Shown: piece by piece, positions 1-64,000 of the stretch
How positions within the stretch are numbered: position 1 is the first letter of the stretch
Layout: the number at the start of each line of letters is the position of its first letter
Assembly (NCBI GenBank): GCA_003290465.1
Contig: CP030759.1
Location: 1,827,144-1,891,143 of the forward strand
Reading direction: 5' to 3'
Origin: Candidatus Sumerlaea chitinivorans
Lineage (GTDB): Bacteria > Sumerlaeota > Sumerlaeia > Sumerlaeales > Sumerlaeaceae
Length of the DNA: 64,000 nucleotides
The notes under the pieces: model-generated
What the model saw: the letters and a program-made list of their open reading frames with translations, nothing else
Told to the model about the DNA's origin: nothing
Database searches by the model: none
Program-made: the position numbers and the translations under genes

Positions 1-35
1 ACTTTTAGGATTGAATTTCCTGTGGTCTGAAACAC

Positions 36-1112
36 ATGCGGACAGACCTCTTTGACTATCATTTGCCAAAAGAGCTCATCGCAGCGACACCCGCCGAAAA
101 GCGGGATGCATCGCGCCTGCTTGTCCTTCACCGTGATTCCCAGACCCTCGAACATGCAGTGTTCGCCAGGCTGGGGAATTATCTGACCAGCGGCGATCTA
201 CTCGTGATCAACGACAGCCGGGTGATCCGGGCACGTTTGCACGGAAAACGCATGGCGACCGGCGGACACGTCGAATTGCTGTTGGTGGAGCGGCACTCAC
301 CTGCTTCGAACGCAGGGAAAGATACGTGGCTGGTTCTGTGTCGCCCAGCCCGAAAACTCAAACCGGGGGAAATGGTCTATTTTGCGAACAAGCGGCTGAC
401 GGCTCGCATCCTGCACTACGCCGGTGAGGGGGAGCGCATTGTGGAGTTCGATTGCCCGAATGTTCTTGAATGGCTTGACCAAATCGGTGAGGTGCCGCTG
501 CCGCCCTACATTGTGCAGCGCCGGCGCGAGCTTTTTGGGCCACGCCACGAAGTCTTGCCCGAGGATGTGGAGCGCTACCAAACGGTATACGCTCGCGAAC
601 CCGGCTCAGTTGCCGCGCCGACTGCAGGGCTTCACTTTACCACTGAGCTCATGGAGTCTCTGAAACAGCAAGGCGTGCGCTTTGCGCGCGTCACCCTCCA
701 CGTCGGCCCCGGCACCTTCAAACCTGTGGAGGCCGAAGAGATCGAGCAACATCGCATGCACGTGGAGCACTATTCGATTCCGAACGAAACAGTTACTGCA
801 ATTGAAGAGACCCGACGGATGGGAAAGCGCGTCGTCGCCGTGGGGACAACGGTCGTTAGAACGCTCGAAGCCGCCGCAGACGAGGAGGGGCGGGTGCAAA
901 GTGGCGACGGAGCGACCGATCTGATGATTGTTCCAGGCTATCGCTTTCGAGTTATTGATGCGTTGATCACCAACTTCCACTTGCCGCGCTCCACGTTGTT
1001 AATGCTGGTTGCGGCCTTTGCGGGGCGCGAATTTGTCCTGCGCGCCTACGAGGAAGCCGTAGCGCAACGCTACCGATTCTATAGCTATGGCGACGCCATG
1101 CTCATCCTTTAA
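36..1112 (+). CDS. queA: S-adenosylmethionine:tRNA ribosyltransferase-isomerase
   Basis: QueA transfers and isomerises the ribose of S-adenosylmethionine onto 7-aminomethyl-7-deazaguanine at tRNA position 34, giving epoxyqueuosine. It acts in the cytoplasm after Tgt. The 358-residue product matches the usual family length (about 340-360). It begins with the family-typical MRTDLFDYHLPKELIA and contains GSVAAPTAGLHFT and FHLPRSTLLMLVAAF, both highly conserved in QueA. The ATG at 36 gives the normal N-terminus, although no strong Shine-Dalgarno sequence precedes it. The next gene is convergent, 54 nt away. The partner tgt lies at about 24.4 kb in the same window, so the two queuosine genes are not in one operon here. 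Confidence 0.97.
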   Translation: MRTDLFDYHLPKELIAATPAEKRDASRLLVLHRDSQTLEHAVFARLGNYLTSGDLLVINDSRVIRARLHGKRMATGGHVELLLVERHSPASNAGKDTWLVLCRPARKLKPGEMVYFANKRLTARILHYAGEGERIVEFDCPNVLEWLDQIGEVPLPPYIVQRRRELFGPRHEVLPEDVERYQTVYAREPGSVAAPTAGLHFTTELMESLKQQGVRFARVTLHVGPGTFKPVEAEEIEQHRMHVEHYSIPNETVTAIEETRRMGKRVVAVGTTVVRTLEAAADEEGRVQSGDGATDLMIVPGYRFRVIDALITNFHLPRSTLLMLVAAFAGREFVLRAYEEAVAQRYRFYSYGDAMLIL

Positions 1113-1166
1113 CAAGATGTGCTGTCACCACTGTCCGGCCTTTTGCGTTCCTACGGATCGGCAGCT

Positions 1167-2303
1167 TTAGACGCGTTGTTCGCGTCGTGCTTTCCGCTCC
1201 TCAAACAACACAAACAAAGTATACCCGGCGTGCACAAGGAGCACTGCCAGCCATACAAGGGGACGCAGAAAATGCGACTCGTTCCGCCAGAAACGCGCAT
1301 CGAGCTGGGCAAGGACAAAGCAGAGACTCCAGAGAACAAAGTTCAGCGCGAGGGTCCGGCCGTGAGTCCAGCCAGCCACAAGCAGGCGCTGATAGAGGTG
1401 CGTGCGATGAGCTTGGAGGAGATTCTCGCCCCGCAGGGCGCGGCGGATCAGCGTATAAAGCACATCCCACAAAAAGGGACTGAGGACGATTATCGCGGCA
1501 GCAAATGGAAAGCTGCTGTTTCTATCCTCGCACGTATGCAGTGCTGCCATGGCCAACACAAAGCCGACAAACTGGCTCCCAGAGTCCCCCATGAAGGTTT
1601 TGCGCGGCTGCTCTGTGGTGGGCAGGTTGAACATCAGAAACGCGAAAAGCACGCCTGCTAACGCCAGCAACACCACGCTCTGGCCGACTGCATATGGAAA
1701 ATCAAACGCCACAAGCGGCATGGCAATGGCAAGAGAGACCAAAGCCCCGAACAAGGCCGCCTGGCCATCCATGCCATCCATAAAATTGTAGGCGTTCATC
1801 ACTAACAGAATGAAGCTTACCGTGAATATGATGGCGAGGATCTCTACCAGAATCGGACTTAAGATGGTGCGGGACCATTGCTCGACTGCCACCGGCAAGG
1901 GACAAAACCCGGTCACCACCGCCGTTGCTGCTGCTGCAAGCTGAAATAGAAATTTCCAGTAGGGCTTAAGCTCAAAGACATCATCCAGAAAGCCACCCAC
2001 TAAAGCCCACGCCCCCCCGACGAGCACTGCAATCAGCCACGGCGACAACGGAAGGCGCAACTTAATCTGCGCGAACATAAGGACAAGATAAAAAGCGCTT
2101 GCAAACCCAAGCCCGCCAAGACGCGGAGTGGGAATCGTGTGGGAGGCTCGGGCATTCGGACGCGCAAAAATCTCGAAGCGATGCGCTGCCCAGATCGAAA
2201 CTCGCACGCAAAGTGTCGCTGCCCAGAAAGCCAGTAACACAAGCAGCGCTAAAACACCTTCAACATAACCGATCATATTAGGTATGCTGTGCGGATGTGC
2301 CAC
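1167..2303 (-). CDS. WecA/TagO-like undecaprenyl-phosphate sugar-1-phosphate transferase
   Basis: A polytopic membrane enzyme of the MraY/WecA/TagO family, which moves a HexNAc-1-phosphate from a UDP-sugar to undecaprenyl phosphate and so primes surface polysaccharide synthesis. Visible family motifs are the acidic [10 protein letters not shown] after the third helix, the [11 protein letters not shown] motif with catalytic aspartates, and [10 protein letters not shown]. There are about ten hydrophobic segments over 378 residues, and a basic C-terminus ([11 protein letters not shown]). It is not the peptidoglycan MraY, which is encoded at 14.8-16.0 kb. The ORF opens with GTG at 2303; an ATG nine codons later (2276) is equally possible and neither has a clear ribosome binding site. 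It is divergent from gmd, fitting a surface-glycan role. The exact sugar donor cannot be told from sequence. Confidence 0.88.
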
Positions 2304-2489
2304 TTAGCGTGCAAGAACGTTCTCATTTGTAGCTCGCACCGAGAGAGCACGAGAAACCACATCCGCTTGATTTTTGGTTGCGTGTCCGTTCGTCAAGTCC
2401 GTGAGATAACGCTACAGACGTGCGAATGGAGTGTTTCCAAGCGTGCGTTGGTGCTCAATCTGTGGCACGAGAAAGAGATTAGGGAGCTC

Positions 2490-3476
2490 ATGAGCAAGAA
2501 AAAGGCATTGATCACTGGTGTTACGGGTCAAGACGGCTATTACTTAGCCGAGTTTTTGCATTCGAAGGGTTACGAGGTTTACGGCTTGATACGACGATCC
2601 AGCCAGAACATCGAGCAGCGGCTTGGGAAAATCGCCGAATTCGTGCGTGTAGAGCACGGAGATCTCACGGACAGCCTTTCGCTCCGCGAAGTGCTCAGCC
2701 GGGTACAGCCGGATGAGATTTACAATCTTGCAGCGCAGAGCCATGTGGCTTGGAGCTTCAAGACGCCCGAGAGCACCTTCGATATCACGGGGGCGGGGTG
2801 TTTGCGTTTGCTCGAGGCGATGCGCCAGACCAGCCCCCATTCAAAATTCTATCAGGCCTCAAGCAGCGAGATGTTTGGTCAGGTGAAAGAAGTCCCGCAG
2901 ACCGAGAACACGCCATTTCACCCCAGAAGCCCGTACGGCGTGGCAAAGGTCGCTGCCTACTGGGCTACCGTTAACTATCGGGAGGGCTACAACCTCTTTA
3001 CCTGCAATGGAATTCTGTTCAATCATGAGAGCGAGCGACGGGGCGAAGAGTTTGTGACCCGCAAGATTTCTCTCGGTGTGGCACGGATCAAGCTTGGGCT
3101 TCAGGATAAGCTCCACTTGGGAAATCTGGAAGCAAAGCGCGATTGGGGCTATGCGCCAGAATACGTTCGGGCAATGTGGCTCATGCTCCAGCAGGATGAA
3201 CCAGACGACTACGTAATCGCGACGGGCGAAACCCACTCGGTGCGAGAATTTTGCGAGATTGCGTTCAGCCATGTCGGACTCGACTACCGGGACTATGTCG
3301 TTGAAGATCCTCAGTTTTACCGCCCCGCAGAGGTCAACCTGTTGATTGGCGACGCCAGCAAAGCTCGCAAGAAACTGGGGTGGAAACCCGAAGTGACGTT
3401 TGAGCAACTCGTGCGACGGATGGTTGACGCGGATCTCGAGAATCAGAAAAGACTTCTCAAGCAAGCCTCTGCCTGA
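2490..3476 (+). CDS. gmd: GDP-mannose 4,6-dehydratase
   Basis: A short-chain dehydrogenase/reductase that converts GDP-D-mannose to GDP-4-keto-6-deoxy-D-mannose, the precursor of GDP-fucose, GDP-rhamnose or GDP-perosamine. The N-terminal [22 protein letters not shown] is the NAD(P)-binding GxxGxxG segment. The YGVAK catalytic YxxxK, and [18 protein letters not shown], which is diagnostic of Gmd, follow. The open frame extends 67 codons upstream, but homology begins only at the ATG at 2490, which has an AGGGAG sequence close by, so I chose that start. The 328-residue product is near family length. A strong terminator follows at 3516-3550. No fucose synthetase (WcaG) partner is in the window, so the final deoxysugar is unknown. 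Confidence 0.95.
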
Positions 3477-3515
3477 GCGTCCGCGGGACACAATCTATTT
3501 TGACCCAAAAGGAAG

Positions 3516-3550
3516 GAGCCGCTGGCTTTCCCAGCGGCTCAATTTTTTCT
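3516..3550 (+). terminator. Intrinsic terminator after gmd
   Basis: A perfect 10-bp stem, GAGCCGCTGG (3516-3525) paired with CCAGCGGCTC (3531-3540), has a 5-nt loop and is followed by AATTTTTTCT. It lies 40 nt after the gmd stop codon and would end that transcript before the oppositely oriented gene at 3584. Confidence 0.95.
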
Positions 3551-3583
3551 TCCCAATATTGTGCGCGTAACAGTGGCGCGCGG

Positions 3584-4126
3584 TTATTTCTCAAGCGGGG
3601 CGTGTCGCTGAGCTCGCGGCGCCGGCTCCTCGGATGCCAATCGAATCTGTGTAGGCGCCCCCTGAATCAGAAAACCACCCGGGCGGCACGTGGCCGGAAC
3701 CGGCACGAGGACGGGCTCGATGACGCGCTTTCCGTTTGGATAACCGTGGCTGAGCTGGGCGGTAATTCCCAAGTCGCCGGTGTGGTAGGCATGCGCGTGA
3801 GAGCCTTCGGGAGCCCCGCTATTGAAGCCCCCCGTGGAACAAAAGTAATATCCGCGGATGCCCGGGAATGGCCGATAATGGGGCATGCCGAGTCCCTCGA
3901 AACCTGTCGGCGGCGTGCGCGGATTCATAAAACGGCTGGTCACGCGTGGGGCAACACCCACCACATAGCTCCGTTCGACAGATGCGGAATAGCAGAAGCT
4001 TTCGCGAAGGATGCGGGACTCTGCCTCGCTGGGAAGTAAAGTCCCCTCGACTCGCGTAGCTTCATCCGCCACCGCCCCCACTGCAATCAAGCACACAGCC
4101 GCGCTGATCAGCACGTACCGCTTCAT
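3584..4126 (-). CDS. Hypothetical secreted protein coupled to the golvesin-domain protein
   Basis: A 180-residue protein I do not recognise. It starts with a clear signal peptide (MKRYVLISAAVCLIAVGAVADEA), so export is likely. The mature part has two cysteines in the middle (ESFCYSA and GYYFCST) and one near the end (PATCRPGG), and is rich in Gly, Pro and His (for example APEGSHAHAYHTG). Its start codon overlaps the stop of the upstream gene in an ATGA at 4123-4126, so the two are translationally coupled and probably act together at the cell surface or periplasm. No catalytic motif is visible. It could be an envelope structural protein; this is inference from context. Confidence 0.75.
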   Translation of the reverse strand: MKRYVLISAAVCLIAVGAVADEATRVEGTLLPSEAESRILRESFCYSASVERSYVVGVAPRVTSRFMNPRTPPTGFEGLGMPHYRPFPGIRGYYFCSTGGFNSGAPEGSHAHAYHTGDLGITAQLSHGYPNGKRVIEPVLVPVPATCRPGGFLIQGAPTQIRLASEEPAPRAQRHAPLEK

Positions 4127-5382
4127 GGCTTCACCTTTACGAGTTTCATTGCATCCACCGAGACAAACTGGGTCTGACTAGCCGGAAGCCCTTCAGTCGA
4201 AATTGTGAGGATATTCTGTTTCTGCCCAGCCTTGAGCGAATACTTCCCGACCAGATTCCACATCTTTGGACCCTTCGTCTGGTCTACTTTAGCTTGGACT
4301 GGACCACTGGCTGTGTACACGGTCACCGGCACCTCGGTCGGGCGAAATGAGGCTTGCGAGGCGGTCCACCATAGATAGATCTCATACTCACCATCCTCAG
4401 GCACGTCGGCCACAAACGTGGCCTTTGCCGGCTTGCCGTCCACTGGCGCGATGAGCGACCCACCCTCATGGGAATCCGCCACGTTCACAGAAGTTCTCCA
4501 CGCGTCTGGCGGGTCCAGAATCAGACCGCCGGGCGTTTTATCATCCACGATGATCTCCGGCCCGCCCGTGCCGCCGCTCGGTGCCTGCGGCGCCGGCGGA
4601 GGCATGACGGCTTGGCTGAGGGGCGGAAGCATGCCCAAAGACGGTGGAAGTTGACCTGCAGGCGTCGGCGTGGGCGCCACAGGAACGGCAGGGGTCAGAG
4701 CGGGCATTTGCGCTTCAGGAGCAAATGGGCTGACCTCCGCAGTCTTGGCCGGAGTCGGAGCCGGCGGGGCCGGTGTTGGGGTGGGTGCGGGCTCCGGCGT
4801 AGGCACCAGCACCATTTCCGTCGCAGGGGTTGCAGCCGGGGCGACCGCAATCGCTTGCTCCCCTGCCTGAGCAGGCGGTAAAGTCATGTAGCGCTGAGCT
4901 GCATAGCTACTTTGCGCAGACATGATCGCAGTTGCAGGCGCTTCCACGTAGGGCGGTAAACTCGGTGCAACGGGCTGAACGCCAGCAAAACCCTGCGGCC
5001 AATAGAATGTGCCGTAAGGCAAGTTCACGTAGATATCTGTTCGCAAGAAGGGCGCGGAGGCGTACGCATACTGCGTGGCAGGTAGCACGTTTGAGGGATA
5101 GGGGGTTGAGCCGGGGACAAGCACCCGCGTCACTGTTTGAGGCATATAAATGATCGGAGGTCCGGCAAAAGCTGGGGAACGAAGATAGGGAGTCCCGACA
5201 GGCGCCGCAGCGGCAAGCCCTGCGTTATAAGGGCCAACGACTCCGCCTGCCGGCAGAGGCGTCACAGCAGGGGCTGGATAAGGACGCACTTCACTCCCCC
5301 GAGGGGTTAGTCTCGGCGACTGTCCCCACACCAACGGGGTGGCCAAAAGCAGCACTCCAATCACATACGTTCTCATGCTCAT
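4123..5382 (-). CDS. Secreted proline-rich protein with a C-terminal golvesin-type domain
   Basis: About 419 residues. An N-terminal signal peptide (MSMRTYVIGVLLLATPLVWGQ) is followed by a long low-complexity region rich in Pro, Ala, Thr and Tyr (roughly residues 30-290, with PTPEPAPTPTPAPPAPTP). A C-terminal globular domain of about 140 residues begins at EIIVDDKTPGG. That last part has the features of the golvesin/Xly C-terminal-like domain: an IIVDD opening, ATFVADVPEDGEYEIYLWW, and a terminal FVSVDAMKLV strand. Such domains are found on extracellular proteins and are thought to bind carbohydrate or other surface ligands. The open frame extends upstream to 5475, but the ATG at 5382 has an AGGATGAG site and begins the signal peptide. 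It is coupled to the next gene by an ATGA overlap. Confidence 0.82.
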   Translation of the reverse strand: MSMRTYVIGVLLLATPLVWGQSPRLTPRGSEVRPYPAPAVTPLPAGGVVGPYNAGLAAAAPVGTPYLRSPAFAGPPIIYMPQTVTRVLVPGSTPYPSNVLPATQYAYASAPFLRTDIYVNLPYGTFYWPQGFAGVQPVAPSLPPYVEAPATAIMSAQSSYAAQRYMTLPPAQAGEQAIAVAPAATPATEMVLVPTPEPAPTPTPAPPAPTPAKTAEVSPFAPEAQMPALTPAVPVAPTPTPAGQLPPSLGMLPPLSQAVMPPPAPQAPSGGTGGPEIIVDDKTPGGLILDPPDAWRTSVNVADSHEGGSLIAPVDGKPAKATFVADVPEDGEYEIYLWWTASQASFRPTEVPVTVYTASGPVQAKVDQTKGPKMWNLVGKYSLKAGQKQNILTISTEGLPASQTQFVSVDAMKLVKVKP

Positions 5383-5575
5383 CGCGGGCTCATCCTTTTT
5401 TCTGTCATCAAAGGCAAACGTGGGGCTCTTCGCGACCTCCCTACGTCTGCTTCGTGGCCAACGGTTTCTCTCCACCTGTTTTCCAACCGTTTACGTGCCT
5501 AAGGAGATTCACTTTTTTCAGGGAAATCAATCCAAAAAGGGCTGGGTACTCCCGTGCAACTACGGAAGATCGCGG

Positions 5576-8500
5576 TCAGAAGTTGGCGAGGGACAATGCG
5601 AGCCGGAGTTTCCGGTCCAACTCTTCCGCCTCGATGGGTTTGGCAAGAAAATGCGGGGTGACTGTTGCTAATTGTTCCATCTCTGTAGCTGGATAGCCGC
5701 TGATATATACGAAGGGCAAATCCGGGTGAAGTTGTCGGCAGACCCTACCAAATTCAAGTCCCCCCATTTCAGGCATCACGACATCACTGAGGACGATGTC
5801 CACATTGCCATTCATTTTGCTCATCATGTCGAGCGCTACTCTCCCATTTTCTGCTGGGATCACTGCGTAGCCTCGCGAAAGAAGCATAAGTCGCGTGAGC
5901 GCGCGAACATCCGGATCGTCTTCGACGAGCAGTACTGTGATCGCCTCCTTTTCAGGGGGCGGCGGGGAGGGCATCACCGTTTCGTCTGCTGGCGATTTGT
6001 TGGGCGCAATCTCTACCACGGGGAGGAACACCCGGAATGTCGTGCCCTTCCCAAGTTGACTATCCACCGTTATCTCTCCTCCCGCCTGCTTCACAATGCC
6101 GTAAACGGTCGATAGGCCAAGACCCGTACCCTGCCCTACACCCTTCGTCGTGAAAAATGGTTCGAAAATGTGTTCGAGCGTTTCTGGGCTCATCCCCAGC
6201 CCTGTATCAGAGACACTCAGAACGACCCACCGGCTCGCCGGATCTTGCTCCCGCCCCGGTGGCCCGTGAAACGACAGCTCGGAGGTAATCCGGAGCGTTC
6301 CGCCGCTCGGCATCGCATCCCGGGCATTCAAGGCAAGGTTCATGACCACCTGATCGAGATGGGCTGGCGTCAGCAACACCGTCGGCAGGTCCTTCGCAAG
6401 GTCCGCCTCCACCACTATGTCCTCTCCGATCACCCTGCGAATCAGCTGTAAGCTTTGCTCCACTTGATGAGAAAGATCCAAAAGTGCCGGCTCTGCAATC
6501 TGCGCCTTGCTAAAGGTTAAAAGCTGGTTGGTAAGCGCCGCTCCGCGACGAATCACTCGTTGAATCCCTTCCAGTTGTTCGCGGACAGCGTCGTTGGGAT
6601 TGGCAAATCGTAAAGCCAGTTGGGTGTAGCCGGTCGCAATGTGGAGCAAGTTGTTGAAATCGTGTGCAATACCGCCCGCGAGGTAGCCAAGCGCCTCCAT
6701 GCGCTGGGAACGTTGAAGGAGACGTTCCATTTCGAGCTGACGGGTCAGGTCTATCAAACTTAGTCGAAAATATTGCAAGCGGCCGGATGGACTATAGATG
6801 GGTGTTATCCCGAGCCGCATATCCACGGCCGGACGACCGGGGAAGTGAAAGCAGACATTTTCGAACACTCCGCGGTCTGCATGCAACGACTCTTCATAAC
6901 GTTTGTAATTCTCTATCGGCAAGTCGCCCGGGGGGAGAATTTCACGAATGTCTCGCCCAAGGAGTTTCTCAGTTCCCTGACCGATTAGACCTTCAAATGC
7001 AGGATTGGCGTAATAGACCCTCCACAGTCGGTCGGTCAGGACGATCGCCTCAGGCGACTGTGCAACGGCAGCGGTTAAGAGGTTGTTTGTCTCTGCCGTG
7101 CGCAGACGTTCATAGACTCGCGCGAGGACAATTCCCGTCCGGCGGGCATAATCAAGATCGCGAACAGTTAGGTGCTGGCACGAAGGGCTGAGAATTCCAA
7201 CAATTGCGCTAAGAGAGTCGCGCACAATCAGGGGGATAAAAAGTATCGCTGGGCTGGTTGTTTTCGTATCTCCTAAGACTGATGCTATCGAAGCCACGTC
7301 AGCATGCTCCCGTATCCGCTTTAGGATTGCGTCCCCAGCCGTAAGCTGAGTGAGAAGCCCGTCTTGCTTCACAAGATCAGAGAGAACAGCCATCACATCA
7401 TTGAGTGGCTGTGGAAGGGTTGCCGCCTCCAAGACAAACTCAAAACTGAATGGGTCGCGACTCCATAAAAAGACATGAGAGATATTCCACCGTCTGAAAA
7501 GAAGGAAGGGTAGCTCGGCAGCCATTTCTGCAACCGATTGACAGGGAGCAAGCGCCATCGCTAACTCACCGAGCTCCCGTCGATCCGCAGCCTCCCGGCG
7601 ACTCTCCGTTAGATCCTCCCCAATGCAGATGACGTGGGCAACCTGCCCATCTTTGTCCACCTGTACCGAGCTTTTACAGCGAATGACACGAGGCTCCCCA
7701 GTGCGAGATATAAGGGTTAGTTCTCCATTTGTTGGAAAAAGAGCATGCAGGACTTCGTCTAAAGTTGCGGAGGACAAAGCAGCATCTTCATCTCCGCGCA
7801 AGAAAAGGGCGATGAAGTTCATGCCAAGAACGTCCTCGGCTCGCCAGCCCGTCACCGCTTCACAGCTACGGTTGAAACGACGGATTCGCCCTGTTCGATC
7901 CACCACAAACACGAGGACATTCGCCGTATCCAAGATCATACGGCTGAAATCGCGTTCGCGACGAAGTGCCTCCGTTTGGATTGCCCGCTGAGTTACGTCG
8001 GTGAATGTCGCGACATAGCCGCCCTCCGCTCTCTTCGGATCCAACGGGACGATAGAGATTTCGACTTGGATCTGTGCACCGGATCGGCAGACGAGTGTGG
8101 TATCGCAGCAATAGCGTCCCACTTTCTCCATTTCTGCTTGGGCCTGCGCGACAAATGTTTCAAAGTCCTCATGTACGGGGAAGAGGGCCTCAAGGCTTGT
8201 GCCGATCACGTCGTGGGTTGTTGTTAAGTCTGGATCAAACAGCATGTGAAAGGCGTGGTTTGCGAAGCTTATTTCCCAGTTGGGAGTCAGCATGCATAAG
8301 CCATGTGGCGTACTCCGTAGGATGGCGCGATAGCGAGTCTGTGCCTTCTCAAGTTTTTCCTGCGCCATTCGGTTCTCCGCTTCGCGACGAACGCGAATAG
8401 CCGCAATCGTGCATGGGACGAGGAGACTTTGGAGCATTGCCACATGATGGGGTTGGTATCTATGGCCGCTCTGGCTTATCAATACAACGACCCCAACGAG

Positions 8501-9904
8501 TTCACCCCCATGGCTCAAAGGCACACGCAGATAGCACTGCCGTTCCATGGCGGAAAGCCCAATGTGTTGTCGGATTTTCGAATCCACTGCATCGCCGGGC
8601 TCCGCAAAACAGGCGAGAAGGGGTTCCAACAAGGACGTCTCATTACATGAAATGATGGTATCCGCAACTTCTGCGAGAACGCGGCCGGTGGATGGGTTCG
8701 TGGTGCTTTGTTGCCGGAAGAGAAGACGCAGCCCACTCCGATAGGAATCATACTCAAAGTAGGCGAACGTGTGGTATCCCAAGAGGCTTGCTGTGTGGTG
8801 CGCCAGTACTTGGATAATATCGTGCAGGGATGTCACTGTGAGCAACTGATGTGTTAGACTTCGCAGGACATCTTTTTCAGTCTCTAAGCGAATGCGTGCA
8901 AGCTCGTCACGTCGCCGACGCACGACATTTGCTATCACAAGAGCAAAGTATCGGACGAGGGCATCATCTTCCTCCGTGAAAGGTTCGCCGTTTACTTTAT
9001 CGCAGAGATAAACGCGCCCAACAAGCTCTCCCGAGGCTCGAAGGGGTGCGGCCAACATGGATTGCATGTGGGGATGACCGTCAGGAAATCCCGTATGGCG
9101 TGGGTCTAATGAGATGTCCGAAACATGGGTAACCCCTGCTGTTTGGTTAATCGCACCCAACAATCCTCTTCCCGTGGGTGGATGGCCAATACAGCTGGCC
9201 TGCTCGGCTGTCAGGCCGGCGTACACAAATTCCTCTATTTCGCCATTGTTCGCTATAACCGTAAGCGCGCCGTAGCGAGCGCCCACGCTGCGGGTAAGCT
9301 GATTCAGTGCTTTTTCCAAAAAAGAACGGTCTATTGTGTCCTCGTCAAGGAGCCTGAACATGAACTGAAACGCGGTGGACGCTTCGCATGCATTCGCAAG
9401 GTTTGTCACGAGTTGCCAACTTAGGTCCTCCGCAGGAACTGTTGTCTCTGGGTCTTGATTTAGGGCAGAGAGAAGTGCTTGCAAGACTCCCCCACGTGTC
9501 ACCACACCTGCAAGGTGGCCATTTACATCCACGACAGCCACGTGGCGCTGAGCGGGATCGCCAAAGATCGAGATAAGTGAATCTAAGGTAGTTGCGGGTC
9601 CCACTGAAATGGTGGGGGGCACACATTTTACAAGTTCGCGAAAAGCAGTATCTGGCTTTGCTTGTGCTTCCTCCTTCGAGATCAAGCCAATTAAGACGTG
9701 ACCTGACCCGGCAGGAAAAGCTTCGGAGGCATGGACCTGACCGAAAACAGCAAAGTGGGGGGAGGCCTGCGCTTTTGCATCCAACCTATTCCAGCAGGTA
9801 CTGTCCGTGACTTCGAGGAAGTCTTCAGAAAGCACTGCAGCAGCGGTTAGATTTTTCATGGCGACACGCACCCCCGGTGCATTCTTGGCGAAAGGTGAAG
9901 GCAC
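5576..9904 (-). CDS. Large soluble hybrid histidine kinase (CBS, GAF, PAS, HisKA, HATPase, REC)
   Basis: A 1442-residue sensor kinase with no membrane segment, so a cytoplasmic sensor. Domain order by motif: a CBS-like repeat (about 90-150), GAF (185-330), GAF (355-505), PAS (522-640), PAS (652-770), a GAF-like segment (780-935), PAS (943-1055), HisKA (1068-1133) with phospho-acceptor His1081 in GIAHDFNNLL, and HATPase_c (1178-1297) with N1193, DTGLG and GTGLGLS. A C-terminal receiver (1322-1440) has acceptor Asp1374 in VLSDVVMP. The HDFNN signature is typical of NtrB-like kinases fused to a receiver. The frame opens with GTG at 9904; an ATG at 9859 (residue 16) is an alternative. The ligands of the GAF/PAS/CBS modules and the downstream output protein are unknown; no separate response regulator is adjacent. 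Confidence 0.93.
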   Translation of the reverse strand: MPSPFAKNAPGVRVAMKNLTAAAVLSEDFLEVTDSTCWNRLDAKAQASPHFAVFGQVHASEAFPAGSGHVLIGLISKEEAQAKPDTAFRELVKCVPPTISVGPATTLDSLISIFGDPAQRHVAVVDVNGHLAGVVTRGGVLQALLSALNQDPETTVPAEDLSWQLVTNLANACEASTAFQFMFRLLDEDTIDRSFLEKALNQLTRSVGARYGALTVIANNGEIEEFVYAGLTAEQASCIGHPPTGRGLLGAINQTAGVTHVSDISLDPRHTGFPDGHPHMQSMLAAPLRASGELVGRVYLCDKVNGEPFTEEDDALVRYFALVIANVVRRRRDELARIRLETEKDVLRSLTHQLLTVTSLHDIIQVLAHHTASLLGYHTFAYFEYDSYRSGLRLLFRQQSTTNPSTGRVLAEVADTIISCNETSLLEPLLACFAEPGDAVDSKIRQHIGLSAMERQCYLRVPLSHGGELVGVVVLISQSGHRYQPHHVAMLQSLLVPCTIAAIRVRREAENRMAQEKLEKAQTRYRAILRSTPHGLCMLTPNWEISFANHAFHMLFDPDLTTTHDVIGTSLEALFPVHEDFETFVAQAQAEMEKVGRYCCDTTLVCRSGAQIQVEISIVPLDPKRAEGGYVATFTDVTQRAIQTEALRRERDFSRMILDTANVLVFVVDRTGRIRRFNRSCEAVTGWRAEDVLGMNFIALFLRGDEDAALSSATLDEVLHALFPTNGELTLISRTGEPRVIRCKSSVQVDKDGQVAHVICIGEDLTESRREAADRRELGELAMALAPCQSVAEMAAELPFLLFRRWNISHVFLWSRDPFSFEFVLEAATLPQPLNDVMAVLSDLVKQDGLLTQLTAGDAILKRIREHADVASIASVLGDTKTTSPAILFIPLIVRDSLSAIVGILSPSCQHLTVRDLDYARRTGIVLARVYERLRTAETNNLLTAAVAQSPEAIVLTDRLWRVYYANPAFEGLIGQGTEKLLGRDIREILPPGDLPIENYKRYEESLHADRGVFENVCFHFPGRPAVDMRLGITPIYSPSGRLQYFRLSLIDLTRQLEMERLLQRSQRMEALGYLAGGIAHDFNNLLHIATGYTQLALRFANPNDAVREQLEGIQRVIRRGAALTNQLLTFSKAQIAEPALLDLSHQVEQSLQLIRRVIGEDIVVEADLAKDLPTVLLTPAHLDQVVMNLALNARDAMPSGGTLRITSELSFHGPPGREQDPASRWVVLSVSDTGLGMSPETLEHIFEPFFTTKGVGQGTGLGLSTVYGIVKQAGGEITVDSQLGKGTTFRVFLPVVEIAPNKSPADETVMPSPPPPEKEAITVLLVEDDPDVRALTRLMLLSRGYAVIPAENGRVALDMMSKMNGNVDIVLSDVVMPEMGGLEFGRVCRQLHPDLPFVYISGYPATEMEQLATVTPHFLAKPIEAEELDRKLRLALSLANF

Positions 9905-9969
9905 CCCCGTCTAACCGGCAGGAACTTGTTCAATGTGACTCGAATGCAGGTCGGTGAGCTCTCCTTCTA

Positions 9970-9985
9970 TGGTTAAATTTAACCA
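9970..9985. promoter_or_regulatory. Perfect 16-bp palindrome upstream of the hybrid kinase
   Basis: TGGTTAAATTTAACCA is a perfect 16-bp palindrome lying 65 nt upstream of the kinase start, in the gap after the GT4 gene. Its symmetry and place suggest a binding site for a dimeric regulator, but no regulator or family match is evident. Confidence 0.35.
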
Positions 9986-10013
9986 CGAGCCCGAGATTTA
10001 TTGCAACTAATAA

Positions 10014-11249
10014 CTAAAAGCTCAGATGAAGGCGTGTTTCGAGGAACCCGAACAGTCGCTGGCAGAGGTGGTCCCAATTAAAGTGTTCTTCTGCTGCCCG
10101 ACGAACGTCCTTTCCCATCTGTTCCCATTGCGAACGTGCAGAAAGCATGCTCTGAATTCCGTGAGCAAATCCTCGGGCAGTCGGCTCAGTCAGCATTCCG
10201 ATCTGATAGCGCTTCAACAGCCGCCCCGTTTCTCCTACATCGCACGCGACGATTGGGCGACCGGCTGCGACGTAATCGCTCAGCTTGTGAGGATAACGCG
10301 CTCGGTTCAGGGCTATGTTTGTTAGTGGAAGTAGTAAAACATCGGCCGCTGCCAAGTAATCCCCGATTTGGCTGAAGGGGCGCCGCCCCATGTGATGGAT
10401 GCGACCGCGGGTCTGCTCGTGGAGTTCTGGCGTCATGGACTCAAAATCGCTGCCAACCACTAATAGGTAAAGTTCCTGATGCCGCTGAAGCGCACGTGCA
10501 AATGCCTCGAGCAAAAGTTGCTCGTCCGTATGGAAGTTGGCGACGTATCCGAGCACGATAGCGTCAGGCGGCAGCTCAAGGCCGATCCGCTGGCGGGCCT
10601 CGCCTTTAGGTTGCGGGACGATGGCGTCAAGGGGGGCACCACTGTGAAGGACAATGGATTTCTCCCAAAGGGCATGGCGCTCCACCAAAGGATGACTAAG
10701 GAACTCATGGGAGATCAAAGTGAGGCAGTCGGCAAGCCGCCACGCGCGGGGCTCGATGATCTGCTCCACGGCAAAGACCGCCCTCCGCGCCCAGCGAATC
10801 GGACGCGGAAGCGAGCGAAAGGAAGCAGACCCAAGAACACAAAACTGATACAGACCTTCTGGGCCACTCCACCAGTCACTCCAATCTAACACCAGCGCCG
10901 AGCCGTGGAGCCGGGACACGAGCGCTGGCAACAAGCAATCGGGTTTGTGCGAAAACGCGTACACCAGATCATACTTGTGGCGCAAGACGCGGGCACACCG
11001 CCAGCCAAGATCAAAAATCCCCCACCCTTCTTGACGTTCATTGATTATGGTACGGTTAGGGAATTCGATCCGCCGAAGCTGACCGCGCTCACAGGGCAAC
11101 TCATGGATGTGAGGACGGTACTTTTTATGCTCGCTGATATGGCCGAAGTCCACCTCGTGGCCGCGTGCAGCCAGACGACGCGCAATCTCCCATGCGCGGA
11201 AATAGCTTCCGCGCTCGGGTAAGTTGTGGGTCAAAAACAAAGCTCTCAT
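10014..11249 (-). CDS. Glycosyltransferase, family 4 (GT-B fold)
   Basis: A 411-residue cytoplasmic glycosyltransferase. The N-terminal part (MRALFLTHNLPERGSYFRAWEIARRLAARGHEV) is the typical Rossmann-like acceptor domain of GT4 enzymes. The C-terminal part has VLGYVANFHTDEQLLLEAFARAL and a donor-site region LPLTNIALNRARYPHKLSDYVAAGRPIVACDVGET, matching the Glycos_transf_1 fold. It would add a sugar from a nucleotide donor during surface glycan assembly; the sugar cannot be named. I use the ATG at 11249, not the longer frame opening at 11282, because it makes an ATGA overlap with the upstream methyltransferase stop and fits the family N-terminus. It is the third gene of a three-gene minus-strand operon. 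Confidence 0.88.
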   Translation of the reverse strand: MRALFLTHNLPERGSYFRAWEIARRLAARGHEVDFGHISEHKKYRPHIHELPCERGQLRRIEFPNRTIINERQEGWGIFDLGWRCARVLRHKYDLVYAFSHKPDCLLPALVSRLHGSALVLDWSDWWSGPEGLYQFCVLGSASFRSLPRPIRWARRAVFAVEQIIEPRAWRLADCLTLISHEFLSHPLVERHALWEKSIVLHSGAPLDAIVPQPKGEARQRIGLELPPDAIVLGYVANFHTDEQLLLEAFARALQRHQELYLLVVGSDFESMTPELHEQTRGRIHHMGRRPFSQIGDYLAAADVLLLPLTNIALNRARYPHKLSDYVAAGRPIVACDVGETGRLLKRYQIGMLTEPTARGFAHGIQSMLSARSQWEQMGKDVRRAAEEHFNWDHLCQRLFGFLETRLHLSF

Positions 11250-12031
11250 ACTGGTCGGCGCCCAAGAATCGTCACAAACCACGCGTAGCGCTGCAAATTC
11301 GGAAACCAGCGAAACAGGAGACGATCAAGTGCATTCAGAGGCGGCAAGGTGACCCAAAAGAGCGCCGGACAGCGCACCCCAAACTGCCAAATGAAGGCTA
11401 AAAAGCTGGCCAGATAGTCATAACGGAGGTGTGCGTCTGGAAACGCACGGCAAACACAGTCGATCTCCTTGTCGCCAAAATAATTCGTGATCGCTCGCCA
11501 TTCCCGGGGCGCAAGGGTACGGCGATAAAGATTCACCAGTGGGTGCTTGCGCATGGGCTCGGTAAATGCGCTAGAACCTCCGGGCCGAAGTACACGTGCG
11601 GCTTCACTAACTGACTTTGGAAGGTTCGTATGTATGAGCACGGACTTCGTGCACACGGCATCGCAACTTGCTGTGCGAAGAGGCAACGCTTCTGCCGCGC
11701 CCTGTACGTACAAAATTCGAGCTGCCGCCTCAGGAGTCAAAAGAGCCCGTGCCGCGCTTCTCAGCGCAGCCAGCCGCTCGCGAGAGAGATCGCAGGCGAT
11801 CATCCGCGCGCCCCCCTCGGCAAAGTACAACACCTGATAGCTTAGGCCAGCTCCAATTTCTAAGATGATCTTGCCTTCGAGCGGACCAAGTGCACTCAGC
11901 AGAGCGCGGCGCTCAGGGGTAAAAAAGTATTCCCGCTCACGCCTGATTTCTGCAACAAGCTCTGCACGCCTGCTTGCCCCCACGTTTTGTGGGTCGAGAT
12001 TGGCATCCCAGTAATGTCTTTGGTCCGGCAC
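11246..12031 (-). CDS. SAM-dependent methyltransferase (class I)
   Basis: About 261 residues with the class I methyltransferase core. Motif I is IILEIGAGLSYQVLYFA, the acidic end of strand 2 is MIACDLS, then VQGAAEALPLRTASCDAVCTKSVL and the post-III segment EAARVLRPGGSSAFTEP. The SAM domain occupies roughly residues 45-150, and the C-terminal part is rich in aromatic residues. Substrate unknown; between a glycosyltransferase and an orphan gene, a sugar or lipid-linked glycan is plausible (inference). The frame is open back to a TTG at 12070, overlapping the upstream gene by 35 nt; the GTG at 12031 has a GAGG nine bases upstream and starts just after the upstream stop, so I prefer it with moderate confidence. 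Confidence 0.85.
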   Translation of the reverse strand: MPDQRHYWDANLDPQNVGASRRAELVAEIRREREYFFTPERRALLSALGPLEGKIILEIGAGLSYQVLYFAEGGARMIACDLSRERLAALRSAARALLTPEAAARILYVQGAAEALPLRTASCDAVCTKSVLIHTNLPKSVSEAARVLRPGGSSAFTEPMRKHPLVNLYRRTLAPREWRAITNYFGDKEIDCVCRAFPDAHLRYDYLASFLAFIWQFGVRCPALFWVTLPPLNALDRLLFRWFPNLQRYAWFVTILGRRPV

Positions 12032-12035
12032 GTCG

Positions 12036-12611
12036 TCACGCCTCGTCGAAACTTGCGATCCACGAAGCAAGCTTCTTGCGCTCCACCTTCCATTTGGCGT
12101 CGTCCATTCGCAGCCTTAAGAAAACCCGAAAGAGCGATTCAAAGAAACGCTCGAATTCGTCTATAAGTTCTAAGCGAAGCACCACGATATCGGTCGGCGG
12201 AACATTGGGGGGGATGGGGAGACGTAGCCCCGAGATTGCGAATCGGCCAGCATGGAAGGCAAAACTGTAAGTCTGATTGCGTAAATTAAGGCGTAAGTGA
12301 GCCCGCTGAATCTTCTTGTTCTCGAGAAGTGCTTGGCGCGCCTCTGGGGATTCAAGCGGGGTCGAGCCCTTCAATACCACTGAAGTCGCTTCCCCAAAAT
12401 CGTTGACGAGCTCCACGGGCGATTCAAACCAAGCCTCAAACGGCTCGATGCCTTCAAGGCGGATTTGCCCATTTCCTGTTTCACTTCGCCAGTAGAGCCA
12501 TGTCGCGAATTCGCGACCGAGGAATTCGATTGCCTGAAGTTTTTCGACTAAACTCACCCTGAGTTTGCTCCGTCGGAGTTTTGCGCTGTATGAAACTGGT
12601 AGAAACGTCAC
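12036..12611 (-). CDS. Hypothetical protein, first gene of the methyltransferase/glycosyltransferase operon
   Basis: A 191-residue protein that I do not recognise. No signal peptide or membrane helix is visible. It is rich in charged and aromatic residues, with a basic N-terminal stretch (SAKLRRSKLRVSL) and a C-terminal predicted helical region (LIDEFERFFESLFRVFLRLRMDDAKWKVERKKLASWI). The middle (AHLRLNLRNQTYSFAFHAGRFAISGLRLP) reads like beta strands and could belong to a PilZ-like barrel, but the RxxxR/DxSxxG signature is absent, so this is only a thought. It is reliable as a gene because the methyltransferase follows within a few bases on the same strand. It is divergent from the GT-C gene that starts at 12721. 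Confidence 0.65.
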   Translation of the reverse strand: MTFLPVSYSAKLRRSKLRVSLVEKLQAIEFLGREFATWLYWRSETGNGQIRLEGIEPFEAWFESPVELVNDFGEATSVVLKGSTPLESPEARQALLENKKIQRAHLRLNLRNQTYSFAFHAGRFAISGLRLPIPPNVPPTDIVVLRLELIDEFERFFESLFRVFLRLRMDDAKWKVERKKLASWIASFDEA

Positions 12612-12720
12612 TCTTGTCTATGGTCACAAGCAAAAAGTCTCTTTGGCTAGTGCGTTTCAGTGGGCGATTCTTGCTTTCCTTCGCTTTGGAGGTCTCGTCT
12701 GTCTTTTCAAAGAACGCTCG

Positions 12721-14907
12721 ATGAGGAAACGGGAACCGATATTTGCGAAATTTTCGGAGGCTCTGAGTAGACTCTGGGAGAGTCGGCGCCCCCTCTGGCA
12801 CAAGGTGAATTGCACACTTTTCGCACACTGGCAGGACTGGGTCCGCTTGGCATGGGGACCATTGCTCGGCTCTCTTCTCCTGCTCGCTGTGGGAACTTGG
12901 CTAATGCGGCCAACCCTTCTAGCCGTTTTTTCTAACGCAACAATCGAATACGTGAGCATTACGGACCCCTTGGACGATCAGGGCGAAAACCTGAGAAAGA
13001 TAGCCCGTGTGGAAGGCTCTCCTGTCTGGACAGAAAGTGGCATCGCGATCTTACCGGGCGAAGCGTGGCAAATCACCCTACACGCTAAAAAGCGGCCGAA
13101 CGAGACCCCGTTTGCACGGCTTTGGATCCCCACTGCCAACGGCGTAAAGGTCCAGTTTACCTTTGCGGATAGCGGTCAGAGCCAAACCATCCATGCAACT
13201 CCGCCGCTTGTGAATAAGGTCATCCGCCCAAGTGACTGGCGCACAGCAAGCGACGAATTTGAATTTACCGTTTCAGCGTCCTTTCCAGATGACGCCGATG
13301 CGGAGGAACCGGTTCTTGTCTTAGACCGGCTGGAACTCGGAAGCCGCATCTTCGAAGAAGGAACGGTACAGCGCGACGCATGGGCGGCGATCGTCGTCTT
13401 GCTCTTCCCGTGGCTGATTTTGGGGACAGCATATTCGCTCCGTTGCTCGAGAGTTTGTGCAAACCTTTTGGCAATTCTTGCCAGCGTTGCCGCTTCAGCT
13501 TGGGTAGCAACACAGCCCGATACGTACCCTTGGTTGGGGTGGGGTACAATCGCACTTACGGGGGCGCTGCTGGTTTCTGGGCAGCTCACCTCAAAATTCA
13601 CGGACTCGGCTCAGAAATCGCTTCGCGAGTTCCTTGCGGTTTGCCTGATCGTTGGCCTCTCGCTCGCGTGGCGGTGGCAGTGGTTGCTTCTAAAATTCGA
13701 TGCCCCACTTGCGGCTGACTCGGCCACGTACTTTGTGATGGCTCAAAACATGCGATGGCCGTACGACACCTGCCCGCGAGAACCGCTGATCATCTGGCTT
13801 ATCTGGTTGTGGTGTAAGCTGACGGCATGGGGGCCTCTTGGTCCTCGAATGTTGACCCTTTTGTTGTCCACCCTGGAGGCGATCGCACTCTTTGCGGTGT
13901 GTCGACGATACATGCGGTTGCGGTGGTGTGTGGTGGTCGGGGTCGCTTATGCTTTCAACCCAGTGCTGGCGTCAAGTGCAGTGGAGGGCTTGCGTGAGGA
14001 AGCCCTGCCCCTCACCCTTCTCATCTTCTTGTGTGGACTGCTCCGCACTAGAGAAAATTCGGTGCGCGACCGCTTGGGGCTTTGGGCCATGCGCCTAGGA
14101 CTCATATTCTCTGGGTTGACGCGCCTCACGGCCTATTCGGCAAGTGTGCCGATTTACCTTTGGCAAGCTCTGGAGAAACGGTGGAACTGGCGGAGCGTCG
14201 TCCTCACTCTTTTTCTGCTTCTCCTATTCACGGCCCCGCATTTCTGGGCTAACTATCAAGCAAGCGGCGATCCCATGGCCTCCACCAACATCCACGCGGC
14301 TTTCTACCGAAACTTGGAGTTTGCAGGACAACCCGGATTTATCTCACGGGAAGAATTTGAGCGCAATGCCTTCGCTGGCGGACGAATCACGACTTTTGAG
14401 TATTTTTTCAAGCTTCACAGCGTTTCCGAGTTTACCTCCGGGACACTCGTGGGGGCCTGGAGTCTGCTTGTTGGAGAAGATGCGCGTGAGCAATTGCTGA
14501 GACTGGACTGGCGCGCTCAATTGGACGATTTTGCAAATCCAGTGCTTCCAACTGGTCCACCGCGATGGTTTGAGTGGCTGCTGATTGTCCTGTATTGGCT
14601 CGGGTTCGTCGCATGCCTTCGCAGTCAGCAGGGACAGCTGCTTGTGGGCCTTCTTTTCTTCCTGCAAGCACCGTTGGGGTTTCTTGTTGCCAAGAAACTT
14701 CTCGTGGTTCGCCTCATGATGAATGGGATTCCCTTCATGCTCGCCATCGCCGGGGTGGGAGGCGATGCATTGGAAACACTGGTGCGTAAAGGCTGGCAAC
14801 TGCGCCTAAACGGCCGCCTCTGGGCCAATAGGGCCGCGTCTACCGCAGCTTCAGTGAACTTAAGCCGATCAGGGCCAGAAGCCCCGCAACGATCCAGAAC
14901 CGCGTGA
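12721..14907 (+). CDS. GT-C type membrane glycosyltransferase (ArnT/PMT-like)
   Basis: About 728 residues from the ATG at 12721. A first transmembrane segment lies near residues 45-65, followed by an extracytoplasmic beta-rich domain of about 150 residues (starting ATIEYVSITDPLDD). The rest has multiple transmembrane helices. The loop DAPLAADSATYFVMAQNMRW has the placement and acidic residues of the first catalytic loop in GT-C enzymes such as ArnT and PMT, which use polyprenyl-phosphate sugars on the outer face of the membrane. A longer frame begins at 12565 but would overlap the divergent gene's N-terminus. The last 68 nt overlap the 3' end of mraY on the other strand. Acceptor unknown; surface glycan or glycoprotein is likely from context. 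Confidence 0.75.
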   Translation: MRKREPIFAKFSEALSRLWESRRPLWHKVNCTLFAHWQDWVRLAWGPLLGSLLLLAVGTWLMRPTLLAVFSNATIEYVSITDPLDDQGENLRKIARVEGSPVWTESGIAILPGEAWQITLHAKKRPNETPFARLWIPTANGVKVQFTFADSGQSQTIHATPPLVNKVIRPSDWRTASDEFEFTVSASFPDDADAEEPVLVLDRLELGSRIFEEGTVQRDAWAAIVVLLFPWLILGTAYSLRCSRVCANLLAILASVAASAWVATQPDTYPWLGWGTIALTGALLVSGQLTSKFTDSAQKSLREFLAVCLIVGLSLAWRWQWLLLKFDAPLAADSATYFVMAQNMRWPYDTCPREPLIIWLIWLWCKLTAWGPLGPRMLTLLLSTLEAIALFAVCRRYMRLRWCVVVGVAYAFNPVLASSAVEGLREEALPLTLLIFLCGLLRTRENSVRDRLGLWAMRLGLIFSGLTRLTAYSASVPIYLWQALEKRWNWRSVVLTLFLLLLFTAPHFWANYQASGDPMASTNIHAAFYRNLEFAGQPGFISREEFERNAFAGGRITTFEYFFKLHSVSEFTSGTLVGAWSLLVGEDAREQLLRLDWRAQLDDFANPVLPTGPPRWFEWLLIVLYWLGFVACLRSQQGQLLVGLLFFLQAPLGFLVAKKLLVVRLMMNGIPFMLAIAGVGGDALETLVRKGWQLRLNGRLWANRAASTAASVNLSRSGPEAPQRSRTA

Positions 14908-16012
14908 TAATCTTGGCCTCGTGCATCCCCTTACGCTCATAATGGTGATGGAGAGGCGACATCAGGAAAACACGTTTGCCCGTAAGCTTGTACCACGAAA
15001 CCTGAATGATGACAGAGGCCGCTTCGGCCACAAAGATGCCACCGACGATCAGCATGATGAGCTCTTGCTTGGTGATCAGAGCCACCGTTCCTACAACTCC
15101 GCCAAGGGCCATGGAGCCGGTATCCCCCATAAATACTTCGGCAGGATGTGCGTTGTACCACAAGAATCCAAGGCACCCTCCGATGAGAGCTCCCAAGAAC
15201 ACCACCACTTCGTCTGCACGTGGGATGTGAGGAAACATGAGCTTTGTCGCCAGTGCTTCGCTGCATGCCACGTAGGTGAACACTAAGTAGGTCATGGCGA
15301 CAATCGTCGTGGTGCCAATGCACAGACCATCCAGTCCGTCCGTGAGATTCACCGCATTCGATGTGGCCGTGAGAACGAGAACCGTATAGAGGAGAAAGAA
15401 GGCCCCAAGATACGGATATACCCTTTTCAGGAAAGGCACCAACAAGTACTCATAGCCACGATAGGGACCAACTTGGGTGCCCCCTGCTTCGCGGTAAGCG
15501 TATTTCACAGGTAGGACGTCAGTATGGCCAAAGTAGTAGAGGTAGAACCCCACGAAAAGACCGAGAAGGATCTGAAAAAGAATCTTATTGCGTGCGCTCA
15601 GCCCGTCGGAGTTGCGCTTGGTGACTTTGAGGAAATCATCCAAAAATCCAAGACTTCCGAATCCGAAAATCACCAAAACCAGGAGCCAGACAAGTGGATT
15701 CAGCAAATCACAGAAAAGAAACACAGGGATGAGCGTTGAAATAATGATGAGAATCCCGCCCATAGTAGGTGTTCCGGCTTTCTTGCCGTGCATGTCGGCA
15801 AGGTTCGGCGCTCCTTTGACAGTGATAACGCGGATGGGCTGCCCCGCTTTGAGAGCGCGCAGCATCAGGATGACGCGTGGCCCAATCAACCATGAAATCA
15901 GAAGGGCACAGATGAGCGTCACGGCTGCGCGAAAAGTCGTGAACTGAAATGGGTTCACGTACACGTAAGCGTACTGGTGGCGATGCAGATAATCAAGCAA
16001 ATGGTAGAGCAT
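14840..16012 (-). CDS. mraY: Phospho-N-acetylmuramoyl-pentapeptide-transferase
   Basis: MraY moves phospho-MurNAc-pentapeptide from UDP to undecaprenyl phosphate at the inner membrane, forming lipid I. The 390-residue product has about ten transmembrane helices and begins with the common MLYHLLDYLHRHQYAYVYVNPF. Diagnostic motifs are GTPTMGGILI, LGFLDDFLKV, NLTDGLDGL, FMGDTGSMALGG and the MraY-specific SPLHHHYERKGMHE. It lies 4 nt downstream of murF in the dcw cluster. In many bacteria murD, ftsW and murG follow; here the next gene is convergent and overlaps the mraY 3' end by 68 nt, so the cluster stops. Confidence 0.98.
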   Translation of the reverse strand: MLYHLLDYLHRHQYAYVYVNPFQFTTFRAAVTLICALLISWLIGPRVILMLRALKAGQPIRVITVKGAPNLADMHGKKAGTPTMGGILIIISTLIPVFLFCDLLNPLVWLLVLVIFGFGSLGFLDDFLKVTKRNSDGLSARNKILFQILLGLFVGFYLYYFGHTDVLPVKYAYREAGGTQVGPYRGYEYLLVPFLKRVYPYLGAFFLLYTVLVLTATSNAVNLTDGLDGLCIGTTTIVAMTYLVFTYVACSEALATKLMFPHIPRADEVVVFLGALIGGCLGFLWYNAHPAEVFMGDTGSMALGGVVGTVALITKQELIMLIVGGIFVAEAASVIIQVSWYKLTGKRVFLMSPLHHHYERKGMHEAKIITRFWIVAGLLALIGLSSLKLR

Positions 16013-16016
16013 GGGA

Positions 16017-17402
16017 TCAGTTCGATTTCGTCCCTTTCAGTAAGTCATAGAGCCGTTCAAGTTTCATGAGCCGAGAGGCTTTCATGAGCAGCAAATCTCC
16101 GGCTCGCAACTGCATTTTCAGTGCCTTTGCAAGGTCGTCGATTTCCTCAAAATGCTCAGATGGCAAACCGTGACGACTGGCAGCGGCATGAATCGTGCGC
16201 GCCCGCGTACCGATGGTGAACAGCCGTTCAAGCCCGCTTTGCGCAGCGGTCTCCCCTACTCGCGTGTGATAGTATTCTTCCAAATCGCCGAGCTCCATCA
16301 TGTCGCCCAGCACTGCATAGCGCCGGCCCGGAACCGAAAATTCCGCCAGTGAGCGCAGTGCCTGTTCCACCGCGGCAGGACTGGCATTGTAGTAATCCTT
16401 CACAAGGTACCAGCCGTTGAGCTCCTCGACCTCGCTGCGATTGGATGCCGGCTGGAAGCTCGCAAGTGCTTCGGCGATCTTCTGCGGGGTCACACCACAA
16501 AGCGCTCCGACAGCAGCAGCCGCTAAGGCATTGGCAACGTTGTGGCGACCGAACATCCGGAGCTCGACGGGCGTGCTTTCCCCAGATGGCAACACGAGCA
16601 CGAACCGATAGCCGAAGGGAACAAGGGGCTCAATGCATTCAGCCCGGACGTCGGCTTCAGGGCACACTCCAAAGCGGACCACTGGATGATTCCCCGCAAA
16701 TTCCGCTGTCGCCCGCTGCGAGAGTTCATCCTCAGCATTGAGCACAAATTTGCACGTCGGCGGAGCAGCACGCAAACTCTCGGTTTTCGCCGCATACAGA
16801 CCTTCGAGGGATCCAAACATCCCCACGTGAGCGTTCGTGATATTTGTGAGCACCAGCACATTGGGGCTCGTGATTTGCACGAGACGCTCCAGCTCTCCGG
16901 CTTGGTTCATGCCAAGCTCGAGCACGGCGGCCTCGTGCGTGGGTTCCAACCGGAAAAGAGTGAGGGGAACGCCCACAAGATTGTTGAGGTTGCCCTGCGT
17001 CGAGAGCGTACGATAACGCGTCGCGAGAATGTTGGCCGTCATTTCTTTCACCGTCGTTTTGCCATTGGAGCCAACGACGGCTACGAGAGGAATGTGGGCA
17101 AGTTTGTTGCGCCACAGTCGTGCAATTTCGCCCAACGCCCAAAGCGTGTTTGGGACAACAAACTGGGGCACGTGCGCGAATTCAGGAAAGTACCGCTCGG
17201 CCACCAGCGCTGCAGCCCCTCCCGCAACTGCTTGGGGGACGAAGTTGTGGCCATCGAAAGAGACTCCTCGAAGCGCCACAAAACAGTCGCCGGGTTGGAT
17301 GGTGCGTGTATCCGTGGAAATTGTGGCTATCTTACCCTCGGGGTTGCCAGAAGGCGAAGAGATGCCAAGGAATTGCGCCAATTCTGTAAACGAAATATTC
17401 AT
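16017..17402 (-). CDS. murF: UDP-N-acetylmuramoyl-tripeptide--D-alanyl-D-alanine ligase
   Basis: MurF adds D-Ala-D-Ala to UDP-MurNAc-tripeptide using ATP in the cytoplasm. The 461-residue product has the N-terminal substrate domain (DTRTIQPGDCFVALRGVSFDGHNF) and the central ATPase with VVGSNGKTTVKEM. The ligase segment NLNNLVGVPLTLFRLEPTHEAAVLELGMNQAGE follows, then a C-terminal domain containing DYYNASPAAVEQALRSL and VLGDMMELG, all MurF hallmarks. The start at 17402 gives the family N-terminus. It is 98 nt after murE and 4 nt before mraY, consistent with one transcript. Confidence 0.98.
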   Translation of the reverse strand: MNISFTELAQFLGISSPSGNPEGKIATISTDTRTIQPGDCFVALRGVSFDGHNFVPQAVAGGAAALVAERYFPEFAHVPQFVVPNTLWALGEIARLWRNKLAHIPLVAVVGSNGKTTVKEMTANILATRYRTLSTQGNLNNLVGVPLTLFRLEPTHEAAVLELGMNQAGELERLVQITSPNVLVLTNITNAHVGMFGSLEGLYAAKTESLRAAPPTCKFVLNAEDELSQRATAEFAGNHPVVRFGVCPEADVRAECIEPLVPFGYRFVLVLPSGESTPVELRMFGRHNVANALAAAAVGALCGVTPQKIAEALASFQPASNRSEVEELNGWYLVKDYYNASPAAVEQALRSLAEFSVPGRRYAVLGDMMELGDLEEYYHTRVGETAAQSGLERLFTIGTRARTIHAAASRHGLPSEHFEEIDDLAKALKMQLRAGDLLLMKASRLMKLERLYDLLKGTKSN

Positions 17403-17500
17403 GCGGTTGCTACCTCCCGTTGTTGCCGGTCCCGTTCTGTTCGCAAGATTTTCGTGTTGCCTACATCGTCGCGGTGCTTCGCCGATTTCCCACGTGCTTC

Positions 17501-19018
17501 TTATTTGTAACCGAGTTGCACCAGTAATTCTCGCGCAGTCTCGCGGTCGTCGTAGGGGATTTTCACGCCGTTGATGTCCATGTAAGGTTCAGCACCTTTG
17601 CCGGCAATCAGGACGCAATCCCCCTCACGCGCTTCGGCCAACGCGTGGGCAATGGCTTCTCGGCGATCAAGGATAACACGCAGAGCCTCCTCCGGAAAAT
17701 TAACTTCTTGGATGCCCGAAAGGATCATTGCTGCAATCTGCTGGGGATCTTCGCGGCGGGGATTGTCGTTGGTGACCACGATGTAGTCACTGGCGCCTGC
17801 GACGACTTTTCCCATTAGAGGGCGCTTGATGGGGTCGCGTTCACCGCCACATCCAAAGACTGTGATCACCCGGCCCTTCGTCATTTGCCGCGCATTTGCC
17901 AGCACACGCTCGAGGGCATCTGGAGTGTGGGCATAATCCACAACGACGGCAAAAGGCTGTCCTGCGGCAATACGTTCGAAACGCCCCGGAACTCCACTCA
18001 GTGCTGCCACGCCCCGGGCGATGGCATCGGCAGGGAGTCCGGCCGCTATAGCACCACCGATCGCACCCAGAATGTTCTGAACGTTGAAATAACCAAGGAG
18101 TGGGGATTCGATCTCTAAAGTGGGCGCAGCATTCCCAGCTAAGGTAAACCGAATCCCTGTGGCGTCAACGGTGAGGTCGGCAGGATAGAGATCGGCCCCT
18201 TGATCTAACCCGAACGTAAACTTTTTACCAGGAAACTCTGCGGCAAACTTGCGGCCGTATGAATCATCGTGATTGAACACCGCCACAGCTTCTCGCTTCT
18301 TGGCTCCCGCCTTTGGACGCAGGAGGAAGTCGAAATAGAAACTGCGTTTTGCGGCTGCGTAGGCCTCCATGGTCTTGTGGTAGTCCAAATGGTCCTGAGT
18401 GATATTGGTGAGAATCCCAACGTCGAATTCAATCCCAGCGATGCGTTTCTGATCGGCGGAATGCGAGGAAACCTCCATCGCCACAGCTTGCACACCGGCA
18501 GCGCGCATTTTAGCCAATGTTTCAGCAAGGATCAGTGCCGTTGGGGTAGTATTTGGGGCCGGGAGCCGCTGATCGGCGAAGCGGTATTCGATCGTGCCAA
18601 TCACACCCGCCTGCAACCCAGCCGCCGAAAAGATAGACTCGAGAAGATACGTTGTTGTGGTCTTGCCGTTTGTGCCGGAAACGCCAATGACGAGAAGATC
18701 CCGAGACGGATGGCCATACCATGCGTGGGCCAGCTTACCAAGTGCCTCACGCGTGTCTTCCACGCGAATGATCTCAACCGAATCGTAGGGGGGAATTTCT
18801 TGCTCGACGACGACGGCGACAGCTCCGCGCTCGATTGCATCAGAAATAAACGCATGCCCGTCGGCATTCGTTCCGCGCACCGCCACAAACAAACTGTTCG
18901 GCACACACCGATTCGAGTTATCGGTCAGAGCCACCACTTCACGATTTGGGTGTTGGAACGGGTGAGGAATTCCGGCTTCCTCAAAGAGCTTTGCCAAAGT
19001 CCACGATTGGCGGGTCAT
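17501..19018 (-). CDS. murE: UDP-N-acetylmuramoyl-L-alanyl-D-glutamate--2,6-diaminopimelate ligase
   Basis: MurE adds the third stem residue to UDP-MurNAc-dipeptide. The 505-residue product shows DNSNRCVPNSLFVAVRGTNADGHAF, the ATP site VSGTNGKTTTTYLLESIF, EVSSHSADQKR, and the carbamylated-lysine region DYHKTMEAYAAAKRSFY. The C-terminal VVTNDNPRREDP contains the DNPR motif that binds meso-diaminopimelate, so DAP rather than lysine is predicted. It begins 5 nt after the ftsI stop, an operon arrangement. Confidence 0.98.
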   Translation of the reverse strand: MTRQSWTLAKLFEEAGIPHPFQHPNREVVALTDNSNRCVPNSLFVAVRGTNADGHAFISDAIERGAVAVVVEQEIPPYDSVEIIRVEDTREALGKLAHAWYGHPSRDLLVIGVSGTNGKTTTTYLLESIFSAAGLQAGVIGTIEYRFADQRLPAPNTTPTALILAETLAKMRAAGVQAVAMEVSSHSADQKRIAGIEFDVGILTNITQDHLDYHKTMEAYAAAKRSFYFDFLLRPKAGAKKREAVAVFNHDDSYGRKFAAEFPGKKFTFGLDQGADLYPADLTVDATGIRFTLAGNAAPTLEIESPLLGYFNVQNILGAIGGAIAAGLPADAIARGVAALSGVPGRFERIAAGQPFAVVVDYAHTPDALERVLANARQMTKGRVITVFGCGGERDPIKRPLMGKVVAGASDYIVVTNDNPRREDPQQIAAMILSGIQEVNFPEEALRVILDRREAIAHALAEAREGDCVLIAGKGAEPYMDINGVKIPYDDRETARELLVQLGYK

Positions 19019-19023
19019 TGTTG

Positions 19024-21576
19024 CTAATCAGTCCCTCCTGTGGGAGATTCTTGCTGCACTTGTTGCAGGTCATAGGCACTTCGCACTGAACGTTCCAAGG
19101 TGTCGGGACGGGATGTCGGAGGCGGTGACGGCGTTTCCTCGCCAAACGTCGAATCATCCATCGCCGCAGATAAATCGTCGCTTGCCTCGAAACTTTGTTT
19201 CAGCGTCTTTGCCCAAACGGACTTACCAACGTCGGGCGCAGGCCCTGACCGCACCCGCGGATCTGGATCTTCAACTAAGGCGTTTGAGGTGGGCGCTCCC
19301 ACTTGTTCTGCCGTAGCGGTGACGCTTGGGGTCACGCGAGCTACCACTTGTAAGGGGACTTCCTTGCCATGGCGTGCAATCCGAAGTGTCGCGGCCACAG
19401 CTGGAGCTGTCGTCAGTGAAGTTGCTGGAGAGGAACCGGCCGCCGCCGATTGCGATTCGGGAAGTTCGGCAAGACGACGCAGATATTCCTCCTGCGAGCC
19501 AAACTCCACAACGACGATGTCGCCGGGTTCGATCGTCTCGTACGGGCGCGGGGACTGATCCACCACCACTCCACTGCCACGGTATTCCACAGGGTGGTCA
19601 AACGAGGCCAATTTCTCGTGGACCTCGCGCATTGTCAGGCCACGAAGGTCAGGCATCGAGCCCGTCGCAACTTGATCGTTGCGACGAGTCTGTTCCAGTA
19701 GAGTGGCCAAGGGGTTGCGTTCGCTCTCAGCCGCAACGGTTTGCACGTCGTACTGCGAACGCACGCGATCGAAGACGACGTTCAGGTCCTCGGATGTTTC
19801 CTCCTGCGGAACACTGACAGGCACCTTGAGCTGCTTCAAAGCAACCTCAGCAATTTCTTTGAAAACAGGAGCCGCAACTTGTCCACCGTAGTAGGTTCCG
19901 CCGCGCGGGTTATCAATCCAGACGTAGATACATATCCGAGGGTCTTCCAGGGGGGCCACCCCGCAAAACGAGCCAATATAGTTCCCGCGGGAGTATTTGC
20001 CGGTTTTGGGGTCAATCTTAATGGTCGTGCCGGTCTTGCCTCCAACGCGGTACTCGGCAAGTTGGGCCGCCTTACCCGTTCCCTCGCGCACCACGGCTTC
20101 CATCAACTGCTTCATTTTTTCCGTGGTGGCCGGACTGCAGACCCGGCGAAGTTTCTGGGGCAAGACTTGGGATATGATTTCTCCGCGGTAGTTGCGGATC
20201 TCGCGGACAATGTGTGGCTGCATGTAAATGCCATTGTTCATAATGGCTGCGGCAGCAGCCACCACCTGAATTGCGGTGACCTGAAGTTCGTAACCGTAGG
20301 CGAGAGAAGCAACGCTCTGCGCTGTCCATTGTTTGAGTGGCCGAAGTCTGCCAGTCGCCTCGCCGGGCAGATCGATGCCAGTTTTTTCGCCAAAACCGAA
20401 ACTTACAAGGTGCCGATAGAATTTCGCTGGGGTGAGACGCCCCATTGCGAGTTTTGCGGCTGCAACGTTACTCGATTGCGCGAAAGCGATGCGTATGGGC
20501 ACCGTCCCAATGGCGTGGGAATCCACGACTGTCCGGCCCGCAACGGTCCAGCGTCCACCTTCACAGTCCACCATTTCCTCAAGCGAACGAATCCGTTCCT
20601 CTTCTATGACGCTGGCGTACGTGAAAATTTTCATGACGGAACCGGGCTCGATGGCGTCGGTAATGGCGCGGTTGCGGCGCGTGAAATCCGTGGCCGCGGC
20701 AACATTGGTGAGGTCAAAAGTCGGGCAATTGGCCATGGCGAGCACTTCGCCGGTTTTGACGTCGTACACAACAGCCACACCAGCATCGGCCGAGAACATG
20801 TTGACGTATTTGCGGAGGGAGGCTTCGGCAGCGCGCTGAATGACCTCATCAATGGTCAACACGACGGTGTTGCCGTAGGTGCTCTCGAGGACCTCTGGGT
20901 CCACAGGCTCCATGACCGAATTCGCCCCCAGAGCATTCCTAAAGACCCGATCCACCCCGATTTTCCCTCTCAGTTGTTCGTCGTAAGAACGCTCCACTCC
21001 GGCGAGCCCCTTATTGTCGCCAGTGTTGTCGAGTTCGGTGTAGCCTATCACATGCGAGGCTAAATCTCGCCGTGGATAAATTCTTTTTGTCTCCTCCACA
21101 AAGTAGAAAGCGTTGGGTTGAATTGCAGGTGTCTTGGGTTCCACCATGCGCTTGCGGTACTTCTCCCTCACGGCAGCAATTGCCTGAAAAATGGCGTCAT
21201 CCTCGATTTTGCGCATGAGTGGGGTAGGCGACTTGTTACTCAACCGGTGGAAAACCGTGTCGAAATCGGTGTTCAAAGCCGTAGCGAGATCGTGGGCAAG
21301 ATCAGCTCGGACCGATGGGTGAATTCCGGAGGGATCCACATAGAGTGACTTCGTCAAGACACCCGTCGCGAGCTCACGCAGATTTCGGTCAAGGATCTTA
21401 CCGCGACACGGCATGTATTTGACGACCGTGTGATGCTGGCTGTCCGCTTTCTTGCGATAGTACTCGTAGCGGATTACCTGCAGGTAATACAAGCGCGCCA
21501 CTATCCCCAACGCGAGCAGAACCGTTGGTACCAGTAGGACAGCTCTTAGTCGGATAAGACGCGATCGCTCAGTCAT
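19024..21576 (-). CDS. ftsI: Septal peptidoglycan transpeptidase (class B PBP, FtsI/PBP3 type) with a PASTA domain
   Basis: An 850-residue class B penicillin-binding protein, anchored by one N-terminal transmembrane helix (about 10-33). The dimerisation/pedestal domain is followed by the transpeptidase domain. Active-site motifs are SVMK (Ser313 nucleophile), SSN (368-370) and KTG (514-516). A single PASTA-like domain (about 640-696, MPDLRGLTMREVHEKL to GDIVVVEFGSQ) follows, then roughly 150 residues of Ala/Ser/Pro/Thr-rich tail with no recognised fold. That makes it longer than most FtsI proteins (about 580-740). Its position before murE in the dcw cluster supports FtsI. The gap before it is 378 nt, unusual for this operon. 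Confidence 0.95.
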   Translation of the reverse strand: MTERSRLIRLRAVLLVPTVLLALGIVARLYYLQVIRYEYYRKKADSQHHTVVKYMPCRGKILDRNLRELATGVLTKSLYVDPSGIHPSVRADLAHDLATALNTDFDTVFHRLSNKSPTPLMRKIEDDAIFQAIAAVREKYRKRMVEPKTPAIQPNAFYFVEETKRIYPRRDLASHVIGYTELDNTGDNKGLAGVERSYDEQLRGKIGVDRVFRNALGANSVMEPVDPEVLESTYGNTVVLTIDEVIQRAAEASLRKYVNMFSADAGVAVVYDVKTGEVLAMANCPTFDLTNVAAATDFTRRNRAITDAIEPGSVMKIFTYASVIEEERIRSLEEMVDCEGGRWTVAGRTVVDSHAIGTVPIRIAFAQSSNVAAAKLAMGRLTPAKFYRHLVSFGFGEKTGIDLPGEATGRLRPLKQWTAQSVASLAYGYELQVTAIQVVAAAAAIMNNGIYMQPHIVREIRNYRGEIISQVLPQKLRRVCSPATTEKMKQLMEAVVREGTGKAAQLAEYRVGGKTGTTIKIDPKTGKYSRGNYIGSFCGVAPLEDPRICIYVWIDNPRGGTYYGGQVAAPVFKEIAEVALKQLKVPVSVPQEETSEDLNVVFDRVRSQYDVQTVAAESERNPLATLLEQTRRNDQVATGSMPDLRGLTMREVHEKLASFDHPVEYRGSGVVVDQSPRPYETIEPGDIVVVEFGSQEEYLRRLAELPESQSAAAGSSPATSLTTAPAVAATLRIARHGKEVPLQVVARVTPSVTATAEQVGAPTSNALVEDPDPRVRSGPAPDVGKSVWAKTLKQSFEASDDLSAAMDDSTFGEETPSPPPTSRPDTLERSVRSAYDLQQVQQESPTGGTD

Positions 21577-21644
21577 TTAACAACCTATTTCCAGAACAAG
21601 TCGCGGCAATGGCGGCCCTTCTATCTACATTCTGACTTTCAGAG

Positions 21645-21673
21645 TTGACTATACCGCCCACACCGTTTCTATT
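21645..21673 (+). promoter_or_regulatory. Sigma-70-like promoter for the candidate small RNA
   Basis: TTGACT (21645-21650) and TCTATT (21668-21673) are separated by 17 nt, matching the -35 and -10 consensus at five and four of six positions. Transcription would start near 21680, just before the structured region that ends in a terminator. Confidence 0.5.
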
Positions 21674-21679
21674 GCATGC

Positions 21680-21808
21680 CGCGAAGTCTGGAAAAAGCCG
21701 GATCAGCAGCGTTTGCTGGTCTGGAGGGGTACCGCAGCCAGCACTTTCTACGAGGACAGGAGCTGGAACCTAAGAGCGAAGGGGCCCACCTTCGCTCTTC
21801 TTTTTTCT
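21680..21808 (+). ncRNA. Candidate small RNA, antisense to the dcw operon, between ftsL and ftsI
   Basis: The predicted transcript is about 130 nt. It contains an 11-bp hairpin, CCGGATCAGCA (21698-21708) with TGCTGGTCTGG (21714-21724) including G-U pairs, and a 5-nt loop. A second possible pairing joins CCAGC near 21738 with GCTGG near 21763. The 3' end is the intrinsic terminator at 21773-21808. A promoter-like sequence precedes it at correct spacing. No sizeable ORF with a ribosome binding site fits it. It does not match 4.5S, 6S, tmRNA or RNase P RNA as I know them. Function unknown; the nearest targets by position are the ftsL 3' UTR and ftsI leader on the opposite strand. Confidence 0.5.
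21773..21808 (+). terminator. Intrinsic terminator of the candidate small RNA
   Basis: A 10-bp stem, AGAGCGAAGG (21773-21782) with CCTTCGCTCT (21789-21798), has a 6-nt loop and is followed by TCTTTTTTCT. The U-tract is on the plus strand, so it does not serve the minus-strand dcw genes. Confidence 0.85.
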
Positions 21809-21954
21809 GCCAGAACGTGTCCGCTTGTTCAGCTTCGGCTGTCGCAGGAACGGTCTCGGGAACAGGAACAGGAGCAATTTACCAACATTTCCACTTTTTC
21901 AGCAGTCGCAATCTACGAGAACAGTCGCCCTGCCGCCGATCCGGCTAAACTTTT

Positions 21955-22587
21955 TCAGTCCGCTTTTGAAAGACCCTCCTTGGTTGGGCTTAAATCCAAC
22001 GCTGGCCTTGCGCTGGAAGCTTTCTCTGCCCGCCCTTCAGCTGCGAACGCCTTCGTTGGCGCAAACAGATTCACCAAACGCTGGGCCATTCCCACAAACT
22101 CCGTGGGTTCCTCCACATTCGCCACCACCCTCGAAGAGCCCATTGGAGCAGCGTACTTCATCTGCAGCTCGGCGGGGATCGCGACCACGCCCCTCATGCG
22201 CGAGCTCACTTCTACCATCCCCAACTGAGTGCGCGCCTGTTGAAGGAGCTTTGGCATATCGCTGAGCATGGCCTTTTCGTTCTGCAAAATCTGCTCACGG
22301 ACGGTCAGCGCCCGTGCGCGTTCTTGGAAACGCTTCGCTTCGACGCGCAGGTCGCGAGTGTAGAACGGTAGCCACACCCGAGCAATCCCGAGCACGCAAA
22401 CGACTACGAACAGCAAGAGCCCAGCCGTCAGATGCCCTTCGTCGAGCGAAGGGGAACGCGGCTGCCGACTTTTTGCATGTGTGAGACTCCGGCTCACCAC
22501 TCTCGTTGCCATCACGCGTTTTCCTTTTGCAACTTTTCTGGCCGCCCGCTTCGAGCGTTCGGCATCAAACTTTCGCAATCCGTTCAA
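21955..22587 (-). CDS. ftsL: FtsL-like cell division protein
   Basis: A 210-residue bitopic protein: a basic cytoplasmic N-terminus of about 50 residues, one transmembrane helix (about 54-75, AGLLLFVVVCVLGIARVWLPF), then an extracytoplasmic helical region with coiled-coil character (RVEAKRFQERARALTVREQILQNEKAMLSDM). This topology, and the place directly after rsmH and before ftsI, are those of FtsL, which links FtsB/FtsQ to FtsI and FtsW at the septum. FtsL sequences diverge strongly, so the call rests on topology and synteny. The Ala/Ser-rich tail makes it longer than the usual 90-130 residues. Its 5' end overlaps rsmH by 23 nt if the annotated start is right; an internal ATG near residue 26 is an alternative. 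Confidence 0.75.
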   Translation of the reverse strand: MNGLRKFDAERSKRAARKVAKGKRVMATRVVSRSLTHAKSRQPRSPSLDEGHLTAGLLLFVVVCVLGIARVWLPFYTRDLRVEAKRFQERARALTVREQILQNEKAMLSDMPKLLQQARTQLGMVEVSSRMRGVVAIPAELQMKYAAPMGSSRVVANVEEPTEFVGMAQRLVNLFAPTKAFAAEGRAEKASSARPALDLSPTKEGLSKAD

Positions 22588-23521
22588 TCACACGGAGTTT
22601 GGCGCTCCGCGCGCGCGGATTCTGCTCCACTTCAGCTTCACTTGCTGTGACCGGTTTTCGCGTCAGCACCCGAAACTTTGGGCGTCGCTCACACCGACAT
22701 TGCGGCCATTCGGGCGGACACGTGCATTCGCGCGCAAGCTCGCGAAAAGCTTCTTTCACGCGCCGATCTTCGAGTGAGTGGAAGCTGATAATCCCAGCCC
22801 GTCCGCCCACTCGTAAAATTTCGGGCAGCTTTGCGAGCAGCGCATCGAGCTCCTCCAACTCCCGGTTCACGGCAATGCGCAGCGCTTGGAACACGCGAGT
22901 CGCCGGATCCACTTTCGGCGGCCACGCTTTGCGCGGGATCGCCCGAGCCACAATCTCGCGCAACTGCGCCGTGGAGCGAATGGGTGCCCGGGCTCGCTCG
23001 CGCACAATCGCTCGTGCGATCGGACGCGCCCAGCGCTCTTCGCCATACTCACGAAAAATCTTCGTTAGCTCGTTTTCGCTCGCTGTGTTTACCAGCTCAG
23101 CGGCCGTCGGGGCTTCGGGTTCATGCGGGTTGAGACGCATGTCGAGCGGACCATCCGCTTTGAGACTAAAGCCCCGGTCGGGGGCGTCGAAGTGCAAACT
23201 GCAAACCCCAAGATCCGCGAGCAAAATGTCGCAGCCGGGGATGCGGCGGTCGGCCAGCGCCTGTTCCACTTGAGAAAACCGCCGCACCTCGACCTCGAAG
23301 TGACTACCGCGGGTGTAACCAGCACTTACCAGCGCCCGCTCCGCAAGTTCCGCAACTTGCGGGTCACGATCCAGCCCAAGCAGGAACCCACCAGGACAAA
23401 TGCGCGCGAGGATCGCCGCCGCATGCCCTCCGGCACCGACCGTCGCGTCCACCGCCACCATGCCCGGTTTCGGGTCCAGCAATTCCATAACCTCCTTAAG
23501 CAGTACGGGGCGATGCACCAT
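22565..23521 (-). CDS. rsmH: 16S rRNA m4C1402 methyltransferase
   Basis: RsmH (MraW) N4-methylates C1402 in the decoding centre of 16S rRNA, using SAM. The 318-residue product begins MVHRPVLLKEVMELLDPKPG and has the SAM motif VDATVGAGGHAAAIL. It also has FDAPDRGFSLKADGPLDMRLNP, a family signature, then RVFQALRIAVNRELEELDALL and IISFHSLEDRRVKEAFRELA, and a four-cysteine-style patch near the C-terminus (CTCPPEWPQCRCERRP). It starts 2 nt after the mraZ stop, the standard first pair of the dcw cluster. Confidence 0.98.
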   Translation of the reverse strand: MVHRPVLLKEVMELLDPKPGMVAVDATVGAGGHAAAILARICPGGFLLGLDRDPQVAELAERALVSAGYTRGSHFEVEVRRFSQVEQALADRRIPGCDILLADLGVCSLHFDAPDRGFSLKADGPLDMRLNPHEPEAPTAAELVNTASENELTKIFREYGEERWARPIARAIVRERARAPIRSTAQLREIVARAIPRKAWPPKVDPATRVFQALRIAVNRELEELDALLAKLPEILRVGGRAGIISFHSLEDRRVKEAFRELARECTCPPEWPQCRCERRPKFRVLTRKPVTASEAEVEQNPRARSAKLRVIERIAKV

Positions 23522-23523
23522 CG

Positions 23524-23985
23524 CTAAGCGTCCGCTTGCTTCGGTCGCCCACCAAACAATTCAGCCAAGGTTTTCTCGTAGTTGGCTGTAAACTTTTCCT
23601 CGGCCTCCCGCCATTTCTCTGGCGGCCAAATCTCCATGTAATCCTTTTGGCCGGTGACGAACACCTTGCGCCCCAAGCCGAGCTCCTCGATCATCTCGCT
23701 TGGGATCCGCACCCGGCTCTGTGAGTCGAGCTGCTGAGCCACGGACTTGTTGTAGAACAAGTGGAACACTTGGTCCGCGAGCGGATTCATCCTTGACAAT
23801 CGCATCAACTCACTCTCGACTCTTTCCATCCATACCGGTACCGGGAAAACTTTGATCCTCGGCCCTATGGGAGCCAAAACCACATGACTGCCTTCTTCGC
23901 CATACGTCTGCAAAAGTATTTCCCGAAACTTTGTGGGAATGGCCACACGGCCGGCTTGGTCTACAGAGACCTCATAGCGCCCCAT
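23524..23985 (-). CDS. mraZ: Transcriptional regulator MraZ
   Basis: MraZ is an AbrB/SpoVT-like DNA-binding protein that controls the dcw operon through repeats in its own promoter. The 153-residue product from the ATG at 23985 begins MGRYEVSVDQAGRVAIPTKFRE. A second repeat follows with LDSQSRVRIPSEMIEELGLGRKVFVTGQKDYMEIWPPEKW: two tandem SpoVT-AbrB units, normal family length. The open frame runs upstream to 24096, with another possible ATG at 24036 preceded by GGGG. I prefer 23985 because it fits the family start, and because the putative operator repeats occupy the upstream stretch. It is followed after 2 nt by rsmH. Confidence 0.93.
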   Translation of the reverse strand: MGRYEVSVDQAGRVAIPTKFREILLQTYGEEGSHVVLAPIGPRIKVFPVPVWMERVESELMRLSRMNPLADQVFHLFYNKSVAQQLDSQSRVRIPSEMIEELGLGRKVFVTGQKDYMEIWPPEKWREAEEKFTANYEKTLAELFGGRPKQADA

Positions 23986-24439
23986 GAACCCCAGTCGGAC
24001 TTCAATCGGGCTTATTTCTCGGCCATTTGGTGCCATTTTTCCCCACAATTCACCAAAATTCACCAAGGTGATACATAGTTCTGTCGAACGACGCAAGGAA
24101 AATCAGCGGAAAAGTTTTACTCCCCACGATTCTGCCTAACTATATGCAAATCAATCGTTTGTACAGCTATTTTTTGGCGGTTTGCTCTCCTGAAATCGGG
24201 GAAATTGGGAATTTCGTCGTTTTTTTCTGTCCCCATAACAGAGCTCGGTGAATCTTAACCCAATTCCGGTAGTTCGCTCTGACAGTGTTGGTGGCCTACC
24301 ACTCCCCAAAAAGGGGGGGCACGCACTATTGTCAGAGAACGAGACACATTCTGGCAGTCCCAACGGCGAGGATCACGTGCAGTAGCGTCAGAGTTGCGTC
24401 TTTTGGACACACCTAATTCGATAACTCGAAGACAGGTTG
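23986..24439. other. Intergenic region between mraZ and tgt
   Basis: About 450 nt with no credible gene. It holds the MraZ-box repeats at its left end. It also holds an inverted repeat, CTCTGACA (24277-24284) with TGTCAGAG (24330-24337), enclosing a CCCC/GGGG hairpin (about 24303-24319), and another GTCAGAG at 24387. The dcw promoter should lie here; no clear -35/-10 pair stood out. Confidence 0.5.
24037..24066 (-). promoter_or_regulatory. Putative MraZ box: TGG repeats with a 10-bp period
   Basis: Read on the minus strand, two exact copies of TTGGTGAATT are followed by GTGGGGAAAA, placing TGG at exact 10-nt steps. TGG recurs at the next two 10-nt steps, inside the region just before the preferred mraZ start. 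MraZ is known to bind direct TGGG-type repeats with 10-bp spacing upstream of its own gene, so this is the likely autoregulatory operator. Binding is inferred. Confidence 0.6.
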
Positions 24440-26204
<1,765 letters not shown>

Positions 26205-26365
26205 GTCGAGACACTCTGCAGCTGAGGTGCAGCTGGAGAGGAGCCGGCCGATGGGTCTTACAGAACCCACTTTGCGAATGGCGTGGAAGCGGCAACACGG
26301 CCATTGAGCTATGCCATTTGCTTAACTCCCCCCGCAGTCATTCGCTCCCGATTCGCTCCCGAAAT

Positions 26366-27382
26366 TTACTCAATTGTCTCGCGCAACACGCTGGCGATCA
26401 CATCGCGTTGCGGGAAGAGCCCAAACACACCACCAGTATGGATGAAGAGAACGTTTTCGTTTTTCCGAAAGCGGCCTTTGCGAATTTCCTCGCGAAGCCC
26501 ATAGAGAGCCTTCCCCGTGTAAACGGGATCGAACACGAGCCCCTCGGCGCGAGCTGCAAACGCGATGAGCTTCAGCTCGTCATTGTACGGGATCGCATAG
26601 CCTTCGCCCACGTAGCCGTCCAAGATGTTCACAGCAACTGAGCTTGTGCGGAATCGCGTGTGAAACCGGTCGTTCATCTCCTCAAGAATTCGCCGAATCT
26701 CGGTGATAAAGGTCTGGGCATCGTCGCAGACGTTGACGCCCCAGATGCGCACATTCTTGCGCCGTGTGAGGAGTTGGCCTGCAAGAAGCCCCGCCATGGT
26801 TCCACCCGAACCTACGGCCGTGACAAGGTGGTGGATAGTCAGCTTCATGCGCTCGGCTTGCGTCAGGATCTCTTCGAATGCGCGCACGTAGCCCCATGTG
26901 CCGATCGCGTTTGAGGCACCCACCGGAATATAATAGGCGCGTTTGCCTTGCTTGGCGTAACGCTCGATCAGATCCGCCACGATTTCGGGCTTGCGGGTGG
27001 AGTACACTTCGCGGGGGAAAAAAGAGAAGCGCGCGCCGGCAAGGTAATCGAGCAAAAGATTTCCATCCGGAGTGCGACTGCGTGAACCGCGAAGCACAAG
27101 GTGGCACTCGAGGCCCAGCCGGGCACAGACAAGCGCGGTCGCTCGACAATGATTCGATTGAATGCCGCCCGCTGTGATGATGACTTGCGCTTTTTCGCGA
27201 AGGGCTTCCGCGATGCTAAACTCAAGCTTCCGGACTTTGTTTCCTGACAGGACAGATCCCGTCAGGTCGTCGCGTTTCACGAAAATGCGGGGGCCACCAA
27301 ACGCTTCGGTCAGACGTGGGCAAAACTCAATGGGTGTGGGGATGCGAGCAAGTCGAATGCGTGAAGGATACCGAATGTCCAT
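26366..27382 (-). CDS. PLP-dependent D-cysteine desulfhydrase / ACC deaminase family enzyme
   Basis: A fold type II pyridoxal-phosphate enzyme, 338 residues from the ATG at 27382. It has the N-terminal RIPTPIEFCPRLTEAFGGPRIFVKRDDLTGSVLSGNKVRKLEF with the PLP-binding lysine in GNKVRKLE, then GGIQSNHCRATALVCARLGLECHLVLRG. The phosphate-binding region is AVGSGGTMAGLLAG, and the C-terminal VFDPVYTGKALYGL and VLFIHTGGVFGLFP follow. These match the DcyD/AcdS family. DcyD breaks D-cysteine to pyruvate, sulfide and ammonia; AcdS acts on 1-aminocyclopropane-1-carboxylate. Sequence motifs alone do not settle the substrate; D-cysteine desulfhydrase is the more common assignment. An upstream extension to 27472 lacks homology. 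Confidence 0.88.
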   Translation of the reverse strand: MDIRYPSRIRLARIPTPIEFCPRLTEAFGGPRIFVKRDDLTGSVLSGNKVRKLEFSIAEALREKAQVIITAGGIQSNHCRATALVCARLGLECHLVLRGSRSRTPDGNLLLDYLAGARFSFFPREVYSTRKPEIVADLIERYAKQGKRAYYIPVGASNAIGTWGYVRAFEEILTQAERMKLTIHHLVTAVGSGGTMAGLLAGQLLTRRKNVRIWGVNVCDDAQTFITEIRRILEEMNDRFHTRFRTSSVAVNILDGYVGEGYAIPYNDELKLIAFAARAEGLVFDPVYTGKALYGLREEIRKGRFRKNENVLFIHTGGVFGLFPQRDVIASVLRETIE

Positions 27383-27746
27383 GGACTGCGTTCTTTTATG
27401 GCGGCACACGTTTTGCAATCTGAAAGAAGCAACACGCAGTGTCGCTTCGGAACATCGGAGGGGCGCGGACAAGCTTGTACGCTGGAAAGGTACAGATGAG
27501 TTGTGCGCTGAATGCTGCCCAATCTAATTCGGTGTAACTTGCGGGGCGGTTCAACCGCCAGGACGCATTGCAATGCGTACGCTGTCACTCTTAAGCAACG
27601 GAGATGTTGCTGCCAACGTTGGGTTTGCTTTCACAGTTTCTAAGCGGACGCTATACTCGGCAAATCGTGATACAAATAAAAATGCCGCCTGCAGGTGACC
27701 TGCAAGCGGCACTGAAACTCGCGAACGCGCTCGGATGAGAGCGTCT
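27383..27746. other. Intergenic region between the PLP enzyme gene and rpmB
   Basis: About 360 nt without a gene. It contains the rpmB terminator (27673-27710) and a near-perfect palindrome, GGCGGTTCAACCGCC (27545-27559), upstream of the PLP enzyme gene. The palindrome is a possible operator. No clear promoter was identified. Confidence 0.5.
27673..27710 (-). terminator. Intrinsic terminator after rpmB
   Basis: On the minus strand a 12-bp stem with one mismatch or wobble (27710-27699 with 27695-27684, GCCGCTTGCAGG and CCTGCAGGCGGC) and a 3-nt loop is followed by ATTTTTATTT. It lies 37 nt after the rpmB stop. Confidence 0.93.
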
Positions 27747-27950
27747 TTATGCAGCAGGACGGCTGATCGCTTTCTGCACGCGCCCCGACCGCAAGCAATC
27801 AGTGCACACACGAATGCGTCGCACGCTTTCACCGACCTGTGCGCGGACACGTTGGATATTCGGAAGCCAACGCCGCTTGCGGCGGTTGTTCGCGTGGCTG
27901 ACGTGGTTGCCCACACCCGGCGATTTTCCACAAACTGCACACTTAGCCAT
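27747..27950 (-). CDS. rpmB: 50S ribosomal protein L28
   Basis: A 67-residue ribosomal protein starting [23 protein letters not shown], with a second cysteine pair in VCTDCLRSG near the C-terminus. The CxxC...CxxC pairs mean the zinc-binding form of L28. Homology begins at the ATG at 27950; an AAGGA lies about 11 bases upstream. The longer open frame to 28043 is not needed. It is followed by a strong terminator and appears to be a single-gene unit. Confidence 0.97.
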
Positions 27951-28094
27951 GGTCGTCGTATCCTTCAAAAAATCCTGGCACTCAAGCAGAGCACAAGTAA
28001 CGCACTCATCGCCGCCATCCCGATCAGGCAGCGCAAAACTCATATTTGCCGACGCATTTTCTATTCATCTCCAGTATGGTGAAGTAGGGGACAG

Positions 28095-30044
28095 TCACTG
28101 TCCTGCGGACTCATCAGCGGGTCGCGTCTCTCCCAATGCATTGAGTTTCTCACGCGCTTCACGATTCGAGGGGTCAAGGGTTAGCGCATGCTGAAACGCG
28201 GCTGCAGCTTCGCGCTTGCGTCCCACATCCGCCAAAAAGTTCCCATAAATAACCCAGACTGACGCATGGTGAGGGCGCGTGGCAATCGATTGCAAGAGCG
28301 TATCTTCACTTTCCTTAAGACGCCCCAGACGAAAGTAGCAGTAGGCGAGACCGACATAGGCGTGGGTTGCTTTTGGGTCCAAACGGATTGCCTCTTGGTA
28401 TTCGCGCATAGCGTCCTGGATCTTGCCGCTACGTGCGTAGTAGTCTCCCAGATGTGCATGGGGCTGCCCGTAAGTGGGGCGGATCTCGATCGCGCGCCGC
28501 AGGTGAGCCAAAGCGGCGGTGGTTTCCCCCTTCCATAGTAGAAGCACGCCCAAGTTCGAGTGCGCGCGCTCTTGACGTGGATCGAGCTCGATGGCGCGGC
28601 GGCATTCCTGAATCGCCTCCTCGCGGCGATCCTGTTTCATGTAAACGGCAGCAAGGTTCGCACGGGAAAGAGCAACATCGGGCACACTTTTCACAGCATT
28701 TTCCCAAAGAGTCTGGCTTGTTCGCCACACCAGCGTTTGGCGAAAAGAGAGAAAAGCAGCTACTGCTGACACACCAAGAGCAACAGCCATGGCAAACTTT
28801 CGGCGCGCAGGAGACGGTTGCGCAAACACGCGTGCAAGGACGGCGGCCACACCAAGCCCAGCCCCCAAGAGCGAGAGATAAGCGTAGCGATCCGCCACAG
28901 TAGAATGCTGCTGATAAACAAAGGGGACTAACCCGGAATTGGGAAGAAGAAATACCTCGAACATCAGAAAGGCAAAACCCACGACACCGCGTCGCCAGAG
29001 AGCCATGCCGGTTGCAATCACAAGCAGGGGCAAAGTAAACCAGACGAAAGGATCGTTTATCGCGACCAGCGGGGTCCGCCCGTAAACAGCAACCAAATCG
29101 ACGGGCCAAACGAGCTTTTTTAGATAAAACATGATTGCGTCGGCCGCGATAAAGGGTCTCGTCCAGAGCGGGGTGAGCTGTGCCCGCGCTTCAGGCGTCA
29201 GCTCTTGTGTCCGCGAGGTGAGCAATGTCCACACAAGCGCGAGGACAAACCAAGGTGCCGTGCGCCGTGCGATCTCGCGCCAGCCTGTTCGACGCCAGAA
29301 TTCCAAGAGCGCCAGCACCACTGGCAACACAACTACTGAAGGTTTCGCCAAGAGCGCGAGGAGGAATAGCGCAAGGCCGGCACATTCGCGTAAGAACGCG
29401 GCGCGCGGGGAGGCAGCGGCGGAGCTACGCGATTCTGTGTAGCGTAGATACCTTGCGAACGCCCACAGGGTGAAGAAGCCGGCAAGCAGATCTTTCCGGC
29501 CCGTTGCCCATGCTACCGCCTCCACCTGCAAGGGATGGAGAGCGAACACTGATGCTCCCAGTGCACACGCGACCACTCGTGATACGCCGGTATGTGCACG
29601 CAGGTCGGTCGAATCTGCTAACTTATCTAATAAATAGCAGATTAACCAAAACGCCAGTCCGACATTTGTGCAATGCAGTAGAACATTTATGGCGTGTGTG
29701 ATCGATGCCCGCGGAACTCCGCCGCCAAGCAACAAGTCTACAAAGTAGGAAGTATAAAAGAGGGGAACATAGAGGTTCTCGAAGGGGGCTTTCCAAAACT
29801 GCCAAAGTCCCCACCAAGTCGGAGGAATGAGAAGGGGGTTCTCGGTGAGATTGATGTTATCGTCCCAGTTCGTGAAATCATTGAAGAGAGTCGGCAAGAA
29901 CGTGATGGCCGTCACCGCGATTAAGAGCGCAGGGGCCAGAACGTGTGGGCTTGCCTTCAAGTGCTTGTGCGTGGGGCCCCCCACTTGCATTGCGAGATCC
30001 AGCGTTTTGACTTGTTGTGCTCGGCGTTTACGTCCCATTCTCAA
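28095..30044 (-). CDS. TMTC-like membrane protein with C-terminal TPR repeats
   Basis: A 649-residue protein with about ten to eleven transmembrane helices in the first 430 residues and a TPR array from about 450 to 640 (ALSRANLAAVYMKQDRREEAIQECRRAIELDP, then AHSNLGVLLLWKGETTAALAHLRRAIEI and repeats). The loop after the first helix, NDFTNWDDNINLTENPLL, has the paired acidic residues of GT-C enzymes. The whole layout is that of the TMTC family, protein O-mannosyltransferases in animals. Bacterial relatives are common but largely uncharacterised. It may glycosylate exported proteins. The start may be the GTG/ATG at 30044 or the ATG two codons later. Confidence 0.8.
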   Translation of the reverse strand: MRMGRKRRAQQVKTLDLAMQVGGPTHKHLKASPHVLAPALLIAVTAITFLPTLFNDFTNWDDNINLTENPLLIPPTWWGLWQFWKAPFENLYVPLFYTSYFVDLLLGGGVPRASITHAINVLLHCTNVGLAFWLICYLLDKLADSTDLRAHTGVSRVVACALGASVFALHPLQVEAVAWATGRKDLLAGFFTLWAFARYLRYTESRSSAAASPRAAFLRECAGLALFLLALLAKPSVVVLPVVLALLEFWRRTGWREIARRTAPWFVLALVWTLLTSRTQELTPEARAQLTPLWTRPFIAADAIMFYLKKLVWPVDLVAVYGRTPLVAINDPFVWFTLPLLVIATGMALWRRGVVGFAFLMFEVFLLPNSGLVPFVYQQHSTVADRYAYLSLLGAGLGVAAVLARVFAQPSPARRKFAMAVALGVSAVAAFLSFRQTLVWRTSQTLWENAVKSVPDVALSRANLAAVYMKQDRREEAIQECRRAIELDPRQERAHSNLGVLLLWKGETTAALAHLRRAIEIRPTYGQPHAHLGDYYARSGKIQDAMREYQEAIRLDPKATHAYVGLAYCYFRLGRLKESEDTLLQSIATRPHHASVWVIYGNFLADVGRKREAAAAFQHALTLDPSNREAREKLNALGETRPADESAGQ

Positions 30045-30375
30045 TTCGTTTACTCAGGAACGGGGCTTAGTTGCAAGCGATGCCTCAGCTTTTCTGGTCT
30101 GAGAGAAACCATGCGCATGCCATCGGTTCAAAGCTCAGCCCTCAGGACACTCGCTCCGAGCAACTCCGACGATTCTGCAAGAGCTTGGGTAGAGTGAGGG
30201 GCTTAGGCATGGGCACATTCCATTCGACCCTCCAAAAACAAACGGGCATACGCTCAAAAGCGTATGCCCGTTTCTCTCAAGCTATAGCGCAAAGCACCAG
30301 ACGCACAGCACCTCTAAGATGTGGATGCGCTATTCGCGCCGGCGCACCACAAGTAAAGGAACAAGCCTCCGTTCC
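30045..30375. other. Intergenic region between the TMTC-like gene and mdh
   Basis: About 330 nt. It holds the mdh terminator (30233-30273). The remaining sequence, including about 100 nt between the mdh stop and that hairpin, shows nothing I can identify. Confidence 0.6.
30233..30273 (-). terminator. Intrinsic terminator after mdh
   Basis: A perfect 15-bp stem, AAACGGGCATACGCT (30240-30254) with AGCGTATGCCCGTTT (30259-30273), has a 4-nt loop. On the minus strand it ends in TTTGTTTTTGG, so it terminates the mdh transcript about 100 nt past the stop codon. Confidence 0.92.
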
Positions 30376-31308
<933 letters not shown>

Positions 31309-31457
31309 TCAAAGGTCCTTTGCGTGATTTGACTTTGGTCTTGATAAAGCGGAAATCGAAATTTGCAAGCGCTGAGTACGCTTCACCTTGGAGTCTGCGC
31401 GGCAACTACGTTGGTTTGACGTTGCATGCGGGAGCGGTGTGCGCACACATACGAGGT

Positions 31458-32306
31458 ATGCAAACGGAGATTGGCCGCGAGGAACCCTATTTTGACGAAG
31501 GTGCGATGCGCGAAGCCTTGTGCGAGATTGGGCGACGCGTTTGGATGCGTGAATATGTGGCGTCCAACGACGGGAATTTCTCGGTCCGGCTAAGTTCCGA
31601 CCGCGTGCTGGCCACCCCAACGATGGTGAGCAAGGGATTCATGCGACCCGAGGAGCTGGCCATTGTGACTTTGGACGGGAACCAAGTGAGTGGCCCACGG
31701 CCGGTGACGAGCGAACTGAAAATGCATCTGGCAATTTACAGGGCGCGCCCGGATGTGCGGGCTGTGGTCCATGTGCACCCGCCCCATGCCACAGCTTTTG
31801 CGATTACGCGCCGCCCTCTTCCCAAATGCGTGCTGCCCGAAGTCGAAGTGCTGCTGGGGGAAATTCCAATGACTCCTTACGAGACCCCAGGGACACATGC
31901 CTTTGCCGAGGTGCTTCTCCCCTACGTGCGCGACCACAACGCATTTCTGCTCACCAATCATGGGGCAGTGACCGTTGGGCAGGATCCGTACGAAGCGTAT
32001 TATCGCATGGAAACACTCGATCAGTATTGCCGGATCTTGATTCTGGCTGCGCATATTGGGGATTGGCAACAATTGGACCACGAGCAAGTTGTCTCGTTGC
32101 TGAAAATCCGCGAGAAACTTGGCTACCGAGACCGGCGCTTGGAAGAGAAAGATCGACCATTATGTTCGCCGGAGGTCCCCCCACGCCGGGCCTCGCTGGA
32201 AGATACGGGGCGTAGTCTTGAGGGATGTGCAGGTCCAAGACACAAGCACGAAGAGCTAATCGCGGAAATCACGCGACGTGTGCTGGCAAGGCTTCGACAA
32301 GGATAA
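31458..32306 (+). CDS. Class II aldolase with a C-terminal targeting-like helix
   Basis: About 282 residues from the ATG at 31458. The class II aldolase/epimerase core (about 10-220) has SNDGNFSVRL, the catalytic Glu86 region, metal ligands His105 and His107 in HVHPPHA, and His168 in LTNHGAV. The family includes L-fuculose-phosphate and L-rhamnulose-phosphate aldolases. The core is followed by a linker of about 40 residues rich in Pro, Arg and Ser, and then a short amphipathic helix, HEELIAEITRRVLARLRQG. Such linker-plus-helix tails are how bacterial microcompartment enzymes are directed to the shell, including fucose/rhamnose compartments of the PVC group. No shell genes are in this window. 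It is followed after 36 nt by a sugar isomerase gene. Confidence 0.85.
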   Translation: MQTEIGREEPYFDEGAMREALCEIGRRVWMREYVASNDGNFSVRLSSDRVLATPTMVSKGFMRPEELAIVTLDGNQVSGPRPVTSELKMHLAIYRARPDVRAVVHVHPPHATAFAITRRPLPKCVLPEVEVLLGEIPMTPYETPGTHAFAEVLLPYVRDHNAFLLTNHGAVTVGQDPYEAYYRMETLDQYCRILILAAHIGDWQQLDHEQVVSLLKIREKLGYRDRRLEEKDRPLCSPEVPPRRASLEDTGRSLEGCAGPRHKHEELIAEITRRVLARLRQG

Positions 32307-32342
32307 CGATCTTATGACACCACAAAACAAGGACGCAAACCG

Positions 32343-33245
32343 ATGATCCACGAGACCCCACTACTCGACATTCGCATTGGCACACTCGTGCCGGGCGTAC
32401 GTGCGCCGGAATACATTCCGCAGATTCTACCTTATGGCTTCGAGAGTTTCAGTCTAACGTTTGGCCCAGCGGACTCAGGCGTGGATTTTGCGAAGCTGAG
32501 TGACGCAGTGAAGCGCGCGCTTGGAGACTCGGGTGCAGTAATTAGCTCTCTTGGTGTGTTTGGCAATCCGTTGGGCACAACAGAGGAAGATGCTCGTTTG
32601 CGTGAGCTCTTTGAGAGAGCGATCGACTCGGTGCATCTTTTTGGTGCGGACATCGTGGCTGGCTTTGCCGGCCGGGTGCGCGGAGCTTCCATCCCCGATT
32701 CCATTCCGCGTTTCAAAGAGGTCTTCGGTCCGTTGGCCAAACGCGCAGCGGACCAAGGGGTGCGCATTGCCTTTGAAAACTGCGCGATGGGGGGAAACTG
32801 GCAGACCGGCGACTGGAACATCGCCCATAATCCAGATGCTTGGGAACTGATGTTTGACGCTCTCCCCGACAACAATCTGGGATTGGAGTGGGAACCCTGC
32901 CACCAGCTTGTCCAACTCATCGAGCCAGTTGCGCAATTACGCAAGTGGGTAAGAAAGGTTTTTCATCTGCACGGCAAAGATGCTACGATTCGTTGGGATG
33001 TTGTGCGCACCCACGGAATTCAGGGCGCCGTGCCGTGGTGCTTCCATCGAACGCCGGGGTTTGGCGATACCAACTGGAGCGACATCATCAGTGAACTGCG
33101 AATGGGTGGTTTCCGGGGCTCCATTGATATCGAAGGTTGGCACGACCCTGTCTATCGAGACGATTTGGAAATGACCGGGCAAGTGCGCGCCCTGCGCTAC
33201 TTGAAGGAATGTCGCGGCGGGGAGTTCGTCCCAAATCCGAAATAG
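32343..33245 (+). CDS. Sugar phosphate isomerase/epimerase (AP endonuclease 2-type TIM barrel)
   Basis: A 300-residue TIM-barrel protein of the xylose-isomerase-like (AP_endonuc_2) superfamily. It has metal-site glutamate and histidine patterns in FENCAMGGNWQTGDWN, LGLEWEPCHQLVQ, VFHLHGKDA and GSIDIEGWHDP. The superfamily covers sugar isomerases, 2-keto-myo-inositol dehydratase and related enzymes that bind divalent metal. It is 36 nt downstream of the class II aldolase, so probably in the same transcript and in the same sugar pathway (inference). The substrate is not deducible. Confidence 0.85.
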   Translation: MIHETPLLDIRIGTLVPGVRAPEYIPQILPYGFESFSLTFGPADSGVDFAKLSDAVKRALGDSGAVISSLGVFGNPLGTTEEDARLRELFERAIDSVHLFGADIVAGFAGRVRGASIPDSIPRFKEVFGPLAKRAADQGVRIAFENCAMGGNWQTGDWNIAHNPDAWELMFDALPDNNLGLEWEPCHQLVQLIEPVAQLRKWVRKVFHLHGKDATIRWDVVRTHGIQGAVPWCFHRTPGFGDTNWSDIISELRMGGFRGSIDIEGWHDPVYRDDLEMTGQVRALRYLKECRGGEFVPNPK

Positions 33246-33610
33246 CCGTTACGCTAACACAAGCTCAATCCTCGGCGGGATGGCGTGTGTGCCTCGAGCT
33301 TTCCGCTGCCCCGCCGATGCTACCCAGCAAAGCGTTGCGGGATGAACCTACATTTGGAAAAACGCCCTGCCCGAGGCTTGCCGGCATAGTTTTCAGATTC
33401 CCAAGAAGGGATGCGCGGTTGCGCACTTCGCAACGCCATTTCTCATTTCAAGGTGCAGAGGCGTTAGATGTTACTCCGCCACGCAAGACGGAGCCGGTGG
33501 GCCGATACAAGCAGGAGGACAAAGATTATTTCCCAACACCCACGAGCCCTTATTCCCGTGCCGTCCCTCCTCTAATCCAACGCAGAAGGCCTCGGCTGAA
33601 GTCGCGCGAC
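33246..33610. other. Convergent intergenic region between two sugar isomerase-type genes
   Basis: About 365 nt without a credible gene; an open frame crosses it but has no ribosome binding site or homology. An 8-bp inverted repeat, TCGGCGGG (33272-33279) with CCCGCCGA (33310-33317), lies 30 nt after the upstream stop and has no T-tract. Nothing else recognised. Confidence 0.5.
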
Positions 33611-34612
33611 CTACTCGTTGGAGAAGGCTGCATCAAATTTCTGGGCGGAGGGTGGAAAATCCAATCGGCGAACAAAAGCACAGGCTTCGCGCGCGCCGTG
33701 GAAGCGGTCCATTCCCGCATCCTCCCACTCCACCGATAGTGGGCCAGTGTAGTGGATTTCGTGCAGAGCGCGGATGATGGCTTCGAAATCAATGCGTCCG
33801 CGGCCAAGCGAACGAAAATCCCAGTAGCGACGCGGGTCGCCGAAATCCAAGTGGCCGCCGAAAACCCCGCTCAACGCCGGGGCAGGGGCCCACGTCACAT
33901 CTTTCATGTGCACGTGAAAGATCCGCTGATGAAAGCGTCGCAGGAACTCGATGTAGTCGACACCTTGATAGGCGAGATGGCTGGGATCAAAATTGAAGCC
34001 GAACGCTGGATGATAGTCCAAAACATCAAGCGCTCGTTGCGCCGTTACGATATCAAACGCGATCTCCGTCGGGTGGACCTCCAGAGCAAAACGCACATCA
34101 TATTTCTGAAACTCATCGAGGACCGGTCGCCAACGACGAGCGAAGTCTTCAAACCCGGCGTCAATCATATCTTTCGGAACCGGCGGAAACGAGTAGAGGT
34201 AGCGCCAGATGCTGCTCCCTGTGAAGCCGTTGACAACCTTGACGCCGAGACGAGCCGCCGCTTGGGCCGTCCGCATCATCTCTTGGGCAGCACGTTGGCG
34301 AACTCCCTCGGGATTTCCGTCGCCCCAGACATGCTGCGGAAGAATAGCGCGGTGCCGAGCATCAATGTCATCGCAGACCGCCTGTCCGACGAGATGGTTG
34401 GAAATCGCAAAGACGCGAAGCCCATAGCTGTCGAGAAGCTGGATCTTGCGTTCGCAATACGTATCGTCCGCCACGGCCTGCCATACGTCGAAATGGTCGC
34501 CCCAACAGGCGAGTTCGAGCCCATCGTAGCCCATTTCCTTTGCGTGGCGGCAGAGCTCCTCGAGTGGGAGATCCGCCCATTGGCCCGTAAACAAGGTCAC
34601 TGGATGTGTCAT
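33611..34612 (-). CDS. Sugar phosphate isomerase/epimerase, paired with an oxidoreductase
   Basis: A 333-residue TIM-barrel protein of the AP_endonuc_2 superfamily, different from the protein encoded at 32.3 kb. Motifs are [62 protein letters not shown] and [12 protein letters not shown], containing the Glu, Asp, His and Glu metal ligands of the fold. Its ATG overlaps the stop of the upstream Gfo/Idh/MocA gene (ATGA, 34609-34612), so the two are co-translated. Such pairs are common in inositol or unusual-sugar catabolism. Substrate unknown. Confidence 0.88.
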
Positions 34613-35805
34613 GGGTTTGCCTCCTCAGAGCGTAGATCGGCAACGGGGACCCATTTGGCTGCGTCGGACTTTGCGCTGCGGATGACTGCTTCCACAAATG
34701 CGACACCGCGGGCTCCTTCCTCGACTGTCGGATAGTCGAGACGTTGGGGGTCAGGCACCGATTCTCCAGCCCTGCACGCCAATGCTTGAGTGAATCCCCG
34801 ATAGACGTTTGCAAAAGCTTCGATAAACCCCTCAGGATGGCCCAAAGGAAGTCGGCACGCCGCACGAGCAGCTGGAGCTAAGTCGGCATGCGAATTGACT
34901 CCAGCCCGCACAATTTCGCGCGGGCGGTTGGGCCACTTTAGGATCAGCGTATTCGGCTCTTCTTGGTGCCATTCGAGTCCGCCTTCAGTCCCATAAACAC
35001 GAATGCTTAAGCCGTTTTCCTCATCGATGCAAACCTGACTGGCATGAAGAATGCCTCGAGCTCCTTCGGAGAATCGCAGGAGGACGCTTGCGTCGTCGTC
35101 CAAGACCCGGCCCTCAACAAACGAAGTCAGATCCGCACACACATGCGTGATACGCTGTCCTGTGACGTATTCGGCAAGGTGGGCAGCGTGAGTCCCAATA
35201 TCTCCAATTGCGCCGCCGAGTCCGGCGAACTCTGGGTTGGTACGCCACGAGGCCTGCTTTTGGCCCTCGCGCTCAATTGGCCGCGCGAGCCAGCCTTGGG
35301 GGTACTCGACGACGACTTTTCGGACCCTACCGAGCTTGCCGCTGAGAACAAGCCAGCGGGCGTGCTTCACAAGCGGATAACCCGAGTAATTGTAGGTTAC
35401 GCAAAAAGGTAGCTTCGTTTGCCGCGCGAGAGCGAACAATTTGCGCGCTTCGTCCAGTGTCCGGCACAATGGCTTATCGCAGACGACTGGAAACCCCGCC
35501 TGTAACGCGGCTTCTGCAATTGGAAAGTGAAGATGATTTGGCGTGACGATTGAGACGAAGTCCATGCGCACAGTGGGCGGCAGAAGGAGTTCGCGGACAA
35601 ACATTTCTTCCCACGACCGGTAGCTGCGCTCGGGCAACACGCCGAGCGCGAGACCACTTTCACGGCTTCGGTGCGGATCCGAACTGAAGGCGCCACAGAC
35701 GAGCTCAATCGCGCTGTCAAGCTGGGCAGCCATTCGGTGGACTGCTCCAATGAAAGCGCCAATCCCCCCACCGACCATACCCATTCGCCATTTTCGCGGT
35801 TTCAC
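34609..35805 (-). CDS. Gfo/Idh/MocA family NAD(P)-dependent oxidoreductase
   Basis: A 398-residue oxidoreductase. The N-terminal Rossmann domain begins [27 protein letters not shown], and the middle segment [31 protein letters not shown] has the EKP-type motif (here DKP) with the conserved lysine. The C-terminal domain has [19 protein letters not shown] with the catalytic GDxGxH pattern. Members oxidise or isomerise sugars and inositols. It is coupled by a 4-nt overlap to the following isomerase gene. A clear ribosome binding site was not seen at 35805, but the start gives the expected N-terminus. Confidence 0.92.
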
Positions 35806-35984
35806 GTGCGCATGCTCCTTCGTTTGCGCCAGCCACAGCTGAGTTCACTTTCTTTTGCCATACGCGAACCGCAAAAAGCAACGAAACTTTCTCACTTATG
35901 CGCTCGAGCATGAGCTGAGACAGAAGCCGAAGAAAGACTCCTCGCGCGTCAAGCCTTCCCGGTTTAATGTGAGCGGGGACACGC

Positions 35985-37136
35985 TTACTTTAGCTTTTCG
36001 ATTTCGTCCTTTAGGGTTTCATACTTAAAAACAGCAATGGCCGGGAAGCCGGCGTTCCGCGCGAGCTCAAGCTGCTGGAGGTAGGGCGGGTGAGGACTTG
36101 AGAACCTGCCGACCGCGAGGCCCGGAATACAAGCTGTTGGTTTTCCGACGTGCACCTCGCGAACTTCAGCGAGCTCCTCTTTCAAGCCTTCCAAACTCGG
36201 GCTGTAGCACATTGGGGTGGACAGGTCGAGAAGTCCGCGCTCGACCCACACATACCAATTTTGGCACTTGGGGTTCGAGCCGCGTTCCTTCTTGTAACCG
36301 GGAAAATACGCAGCCGAGACAAGGATACGACGTCCAGAGCGGGCTGAGTTAAAACGAATCCGACTACTCAATTCTTCCACGGTCTCGGTGACCATGCGCT
36401 CGCGAAACTCCACCCACCGCATCCAAGGTGAATTGGGTGTGAGATCCTTGGTGATCGTGCGTGCGTCGAGGCCGGTCTCGTTGCGGAAGCGCTCAACAGC
36501 CACTGGGTTGTAACCTGAATCAGGAACCGTGAACGGATAACGAATATAGTCGATATTAATTCCCACGATGTCGCGCTCACAGAGCTCATCCACAAGCTTG
36601 CCAAGCGCAGCACGTACCTCGCGCACGGCTGGGCTGGCAAAAACGTAGTCACGTTCGCCTGATTGGGGGAGTTGCCCGTCGAGCGTTTGTTCGATCCAGT
36701 GGGGGTGCTGGGCTAAGAGCGAGCCACTGGTGAGGTTTGCTCTGAGCCCCCAGAAGAAAGTGTGAATCCACGCGTGGACACGGATATTATGCCGAGCGCC
36801 AGCTTCACAAATGATCTTTAGCCAGTCTTTGCCGTCGTTCGTTTTCGGCGGAAACACTTTTGACGGATAGATCGTTTGCCCTCCCCAGAACGACTCGACC
36901 ATGACATTGCGGTAGCCCCACCGCTGGAGATCTACCATCATTTGCTCGATAGCCTTCTCATCGAGAGTGGGCCTCCACCAAACTATATTCCCAATTTCCT
37001 CGGCGCGAACGGGCCCAACCAAGGGGAAAGCCGAACTGGACGAACTCGTGGATGTGGTGACTTCAACTCCAACGGCAAAGGAGTGAACCGATATAAAAAC
37101 CGAAAGTAAGACGATCGAAAGAATTCGCTGCGGCAT
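35985..37136 (-). CDS. Secreted glycoside hydrolase-like protein (GHL10 type)
   Basis: A 383-residue protein with an N-terminal signal peptide (MPQRILSIVLLSVFISVHSFAVG). The mature TIM-barrel portion matches the GHL10 family (YngK-like, formerly DUF187). Supporting segments are NIVWWRPTLDEKAIEQMMVDLQRWGYRNVMVESFWGGQTIYPS, NIRVHAWIHTFFWGLRANL, YVFASPAVREVRAALGKLVDELCERDIVGINIDYIRYPF and LLDLSTPMCYSPSLEGLK. The glycan target is not known. The gene is 180 nt downstream of the Gfo/Idh gene on the same strand and could share its transcript, though the gap makes this unsure. Confidence 0.85.
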   Translation of the reverse strand: MPQRILSIVLLSVFISVHSFAVGVEVTTSTSSSSSAFPLVGPVRAEEIGNIVWWRPTLDEKAIEQMMVDLQRWGYRNVMVESFWGGQTIYPSKVFPPKTNDGKDWLKIICEAGARHNIRVHAWIHTFFWGLRANLTSGSLLAQHPHWIEQTLDGQLPQSGERDYVFASPAVREVRAALGKLVDELCERDIVGINIDYIRYPFTVPDSGYNPVAVERFRNETGLDARTITKDLTPNSPWMRWVEFRERMVTETVEELSSRIRFNSARSGRRILVSAAYFPGYKKERGSNPKCQNWYVWVERGLLDLSTPMCYSPSLEGLKEELAEVREVHVGKPTACIPGLAVGRFSSPHPPYLQQLELARNAGFPAIAVFKYETLKDEIEKLK

Positions 37137-37506
37137 TTATTATCCTCTTATCTCAAATTGTGAAAAATTGCTGGAAACGACCTGCCGGGAAATCAAGCAA
37201 AACGCGCAGGGGTTCGTGCCCAAGTTCGTCCGCTTTTGAGGCAACTGAGAGTGCAACGCAATCGATGAGACCGACAGTGGATTCTGACTTTTTACGCTTG
37301 GTCTTGGCTCAAGAAAGACACTCGGTCTTCGTCGAATTTACGTTTTCCTCGCTGAGAAACCCGTTGCACTTGCCTTATCGCTGGGGACCACAGGGAGGTA
37401 GAGGAACCTTTACGATCTTAGGAAATTCATGCTAGCATCCCAGTCATGAGAAAAAGCAGTTGTCCAAGTGCGTGCTAATACCGAGCTGCCGAAGTTGTGC
37501 CACTTC

Positions 37507-37544
37507 TTTTCCGCGCGCGAGTGAAGTCTCCACCGCGCGGAAAA
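37507..37544. promoter_or_regulatory. Inverted repeat upstream of the mqnC -10 box
   Basis: TTTTCCGCGCG (37507-37517) and CGCGCGGAAAA (37534-37544) are a perfect 11-bp inverted repeat with a 16-nt spacer. The right arm ends just before the expected -35 position of the promoter below, so it may be an operator; no T-tract follows, so it is not a terminator. Confidence 0.5.
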
Positions 37545-37567
37545 TGAATGCGCATCCAAGGGCTTTC

Positions 37568-37573
37568 TATAAT
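37568..37573 (+). promoter_or_regulatory. -10 element of the mqnC promoter
   Basis: A perfect TATAAT lies 23 nt before the chosen mqnC ATG. The -35 region (around 37545-37550, TGAATG) is poor, which would suit a promoter needing an activator bound at the neighbouring inverted repeat. Confidence 0.4.
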
Positions 37574-37595
37574 AACGCAAGGCGAGCAACTGGCA

Positions 37596-38711
37596 ATGAA
37601 CATCCAAGACATTCTCAGCAGAGTTACCGCTGGCGAGAGACTCACCGAAGATCAGGCACTCGCACTTTTACGAAGCAATGATCTCGGCTCTCTTGGTGCT
37701 GCGGCACACATCATTCGCAAGAAGCTTCATCCACAACCTGTCGTCACATATATCATCGAGCGCAACATCAACTACTCAAATGTCTGCGCGGCGGACTGCG
37801 ACTTTTGCGGGTTCTATGTAAAACCCCACGAACGGGGTCGCGCGTATGTTCTGAGTCGGGAACAATTTGACGAGAAACTCACGGAGCTGGTTCGCGTTGG
37901 TGGACGCCAGATTCTGATGCAGGGCGGGCTTCATCCGTCCCTCCCGTTTGAGTGGTACGAAGAATTGCTTTCCTACATCAAGAACCGCTACCACGTTCAC
38001 ATCCATGCGTTTTCCCCTCCGGAGATTTACTGGTTCGCCCGGCTTTACAAAATGCCTGTGCGACAAGTGCTGGAGCGCCTCCACGCCGCTGGGCTGGACT
38101 CACTGCCCGGAGGCGGCGGAGAAATCCTTGTAGATCGCGTCAGGAAATCCATCACGCGCAACAAGGTGCTGACGGATGGTTGGCTGGACGTGATGCGTAC
38201 AGTTGCAGAGTGTGGTATGCGCGGGACGGCCACGATGATGTTCGGCCACGTGGAGACTCTGGAAGAACGGGTGGAGCACCTACGACGACTACGCGAGCTC
38301 CAAGATGAGTGCGGCGTGTTTACCGCATTCATTTGCTGGACTTATCAGAAGTCGCCCGATTTACCCCTTCAGTGCCCCACCGCTGGGGCTTTTGATTATC
38401 TGAAAACCTTAGCCGTGGCCCGCCTCTACCTCGATAACATTCCCCATTTTCAGGCGTCGTGGGTCACCCAAGGTGCCAAGATCGGCCAAGTGTCGTTGTT
38501 TTTCGGTTGCGACGACATGGGAAGTACCATGATCGAAGAGAACGTGGTGAGCGCAGCGGGGACGACGTATAAGCTGGATGCGCGCGAGATCGAGCGACTC
38601 ATTCGTGACGCTGGCTTCGAGCCGCGCCGACGAAACTTCTATTACGACGCCACTGAGGAGCCGCGGCGGCCGAATCTGGAGCCTCAGCCGGCAGCCTTAA
38701 CTGATAAGTGA
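37596..38711 (+). CDS. mqnC: Cyclic dehypoxanthinyl futalosine synthase
   Basis: MqnC is the radical SAM enzyme that cyclises dehypoxanthinyl futalosine in the futalosine pathway to menaquinone. The 371-residue product has the cluster motif CAADCDFC (Cys64, 68, 71). Also present are RKKLHPQPVVTYIIERNINYSNVC, LMQGGLHPSLPFEWYEELL, LPGGGGEILVDRVRK, and TATMMFGHVET, all characteristic of MqnC. Two starts are possible: 37548 and the ATG at 37596; homology begins at the latter. No other menaquinone genes are nearby. The next gene, a HAD phosphatase, begins 21 nt downstream and is likely co-transcribed. Confidence 0.95.
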   Translation: MNIQDILSRVTAGERLTEDQALALLRSNDLGSLGAAAHIIRKKLHPQPVVTYIIERNINYSNVCAADCDFCGFYVKPHERGRAYVLSREQFDEKLTELVRVGGRQILMQGGLHPSLPFEWYEELLSYIKNRYHVHIHAFSPPEIYWFARLYKMPVRQVLERLHAAGLDSLPGGGGEILVDRVRKSITRNKVLTDGWLDVMRTVAECGMRGTATMMFGHVETLEERVEHLRRLRELQDECGVFTAFICWTYQKSPDLPLQCPTAGAFDYLKTLAVARLYLDNIPHFQASWVTQGAKIGQVSLFFGCDDMGSTMIEENVVSAAGTTYKLDAREIERLIRDAGFEPRRRNFYYDATEEPRRPNLEPQPAALTDK

Positions 38712-38732
38712 AAAACCAAGGAGCAGGACAGG

Positions 38733-39503
38733 GTGAAACACATACGGGAAGTGGAGTTCATATTCTTCGATGTCGGGAATATTTTTGTCAGCGACGACCC
38801 TGCCGCAGCCTACCTGTACCGCCGTCTTTACGAGGAAATGGGAGGAGAAGCGCGACTGAGTCCTGAGGAGTTTTTTGCGCTGCGGGACGAACACGTTAGC
38901 CGCGGCGGGAACCTCTGGTCATTCGTGAAGTCCATTCTGCCCGCAGAAATCTATGCCGAATGGCGCGCCGCTGCACGACGGAGTTTGTTCGAGCAGTGGG
39001 AACAGTACGCTCCGCCAATTCCCCAGATGCCGGAACTTGTGCCGCAACTGGCGCAACACTACCGCCTTGGGCTCATCGCGAATCAGCCGGTTCAAGTAGA
39101 ACCTCTGCTCCGCAAGCGCGGGCTTTGGGAGTACTTTGAGGTGACCGCGATCAGCGAGGCCTTAGGGATCGAGAAGCCTGACGCGAGAATTTTTCAGTGG
39201 GCTTTGGAGCAAGCCTCCATTCCTCCCACTCGTGCCTTGATGGTCGGCGATCGCATCGACAACGATGTCGTCCCAGCCAAGCGACTCGGAATGAAGACCA
39301 TATGGTTGAGCCTTGATTTCGATCTGAGAGGCTGGACACCCACAGATGCATTTGAAAGGGCCTACGCTGAAAGCGTAAGGAGACACTGCGTGACAACAGT
39401 CGGCCCAGCAAACGAAAGTGAGCAACCCGATGCGGTTGCTCGCTCGGCTCACGAGCTACGGACTCTGCTTCTTCCTCGGACCGTCGTGCCCGAACGAGTT
39501 TAG
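38733..39503 (+). CDS. HAD-superfamily hydrolase
   Basis: A 256-residue HAD-like phosphatase. Motif I is FIFFDVGNIFVSD, in which the second aspartate of DxD is replaced by glycine, as in the YihX-like group. A helical cap follows. Motif II is in GLIANQ, the motif III lysine in EKPDARIFQWAL, and motif IV is VGDRIDNDVVPAKRLGMKTIWL. The GTG at 38733 has an AGGAG about nine bases upstream and is preferred. The gene is 21 nt downstream of mqnC and may serve a phosphorylated intermediate, but no substrate is deducible. Confidence 0.85.
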   Translation: MKHIREVEFIFFDVGNIFVSDDPAAAYLYRRLYEEMGGEARLSPEEFFALRDEHVSRGGNLWSFVKSILPAEIYAEWRAAARRSLFEQWEQYAPPIPQMPELVPQLAQHYRLGLIANQPVQVEPLLRKRGLWEYFEVTAISEALGIEKPDARIFQWALEQASIPPTRALMVGDRIDNDVVPAKRLGMKTIWLSLDFDLRGWTPTDAFERAYAESVRRHCVTTVGPANESEQPDAVARSAHELRTLLLPRTVVPERV

Positions 39504-39679
39504 ACGCCGCGCATGCCGACCTTGGCCTCCGCCCCACAAAGCGGACAGCATGGGGTTTTGGCGAAGTGAAGTTGGATTCCAGAAGGGAAGCGCTGTGCTT
39601 GCCTAGTTGGGGAAAATTTTAGGCTCTCCCGCGCTTCTGTTGAATCCTATCTCTCCCCAAATCAGCTCACGCACCCCAG

Positions 39680-39725
39680 TAAAAAAGAAGACCTCGGGCT
39701 TTCCCCCTGTGGGGGAGCCCGAGGT
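39680..39725 (-). terminator. Intrinsic terminator after dnaK
   Basis: A 10-bp outer stem, ACCTCGGGCT (39691-39700) with AGCCCGAGGT (39716-39725), plus an inner C5/G5 stem, is followed on the minus strand by CTTCTTTTTTAC. It lies 40 nt past the dnaK stop. Confidence 0.93.
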
Positions 39726-39764
39726 TACGATTGCTAATCGCGGAAGGGAGGGTTGAAGGGGCGA

Positions 39765-41693
<1,929 letters not shown>

Positions 41694-41992
41694 CGTCGTC
41701 TTCCTCTTGCAGCATAGGATTAACGTCATGCGGGAAGCAGTTGCCACGCCTCCCAACCAGGGTTCTCCTTTTTTCGCACGGAAATGTGTGCAAGATGAGT
41801 GCCGAGCAGCCGCGGAACCGAATAAAGTTCCAAGCCATTGAAAAAGAATAGCTTATGATGTGCCTCAGAAAGTGAATCCTATGGTCAGGGGTGGGATGTG
41901 TGGCTTTCTGATACACAGACAGAAGTCAGGTCGGGATTTATGGGACAACCTGCCGGGCGCAAAATAATGGCTCAAAGGCCAGTCTCCACCCT

Positions 41993-43138
41993 TCAGACTG
42001 TCACGGGATCAAACGGAAGGCGCTCAATCGTCTTAAAGAGATGCCGATTTGGCAGTCGACGTAAGTGCCGACATTTGCGACAAATCCACGGCACAACATG
42101 ATTGCGCCAGTTCTCTAAGAACCGTGTGGCTTTCGGGCCGGTGAGAATTTCGATGATATCCTCTTCATCTACATTACCAAAAGCCCGTTCCGCAAAGCTC
42201 CCTGATTCGTTTCGGGCTGGCAGGTGACTGCAGGGGGTCACAAACCCCATCCAATCGACGAAAACCATATGGAGCGGATCTGCAAGACACGCACCGTCGA
42301 ACCCCATAAAAAAGTCGTGGACGATTAACCGCAATCCACCTTTGTCCGCAATCGACTGAGCTTGAGCCACGACGTCCCGGAATTCTGTTTCATCAATCAG
42401 CAGGCGCCCCTGATCGTCGTGAGTACTCTGCTCGCGCTCGTAATCAAGTAGGTTGTAAGCTACGATGGGGGCCGTGAGAAGGTCAAAGCCGATGCGTACC
42501 GCCTGCTCGACGGCAAGGGGCAACTCCCGGAAGGTGTCGCGCATGAGCACAAATACCCAACCGGTCTCGACGTCGTAGCCGCCACCGCGTGCGAGTTTGT
42601 GGAAAGTTTCAGCATTCCTCAGCACGCGATCCCATTTACCGCCTAAACGCACTCGCTCGTAGGTTTCGCGCGTGCCCGCATCGATTGAGAATTGGACGTG
42701 TTGAACGCCGGCATCAAGGAGAGCCTTGGCCCGCCGTTCATCGAGAAGTGTACCGTTCGTCGTCATGCAAGGACGCGCACCGGCACCACTAATCTTGGCC
42801 ACAAATTCGTGAAGGTGTGGGTTGACACAGGGCTCCCCAAACCCTGTGAGCACAACTGCATCAAGATAGGGAAACAGCGGCACTAAGCGCTCAAACCGCT
42901 CGGGCGGCATGAGGCCTTCCTTGTGCCCCTCGACCAACCGTGGGCACATCTGACACTGGAGATTACAGAGAAAGGAAGGCTCCACATGAAGATAATGGAG
43001 GTGGGCCAACCGCGGCGGTGGCTCAGGGCGACCGTTTCGCGAGCAGCTTTTGCTCACCGCTAACGCGATTCGCCGTTTGAAGGTTCGTCCTGCCTCGAAC
43101 TGCTCTAAGATGTTTGAAACTTGGTTGCGAAGGCTCAT
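41993..43138 (-). CDS. Radical SAM protein with SPASM-like C-terminal domain
   Basis: A 381-residue radical SAM enzyme. The [4Fe-4S] motif is CNLQCQMC (Cys58, 62, 65). It is followed by VVLTGFGEPCVNPHLHEFV (a GGE-like motif), MTTNGTLLDERRAKALLDAGVQHVQFSIDAG, and a C-terminal cysteine set (GFVTPCSHLP and WICRKCRHLRRLP), as in SPASM/twitch proteins that bind extra clusters. Substrates of this group include peptides and cofactor precursors. No peptide precursor gene is adjacent. It is divergent from the propeller protein at 43.3 kb. Confidence 0.87.
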   Translation of the reverse strand: MSLRNQVSNILEQFEAGRTFKRRIALAVSKSCSRNGRPEPPPRLAHLHYLHVEPSFLCNLQCQMCPRLVEGHKEGLMPPERFERLVPLFPYLDAVVLTGFGEPCVNPHLHEFVAKISGAGARPCMTTNGTLLDERRAKALLDAGVQHVQFSIDAGTRETYERVRLGGKWDRVLRNAETFHKLARGGGYDVETGWVFVLMRDTFRELPLAVEQAVRIGFDLLTAPIVAYNLLDYEREQSTHDDQGRLLIDETEFRDVVAQAQSIADKGGLRLIVHDFFMGFDGACLADPLHMVFVDWMGFVTPCSHLPARNESGSFAERAFGNVDEEDIIEILTGPKATRFLENWRNHVVPWICRKCRHLRRLPNRHLFKTIERLPFDPVTV

Positions 43139-43323
43139 TTGCGATCCGTGGTCGCCCTATCAAACGATTTTACTGGTGAAGTCTTACACTCTGACGAGAA
43201 TTCCATTGCATCCTTCTGGCTCGCAAGAGAAGAACTCGAATCGCACGAGCATGGTAAATTAGGAGCACCTAATGCCGCAAGGCAGGGTGTGCATTCGGTA
43301 AATGCACGAAAAGGGTTGATGAG

Positions 43324-44355
43324 TTGGCTGTGCGCAAGCGGCACGTCATTGTAGCGTTGGGAGTCCTCGTTGCGGCAAGTGTGAGCGTGACGGTCTACTT
43401 GATCCGTCATCCACTCCGGCGAGCAAGGGAAGACGTCATTGAAATCGGCGCGCGCGAGGCCATCCAAAAGGTTTCCCCTACCGAAATACTTAAAAAGGGC
43501 CCTGTGGCCCACCCCGCCCCAACTCCACTCGCAAACGAAGAAGCAACGACGACTCAACCCGCAGCGTCAGAGCAGACAAGGGTGGCTGAGGCGGTTCTTG
43601 TCCACCCCAAGTGGAAAACTGGGAGCACTCGTGTGGAGGGAGCTTACGCTGTCAGCAAACCCGAGGGGTATGCATTCCCGAAATGGTCCCCTTTAGGTTT
43701 AGATGTCGCGTTCACGCGCACAAATCTTCGGGGCCTTCTGGTGACAGGTCAATTTAGCTCTCAGGAGCGCGAGATCAGCGAAGATTGGCTCAACACGGCT
43801 GACTTCGAGTGGAGCCGGGATGGGATGTCGATCGTCGTTCGTGATCGCGACGCAAGAACCGTAGAAGTTTTGCTCACAGGCGAGAAGTACCCGAAGCCTG
43901 AACGTCCAAGACGCGTCTACGAGCGTGATGGGCAGATTTACTGGGAAAATGAGGAGGGGGATGCGCAACGAGTCAGTGGCAACCAAGACCGCTTTGCGGA
44001 TCCAGTGCTCTCCCCCGATGAGACGCTGGTGGTGTATCGGGGGCGGGAAACCGGACTCTATATTTCAAGCGTTGACGGAAAACGAACCATCAGCTTGGGG
44101 GAGGGCGAACATCCGGCTTGGTTGCCCGATTCCAGCGGCGTGGTCTACGACATTCCGGTGAGCGACGGCTCAAACATTGTAGATGGGGATCTGTGGTTTG
44201 CTTCTGTGGACGGGACAGAACGAACCAATATCACAAACACTCCCGGCATTATCGAATCCCATCCCGCCGTGAGCCCGGATGGAGAGCGCATTGCGTTTAT
44301 TGCCGGAGGCGCAGTTTACATCGGGAAATTCGTGCGCCCCAAAACCCAACCGTAA
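43324..44355 (+). CDS. Membrane-anchored PD40 beta-propeller protein
   Basis: A 343-residue protein with an N-terminal signal-anchor helix (about 7-27, HVIVALGVLVAASVSVTVYL). A low-complexity linker is followed by TolB-like WD40/PD40 repeats: KWSPLGLDVAFTR, ADFEWSRDGMSIVVRD, FADPVLSPDETLVVYRG, HPAWLPDSSGVVYDI and SHPAVSPDGERIAFIAGG. The fold is probably a six- to seven-bladed propeller facing the periplasm. Start is likely a TTG at 43324, where an AAGGG lies eight bases upstream; a GTG at 43330 is also possible. It is followed by the secretion operon after 297 nt. Function unknown; protein binding in the envelope is plausible. Confidence 0.72.
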   Translation: MAVRKRHVIVALGVLVAASVSVTVYLIRHPLRRAREDVIEIGAREAIQKVSPTEILKKGPVAHPAPTPLANEEATTTQPAASEQTRVAEAVLVHPKWKTGSTRVEGAYAVSKPEGYAFPKWSPLGLDVAFTRTNLRGLLVTGQFSSQEREISEDWLNTADFEWSRDGMSIVVRDRDARTVEVLLTGEKYPKPERPRRVYERDGQIYWENEEGDAQRVSGNQDRFADPVLSPDETLVVYRGRETGLYISSVDGKRTISLGEGEHPAWLPDSSGVVYDIPVSDGSNIVDGDLWFASVDGTERTNITNTPGIIESHPAVSPDGERIAFIAGGAVYIGKFVRPKTQP

Positions 44356-44538
44356 AAAACCTTTTCAGGTTTGAAGCCCCACATTTCGTGAAGCACGATT
44401 GTATCTATAACCACGGCGCCACGCAAGCACAGCACCAGAAATGCATCGCATTGTTATTCTGATACTTAGCACAAACGTCTGCAAGTTGTTTCTATCCCAA
44501 AAGCCAGCCTGCCCAGACTGGACTTTTCCCGAAGAAAG

Positions 44539-44554
44539 TGGCACGCTTCTTGTT
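44539..44554 (+). promoter_or_regulatory. Possible sigma-54-type promoter for the secretion operon
   Basis: TGGCACG-N4-TTGTT matches the -24/-12 consensus TGGCACG-N4-TTGCW except that the conserved C at -12 is T. It is 99 nt upstream of the GspE-like start. The mismatch falls at an important position, so the call is weak. Confidence 0.25.
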
Positions 44555-44652
44555 CGTGTGTTGTGTGGCTTACGAGCCATCCTGAGTGAAGGAGGGTAAC
44601 TTTCACTTTCCCACTCGGCGGCTCAAGAAAGCGGACAAACGGAGGCTACAGC

Positions 44653-46377
44653 GTGTTCAACTCCGACCGGCAGTTGGGTCAAATCTTAGTGATGCAGGGC
44701 AAGCTCGATGCGGACGACCTCGAGCTGGCGCTGCGCGAGCACCACAAGACGGGGGAACGTCTCGACTCCATTTTGCTCAAAATGGGGTTGGCAAGCGAAG
44801 AGGACGTCCTGCGCGCCTTGGCCGAGCAACTGCAGCTACCGTTCGTCCGCCTGAGTGAACACACGATTCCAAAAGACGTGATTGAGAAAATTCCCGCCAA
44901 ACTCGTCAGCCACTACCACTTGGTCCCGATCGAGCAAACCAACGGGACGCTGCGCGTTGCCGTGAGCGACCCCCTCGACATCCACACGTTGGACGATCTT
45001 CGGATGATCCTCAAGGTCGAGGTGGAGCCTGTGGTGGCGACCTATAAGGATATCGAGGACGCGATCAAGCGCTACTACGGTATCGGTGCCGCCACCGTTG
45101 AGGAACTCATGGAAGAGAGTGGTGGGGAGACCACCATCGAAGTGGATCGGACGATCGAGGACATTGACGAGATGGCGGAGGATGCTTCAATCGTCCGCTT
45201 CGTCAACCAAATCATCGCCGAAGCAATTGCGGACCGGGCCACTGACATTCACGTCGAGCCTTTCGAGCAGGAACTGAGAATCCGCTACCGTATTGACGGC
45301 ATGCTCTACGAGGCAGCGATCCCACCCAGCATCAAGCGGTTTCAGAGCGCGATCATCTCACGCATCAAGATTATGGCAGACATGAACATTGCCGAGCGGC
45401 GCCTTCCGCAAGACGGCAAAATCAAAGTCAAAGTGCAGGAGAAAGACTTTGACCTGCGTGTCTCCACTCTCCCCACCCCATACGGCGAGTCCATTTCCAT
45501 TCGTATCTTGTCGCGGGAAAGCGAATTGGTCTCGCTCGATAAACTCGGGCTGGATGAATACCATCTGAAAATCCTTCGCCGGATGATTCAGAAGCCCCAC
45601 GGCATTATTTTCGTCACGGGACCGACTGGTTCCGGAAAGTCCACAACGCTTTACGCTGCGCTGCGAGAGATCAACACAATCGACAAGAAGATTCTTACCG
45701 TCGAAGATCCAATCGAGTACCGAATTCCGGGTGTGACGCAGGTGCAGGTGAACCCGCAGATCGACCTCACGTTTGCGCGCGTTCTGAGAACGATGCTGCG
45801 GCAGGACCCCGACGTGATTATGGTGGGCGAGACCCGCGACCCAGAGACGGCCCAAGCAGCAATTCGAGCCGCGCTGACTGGTCACCTTGTGTTTTCGACG
45901 CTGCACACCAATGATGCCGCAGGCGCAGTGAGCCGCCTCTTGGATATGGGTATCGAGCCCTTCCTTGTAGCCAGTTCGGTAGAGGGACTCATCGCTCAGC
46001 GTCTCGTGCGCGTGCTGTGTCCCGACTGCAAGGTGCCCTATACCCCCACGCCTGAGGTTTTGGCGCGCCTAAAGGTCAACCGATTGGACGTGACGGACGC
46101 CACGTTGATGCGGCCTGCGGGATGCGAACGATGCCGCTACACAGGGTTCCGTGGCCGCACCGCCATCTACGAAATCATCAAGGTCACTGAGGATTTGAAA
46201 CAAATGATTGTTGCGCGGCGCCCCTCCAACGAGATCAAACAGCAAGCTATCGCCAACGGGATGCGCACCATTCGCGAAGATGGTTGGCTCAAGGTTCGAG
46301 CAGGGCTGACCACCATTGACGAAGTTTTGCGCGTCACAATGGAGGATGAATTCGGGGGAGTGACCTACGATGACTGA
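44653..46377 (+). CDS. gspE: Type II secretion/type IV pilus assembly ATPase
   Basis: A 574-residue secretion ATPase that drives pseudopilus extension from the cytoplasmic side. The N-terminal MSHA-type domain (about 1-150) is followed by the ATPase core with Walker A GPTGSGKS (323-330), the Asp box around EDPIEY (351), and Walker B DPDVIMVGETRD (385-396). A zinc tetracysteine with CPDC (456-459) and CERC (491-494) also appears. The GTG start at 44653 has a GGAGG seven bases upstream. It heads an operon of ten genes. It could equally be called PilB; neighbours with GspH-K pseudopilins favour GspE. Confidence 0.95.
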   Translation: MFNSDRQLGQILVMQGKLDADDLELALREHHKTGERLDSILLKMGLASEEDVLRALAEQLQLPFVRLSEHTIPKDVIEKIPAKLVSHYHLVPIEQTNGTLRVAVSDPLDIHTLDDLRMILKVEVEPVVATYKDIEDAIKRYYGIGAATVEELMEESGGETTIEVDRTIEDIDEMAEDASIVRFVNQIIAEAIADRATDIHVEPFEQELRIRYRIDGMLYEAAIPPSIKRFQSAIISRIKIMADMNIAERRLPQDGKIKVKVQEKDFDLRVSTLPTPYGESISIRILSRESELVSLDKLGLDEYHLKILRRMIQKPHGIIFVTGPTGSGKSTTLYAALREINTIDKKILTVEDPIEYRIPGVTQVQVNPQIDLTFARVLRTMLRQDPDVIMVGETRDPETAQAAIRAALTGHLVFSTLHTNDAAGAVSRLLDMGIEPFLVASSVEGLIAQRLVRVLCPDCKVPYTPTPEVLARLKVNRLDVTDATLMRPAGCERCRYTGFRGRTAIYEIIKVTEDLKQMIVARRPSNEIKQQAIANGMRTIREDGWLKVRAGLTTIDEVLRVTMEDEFGGVTYDD

Positions 46378-46431
46378 GCCGTTGAGTCACTCGTGGGTAT
46401 CCCGGCGTGAGCGTTGAGGGGAGATTGAGGC

Positions 46432-47652
46432 GTGGCACAGTACAGCTACAAAGCGAAAGATCCAAAAGGTCAGGTTGTGGCCGGCGTGATTGAGGCGGAA
46501 TCGCCGAATGCAGTGATTTCGCGGCTGCAGGCGATGGGGCTCTACCCCGTGGCCGTCGAGAATGAGTCCGAGAAGAAGAAAACGGCCGCGGCGGTCGCGA
46601 AGTCATTCCGGCGTAGAGTGGGCGTAGGGGATTTGGCCACGTTCAATCGCCAACTTGCAGACCTCTTGAGTTCGGGCATTCCGTTGGTGCGCGCCTTGGG
46701 CGTCATTCAAAACCAGACCGCAAACGAAACGCTGCAAGAAATCATTTCGCAAATCGCACAGGACGTAGCTGGTGGAGATTCCCTTGCTGGAGCCATGGCC
46801 AAGCACCCGAAAGTTTTCTCCAAGCTCTACGTAGCGATGGTGCGCTCGGGCGAAGCGGGGGGGATGCTCGACGTGGTGCTGACGCGCTTGGCGGAGTTCG
46901 CCGAAACCGAAGCTGAGGTTCGCGCCAAAATCAAGAGCGCCTTGGCGTATCCCTTGGTGATGGTGTTTGCGGGTATCGGGGCAGTGACCATTCTCATGAC
47001 TGTGGTTATGCCTAAGATCCTCAAGATTTACGGCGAGCTCAATCAGACTCTCCCTTGGCCCACTCAGGTCTTAATTTCAATCAATGAGTTCTTGCGGGCG
47101 TACTGGCCCGTGCTCATTGGCGGCATTCTTGCGGTGGCAATCGTGGGATGGCGGGCGCTCAAGTCCCCAGAGGGCAAGCGCGCTATCGACCGAGTCGTCG
47201 TAAAGCTCCCCTTGTTGGGCGATATGGTCGTCAAGCGTGAGATTGCGAACTTTGCACGCACCTTTGGATCGCTGTTGCACAATGGGGTTTCCATTTTGCC
47301 GGCGTTGGAAATCGTGCACGAGGTCCTCACCAATACCGTCGTGGCGGACGAAGTGGCCAAGATTCCCGAACACGTCACACAAGGTGAGGGCGTCGCTGGT
47401 CCACTGAAAAAGTCCAAAGTTTTCCCACCCGTGGTCGTGAACATGATTGCCATCGGCGAAGAGACAGGACGCCTCGATGAGGTGCTCATGAAAGTGGCCC
47501 GAAGCTATGAGCTCGAGGTCGAACGTGCCGTGAAAACAGCTACCAGCCTCATCGAGCCACTCATCATTCTGGCTATGGGTATTGTGGTGGGTTTCATTGT
47601 GATTTCGATGCTATTGCCGATCTTCATGATCGATCCGAGCGCGCAGGGATGA
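46432..47652 (+). CDS. gspF: Type II secretion inner-membrane platform protein
   Basis: A 406-residue polytopic protein of the GspF/PilC family. The N-terminal cytoplasmic part starts MAQYSYKAKDPKGQVVAGVIEAESPNAVISRLQAMG. Two repeated GspF domains follow, with LATFNRQLADLLSSGIPLVRAL and IANFARTFGSLLHNGVSILPALEIV, and three transmembrane segments (near 170-190, 220-240 and 375-400). It anchors the ATPase and pseudopilus base. It starts 54 nt after gspE and ends in an ATGA overlap with the next gene. Confidence 0.95.
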   Translation: MAQYSYKAKDPKGQVVAGVIEAESPNAVISRLQAMGLYPVAVENESEKKKTAAAVAKSFRRRVGVGDLATFNRQLADLLSSGIPLVRALGVIQNQTANETLQEIISQIAQDVAGGDSLAGAMAKHPKVFSKLYVAMVRSGEAGGMLDVVLTRLAEFAETEAEVRAKIKSALAYPLVMVFAGIGAVTILMTVVMPKILKIYGELNQTLPWPTQVLISINEFLRAYWPVLIGGILAVAIVGWRALKSPEGKRAIDRVVVKLPLLGDMVVKREIANFARTFGSLLHNGVSILPALEIVHEVLTNTVVADEVAKIPEHVTQGEGVAGPLKKSKVFPPVVVNMIAIGEETGRLDEVLMKVARSYELEVERAVKTATSLIEPLIILAMGIVVGFIVISMLLPIFMIDPSAQG

Positions 47653-48254
47653 TTGGCGCCTTGGCCAGCAAACACCCGTACCGGCCATTCACAGCGCGGG
47701 CAATGTCGCTCTTAGAGCTGCTCGTGGTGATCACGATTCTAACCGTTATGATGGGCGTGACTTTCCCGACATTGCGAGGATTCAACGAGCGCAACAAACT
47801 CAGGGCCAATGCGCGCGAGATCGTCGCCCTAATGCGATTTGCACGGGCCGAAGCCGTATTGGGCCGGAAGACCGTACAGGTGTTTTTTGATTTGGAAAAA
47901 CGTCAGTACTGGGTAGACCTGCGGGAAGTGGATCCCGAGCGTGGGGTGTTGGATCCGAAGCGCAAGAAACGCCAACTCGAACAGAAGCGCGACCTCAATC
48001 AGGATGTGTGGTTTGACGAAGTCACTGCCTACGAATCCAACATTGTGAAAGATAAGATCGTTGTGGTGGATTTCTACCCAGATGGCTCCGCATCTCCCCT
48101 GCTTCTAACGCTGACAAACCGGCGCGGGCAAAAGTTCACGATTGAAGTGCTCAAATCCACGGGAATGACGGAAGTAACCGCCGGCACGATCGAAGAAAAG
48201 CGTGCGGCGGTTGAGCAGGAAATGGGCGCGGTTTTAGGAGCCGTCAGCCAATGA
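47649..48254 (+). CDS. gspH: GspH-type minor pseudopilin
   Basis: A 201-residue type IV pilin-like protein. The N-terminal leader is basic and about 18 residues long; the cleavage site would be Ala-Met (MSLLELLVVITILTVMMGVTFPTLRGF), with Glu at +5 but Ala instead of Gly at -1. The mature region has LRANAREIVALMRFARAEAVLGRKTVQVFFDL, which fits GspH minor pseudopilins better than GspG. Its start overlaps gspF by 4 nt. A GspG homologue is not seen in the operon. Confidence 0.82.
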   Translation: MIGALASKHPYRPFTARAMSLLELLVVITILTVMMGVTFPTLRGFNERNKLRANAREIVALMRFARAEAVLGRKTVQVFFDLEKRQYWVDLREVDPERGVLDPKRKKRQLEQKRDLNQDVWFDEVTAYESNIVKDKIVVVDFYPDGSASPLLLTLTNRRGQKFTIEVLKSTGMTEVTAGTIEEKRAAVEQEMGAVLGAVSQ

Positions 48255-48784
48255 TCCAGCACTGCGGGAACATGGTCACCGTTTGCAGAGGGCGCCGTGG
48301 GATAAAGCTTCGGCGTCAGGCTGCTGGCTTTATGCTGTTGGAAGTCATCATTTCGCTCGTGATCCTTGGGATTTCCGTCGCCACACTGATGCGCTCGTTC
48401 ACCCTTTCGATGAACGCGATTCGACGCAATGACGTCACGACCCAAGCCTGCGTTCTTGCGGAAGGCATGCTACAAGATCTTGAGCTCAATCCGCCCGCGG
48501 CAAAATTCACGCGAGGCGATTTCTCCGAGCAAGGCTATCCGAATTACTCGTGGGAGCTAAGCTTTGAGGAGGAAGAGCTTCGTTATCGCGAGCTCCAGAC
48601 CAAAACTAAGATTAAAGATTTAAAACCAATTCGTCATGCCACATTGACGATCTACTACCAGACAGAGACGATGCGCAGCCCCTATCAGGCGCTTGAAGTC
48701 CATCTGTATCTGCCACCCATCGAACGGTTCCGCTTCGACTCGAAGTTCTACAACGAACTCTTCCGCGAGGAGGAGCGCCGATGA
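48251..48784 (+). CDS. gspI: GspI-type minor pseudopilin
   Basis: A 177-residue pilin-like protein. The leader ends with AAG and the mature N-terminus would be FMLLEVIISLVILGISVATLM, with Gly at -1, Phe at +1 and Glu at +5, a canonical prepilin site. The remaining part, with CVLAEGMLQDLEL, resembles GspI. It overlaps its neighbours by 4 nt at both ends, so the operon is translationally coupled. GspI initiates the pseudopilus tip with GspJ and GspK. Confidence 0.83.
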   Translation: MIQHCGNMVTVCRGRRGIKLRRQAAGFMLLEVIISLVILGISVATLMRSFTLSMNAIRRNDVTTQACVLAEGMLQDLELNPPAAKFTRGDFSEQGYPNYSWELSFEEEELRYRELQTKTKIKDLKPIRHATLTIYYQTETMRSPYQALEVHLYLPPIERFRFDSKFYNELFREEERR

Positions 48785-49746
48785 GGTCCTTCCATCGCCA
48801 ATCCAAGGCGTTCACATTGATGGAAGTCATCGTGGCAGTGGTCATCTTTTCGCTCGTCGTCTCGTCGCTTGTGGTGAGTTTTCGCACTGGGGTGAAGGCC
48901 TACGACATTGGAATCACCCATTCAGAGTTGGATCAGACGATTCGGTTTGTGACGTCGAAAATCGCTGAGGATTTGCGCAACGTCTATTACAAGCAGCCGT
49001 GGACCTACAACATTACGCGCAATCAGCGAGAACAGCTTCTGGCGGAACGCGAGCAACAGCTTCTGCAAGCAGGGTCGCGCACGTCGCTGCTCGATGACCC
49101 AACGTTACCCGAATTGGGGCCAAGAATTGATCTTTCGTTCCGGGCCACCGATAATGGTGAGGCGGACGATCTCTCTTTTGCGCGTCTTGAGTTCGACGTC
49201 CCACTGGAAATGCGTCACCCGTGGGGGCTGGCGCGCGTGCGCTATCTCGTCGTGAACAACACCCTGTATCGTGCAGTGGATGACGTGATTGCGCCGGAGA
49301 CCGACGAAAACGGCAACGAGATTCCAAAGCCGACACAGCCGACGATTGATAAACTCGCAAACAACGTGAAGGCCTTTGACCTCAAATTTGGGTATTATTA
49401 TGACGGCGAGTGGCTATTGGCCAACGACTGGGACAGCGATGCCTCGCAATACCGCAATCCAACCGACGAGGAAGAGGAAGAGATGTCGTCGGTGGGTGGA
49501 ATTCGCACGACCTACAGTGGAGGTATGCAGACTTCGGGCCCCCTGCAGCAGCGCAAGAGCGACGATCTGCCTGCGTGGGTGGAGATCACCTACACATTTA
49601 CGGATCCGAAAAAGACAGAAAAGGAAAAGACCGTTACGCAGGTTGTCCAACTCTACCCAAGCCAAGAAACTTACATCCCACCCGAGGCGGAAGAGGGCTC
49701 CCAATCCGAGCGCAATATCTTCCGCACGCGGAGGAGTGAGCGATGA
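48781..49746 (+). CDS. gspJ: GspJ-type minor pseudopilin
   Basis: A 321-residue pilin-like protein. The processing site lies at KA/FTLMEVIVAVVIFSLVVSSLVV, with Ala at -1, Phe at +1 and Glu at +5. A large C-terminal domain follows, including ITHSELDQTIRFVTSKIAEDLRNVYY and SFARLEFDVPLEMRHPWGLARVRYLV, as in GspJ tip proteins. It is longer than typical GspJ (about 200 residues), with an acidic insertion (NPTDEEEEEMSSVGG). Both ends overlap neighbours by 4 nt. Confidence 0.83.
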   Translation: MRSFHRQSKAFTLMEVIVAVVIFSLVVSSLVVSFRTGVKAYDIGITHSELDQTIRFVTSKIAEDLRNVYYKQPWTYNITRNQREQLLAEREQQLLQAGSRTSLLDDPTLPELGPRIDLSFRATDNGEADDLSFARLEFDVPLEMRHPWGLARVRYLVVNNTLYRAVDDVIAPETDENGNEIPKPTQPTIDKLANNVKAFDLKFGYYYDGEWLLANDWDSDASQYRNPTDEEEEEMSSVGGIRTTYSGGMQTSGPLQQRKSDDLPAWVEITYTFTDPKKTEKEKTVTQVVQLYPSQETYIPPEAEEGSQSERNIFRTRRSER

Positions 49747-51065
49747 GCGTAAGCATTCGCCCGTGGAAAAGGACTAAGCGGCGCGGGGCCGTACTAATCC
49801 TCACGCTGTGGTTGGTTGTTGTGCTGGGCGTCATTGCGACTTCGCTTCTTTTCGAAGTTCAGATCAGCTCCAAGCTCGCTCTTCTCCAGAAGGAGCAGAC
49901 GATTGCCTACAACTTGGCCAAGAGTGCCATCGCTCTGGGAATGACACACCTTCAAAACGATCTGCTCATTGATCACGCCGAAAATCCGAATCAATCCTTT
50001 GATTCATTCGCGGACGTGTGGGCACAGCCCGAGCGCCGCGACAAAGAGATCGAGGTCAAACTCGGCAAAGGCACCTACGAACTGGAAATCGAGGACGAGG
50101 AGTCGCGCATCAACATCAACGTCGCTTCGCAACGGTTGCTGAAAGCGATGCTCGAGTACTATGGCTACGAATCTCCGGATAGCGACGAAATCGCCAACGC
50201 GATCGTGGACTGGCGAGACCGTGATGATATGTGCATTGGAGCACCCGGCGAAAAGGAAAATGAACATTACAGTGCGCTTTTAGGCCAGCGCATTCGCTCC
50301 GATACCGCGGCTGAAGATCTTATCTACCACAGTCGCAATGAGTCTTTCCTGACGGAAGATGAGTTACTTGATGTGTTTGGCATCACCCCAGAACTCTATT
50401 ACGGCTACGACCCTGCTGATCTTGAGGCCCAAGAGGCGGCAGTTCGCGAGCGACTTGCGGTGGGGAAAAAAGTGGTGACTCGCAAACAATCGCGAAAGCG
50501 GCAGGAACGGCGCCCACTGCGAGAAATTATCACGGTGCGCGGCAGCGGCCGCGTCAACCTGAACACGGCCAGCAAAGAAGTGCTGACCATACTGTTTTAT
50601 GCCGCGAACAATGCGTCGAATTTTGAAACCGCTGAAGCAGCGGCAGAAAGCATCGTGAAGTTTCGAGGTGGCCCCGGCACGAACAAGCGCCCCGACCCGG
50701 ACGACGCGTTCAAGAGCCTTGCGGATCTCTCGAAGGTTCCCGGCTTGAACTCGGCGCTGTTGGCTCAGTTGAGTTCGGCCGGTGCGCTCGGAGTCCAAAT
50801 GACGTTTCGCAGCTCCGTGTTTCGCATCACGGGTATCGGACGCGTCGGGAGCACGGAAAAAATGGTGCAGGCCATCGTCACGCGGAACCTTGACACTTAC
50901 AATCCCGACGATGCGCGATTGCTGAGCAACCGCGGCAAGCTTGGAGGTGGTGCGGCTGAGCGTGGTGGCTTTGCTATTCGCGGACGGTTAGGACGTAACC
51001 GACGCGACGAAGTGGATAATTTCATTCGCATTCCCGCAATTCGGGTGTTGCAGTGGATTGAATAA
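49743..51065 (+). CDS. gspK: GspK-type minor pseudopilin
   Basis: A 440-residue protein. The N-terminus has a basic leader, then GAVLILTLWLVVVLGVIATSLLFEV, lacking Glu at +5 as GspK proteins do. The mature region contains DEESRINININVASQRLLKAMLEYYGY, AIVDWRDRDDMCIGAPGEKENEHY and the helix-hairpin-helix-like VNLNTASKEVLTIL, which match the GspK fold with an alpha-helical insertion. GspK caps the pseudopilus tip. It overlaps gspJ by 4 nt and is followed after 21 nt by the L/PilM-PilN gene. Confidence 0.9.
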   Translation: MSVSIRPWKRTKRRGAVLILTLWLVVVLGVIATSLLFEVQISSKLALLQKEQTIAYNLAKSAIALGMTHLQNDLLIDHAENPNQSFDSFADVWAQPERRDKEIEVKLGKGTYELEIEDEESRININVASQRLLKAMLEYYGYESPDSDEIANAIVDWRDRDDMCIGAPGEKENEHYSALLGQRIRSDTAAEDLIYHSRNESFLTEDELLDVFGITPELYYGYDPADLEAQEAAVRERLAVGKKVVTRKQSRKRQERRPLREIITVRGSGRVNLNTASKEVLTILFYAANNASNFETAEAAAESIVKFRGGPGTNKRPDPDDAFKSLADLSKVPGLNSALLAQLSSAGALGVQMTFRSSVFRITGIGRVGSTEKMVQAIVTRNLDTYNPDDARLLSNRGKLGGGAAERGGFAIRGRLGRNRRDEVDNFIRIPAIRVLQWIE

Positions 51066-51086
51066 GACGGGTGTACGACACGAGAC

Positions 51087-52814
51087 ATGGCTACGATTCT
51101 TGCCATAGAATTTGCTGAAGCAGAATGTAAGGTTGCGGCTGCCGAGCGTTCGAAGAACCGAACAACGCTTCGGGCGTTGTTTTGCTTTGAACTTCCGAAG
51201 GGAGAATCGGCCGAAGAGCGTATCGCGCTGCGAGCCAAGGCCTTGAAGGAGCAACTGGCTGCGCACAAGATCCGTACTCGCCGAGCGCGGGTCGTGATCC
51301 CGAAGAACTACGTCATGGCGCGAATGGTCACCCTGCCGTCGGTCTCCGAGGATGAAATCGCTGGGATGGCGCGGTTCGAGGCCGAACGCCACATTCCGTT
51401 CAACGCAGAGCGCCACGTCGTCTCGCACCACATCTTGGCAAAGCTTGGCGTGGAAGGAAGCCAAGTGCTCCTTGCTGCCGTGGATCGCCCAATTGTTCAG
51501 GAATATCTCGATATTTGCGTGGCTGCGGGTTTGCAGGTCGAGATGCTCGGCGTGTCCAGCCTGTGCATGTTCAACGCCTTCGCCGCTCTCGAAGGCCAAC
51601 GCATGGGCGAGCAAGTGGCTGCCCTCGTCAACATCGGGAACGCCTACACGGACTTGGTGATTGTGAACCATGGCGTTCTGAGCTTCAGCCGCGGGACCTC
51701 CGTGAGTGTTGGGAAATTGCTCCAAGAGCTGAGCAGCGGCGGCCAACCCGTGACCGTGCGCAATCTCACCTCACTTGATGTGCTCGACCAAGAGTTGCTT
51801 GCGGGTTCCGAGAGGAGCATTGGCACCCAGCTTGCAGATCCACCTTCCGACGCCACCGAGCTTTCGCCACCGCCCCTGCCCCTTGAGCAGAAAAGCACGT
51901 CTCCCCCACCGCTCCGTCAGTGGTTACTTGCGCTACTCAAGGAGATGCAACGTACGTACGAATTTGCCCGTCGGGAGTTCAATTGTCCCCCGATCACGCA
52001 TCTCTACCTTGCGGGAGAAGGCGCACTGCTGCGCAACATCGATCGCTTCTTTTATGTGAATTTTGGAGCACAGACACAACTCCTGCGACCACTCAATGCC
52101 GTGGAGGTGCCGCAGAAGTTACGCGAGGAAATTGGCGCCCGCGACACGGTGTTCCTTGCCTCCGTCGGAGCCCTGCTCGACGACGGACCACAAGCGATTC
52201 GCATCAACTTGCTCCCGCCTGATTACATTGAGAAGATTGAAACACAACGTAAGCGGCAATCCTACATCACCACCGGCGTGCTGGCCGCTATTGCGCTGAT
52301 CCTAGCGTACTTTTACGTGTACGACCTTTTCGCACGCCAACATGAGCTCCTCGAACTTTATCGCGCCAAAAACAAAGAAATGAAGTCGCGCGTGGAGGAC
52401 TTGGAGGCGAAAAAGAAGAAACTCGATATCATCCGCCAATACATTCAGGATAAGCACGGTGCGCTGGACATCATCGAGAAGATCAGTTCCTTCGATTTTA
52501 TCCCCGAGCGCGTGACAATCACGCGGTTCGAGTACAAAAAGGATGAGTCCGTTAAGATTGAGGGGCACGCAAAAACGCTTCCTGATATCAACCGATTCGA
52601 AAGTGCGTTGAAAGCCACGGGATTCTTCGAGTCGGTGGTCCAAGATCAGGGGAGCAACAAACCGACGCGGCTTCCAAACCGCTTGGATCCCGTCCTTGCC
52701 TACTCGATTACTTGCACGTTCCCCAAGCGCACTCCGCCGGCGGCAAAGAACTCGAAAGCCGACACGTCGGAAGAAACGAAGATCAATCGTGAGGAGAGCA
52801 ATGACTCTGAGTAA
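51087..52814 (+). CDS. GspL-like protein built as a PilM-PilN fusion
   Basis: A 575-residue protein. The N-terminal part (about 1-375) is an actin-like domain of the PilM/GspL type (MATILAIEFAEAECKVAAAERS, MVTLPSVSEDEIAGMARFEAERHIPF, ALVNIGNAYTDLVIVNHGVLSFSRG). One transmembrane helix (about 394-411) follows, then a coiled coil (LYRAKNKEMKSRVEDLEAKKKKLDIIRQYI). The periplasmic ferredoxin-like PilN domain has FIPERVTITRFEYKKDESVKIEGHAKTLPDINRFESAL. This is the domain order of GspL, which joins the ATPase to the platform. The PilN half reads more like the pilus version. The C-terminal tail is charged and overlaps the next gene by 14 nt. Confidence 0.85.
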   Translation: MATILAIEFAEAECKVAAAERSKNRTTLRALFCFELPKGESAEERIALRAKALKEQLAAHKIRTRRARVVIPKNYVMARMVTLPSVSEDEIAGMARFEAERHIPFNAERHVVSHHILAKLGVEGSQVLLAAVDRPIVQEYLDICVAAGLQVEMLGVSSLCMFNAFAALEGQRMGEQVAALVNIGNAYTDLVIVNHGVLSFSRGTSVSVGKLLQELSSGGQPVTVRNLTSLDVLDQELLAGSERSIGTQLADPPSDATELSPPPLPLEQKSTSPPPLRQWLLALLKEMQRTYEFARREFNCPPITHLYLAGEGALLRNIDRFFYVNFGAQTQLLRPLNAVEVPQKLREEIGARDTVFLASVGALLDDGPQAIRINLLPPDYIEKIETQRKRQSYITTGVLAAIALILAYFYVYDLFARQHELLELYRAKNKEMKSRVEDLEAKKKKLDIIRQYIQDKHGALDIIEKISSFDFIPERVTITRFEYKKDESVKIEGHAKTLPDINRFESALKATGFFESVVQDQGSNKPTRLPNRLDPVLAYSITCTFPKRTPPAAKNSKADTSEETKINREESNDSE

Positions 52815-53397
52815 GCGCGAACGCTCAATCCTTTACGTAACGATTGCTGTCGTCGTAGGCGCTGTCCTATGGACGCAGGCGATCGCTCCCCTCTACGATC
52901 AGTACGTCATGCTACAGGAAGAGTTGGAACGCGAGCGAGCTACCTTCAACAAGAACGTAGAGATCCTCAAGAACGCGAAAAATATCGAGTTGGGCTACCG
53001 ACGCATTGAAGCCCAGTTCCCCAAAGAGGAGCCGGGCAAAATTCCTGAACACGCCTTCTCGGAAGATGTGGATGCGGCTGCCGAAGCCCTCCTCCCCGGG
53101 GAACGCCGAACGATCGAGCCTGTCCAACATGAGGAAATCAAAGGGGTGAACGAGTACGAGTTTCTGACGCTGGCGATGAACATCACAGGCGAGCTCCCGA
53201 AGCTTGCCCAGTTGCTAAAGGGTTTTGATCAGAAAGGCTTCCTCATCAAATCCATTGTTTTGACACACAGCAAAGGAATCGACAATCCCGAGCTTCAACT
53301 CAACGTGACGTTGGCACGCATTGTGAAAATCGAAGAAACCGAACAAACCGGCCCACGTCGGCCCGGTTCGCGGCGCTTGGGAGGTCGCCGTTTATGA
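52801..53397 (+). CDS. GspM/PilO-like inner-membrane protein
   Basis: A 198-residue bitopic protein starting MTLSKRERSILYVTIAVVVGAVLWTQAIAPLYDQYV, with one transmembrane helix. It is followed by a coiled coil (LQEELERERATFNKNVEILKNAKNIELGYRRIEAQFP) and a small periplasmic domain (NEYEFLTLAMNITGELPKLAQLLKGFDQKGFLIKSI). Topology and place after the L-like gene fit GspM/PilO, which stabilises L in the secretion platform. The ATG at 52801 has GAGGAG upstream and overlaps the previous gene by 14 nt; a longer frame to 52696 is not supported. The basic C-terminus (GPRRPGSRRLGGRRL) is unusual. Confidence 0.8.
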   Translation: MTLSKRERSILYVTIAVVVGAVLWTQAIAPLYDQYVMLQEELERERATFNKNVEILKNAKNIELGYRRIEAQFPKEEPGKIPEHAFSEDVDAAAEALLPGERRTIEPVQHEEIKGVNEYEFLTLAMNITGELPKLAQLLKGFDQKGFLIKSIVLTHSKGIDNPELQLNVTLARIVKIEETEQTGPRRPGSRRLGGRRL

Positions 53398-53951
53398 ATC
53401 GCCAAGAACTCCTGCTGAACTTATTTTTACTGACGCTGATCGCGGCGCTGACACTCCTCATTATGGAGAATCGCGAGGAGGAAATAGATCTATACGTGCC
53501 GACCGTAAAAGCGAGCGACCTGCCGCCGCCTCCGGAAACCACGTTTGATGTTCGCGAGGCGATGCAAAAATATCCCACGTTTGGCAATAAGCCGATCTTT
53601 CAGGCGATTATTACGCCGACGCCCACTCCGCCGCCCCCCACTCCAACGCCAACTCGTACGCCTGACGTCAATGCCATTTTCGCGGCATGGAAGCTCATGA
53701 GTGTGGACGAGGGGGAGGCCACCATTGAGGACCGTTCGAAAACGCAAAGTGATCCTGAGCATGCTGTGTTTACCCTGCGAGTGGGCCAGACCATGCCTGT
53801 GGAAGTGGAGCGAGGCGTCTTTAAGAACGCGATTCTCAAACGGGTGGATGCAGCGTCCGATAATCCTTCGATCACACTGGGACTGGAAGGTATCCCCGAT
53901 CAGAAAATTCTTCGAATGTTCGATGAAGCGCAATCAGGAGCTCCCCAATGA
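53394..53951 (+). CDS. GspC/PilP-like protein
   Basis: A 185-residue protein with an N-terminal transmembrane helix (about 5-23, ELLLNLFLLTLIAALTLLIM). A Pro/Thr linker (PTPTPPPPTPTPTRTPD) is followed by a C-terminal domain of about 90 residues (AAWKLMSVDEGEATIEDRS to RVGQTMPVEVERGVFKNAILKRV). Size, topology and position just before the secretin match GspC or PilP, whose C-terminal domain contacts the secretin. Sequence similarity to either is too weak to choose. It overlaps both neighbours by 4 nt. Confidence 0.7.
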   Translation: MNRQELLLNLFLLTLIAALTLLIMENREEEIDLYVPTVKASDLPPPPETTFDVREAMQKYPTFGNKPIFQAIITPTPTPPPPTPTPTRTPDVNAIFAAWKLMSVDEGEATIEDRSKTQSDPEHAVFTLRVGQTMPVEVERGVFKNAILKRVDAASDNPSITLGLEGIPDQKILRMFDEAQSGAPQ

Positions 53952-56740
53952 ACTATGCCCATTACTCATTCAAGGACTTTGGTCGAACTTTGCCGGTTGC
54001 ACCGCCGATGGGAGAATGCTTGCATGCGCATTTGGAGCGTCGTAAGGAACGTAGCGATCTCATGAGAAAACAGTCGGCAATGAAATGGTACGTATTGGTT
54101 TTGGGCCTCATTACAACTCTCCTCCTGCTCACGACGGGTGTGCGAGCAGAGCCTGAGGAGGAAGGGGATCGGCCCGATCCGGGAGCCTCACCGTCTGCAC
54201 CAGCAAATCAAGGCATGGCCACGCCAGCGCCAGTGTCGGTGAGTGCACAGCCAACCGAAGGGGTACCTGCAGGGACACCGCCCCCTCCGCCCGGGTTTGT
54301 CCCCGAAGGTATGATGACGGTTGCCCCGGGGGCAACGGGAGCAATGGCGACAACGGGCGCCCCTTCCGCAAGTGGACAACCTGAGGCAGGAACCGCCCCT
54401 GTGGATACAAGCGCTCTTCCTGTCGCAACACCTACCCCGAGTGATGGCAAGATCTCGCTTGTTTTCAACGATGCCCCCATTGAACGCGTGGTTGCGGAAC
54501 TCTCGCGTAAGAGTGGAAAAAACGTCGTCGCGCGTGGCAAGACGGTGGGCCAGAAAGTCACCATCATAGCGCGCGACATGCCGCTGGAGCGCATTCTCGA
54601 CATCATCGTAAATCAGAAACCGAACTGGCTGTGGTATCCCGCGGAGGGCCGAGCTGACACGTTCGAAATCTGGGACCAAGAGTCCTTCCGTGCAGAGGTC
54701 CTCCCCAAGCAAGTGCGGCAAAAGGTCTTTGTGCCACGGGAGATCACCGCTGAGGAGGCCTACAAGGCGATTCAAGGAGTGCTCACTCCTAACGTGGGAG
54801 CGGCGAGTTTTGACCCGCGCTCCAACAAAGTGATCGTGACGGATCTTCCCTATGTGCTGGAGTTGGTCCAGCGTTTGATTGAGCAAATTGACGTGAAGTT
54901 TGTGACGCGCGTCTTCTACATCGCGCATGCGGACGTGAACTCGATTGCAGAGAAATTATCGAACCTGAAGAGTCCGGCTGCGCCCGCGCCAGAGGTTGAT
55001 GAGCGGACCCACCAGATCATTGTTCGCGACCGACTCGAAGTGATTCGACAAATGGAACTTCTTGTGGAGACGCTGGACATCGGCCCGGAAATGCGCGTTT
55101 ATGACCTCAACAACATCGGGTGGGAAGGCGCGGACCGGCAGGACCTCGAAGATGCAATTTCGGAAGTTTTGACCCCCAACGCCTATTACAAGATCAACGT
55201 CCAGTCGGGAAAACTCATTGTGGAAGATGTCCCTGAGGTCCATGAGAAAATCGAGAAAATCCTCGAAGCGTTCGATCAGCCAGCGAAACAGGTCCTGATT
55301 CAGGCAGAGATCATCGAGACCGCCTTCCGTGAGGGGCTAAGTTACGGCACGGATTGGACAATCAGTGGAGACCTTTTCTCGGCCGTCATCGACGGTTTGA
55401 CGGGCCGGAGCACTTCGTCAAGTAGTGGGACGGGAAGTGGAAGCTCAACGGGCAACACCCAAGGCGGCTCCGTCCCCGTGGGTAGCGGGACATTGGACAA
55501 GACGACTTTGGGCTTCCTCGATTTCCGTAAGGAATTCCCGATCTTTTCTGGAGGTTCCGGAGGCCTGACCGGTCAGTACCTCTCGCGGCACGCGTACATT
55601 TCGCTGAAGGCCGCAATGAACGACGCCCGCACGCGAATTCTCCAACAGCCGCGGGCCATCGTGAAAAACCAGAAGGAAGTGGTCTTCAGCGTGGGTGAAA
55701 AGGTGCCGTTCTTCACTGGCGGCGTTTACACAACAAATGTTCGGAATGATACCACAGGTTTCACCGCCACAGAGCTACCCCAACAGAACCTCATCAACGT
55801 CGGACTCGACCTCAACATTCGGCCTACCATCTACAACAATGGACTGGTCGAGATGGAAGTGGAGATCAGCAACGACTCGGCGGTGATCACGCAACGCATC
55901 TTTAATGATAAGAAGTATGACGCGGTGGGAACGAAGAATCAGGAGATCCAAAGCACGCTGATCATCCCCAGCGGAGAAACGCGCGTGATCGGCGGGTTGG
56001 TGCGTCAAGACCGGAATGAGTCTCGCAGCGGGATTCCGGGCCTCGTGAAAATTCCGGTTGTTGGCCCCCTCCTGTTTGGGAAGTACGAGAAGCCCTCTGA
56101 GCAGAATGGGAGGCAAATGCTGTTGATCTTCCTAACGCCGACCATTGTCGCTGAGAAGCCCACGGACATGCTGAAATACAAAGGGCGCGTGGTTACGAGT
56201 GAGGACGAGGTAAGTGCACTGGAATCTCCAGAATTTCCTGTTGCTGCCACCCGCAGCGATGTCGCGCTCGAGCCCCTGCCCCCGCCGGAGATTCCAAAGT
56301 CGGCTTACAAACCTGCAGAGCGGCGTGTGGCGCAGCGGACTGGGGCATCAACTCCCAGCGCGTTAGAAGCGGAAGAGATGCCTGTCGAGGAGCCGGATTC
56401 CGCCTCCGAGCCAACTGAAGGTATGCAAGATCTTAAGCGGATGCGCATCCAGGAAAAAGTCACAACGGGGGCAGACGCCTTAGCCCCTCGATTAGTGGGC
56501 CCGAAAGGCGCTCTCACGGCAGGTGAAACGAAACCCGCCGCGAGCCCTACTCCGGCCGCAGCTCCCCAAGCACCGGCTCCTGGCGGTGTGCGCATGCCGA
56601 TGGGAACGCCAGCCGGGCAGCCGGGGCGTCCCGGTTTCCCCGTCTACAGCCAACAACCGCCGACGGGGGCGCAAACTCCGGCTCGCGGAGGCCAACGCCA
56701 GCCGTTCCCCAGCCCGGGACGGGTAGAAACGCGGTATTAA
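53948..56740 (+). CDS. gspD: Type II secretion outer-membrane secretin
   Basis: A 930-residue secretin. An internal signal peptide near residues 45-66 (MKWYVLVLGLITTLLLLTTGVRA) is followed by a Pro/Ala-rich stretch. N-domains include ISLVFNDAPIERVVAELSRKSGKNVV and VFVPREITAEEAYKAIQGVL. The secretin core has VLIQAEIIETAFREGLSYGTDW, LSRHAYISLKAAMNDARTRILQQPRAIVKNQKEVVFSVGEKVPFFTGG, LIIPSGETRVIGGLVRQDRNESRSGIPGLVKIPVVGPLLFG, and ends with a long Pro-rich tail. The ATG at 53948 makes a 4-nt overlap, but it would add 38 residues before a better signal-peptide start at 54062. The outer-membrane exit ring of the system. Confidence 0.95.
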   Translation: MNYAHYSFKDFGRTLPVAPPMGECLHAHLERRKERSDLMRKQSAMKWYVLVLGLITTLLLLTTGVRAEPEEEGDRPDPGASPSAPANQGMATPAPVSVSAQPTEGVPAGTPPPPPGFVPEGMMTVAPGATGAMATTGAPSASGQPEAGTAPVDTSALPVATPTPSDGKISLVFNDAPIERVVAELSRKSGKNVVARGKTVGQKVTIIARDMPLERILDIIVNQKPNWLWYPAEGRADTFEIWDQESFRAEVLPKQVRQKVFVPREITAEEAYKAIQGVLTPNVGAASFDPRSNKVIVTDLPYVLELVQRLIEQIDVKFVTRVFYIAHADVNSIAEKLSNLKSPAAPAPEVDERTHQIIVRDRLEVIRQMELLVETLDIGPEMRVYDLNNIGWEGADRQDLEDAISEVLTPNAYYKINVQSGKLIVEDVPEVHEKIEKILEAFDQPAKQVLIQAEIIETAFREGLSYGTDWTISGDLFSAVIDGLTGRSTSSSSGTGSGSSTGNTQGGSVPVGSGTLDKTTLGFLDFRKEFPIFSGGSGGLTGQYLSRHAYISLKAAMNDARTRILQQPRAIVKNQKEVVFSVGEKVPFFTGGVYTTNVRNDTTGFTATELPQQNLINVGLDLNIRPTIYNNGLVEMEVEISNDSAVITQRIFNDKKYDAVGTKNQEIQSTLIIPSGETRVIGGLVRQDRNESRSGIPGLVKIPVVGPLLFGKYEKPSEQNGRQMLLIFLTPTIVAEKPTDMLKYKGRVVTSEDEVSALESPEFPVAATRSDVALEPLPPPEIPKSAYKPAERRVAQRTGASTPSALEAEEMPVEEPDSASEPTEGMQDLKRMRIQEKVTTGADALAPRLVGPKGALTAGETKPAASPTPAAAPQAPAPGGVRMPMGTPAGQPGRPGFPVYSQQPPTGAQTPARGGQRQPFPSPGRVETRY

Positions 56741-56847
56741 AAAGGATGGTGCGTTCGGTCGAGGTTTTGTTCCTCGAGCACGGACGATTGACTTTACTCG
56801 AGCCGTAGTAAACAAAGGACGCACTGAGGAGAAAGGAAGGTTGGTCC

Positions 56848-57558
56848 ATGGTTCGCTTGAGAGCATTCGTGGGATGGATGTGCGTCTTGATGGTTGGTCT
56901 GGCGACGGCGGGTCGCACAAACGTTGCTACTGCCCCAGCGGATGCCAACTCTGCACAACGCCCTAAAGCCGTCGTTCTTGATTTTACGATGGCTCCGCGT
57001 GTGGTCGAATATCGTGACGAGCATCGTCGCCTGAAGTACGCCGAAAAACCTGTGGAGACCGAAAAGGACGTTCGAGGGTGGTGGTTTGGCTCCAACGACG
57101 TTTACTACAATGCGAATATGGGGCGCATTGCTGCTGACCTTTTTGATGAGGCATTGCACAATGCTGGGCTGTTCAACTTGGTTTCGCGTCAGGATCTAAG
57201 ACTCTATTACGCGGACAAAAAGGCGTATCTCCAAAAGAAGATGAAGCTGGGCGACAAAGAAGCGGCCCAGGCTCTTGAAAAGCTCAACCCAATTCTAATC
57301 GGTCGCGAACTGGGAGTAGAAAAGGTGATCGTAGGGCACATTTGCGATTCGGAATTTCGAAAGAATCGAACGTTCGGCCCATTCGCCAGTGTGACTTCGT
57401 TTCAGGTCTCTGTTTACGATGTCCGCACAGGCGAACTCGAATTCACCCGCAACTATGGTGGGCATGATTTGTTTGCGTCGCAGTACACCAACTTCGAGCG
57501 TCGTGCAGCGCGGTTTGTGCGAGACTTAAAAAAGCACTATTCGCGCCACGCAAACTAA
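56848..57558 (+). CDS. CsgG-like secreted protein
   Basis: A 236-residue protein with an N-terminal signal peptide (MVRLRAFVGWMCVLMVGLATAG). The mature part has the alternating pattern of the CsgG/curli-assembly fold: KAVVLDFTMAPRVVEY, IAADLFDEALHNAGLFNLVSRQDL, EAAQALEKLNPILIGRELGVEKVIVGHICDSEF and SFQVSVYDVRTGELEFTRNYGGHDLF. No lipobox cysteine is visible, unlike CsgG itself. It follows the secretin by 107 nt, so it may be an outer-membrane accessory of the secretion system, but that link is inferred from position alone. Confidence 0.72.
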   Translation: MVRLRAFVGWMCVLMVGLATAGRTNVATAPADANSAQRPKAVVLDFTMAPRVVEYRDEHRRLKYAEKPVETEKDVRGWWFGSNDVYYNANMGRIAADLFDEALHNAGLFNLVSRQDLRLYYADKKAYLQKKMKLGDKEAAQALEKLNPILIGRELGVEKVIVGHICDSEFRKNRTFGPFASVTSFQVSVYDVRTGELEFTRNYGGHDLFASQYTNFERRAARFVRDLKKHYSRHAN

Positions 57559-57612
57559 CTACCGTTTTCCAGAAACCCTCGTTTTGAGTCATTTCGCAAA
57601 GGGAAGGACGAG

Positions 57613-59028
57613 ATGGACGAACTTACCCCTCGACAAATCGTCGCGGAACTCGACCGTTTCATCGTCGGGCAAGCACGGGCGAAGCGGATGGTTGCCATCG
57701 CGCTGCGCAACCGGGCGCGGCGACGAAAGCTGCCCCCTGAACTTCGGGAAGAAGTTAGCCCGAAGAACATTATCATGATCGGTCCCACTGGCGTGGGTAA
57801 AACAGAGATTGCGCGCCGCTTAGCCAAACTTGCGAACGCGCCGATGGTCAAAGTCGAAGCTACGAAATATACGGAAGTCGGGTATGTCGGGCGCGACGTC
57901 GAGAGCATGGTGCGCGATCTGGTGGAGAACGCCATCAGTTTGGTGAAAGCTGAGAAGAGCGCCGAAGTGATGGAGCGAGCACGCCGACGAGCAGAGGAGC
58001 GCATTCTCGACATTCTACTGCCGCCACCGCCCCACGTCACGCGACGGACGCGGATTGTGGATGGAAAACCCGAATCGTATTACGACATCGAACCAGCGGA
58101 AGAGGGAGTCGAGCCAACGCCAGAACAGCGGTGGCTTCGCAACCGCGAGAAGCTACGCGAGCGATTGCATGCCGGAAAACTCAACGACCGCGAAGTCGAA
58201 ATCGAGACAAAGCGGGGCGCCGAAGTGCAGGTGCTCGGCCCCATGCCCATGGGGGGCGTGTCCGGCAGCTTTGACGATCTGAGCGGAGAGCTTCGGAGTG
58301 TCTTTGAAAAGATTTTCCCCCCGCGAGAAAAACGGACCCGCATGACCGTCGAAGAGGCGCTGGAGATCCTTACCCAAGAGGAACTCGAATCGCTGATCGA
58401 CATGGACAAAATCACCCGTGAGGCGTTGGAACGCGCACAAGAGAGTGGGATTATCTTCATTGACGAGATTGACAAAATTGCTGGGCGCTCGTCGGGTCAC
58501 GGTCCCGACGTCTCGCGCGAGGGTGTGCAGCGCGACATTCTCCCAATCGTGGAAGGGTGTGTGGTGAATACCAAATACGGACCCATCCGCACAGACCACA
58601 TCCTTTTTATCGCAGCAGGGGCCTTCCACATGACCAAGCCCAGCGACTTGATTCCAGAGCTTCAGGGGCGTTTTCCCCTTCGCTGCGAGCTGGATCCATT
58701 GGGGGTCGAGGATTTCAAACGCATCCTGCGTGAACCACAGAATGCGTTGACTAAACAATATGCGGCCCTACTCGCCACGGAGGGCGTGGAGATTGAATTC
58801 ACGGACGATGGCATCGACGAGATTGCACGCGCAGCTGCGTTCGTAAATGAGCAGTCGGAGAACATCGGCGCTCGCCGTCTTCATACGGTGATGGAAAAAG
58901 TGCTCGAAGACGTACTTTTTGAAGCCGGCGATACGGCCCCTACGAAGGTCATCGTGGACGCAGAATTTGTGCGCAACCGACTTCAAGACATCCTCAAGAA
59001 TCAAGATCTCAGCCGGTTTATCCTCTAA
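57613..59028 (+). CDS. hslU: ATP-dependent protease ATPase subunit HslU
   Basis: A 471-residue AAA+ unfoldase of the HslUV protease. It has [23 protein letters not shown], Walker [35 protein letters not shown], an I-domain insertion, Walker [30 protein letters not shown] and the C-terminal DLSRFIL that docks into HslV. The full family sequence is present. The ATG at 57613 has GGAAGG upstream. The peptidase partner hslV, normally directly upstream, is not adjacent and not in the window. It faces gyrA tail to tail. Confidence 0.97.
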
Positions 59029-59144
59029 CGATCCCTCGGTCTTCCCGATCGAGCCTCAGAGACGTTTGGCGAGAGCGCAGCTACCCAAGGGGCTTGCATG
59101 AGATTTGCCAAACCCGAGTAGGTGCGGGCGCTTGGCAACGAGAC

Positions 59145-59181
59145 AAAAAACGTGGGGAGGTCACCTTGGTGGCCTCCCCAC
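59145..59181 (-). terminator. Intrinsic terminator after gyrA
   Basis: A 9-bp GC-rich stem, GTGGGGAGG (59152-59160) with CCTCCCCAC (59173-59181), continues inward by a few pairs. On the minus strand it is followed by GTTTTTTGTC. It is 60 nt past the gyrA stop, between convergent genes. Confidence 0.93.
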
Positions 59182-59241
59182 AAGTTATCTGTCGCTCAGA
59201 ACTGCCATGGACAAAAGGCAGTTCCCTATCACTGCCAAACG

Positions 59242-61800
59242 TTACTGCTCGCTATCACCTGAGTCATCGGCAGCTGAGCTGTCGGCTTCGCTGGTTTGCT
59301 CCCCTTCCTCAGCTTCCGCGTCATCCTTTTCCGCAAGTCGAGCAACTCCCGTAACCACGTCGCCGGCCTCCAAATTAATAATGCGGACTCCCTGCGTGTT
59401 GCGCGAAATCACTCGAATGTCCGACACGTGGACACGGATCGCCACGCCTTGCCGAGTCATCACGATGAGTTCGTCGTCATCAATGACTTCTTTCACAGCT
59501 ACGACCAAGCCGTTCCGCTCGGTCGTCTTGATATTGATCACGCCGACTCCGCCGCGGTTCGTGAGGCGATAGTCCTCAATTGCCGAGCGTTTGCCGTATC
59601 CATTCTCGCATACGGTCAGGAGCGTGGCGCCGGGTCGCGGTGTCTCCAAACCAATCACTTCATCATTTCCCCGCAGAGTGATACCGCAGACTCCCGCCGT
59701 GTCACGGCCCATGGGGCGGACGGTTGTTTCATGGAACCGGATGGCCATGCCCTTGCGTGTGGCCAGAATGATCTCACTCTGACCGTTGGTCAGCTTCACG
59801 TCGACAAGTGTGTCCCCTTCGGCGATTTTGATCGCCTTGATTCCAGTCTTGCGGGGATGGGCATAGAGCGAAAGCGACTGTTTACAGACTTTCCCGCGGG
59901 CTGTCGCAAAAATCAGGTAGTTTTCCTCTTCAAATTTGCGAACCGGTAAAACCGCACAGATTTTCTCGTTGGGATCGAGATTGAGCAAATTGACAACCGC
60001 TCTCCCCTTTGCGGCACGCCCTGCTTGCGGGATTTCATACACCTTCAGCCAGTAGGCCTGACCGCGATCGGTGAAAAACATGAGGTAGTTGTGGGTGGTG
60101 CCGATAAAGAGGTGCTCGACCCAGTCCTCTTCTTTCGTTTCCGCGCCGGTGACCCCCTTCCCACCCCGCCGTTGGCGCCGATACTGGTCGGTCGGCGTAC
60201 GCTTGATGTAGCCCTGATGGGAGATGGTAATGACCATGTTTTCGTCGGCGATCAGGTCTTCAATCGTCAGCTCTGCTGATTCATCAAGAATCTCGGTGCG
60301 CCGCTCATCCCCGTACTTATCGCGAATCTCGAGGAGCTCGCGCCGCACAATTTTCCACACCTCACTCATGTCACCGAGAATTTTGCGATACATGGCGATC
60401 GCCGCGGTGAGCTGATCGCGCTCTTCGAGAAGTTTGTTTTTTTCGAGCTGCGTGAGGCGCGACAGCCGCATATCGAGGATCGCCTGAGCCTGTTCGGCGC
60501 TCAGAGGGACGGCCTCCTTCGCGTCGGGGTAGACAGGACGCAAAAGTTCGAGTGGCACCTTAAAGCGCGCCATCAACTGGGCTTTTGCTTCTTCGGGATT
60601 CGCGGCATTGCGAATGATTTTAACGACGGCATCAATGTTGTCCTGCACGACACACAGGCCGAGGACAATGTGGATACGCTTTTCGGCGCGGTCGAGCTCA
60701 AAACGGGTGCGCCGCACCACGACGTCGCGCCGATGGTTCAGGTAATGCTGAATCAAACGCGGCAGCGAAAGGTAGCGGGGACGGCCGTCCACAAGCGCCA
60801 GCATAATGACCCCGAACGTGGTCTGTAACTGAGTATGCTTATAGAGGTTGTTCATCACCACCTCGGGGACCTCGTCCTTGCGCAACTCTATCACAATCCG
60901 GATTCCATCGCGATCACTTTCGTCACGCAGGTCCGAGATTCCCGTCAGCTTCTTGTCGCGGATCAGATTTGCAATATCCTCTACGATACCCGCTTTGTTC
61001 ACCTGAAACGGTAGTTCTGTGACGACGATAGCCGTGCGGCCGCCTTTAAGTTGCTCGACGCGCATGCGGGCACGGACGATGATCCGCCCACGGCCGGTTG
61101 AATAGGCATCCACAATCCCTTTCCGACCGTAAATGTAGGCACCGGTTGGGAAATCGGGGCCTTTCACGTGCTTCATGAGGTCGGCCACGGTGGCATTGGG
61201 ATTATCAATCATCGTGACGCACGCATCAATGATCTCGCGCAGATTATGGGGAGGAATGTTGGTGGACATGCCGACCGCGATACCGCCGCTGCCGTTCACC
61301 AGCAGGTTGGGGAACGCACATGGTAGCACGGTGGGTTCCATCAGGGACCCATCATAGTTTGGGGCCCAATCCACCGTGTTCTTGTCGAGATCCTGTAGCA
61401 ATAGCTCGGCAAATTTCGACAGACGCGCCTCGGTGTAACGCATGGCCGCAGGGGGGTCGTTGTCGATTGAGCCAAAATTCCCCTGTCCGTCAATGAGCGG
61501 ATAGCGCATGGAGAAATCCTGCGCCATGCGAACCAACGTCTCGTAAATCGCTTGGTCGCCGTGGGGATGATAGTTTCCCATGACGGCGCCGACACTTTTC
61601 GCGGATTTTTCGTACTTGTGGGTCGAGGTAAACCCGAGATCGTACATCGCGTAGATAATGCGCCGGTGCACTGGCTTGAGGCCGTCCCGGACGTCAGGAA
61701 GGGCTCTGCCAATGATTACGCTCATCGCGTAATCGAGGTAAGACGTTTTCACCTCGTCCTCGATATTGTGTACGATCACCTGTTCGCGGGAATCTTGCAT
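59242..61800 (-). CDS. gyrA: DNA gyrase subunit A
   Basis: An 852-residue type IIA topoisomerase subunit. It has the typical [25 protein letters not shown] and the quinolone-region [30 protein letters not shown]. The catalytic tyrosine is in [10 protein letters not shown], and [33 protein letters not shown] follows. The GyrA box QRRGGKG appears in the C-terminal wrapping domain, so it is gyrase and not topoisomerase IV. The C-terminus ends in an acidic Glu/Asp/Ser-rich tail of about 30 residues. No gyrB nearby. Confidence 0.97.
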
Positions 61801-61972
61801 CAGTCGTTACGTCTCCACTTCGAATTCAGTTGTTGAGGTCCATTTTGGCGTTAGGGCTATGTAGGACAAGCTGTTTTTTTATTCAGGTTGCCGACTTCCT
61901 GCATAAAAAGTGACGGCTTTCTGTGCCGATTTTCTTTTGCAGTTTCATGGCAAGTCTTCATTCTCGGTTTTC

Positions 61973-63922
61973 ATGATGAAAAGCAATGTGATTCACGCGG
62001 ACATTGTGATTGCAGGCGGCGGATGCGGCGGTACAGCAGCGGCACTGCAGGCAGCCCGGGCCGGAGCCAGCGTCGTGTTGATCGAAGAAACGCCTTGGTT
62101 GGGCGGAATGATTACCAGCGCCGGCGTGGTGGCTTTCGACGGCAACTGGGGGACACTGACTTGTGGCATCTACCGTGAGATCGTACGAGAGATCGAAATC
62201 CACTACGGCGGGCCCGCAAAGACTGGGACGGGCTGGGTGACGCTCACCGCCTTTGAGCCACACGTCGTGGCCGACATTCTCGACCGATTGGTCAAACGTG
62301 AGGAGCTCATTCAGGTCTTTCGTGAAGCTCAAGTGACTGAGGTCATGCGAGATTCCCAACGGGTTCATGGACTCCGTTTCCGGGCGAAGAATGGCGAGCT
62401 TTTCGAGGTGCGCGCCCATGTAACAATCGAAGCCACGGAGTTTGGGGATGTTTTGGAGCTTGGCAAGATTGAGCACCGATTGGGACGTGAAAGCAAAGCG
62501 GAGACAGGTGAGCCGGACGCTCCCGAAAGCCCCGATCTCGAAATCCAAGATGTCACATACGTTGCGATTTTGAAAGACTACCGAAAGGCGTATGGGCGAT
62601 TAGCCCCACCTGTGCCCCCCTCATCGGACTACGACCCCTCGCTATTCAAGGGTTCGACGGCCTTGGATGTGGACGATCCCGCGCTTCATCCTCACACGCT
62701 ACACACGTGGGAGACGTTCATTGACTACGGTAAACTCCCACGCAACAAATACATGATCAACTGGCCGTTCCACGCGAACGACTATCCCGATAGCCTCGCA
62801 TTTTTTGATCGCTCCCGGCGAGCTGAAGCCTTCGAGCGCGCAAAGCAACACACACTGAATTTTGTTCATTACATCCAAACTGTGCTCGGGCACCCGGAAC
62901 TTGGGATAGCAGACGACGAATTCCCAACGCCGGATGGGCTCCCCTTTATTCCATACGTTCGCGAAACGCGTCGCATCATCGGCGACGTTCTCATGCGCGA
63001 GCAGGATGTGCTGCCCAGCTTCGGGAATGGCATTCGCCCCCCGCTCAAGCGCGATTCGATAGCGGTGGGCGACTATTTTCTGGATCACCACCATGCCCGC
63101 GCCCACATTGGCCATCCAAACTATTTCAAAGAGGAATTTCCGCCTAACGCCAAGTTTCAGGTGCCATTTGGTGTGTTCTTTCCGCGTGGGGTGGACGGCT
63201 TCATGGCGATCGAGAAAAGCATCTCCGTCACTCACATTGTGAACGGCTGCACGCGACTTCAACCGATTGTCCTGTTGATGGGTCAGGCAGCTGGGGTCAT
63301 TGCGGCCATGGCGGCGCGCAAACAAATCGAACCGCGCAACGTGCCCGTGCGAGACGTCCAAGAATACCTCCTCGTGCGCGGCGTGATGCTTTATCCATAC
63401 GAGGATCTCCATGTGGAAGATCGGGTTTTCGTGGAAGCGCAAAAACTCGCACTCGCAGGCGTGGTCTTTGACGAAGAGGATTTCTTGTTCCGTAAGGATA
63501 AACCGCTGAAGTGGAGCGAGGTTGGCGAGCTACTTGCGAAAGCGGAAGGCGGTCTCGCAGACATTGAGCAAACGCCGGCCGCGCGAGCTTGGCGCGAATA
63601 CATTCACGCCTTGGCAGAAGATCTCGAGGGTTTGGAATTCGAAAGCGAACAAGATTTCAACCGAGTTGTTACGCGGGCTGAACTGGCGCCTGTCCTCTGT
63701 CGGGCGGCAGAACTCCAACCCGTCCCCGAAGTGCGGATCCGTTTTCTGGATATGCCGCACACCCACTGGGCAGCACGTTGGATCGAACCCTTGTATCGCC
63801 TCGATATTTACGAAGGAATTTGGCACGTGAATTTCCAACCGGAGCGCCCAGTGACGCGCGGTGAACTCACGTTGATGTTGGATCGCCTGTTTGATCCGTT
63901 CCGCAATTTACCCGTGACATAA
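61973..63922 (+). CDS. FAD-dependent oxidoreductase with a C-terminal SLH domain
   Basis: About 649 residues from the ATG at 61973 (an ATGATG doublet; a longer frame opens at 61910). The N-terminal FAD site is HADIVIAGGGCGGTAAALQAARAGASVVLIEETPWLGGMITSAGVVAFDGNWG, followed by the FAD_oxidored (PF12831-type) segments VTIEATEFGDVLELGK, YFLDHHHARAHIGHPNYFKEEF and ITHIVNGCTRLQPIVLLMGQAAGVIAAMAAR. Its C-terminal 90 residues, with VVTRAELAPVLCRAAEL and FLDMPHTHWAARWIEPLYRLDIYEG followed by FQPERPVTRGELTLMLDRLF, are an S-layer-homology (SLH) domain. SLH domains attach proteins to cell-wall polymers, which sits oddly with an enzyme lacking a signal peptide at this start. Substrate unknown. Confidence 0.85.
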   Translation: MMKSNVIHADIVIAGGGCGGTAAALQAARAGASVVLIEETPWLGGMITSAGVVAFDGNWGTLTCGIYREIVREIEIHYGGPAKTGTGWVTLTAFEPHVVADILDRLVKREELIQVFREAQVTEVMRDSQRVHGLRFRAKNGELFEVRAHVTIEATEFGDVLELGKIEHRLGRESKAETGEPDAPESPDLEIQDVTYVAILKDYRKAYGRLAPPVPPSSDYDPSLFKGSTALDVDDPALHPHTLHTWETFIDYGKLPRNKYMINWPFHANDYPDSLAFFDRSRRAEAFERAKQHTLNFVHYIQTVLGHPELGIADDEFPTPDGLPFIPYVRETRRIIGDVLMREQDVLPSFGNGIRPPLKRDSIAVGDYFLDHHHARAHIGHPNYFKEEFPPNAKFQVPFGVFFPRGVDGFMAIEKSISVTHIVNGCTRLQPIVLLMGQAAGVIAAMAARKQIEPRNVPVRDVQEYLLVRGVMLYPYEDLHVEDRVFVEAQKLALAGVVFDEEDFLFRKDKPLKWSEVGELLAKAEGGLADIEQTPAARAWREYIHALAEDLEGLEFESEQDFNRVVTRAELAPVLCRAAELQPVPEVRIRFLDMPHTHWAARWIEPLYRLDIYEGIWHVNFQPERPVTRGELTLMLDRLFDPFRNLPVT

Positions 63923-64000
63923 GCACGCAAGGGATTCGCGCGCACATGCCTCCGCCCACGTGGTCTTGGAGGATTGTTACTTTCATATTATTATTGAATA

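Follow-up and report, generated by a model that had tools for sequence, protein, structure and literature searches.

The genes for cell division and cell-wall synthesis are among the most conserved gene clusters in bacteria, and we know of few examples in which the divisome and the elongasome are coordinated at the RNA level. The RNAs and RNA-binding proteins that come closest to the locus studied here share some of its features and differ in others. In Rhodobacter sphaeroides, the small RNA UpsM and a 268-nt 5' leader of the dcw cluster lie before mraZ, an arrangement of the Rhodobacteraceae (PMC5089854). By description only, our locus shares with it an unusually long, lineage-restricted untranslated dcw RNA with a small RNA and a terminator, but UpsM precedes mraZ and arises by termination on the sense strand, whereas the present element lies between ftsL and ftsI (PMC5089854). 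The features that define the UpsM type, a place upstream of mraZ and a sense-strand terminator, are absent from our locus, where a strong terminator was found only antisense to the operon. Another regulatory RNA that originates near ftsI in the dcw cluster is FtsO of E. coli; it is processed from mRNA, sponges the small RNA RybB and differs in lying inside the ftsI coding sequence, and the part of its description available to us mentions no long-range stem or repeat array (PMC7815308).

CsrB and RsmZ resemble our element as structured RNAs with many copies of one short motif (PMC8383071), and in some relatives the motif of our element recurs in leaders close to start codons; this motif, however, reads UCCYG when the favoured strand is considered, three families that carry the array (f1, f7 and f13) lack CsrA and Rfam gives no match. 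In Vibrio anguillarum, the antisense RNA RNAbeta allows transcription to terminate within the fatDCBA-angRT operon, and the locus described here resembles it as a candidate intra-operon antisense RNA, by which the genes before and after it could come to be expressed unequally; the operon and lineage are unrelated, and termination is reported for RNAbeta, whereas here it would be a prediction (PMC8383071). Finally, the RNA-binding proteins KhpA and EloR (KhpB) of Streptococcus pneumoniae keep division and elongation in step, a precedent for control of such genes at the RNA level that offers a candidate type of factor only (PMC6403258). None of the UpsM, FtsO and CsrB types is the same as our element, from which they differ in position, motif and lineage. 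A paper with Sumerlaeota in its title mentions neither small RNAs nor riboswitches.

A long ftsL-ftsI gap in the class Sumerlaeia

The window, a 64,000-nt stretch of the Candidatus Sumerlaea chitinivorans chromosome, comes from a genome assembled as a single contig of 3.29 Mb (G000). An original prediction, made from these letters alone, had proposed a plus-strand small RNA of about 130 nt in a 378-nt gap inside the minus-strand dcw operon. Reading the coordinates directly confirmed the gap (Table 1), and its open reading frames are not credible genes, in agreement with that prediction. No tRNA or tmRNA was found within the window. The Rfam covariance search that had been suggested for the locus gave no credible match: no family reached gathering level over the whole window, and below that level, at permissive E-values in the gap and its relatives, only chance-level matches appeared. 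No known riboswitch or leader family matched the gap element at gathering score, and 6S RNA (RF00013) gave no match in the gap. The notion that the gap encodes a missing 6S RNA was rejected, the 6S RNA of this genome being at 858119-858300 of G000.

Table 1. Features of the ftsL-ftsI region, in window coordinates
Feature	Position	Strand	Remarks
ftsL-ftsI intercistronic gap	21577-21954	-	378 nt; most likely read as ftsI leader RNA
ftsI	19024-21576	-	flanks gap
ftsL	21955-22587	-	flanks gap; Pfam FtsL
5' arm of closing stem, AGCCGGATCGGCGGCA on dcw mRNA strand	21931-21946	-	pairs with 21696-21711
3' arm of closing stem, CGCTGCTGATCCGGCT on dcw mRNA strand	21696-21711	-	same bases as the 5' arm of the 11-bp hairpin of the original prediction
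Four-copy GYUCCYG-like motif cluster, GCTCCTGTTCCTGTTCCCGAGACCGTTCCTG on dcw mRNA strand	21845-21875	-	
Fifth copy of the motif, reading GCTCCTG on the mRNA strand (plus strand: CAGGAGC)	21757-21763	-	adjoins internal hairpin
-35-like TTGACT	21645-21650	+	TTGAC on plus strand between ftsI and stem in 16/26 Sumerlaeia
-10-like TCTATT	21668-21673	+	17-nt spacer from TTGACT
Internal hairpin with U-rich tail (plus-strand intrinsic terminator)	21772-21806	+	kept in 7/7 Sumerlaeaceae examined
Predicted antisense sRNA, about 125 nt	21680-21806	+	putative; start placed from the -10-like element

Comparison with 39 Sumerlaeia genomes in 14 families, in which f1 is the window's family (Sumerlaeaceae) and all relatives are draft genomes, located FtsI in 35 of the 39. 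A scan of public genomes gave, besides loci of other phyla, one Sumerlaeaceae locus, SSF23, the closest named relative found for this FtsI. Estimated from open reading frames, the ftsL-ftsI gap exceeded 300 nt in 33 of 34 entries, counting two whose ftsL end was set by hand and an SSF23 entry nearly identical to G005. The sole exception was G024 (locus L017, family f14), whose 75-nt gap points to an apparent loss of the element. Among 79 FtsI loci of other phyla, measured similarly, the median gap was 20 nt and none was longer than 250 nt; the gap was about 20 nt in one genome from another class of the same phylum. Since the gap is long in this class and short in other phyla and in the other class, the element appears, on this genome comparison, to be specific to the Sumerlaeia.

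An AGGAG sequence resembling a Shine-Dalgarno site lies at about 21965-21990, by the end of ftsL and ahead of the 5' arm of the stem; it is followed by no obvious start codon and is placed in the same way in the Sumerlaeaceae loci L006, L007, L008 and L010.

A covarying closing stem around a motif array

The gap holds a long-range stem whose outer arm extends to 21946, so that the real element exceeds the span 21645-21808 in which the original prediction had found a promoter, a hairpin and a terminator. These signals are present where they had been placed, but the larger structured element, which recurs across the class, had been missed; reading a single genome caught only part of it. Equivalent arms were found in 26 genomes, which fall into eight families (f1, f4, f5, f6, f7, f8, f12 and f13), enclosing loops of about 170-375 nt. 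The stem is doubtful in G008, and one doubtful case beyond the 26 genomes belongs to f2; no long-range stem was found in f2 (G023), f3, f9, f10 or f11.

Compensatory change, the mark of a structured RNA element, is found throughout the conserved helix. In an alignment of 25 sequences, 17 of 17 aligned pairs were changed on both sides, with 105 cells of double-sided change compared with 36.6 in shuffles, and the core CCAG/CTGG varies to CCGG/CCGG, TCAG/CTGA, CCAA/TTGG and TTAG/CTAG. Stem cells were paired in 85.4% of cases against 25-45% with slid partners, a percentage that is inflated because the arms were initially chosen by complementarity; the comparison of double-sided changes with slid partners is not inflated by this choice. 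This observation is further strengthened by 21 genomes tested singly: when each gap was dinucleotide-shuffled 100 times, only 0-3 of the shuffles equalled its best long-range stem. Thus covariation was found at this locus, but in a different helix from the 11-bp hairpin for which it had been anticipated, which is not kept. When the whole element was aligned with MAFFT and folded as a consensus by RNAalifold, no interior structure emerged that could be trusted.

On the dcw mRNA strand, the sequence enclosed by the arms repeats TCC(C/T)G, most often within GTTCCCG, GCTCCCG or GTTCCTG. In the 26 genomes, 173 sense copies were counted against 39 expected from dinucleotide-preserving shuffles, and the opposite strand carried a single copy; the window itself has five copies on the mRNA strand and none on the other. 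Clusters of at least four copies occurred only in the ftsL-ftsI gap, both in 464 kb of the window's own genome and in 200 kb of G026, and on this ground a general intergenic repeat was rejected. Single motifs were scattered evenly over both strands, and many further matches elsewhere fall within coding sequence.

The composition of this region raises the question of Rho, for which a pyrimidine-rich leader could serve as a loading or attenuation region, stopping transcription between ftsL and ftsI under modulation by the stem. Inside the stem, C exceeds G in many genomes, UC and CC pairs are frequent, and several AT-richer genomes have a run of U immediately after the 3' arm. G nevertheless still makes up 20-30%, C is not above G in G000, G001 and G007, and to our knowledge Rho requires neither a fixed 7-nt motif nor a conserved closing stem, so that we regard this explanation as improbable.

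The motif in leaders of ftsZ, mreB and other genes

A repeat-query search followed by inspection of the matches yielded leader candidates picked by score and not systematically. Among them were mRNA-sense clusters just before ftsZ (G026, G034 and G038), mreB (G034 and G038), dnaB (G026), a gyrB-like gene (G030), secA and a serA-like gene (both G023) and a MerR-domain gene (G014). A systematic check of the last 110 nt before the gene counted 28 sense and 10 antisense motif copies for ftsZ (30 genomes) and 40 sense and 7 antisense copies for mreB (26 genomes). Leaders with at least two copies belong almost entirely to families f7 and f13, where several GTTCCCG or GCTCCCG copies stand in mRNA sense close to the start codon of ftsZ (L267, L268, L270, L273, L276, L277, L279 and L280) and of mreB (L293-L297, L300-L303, L305, L307 and L308). 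The other families are mostly without motifs in these 110 nt. In the window's own family no motif was found in the ftsZ leaders inspected, and therefore no shared regulon is visible there. Across the genomes compared, the array before ftsI thus occurs widely in the class, and its sharing with ftsZ and mreB is more restricted.

The genome G023 of family f2, which has CsrA and no clear closing stem, carries tandem GATCCCG in 5' leaders at L235 and L238, with six copies before the serA-like gene and four before secA.

The many motif copies also call to mind a CsrB-like sponge for CsrA, given that the plus strand is rich in CAGGA and CGGGA. The CRGGA complement does resemble the GGA elements of CsrB (PMC8383071), and the window's family has a terminator on that strand. 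Arguing against a sponge, CsrA (PF02599) gave no match in the single-contig G000 or in any f1, f7 or f13 genome, families in which the array persists, and the ftsZ and mreB leaders carry the motif on the strand opposite to the one that CsrA would need. With CsrA absent and no Rfam match to Csr or Rsm families, a CsrA sponge was rejected in f1, f7 and f13, and overall we consider this account barely credible. CsrA is patchy in the Sumerlaeia as a whole, being detected in 13 of 39 genomes.

Acting strand, possible antisense transcription and a proposed function

Core-stem G-U pairs number 8 on the mRNA sense strand against 1 on the opposite strand, or 6 against 1 when counted as family-and-column events (one-sided p 0.06). 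The mean fold z is -3.35 for mRNA sense and -2.86 for plus, and exposure of the motif rose above shuffles in 19 of 26 genomes on the sense strand against 14 of 26 on plus, where the CRGGA repeats were no better exposed than in shuffles. The mRNA strand is favoured because of the G-U asymmetry, the fold z, the motif exposure and the mRNA-sense motif in other leaders. The best-conserved promoter-like block, TTGAC, is on plus, opposite this favoured strand. Given these modest asymmetries, it is most likely as part of the dcw mRNA that the stem and array act. The stem is also an inverted repeat that could form a cruciform, and T-runs flank it on both strands in some genomes, as might suit an element acting in DNA, either as the cruciform itself or as a site for a chromosome-organising protein. 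The motif strand bias of 173 to 1, the G-U asymmetry and the mRNA-sense motif in other leaders make such a DNA-level role very improbable.

On the plus strand, the predicted promoter TTGACT-N17-TCTATT was read at 21645-21673, although it is not listed under a stricter rule requiring A at position 2 of the -10. The strong terminator that had been predicted is also there, as an 11-bp hairpin, AAGAGCGAAGG-GGCCCA-CCTTCGCTCTT, at 21772-21799, followed by CTTTTTT to 21806; it is the strongest of five listed sites, where 3.5 would be expected by chance under the same loose rule. The 132-nt plus-strand RNA folds at -52.2 kcal/mol (z -2.2 against shuffles). Conservation in relatives bore out this part of the original prediction incompletely. 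TTGACT and the terminator recur in all seven Sumerlaeaceae genomes examined, and the terminator hairpin has three G-U pairs on the plus strand and none on the opposite strand. A clear -10 is present in only three of the seven, as TCTATT in the window and G001 and TCTAAT in G007, with spacers of 17-18 nt, and is absent from the remaining relatives. The other plus-strand hairpin of 11 bp, at about 21698-21724, is not conserved in the Sumerlaeaceae except for its 5' arm, which is kept because the same bases form one arm of the long-range stem. Across the class, the plus-strand TTGAC block occurs in 16 of 26 genomes against 2.4 expected from shuffles and is preceded by AT-rich sequence. A strict class-wide scan for intrinsic terminators, which missed four of the seven Sumerlaeaceae terminators (afterwards read by hand), found no plus-strand site in f7 or f13.

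Two variants of this region were seen in relatives. Loci L006 and L135 (G001 and G007) have an extra perfect hairpin, GCCTCCGTG...CACGGAGGC, between TTGACT and ftsI, which the window is without. In f7, the loci L022, L025 and L023 and those of G034 and G038 carry CAGACCGTCAAC..CGAATT on the mRNA strand (TTGACGGTCTG on plus) 40-220 nt before ftsI; no recognisable -10 was found for this block.

The antisense RNA of about 125 nt, complementary to the 3' stem arm and part of the mRNA-strand motif region, is plausible as a transcript overlapping the element in Sumerlaeaceae. The small RNA originally proposed thus has family-level support from TTGACT and the terminator, but it covers only part of the feature. 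That it is the whole of the matter, a short antisense RNA acting in cis on the operon with the remainder incidental, would fit the conservation of promoter-like and terminator elements within the Sumerlaeaceae and has a known cis analogue in RNAbeta of Vibrio anguillarum (PMC8383071). Yet the stem and array are conserved far outside the family and outside the span of this RNA, and the 11-bp hairpin is lost in relatives, which leaves the cis-only version quite improbable, slightly more so than the Rho explanation.

The main rival is a trans-acting plus-strand small RNA, transcribed from the TTGAC promoter, whose CRGGARC repeats would pair with GYUCCYG leaders of ftsZ, mreB and other mRNAs. Such an RNA accounts better for the TTGAC block, with its excess over shuffles and AT-rich upstream sequence; the plus-strand terminator of all seven Sumerlaeaceae is consistent with it, and its sequence complements the motif-bearing ftsZ and mreB leaders. 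It accounts worse for the stem G-U asymmetry and for the Sumerlaeaceae terminator, which would stop the RNA short of the second stem arm and of most motif copies. The clear -10 in three genomes only, the lack of plus terminators in f7 and f13 by the strict scan (which overlooked four of seven in Sumerlaeaceae) and the motif exposure favouring the mRNA strand also weigh against it, and we hold a trans-acting RNA to be unlikely, though less so than the other alternatives.

The explanation that we prefer, with about even confidence, is an element of the ftsI leader in the dcw mRNA, with a motif array read by a factor and, in Sumerlaeaceae, an antisense overlap. In this explanation the stem would keep a series of binding sites exposed in the ftsL-ftsI gap, and a putative RNA-binding factor, other than CsrA, would recognise the UCCYG motifs. 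This factor may set the output of ftsI and the downstream wall-synthesis genes relative to the upstream genes, whether by a change in translation or by cleavage or termination of the RNA within the leader. Families f7 and f13 may have ftsZ and mreB under the control of this factor as well, by way of the motifs in the leaders of both genes, which would couple septation to elongation. A further, antisense layer of control would be present in Sumerlaeaceae, where the plus-strand small RNA that stops at 21806 would base-pair with the 3' arm and thereby open the stem.

More tentatively, and with clear reservations, we suggest that the array and, in some families, the leaders of ftsZ, mreB and a few other core genes may belong to a new class-wide RNA system of the Sumerlaeia, in which one protein factor or complementary RNA would co-regulate division, elongation and possibly replication. 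A covarying element kept in most of the class, together with motif sharing in two families, leads to a testable hypothesis for these uncultivated bacteria, namely that a single factor may act on several cell-cycle mRNAs.
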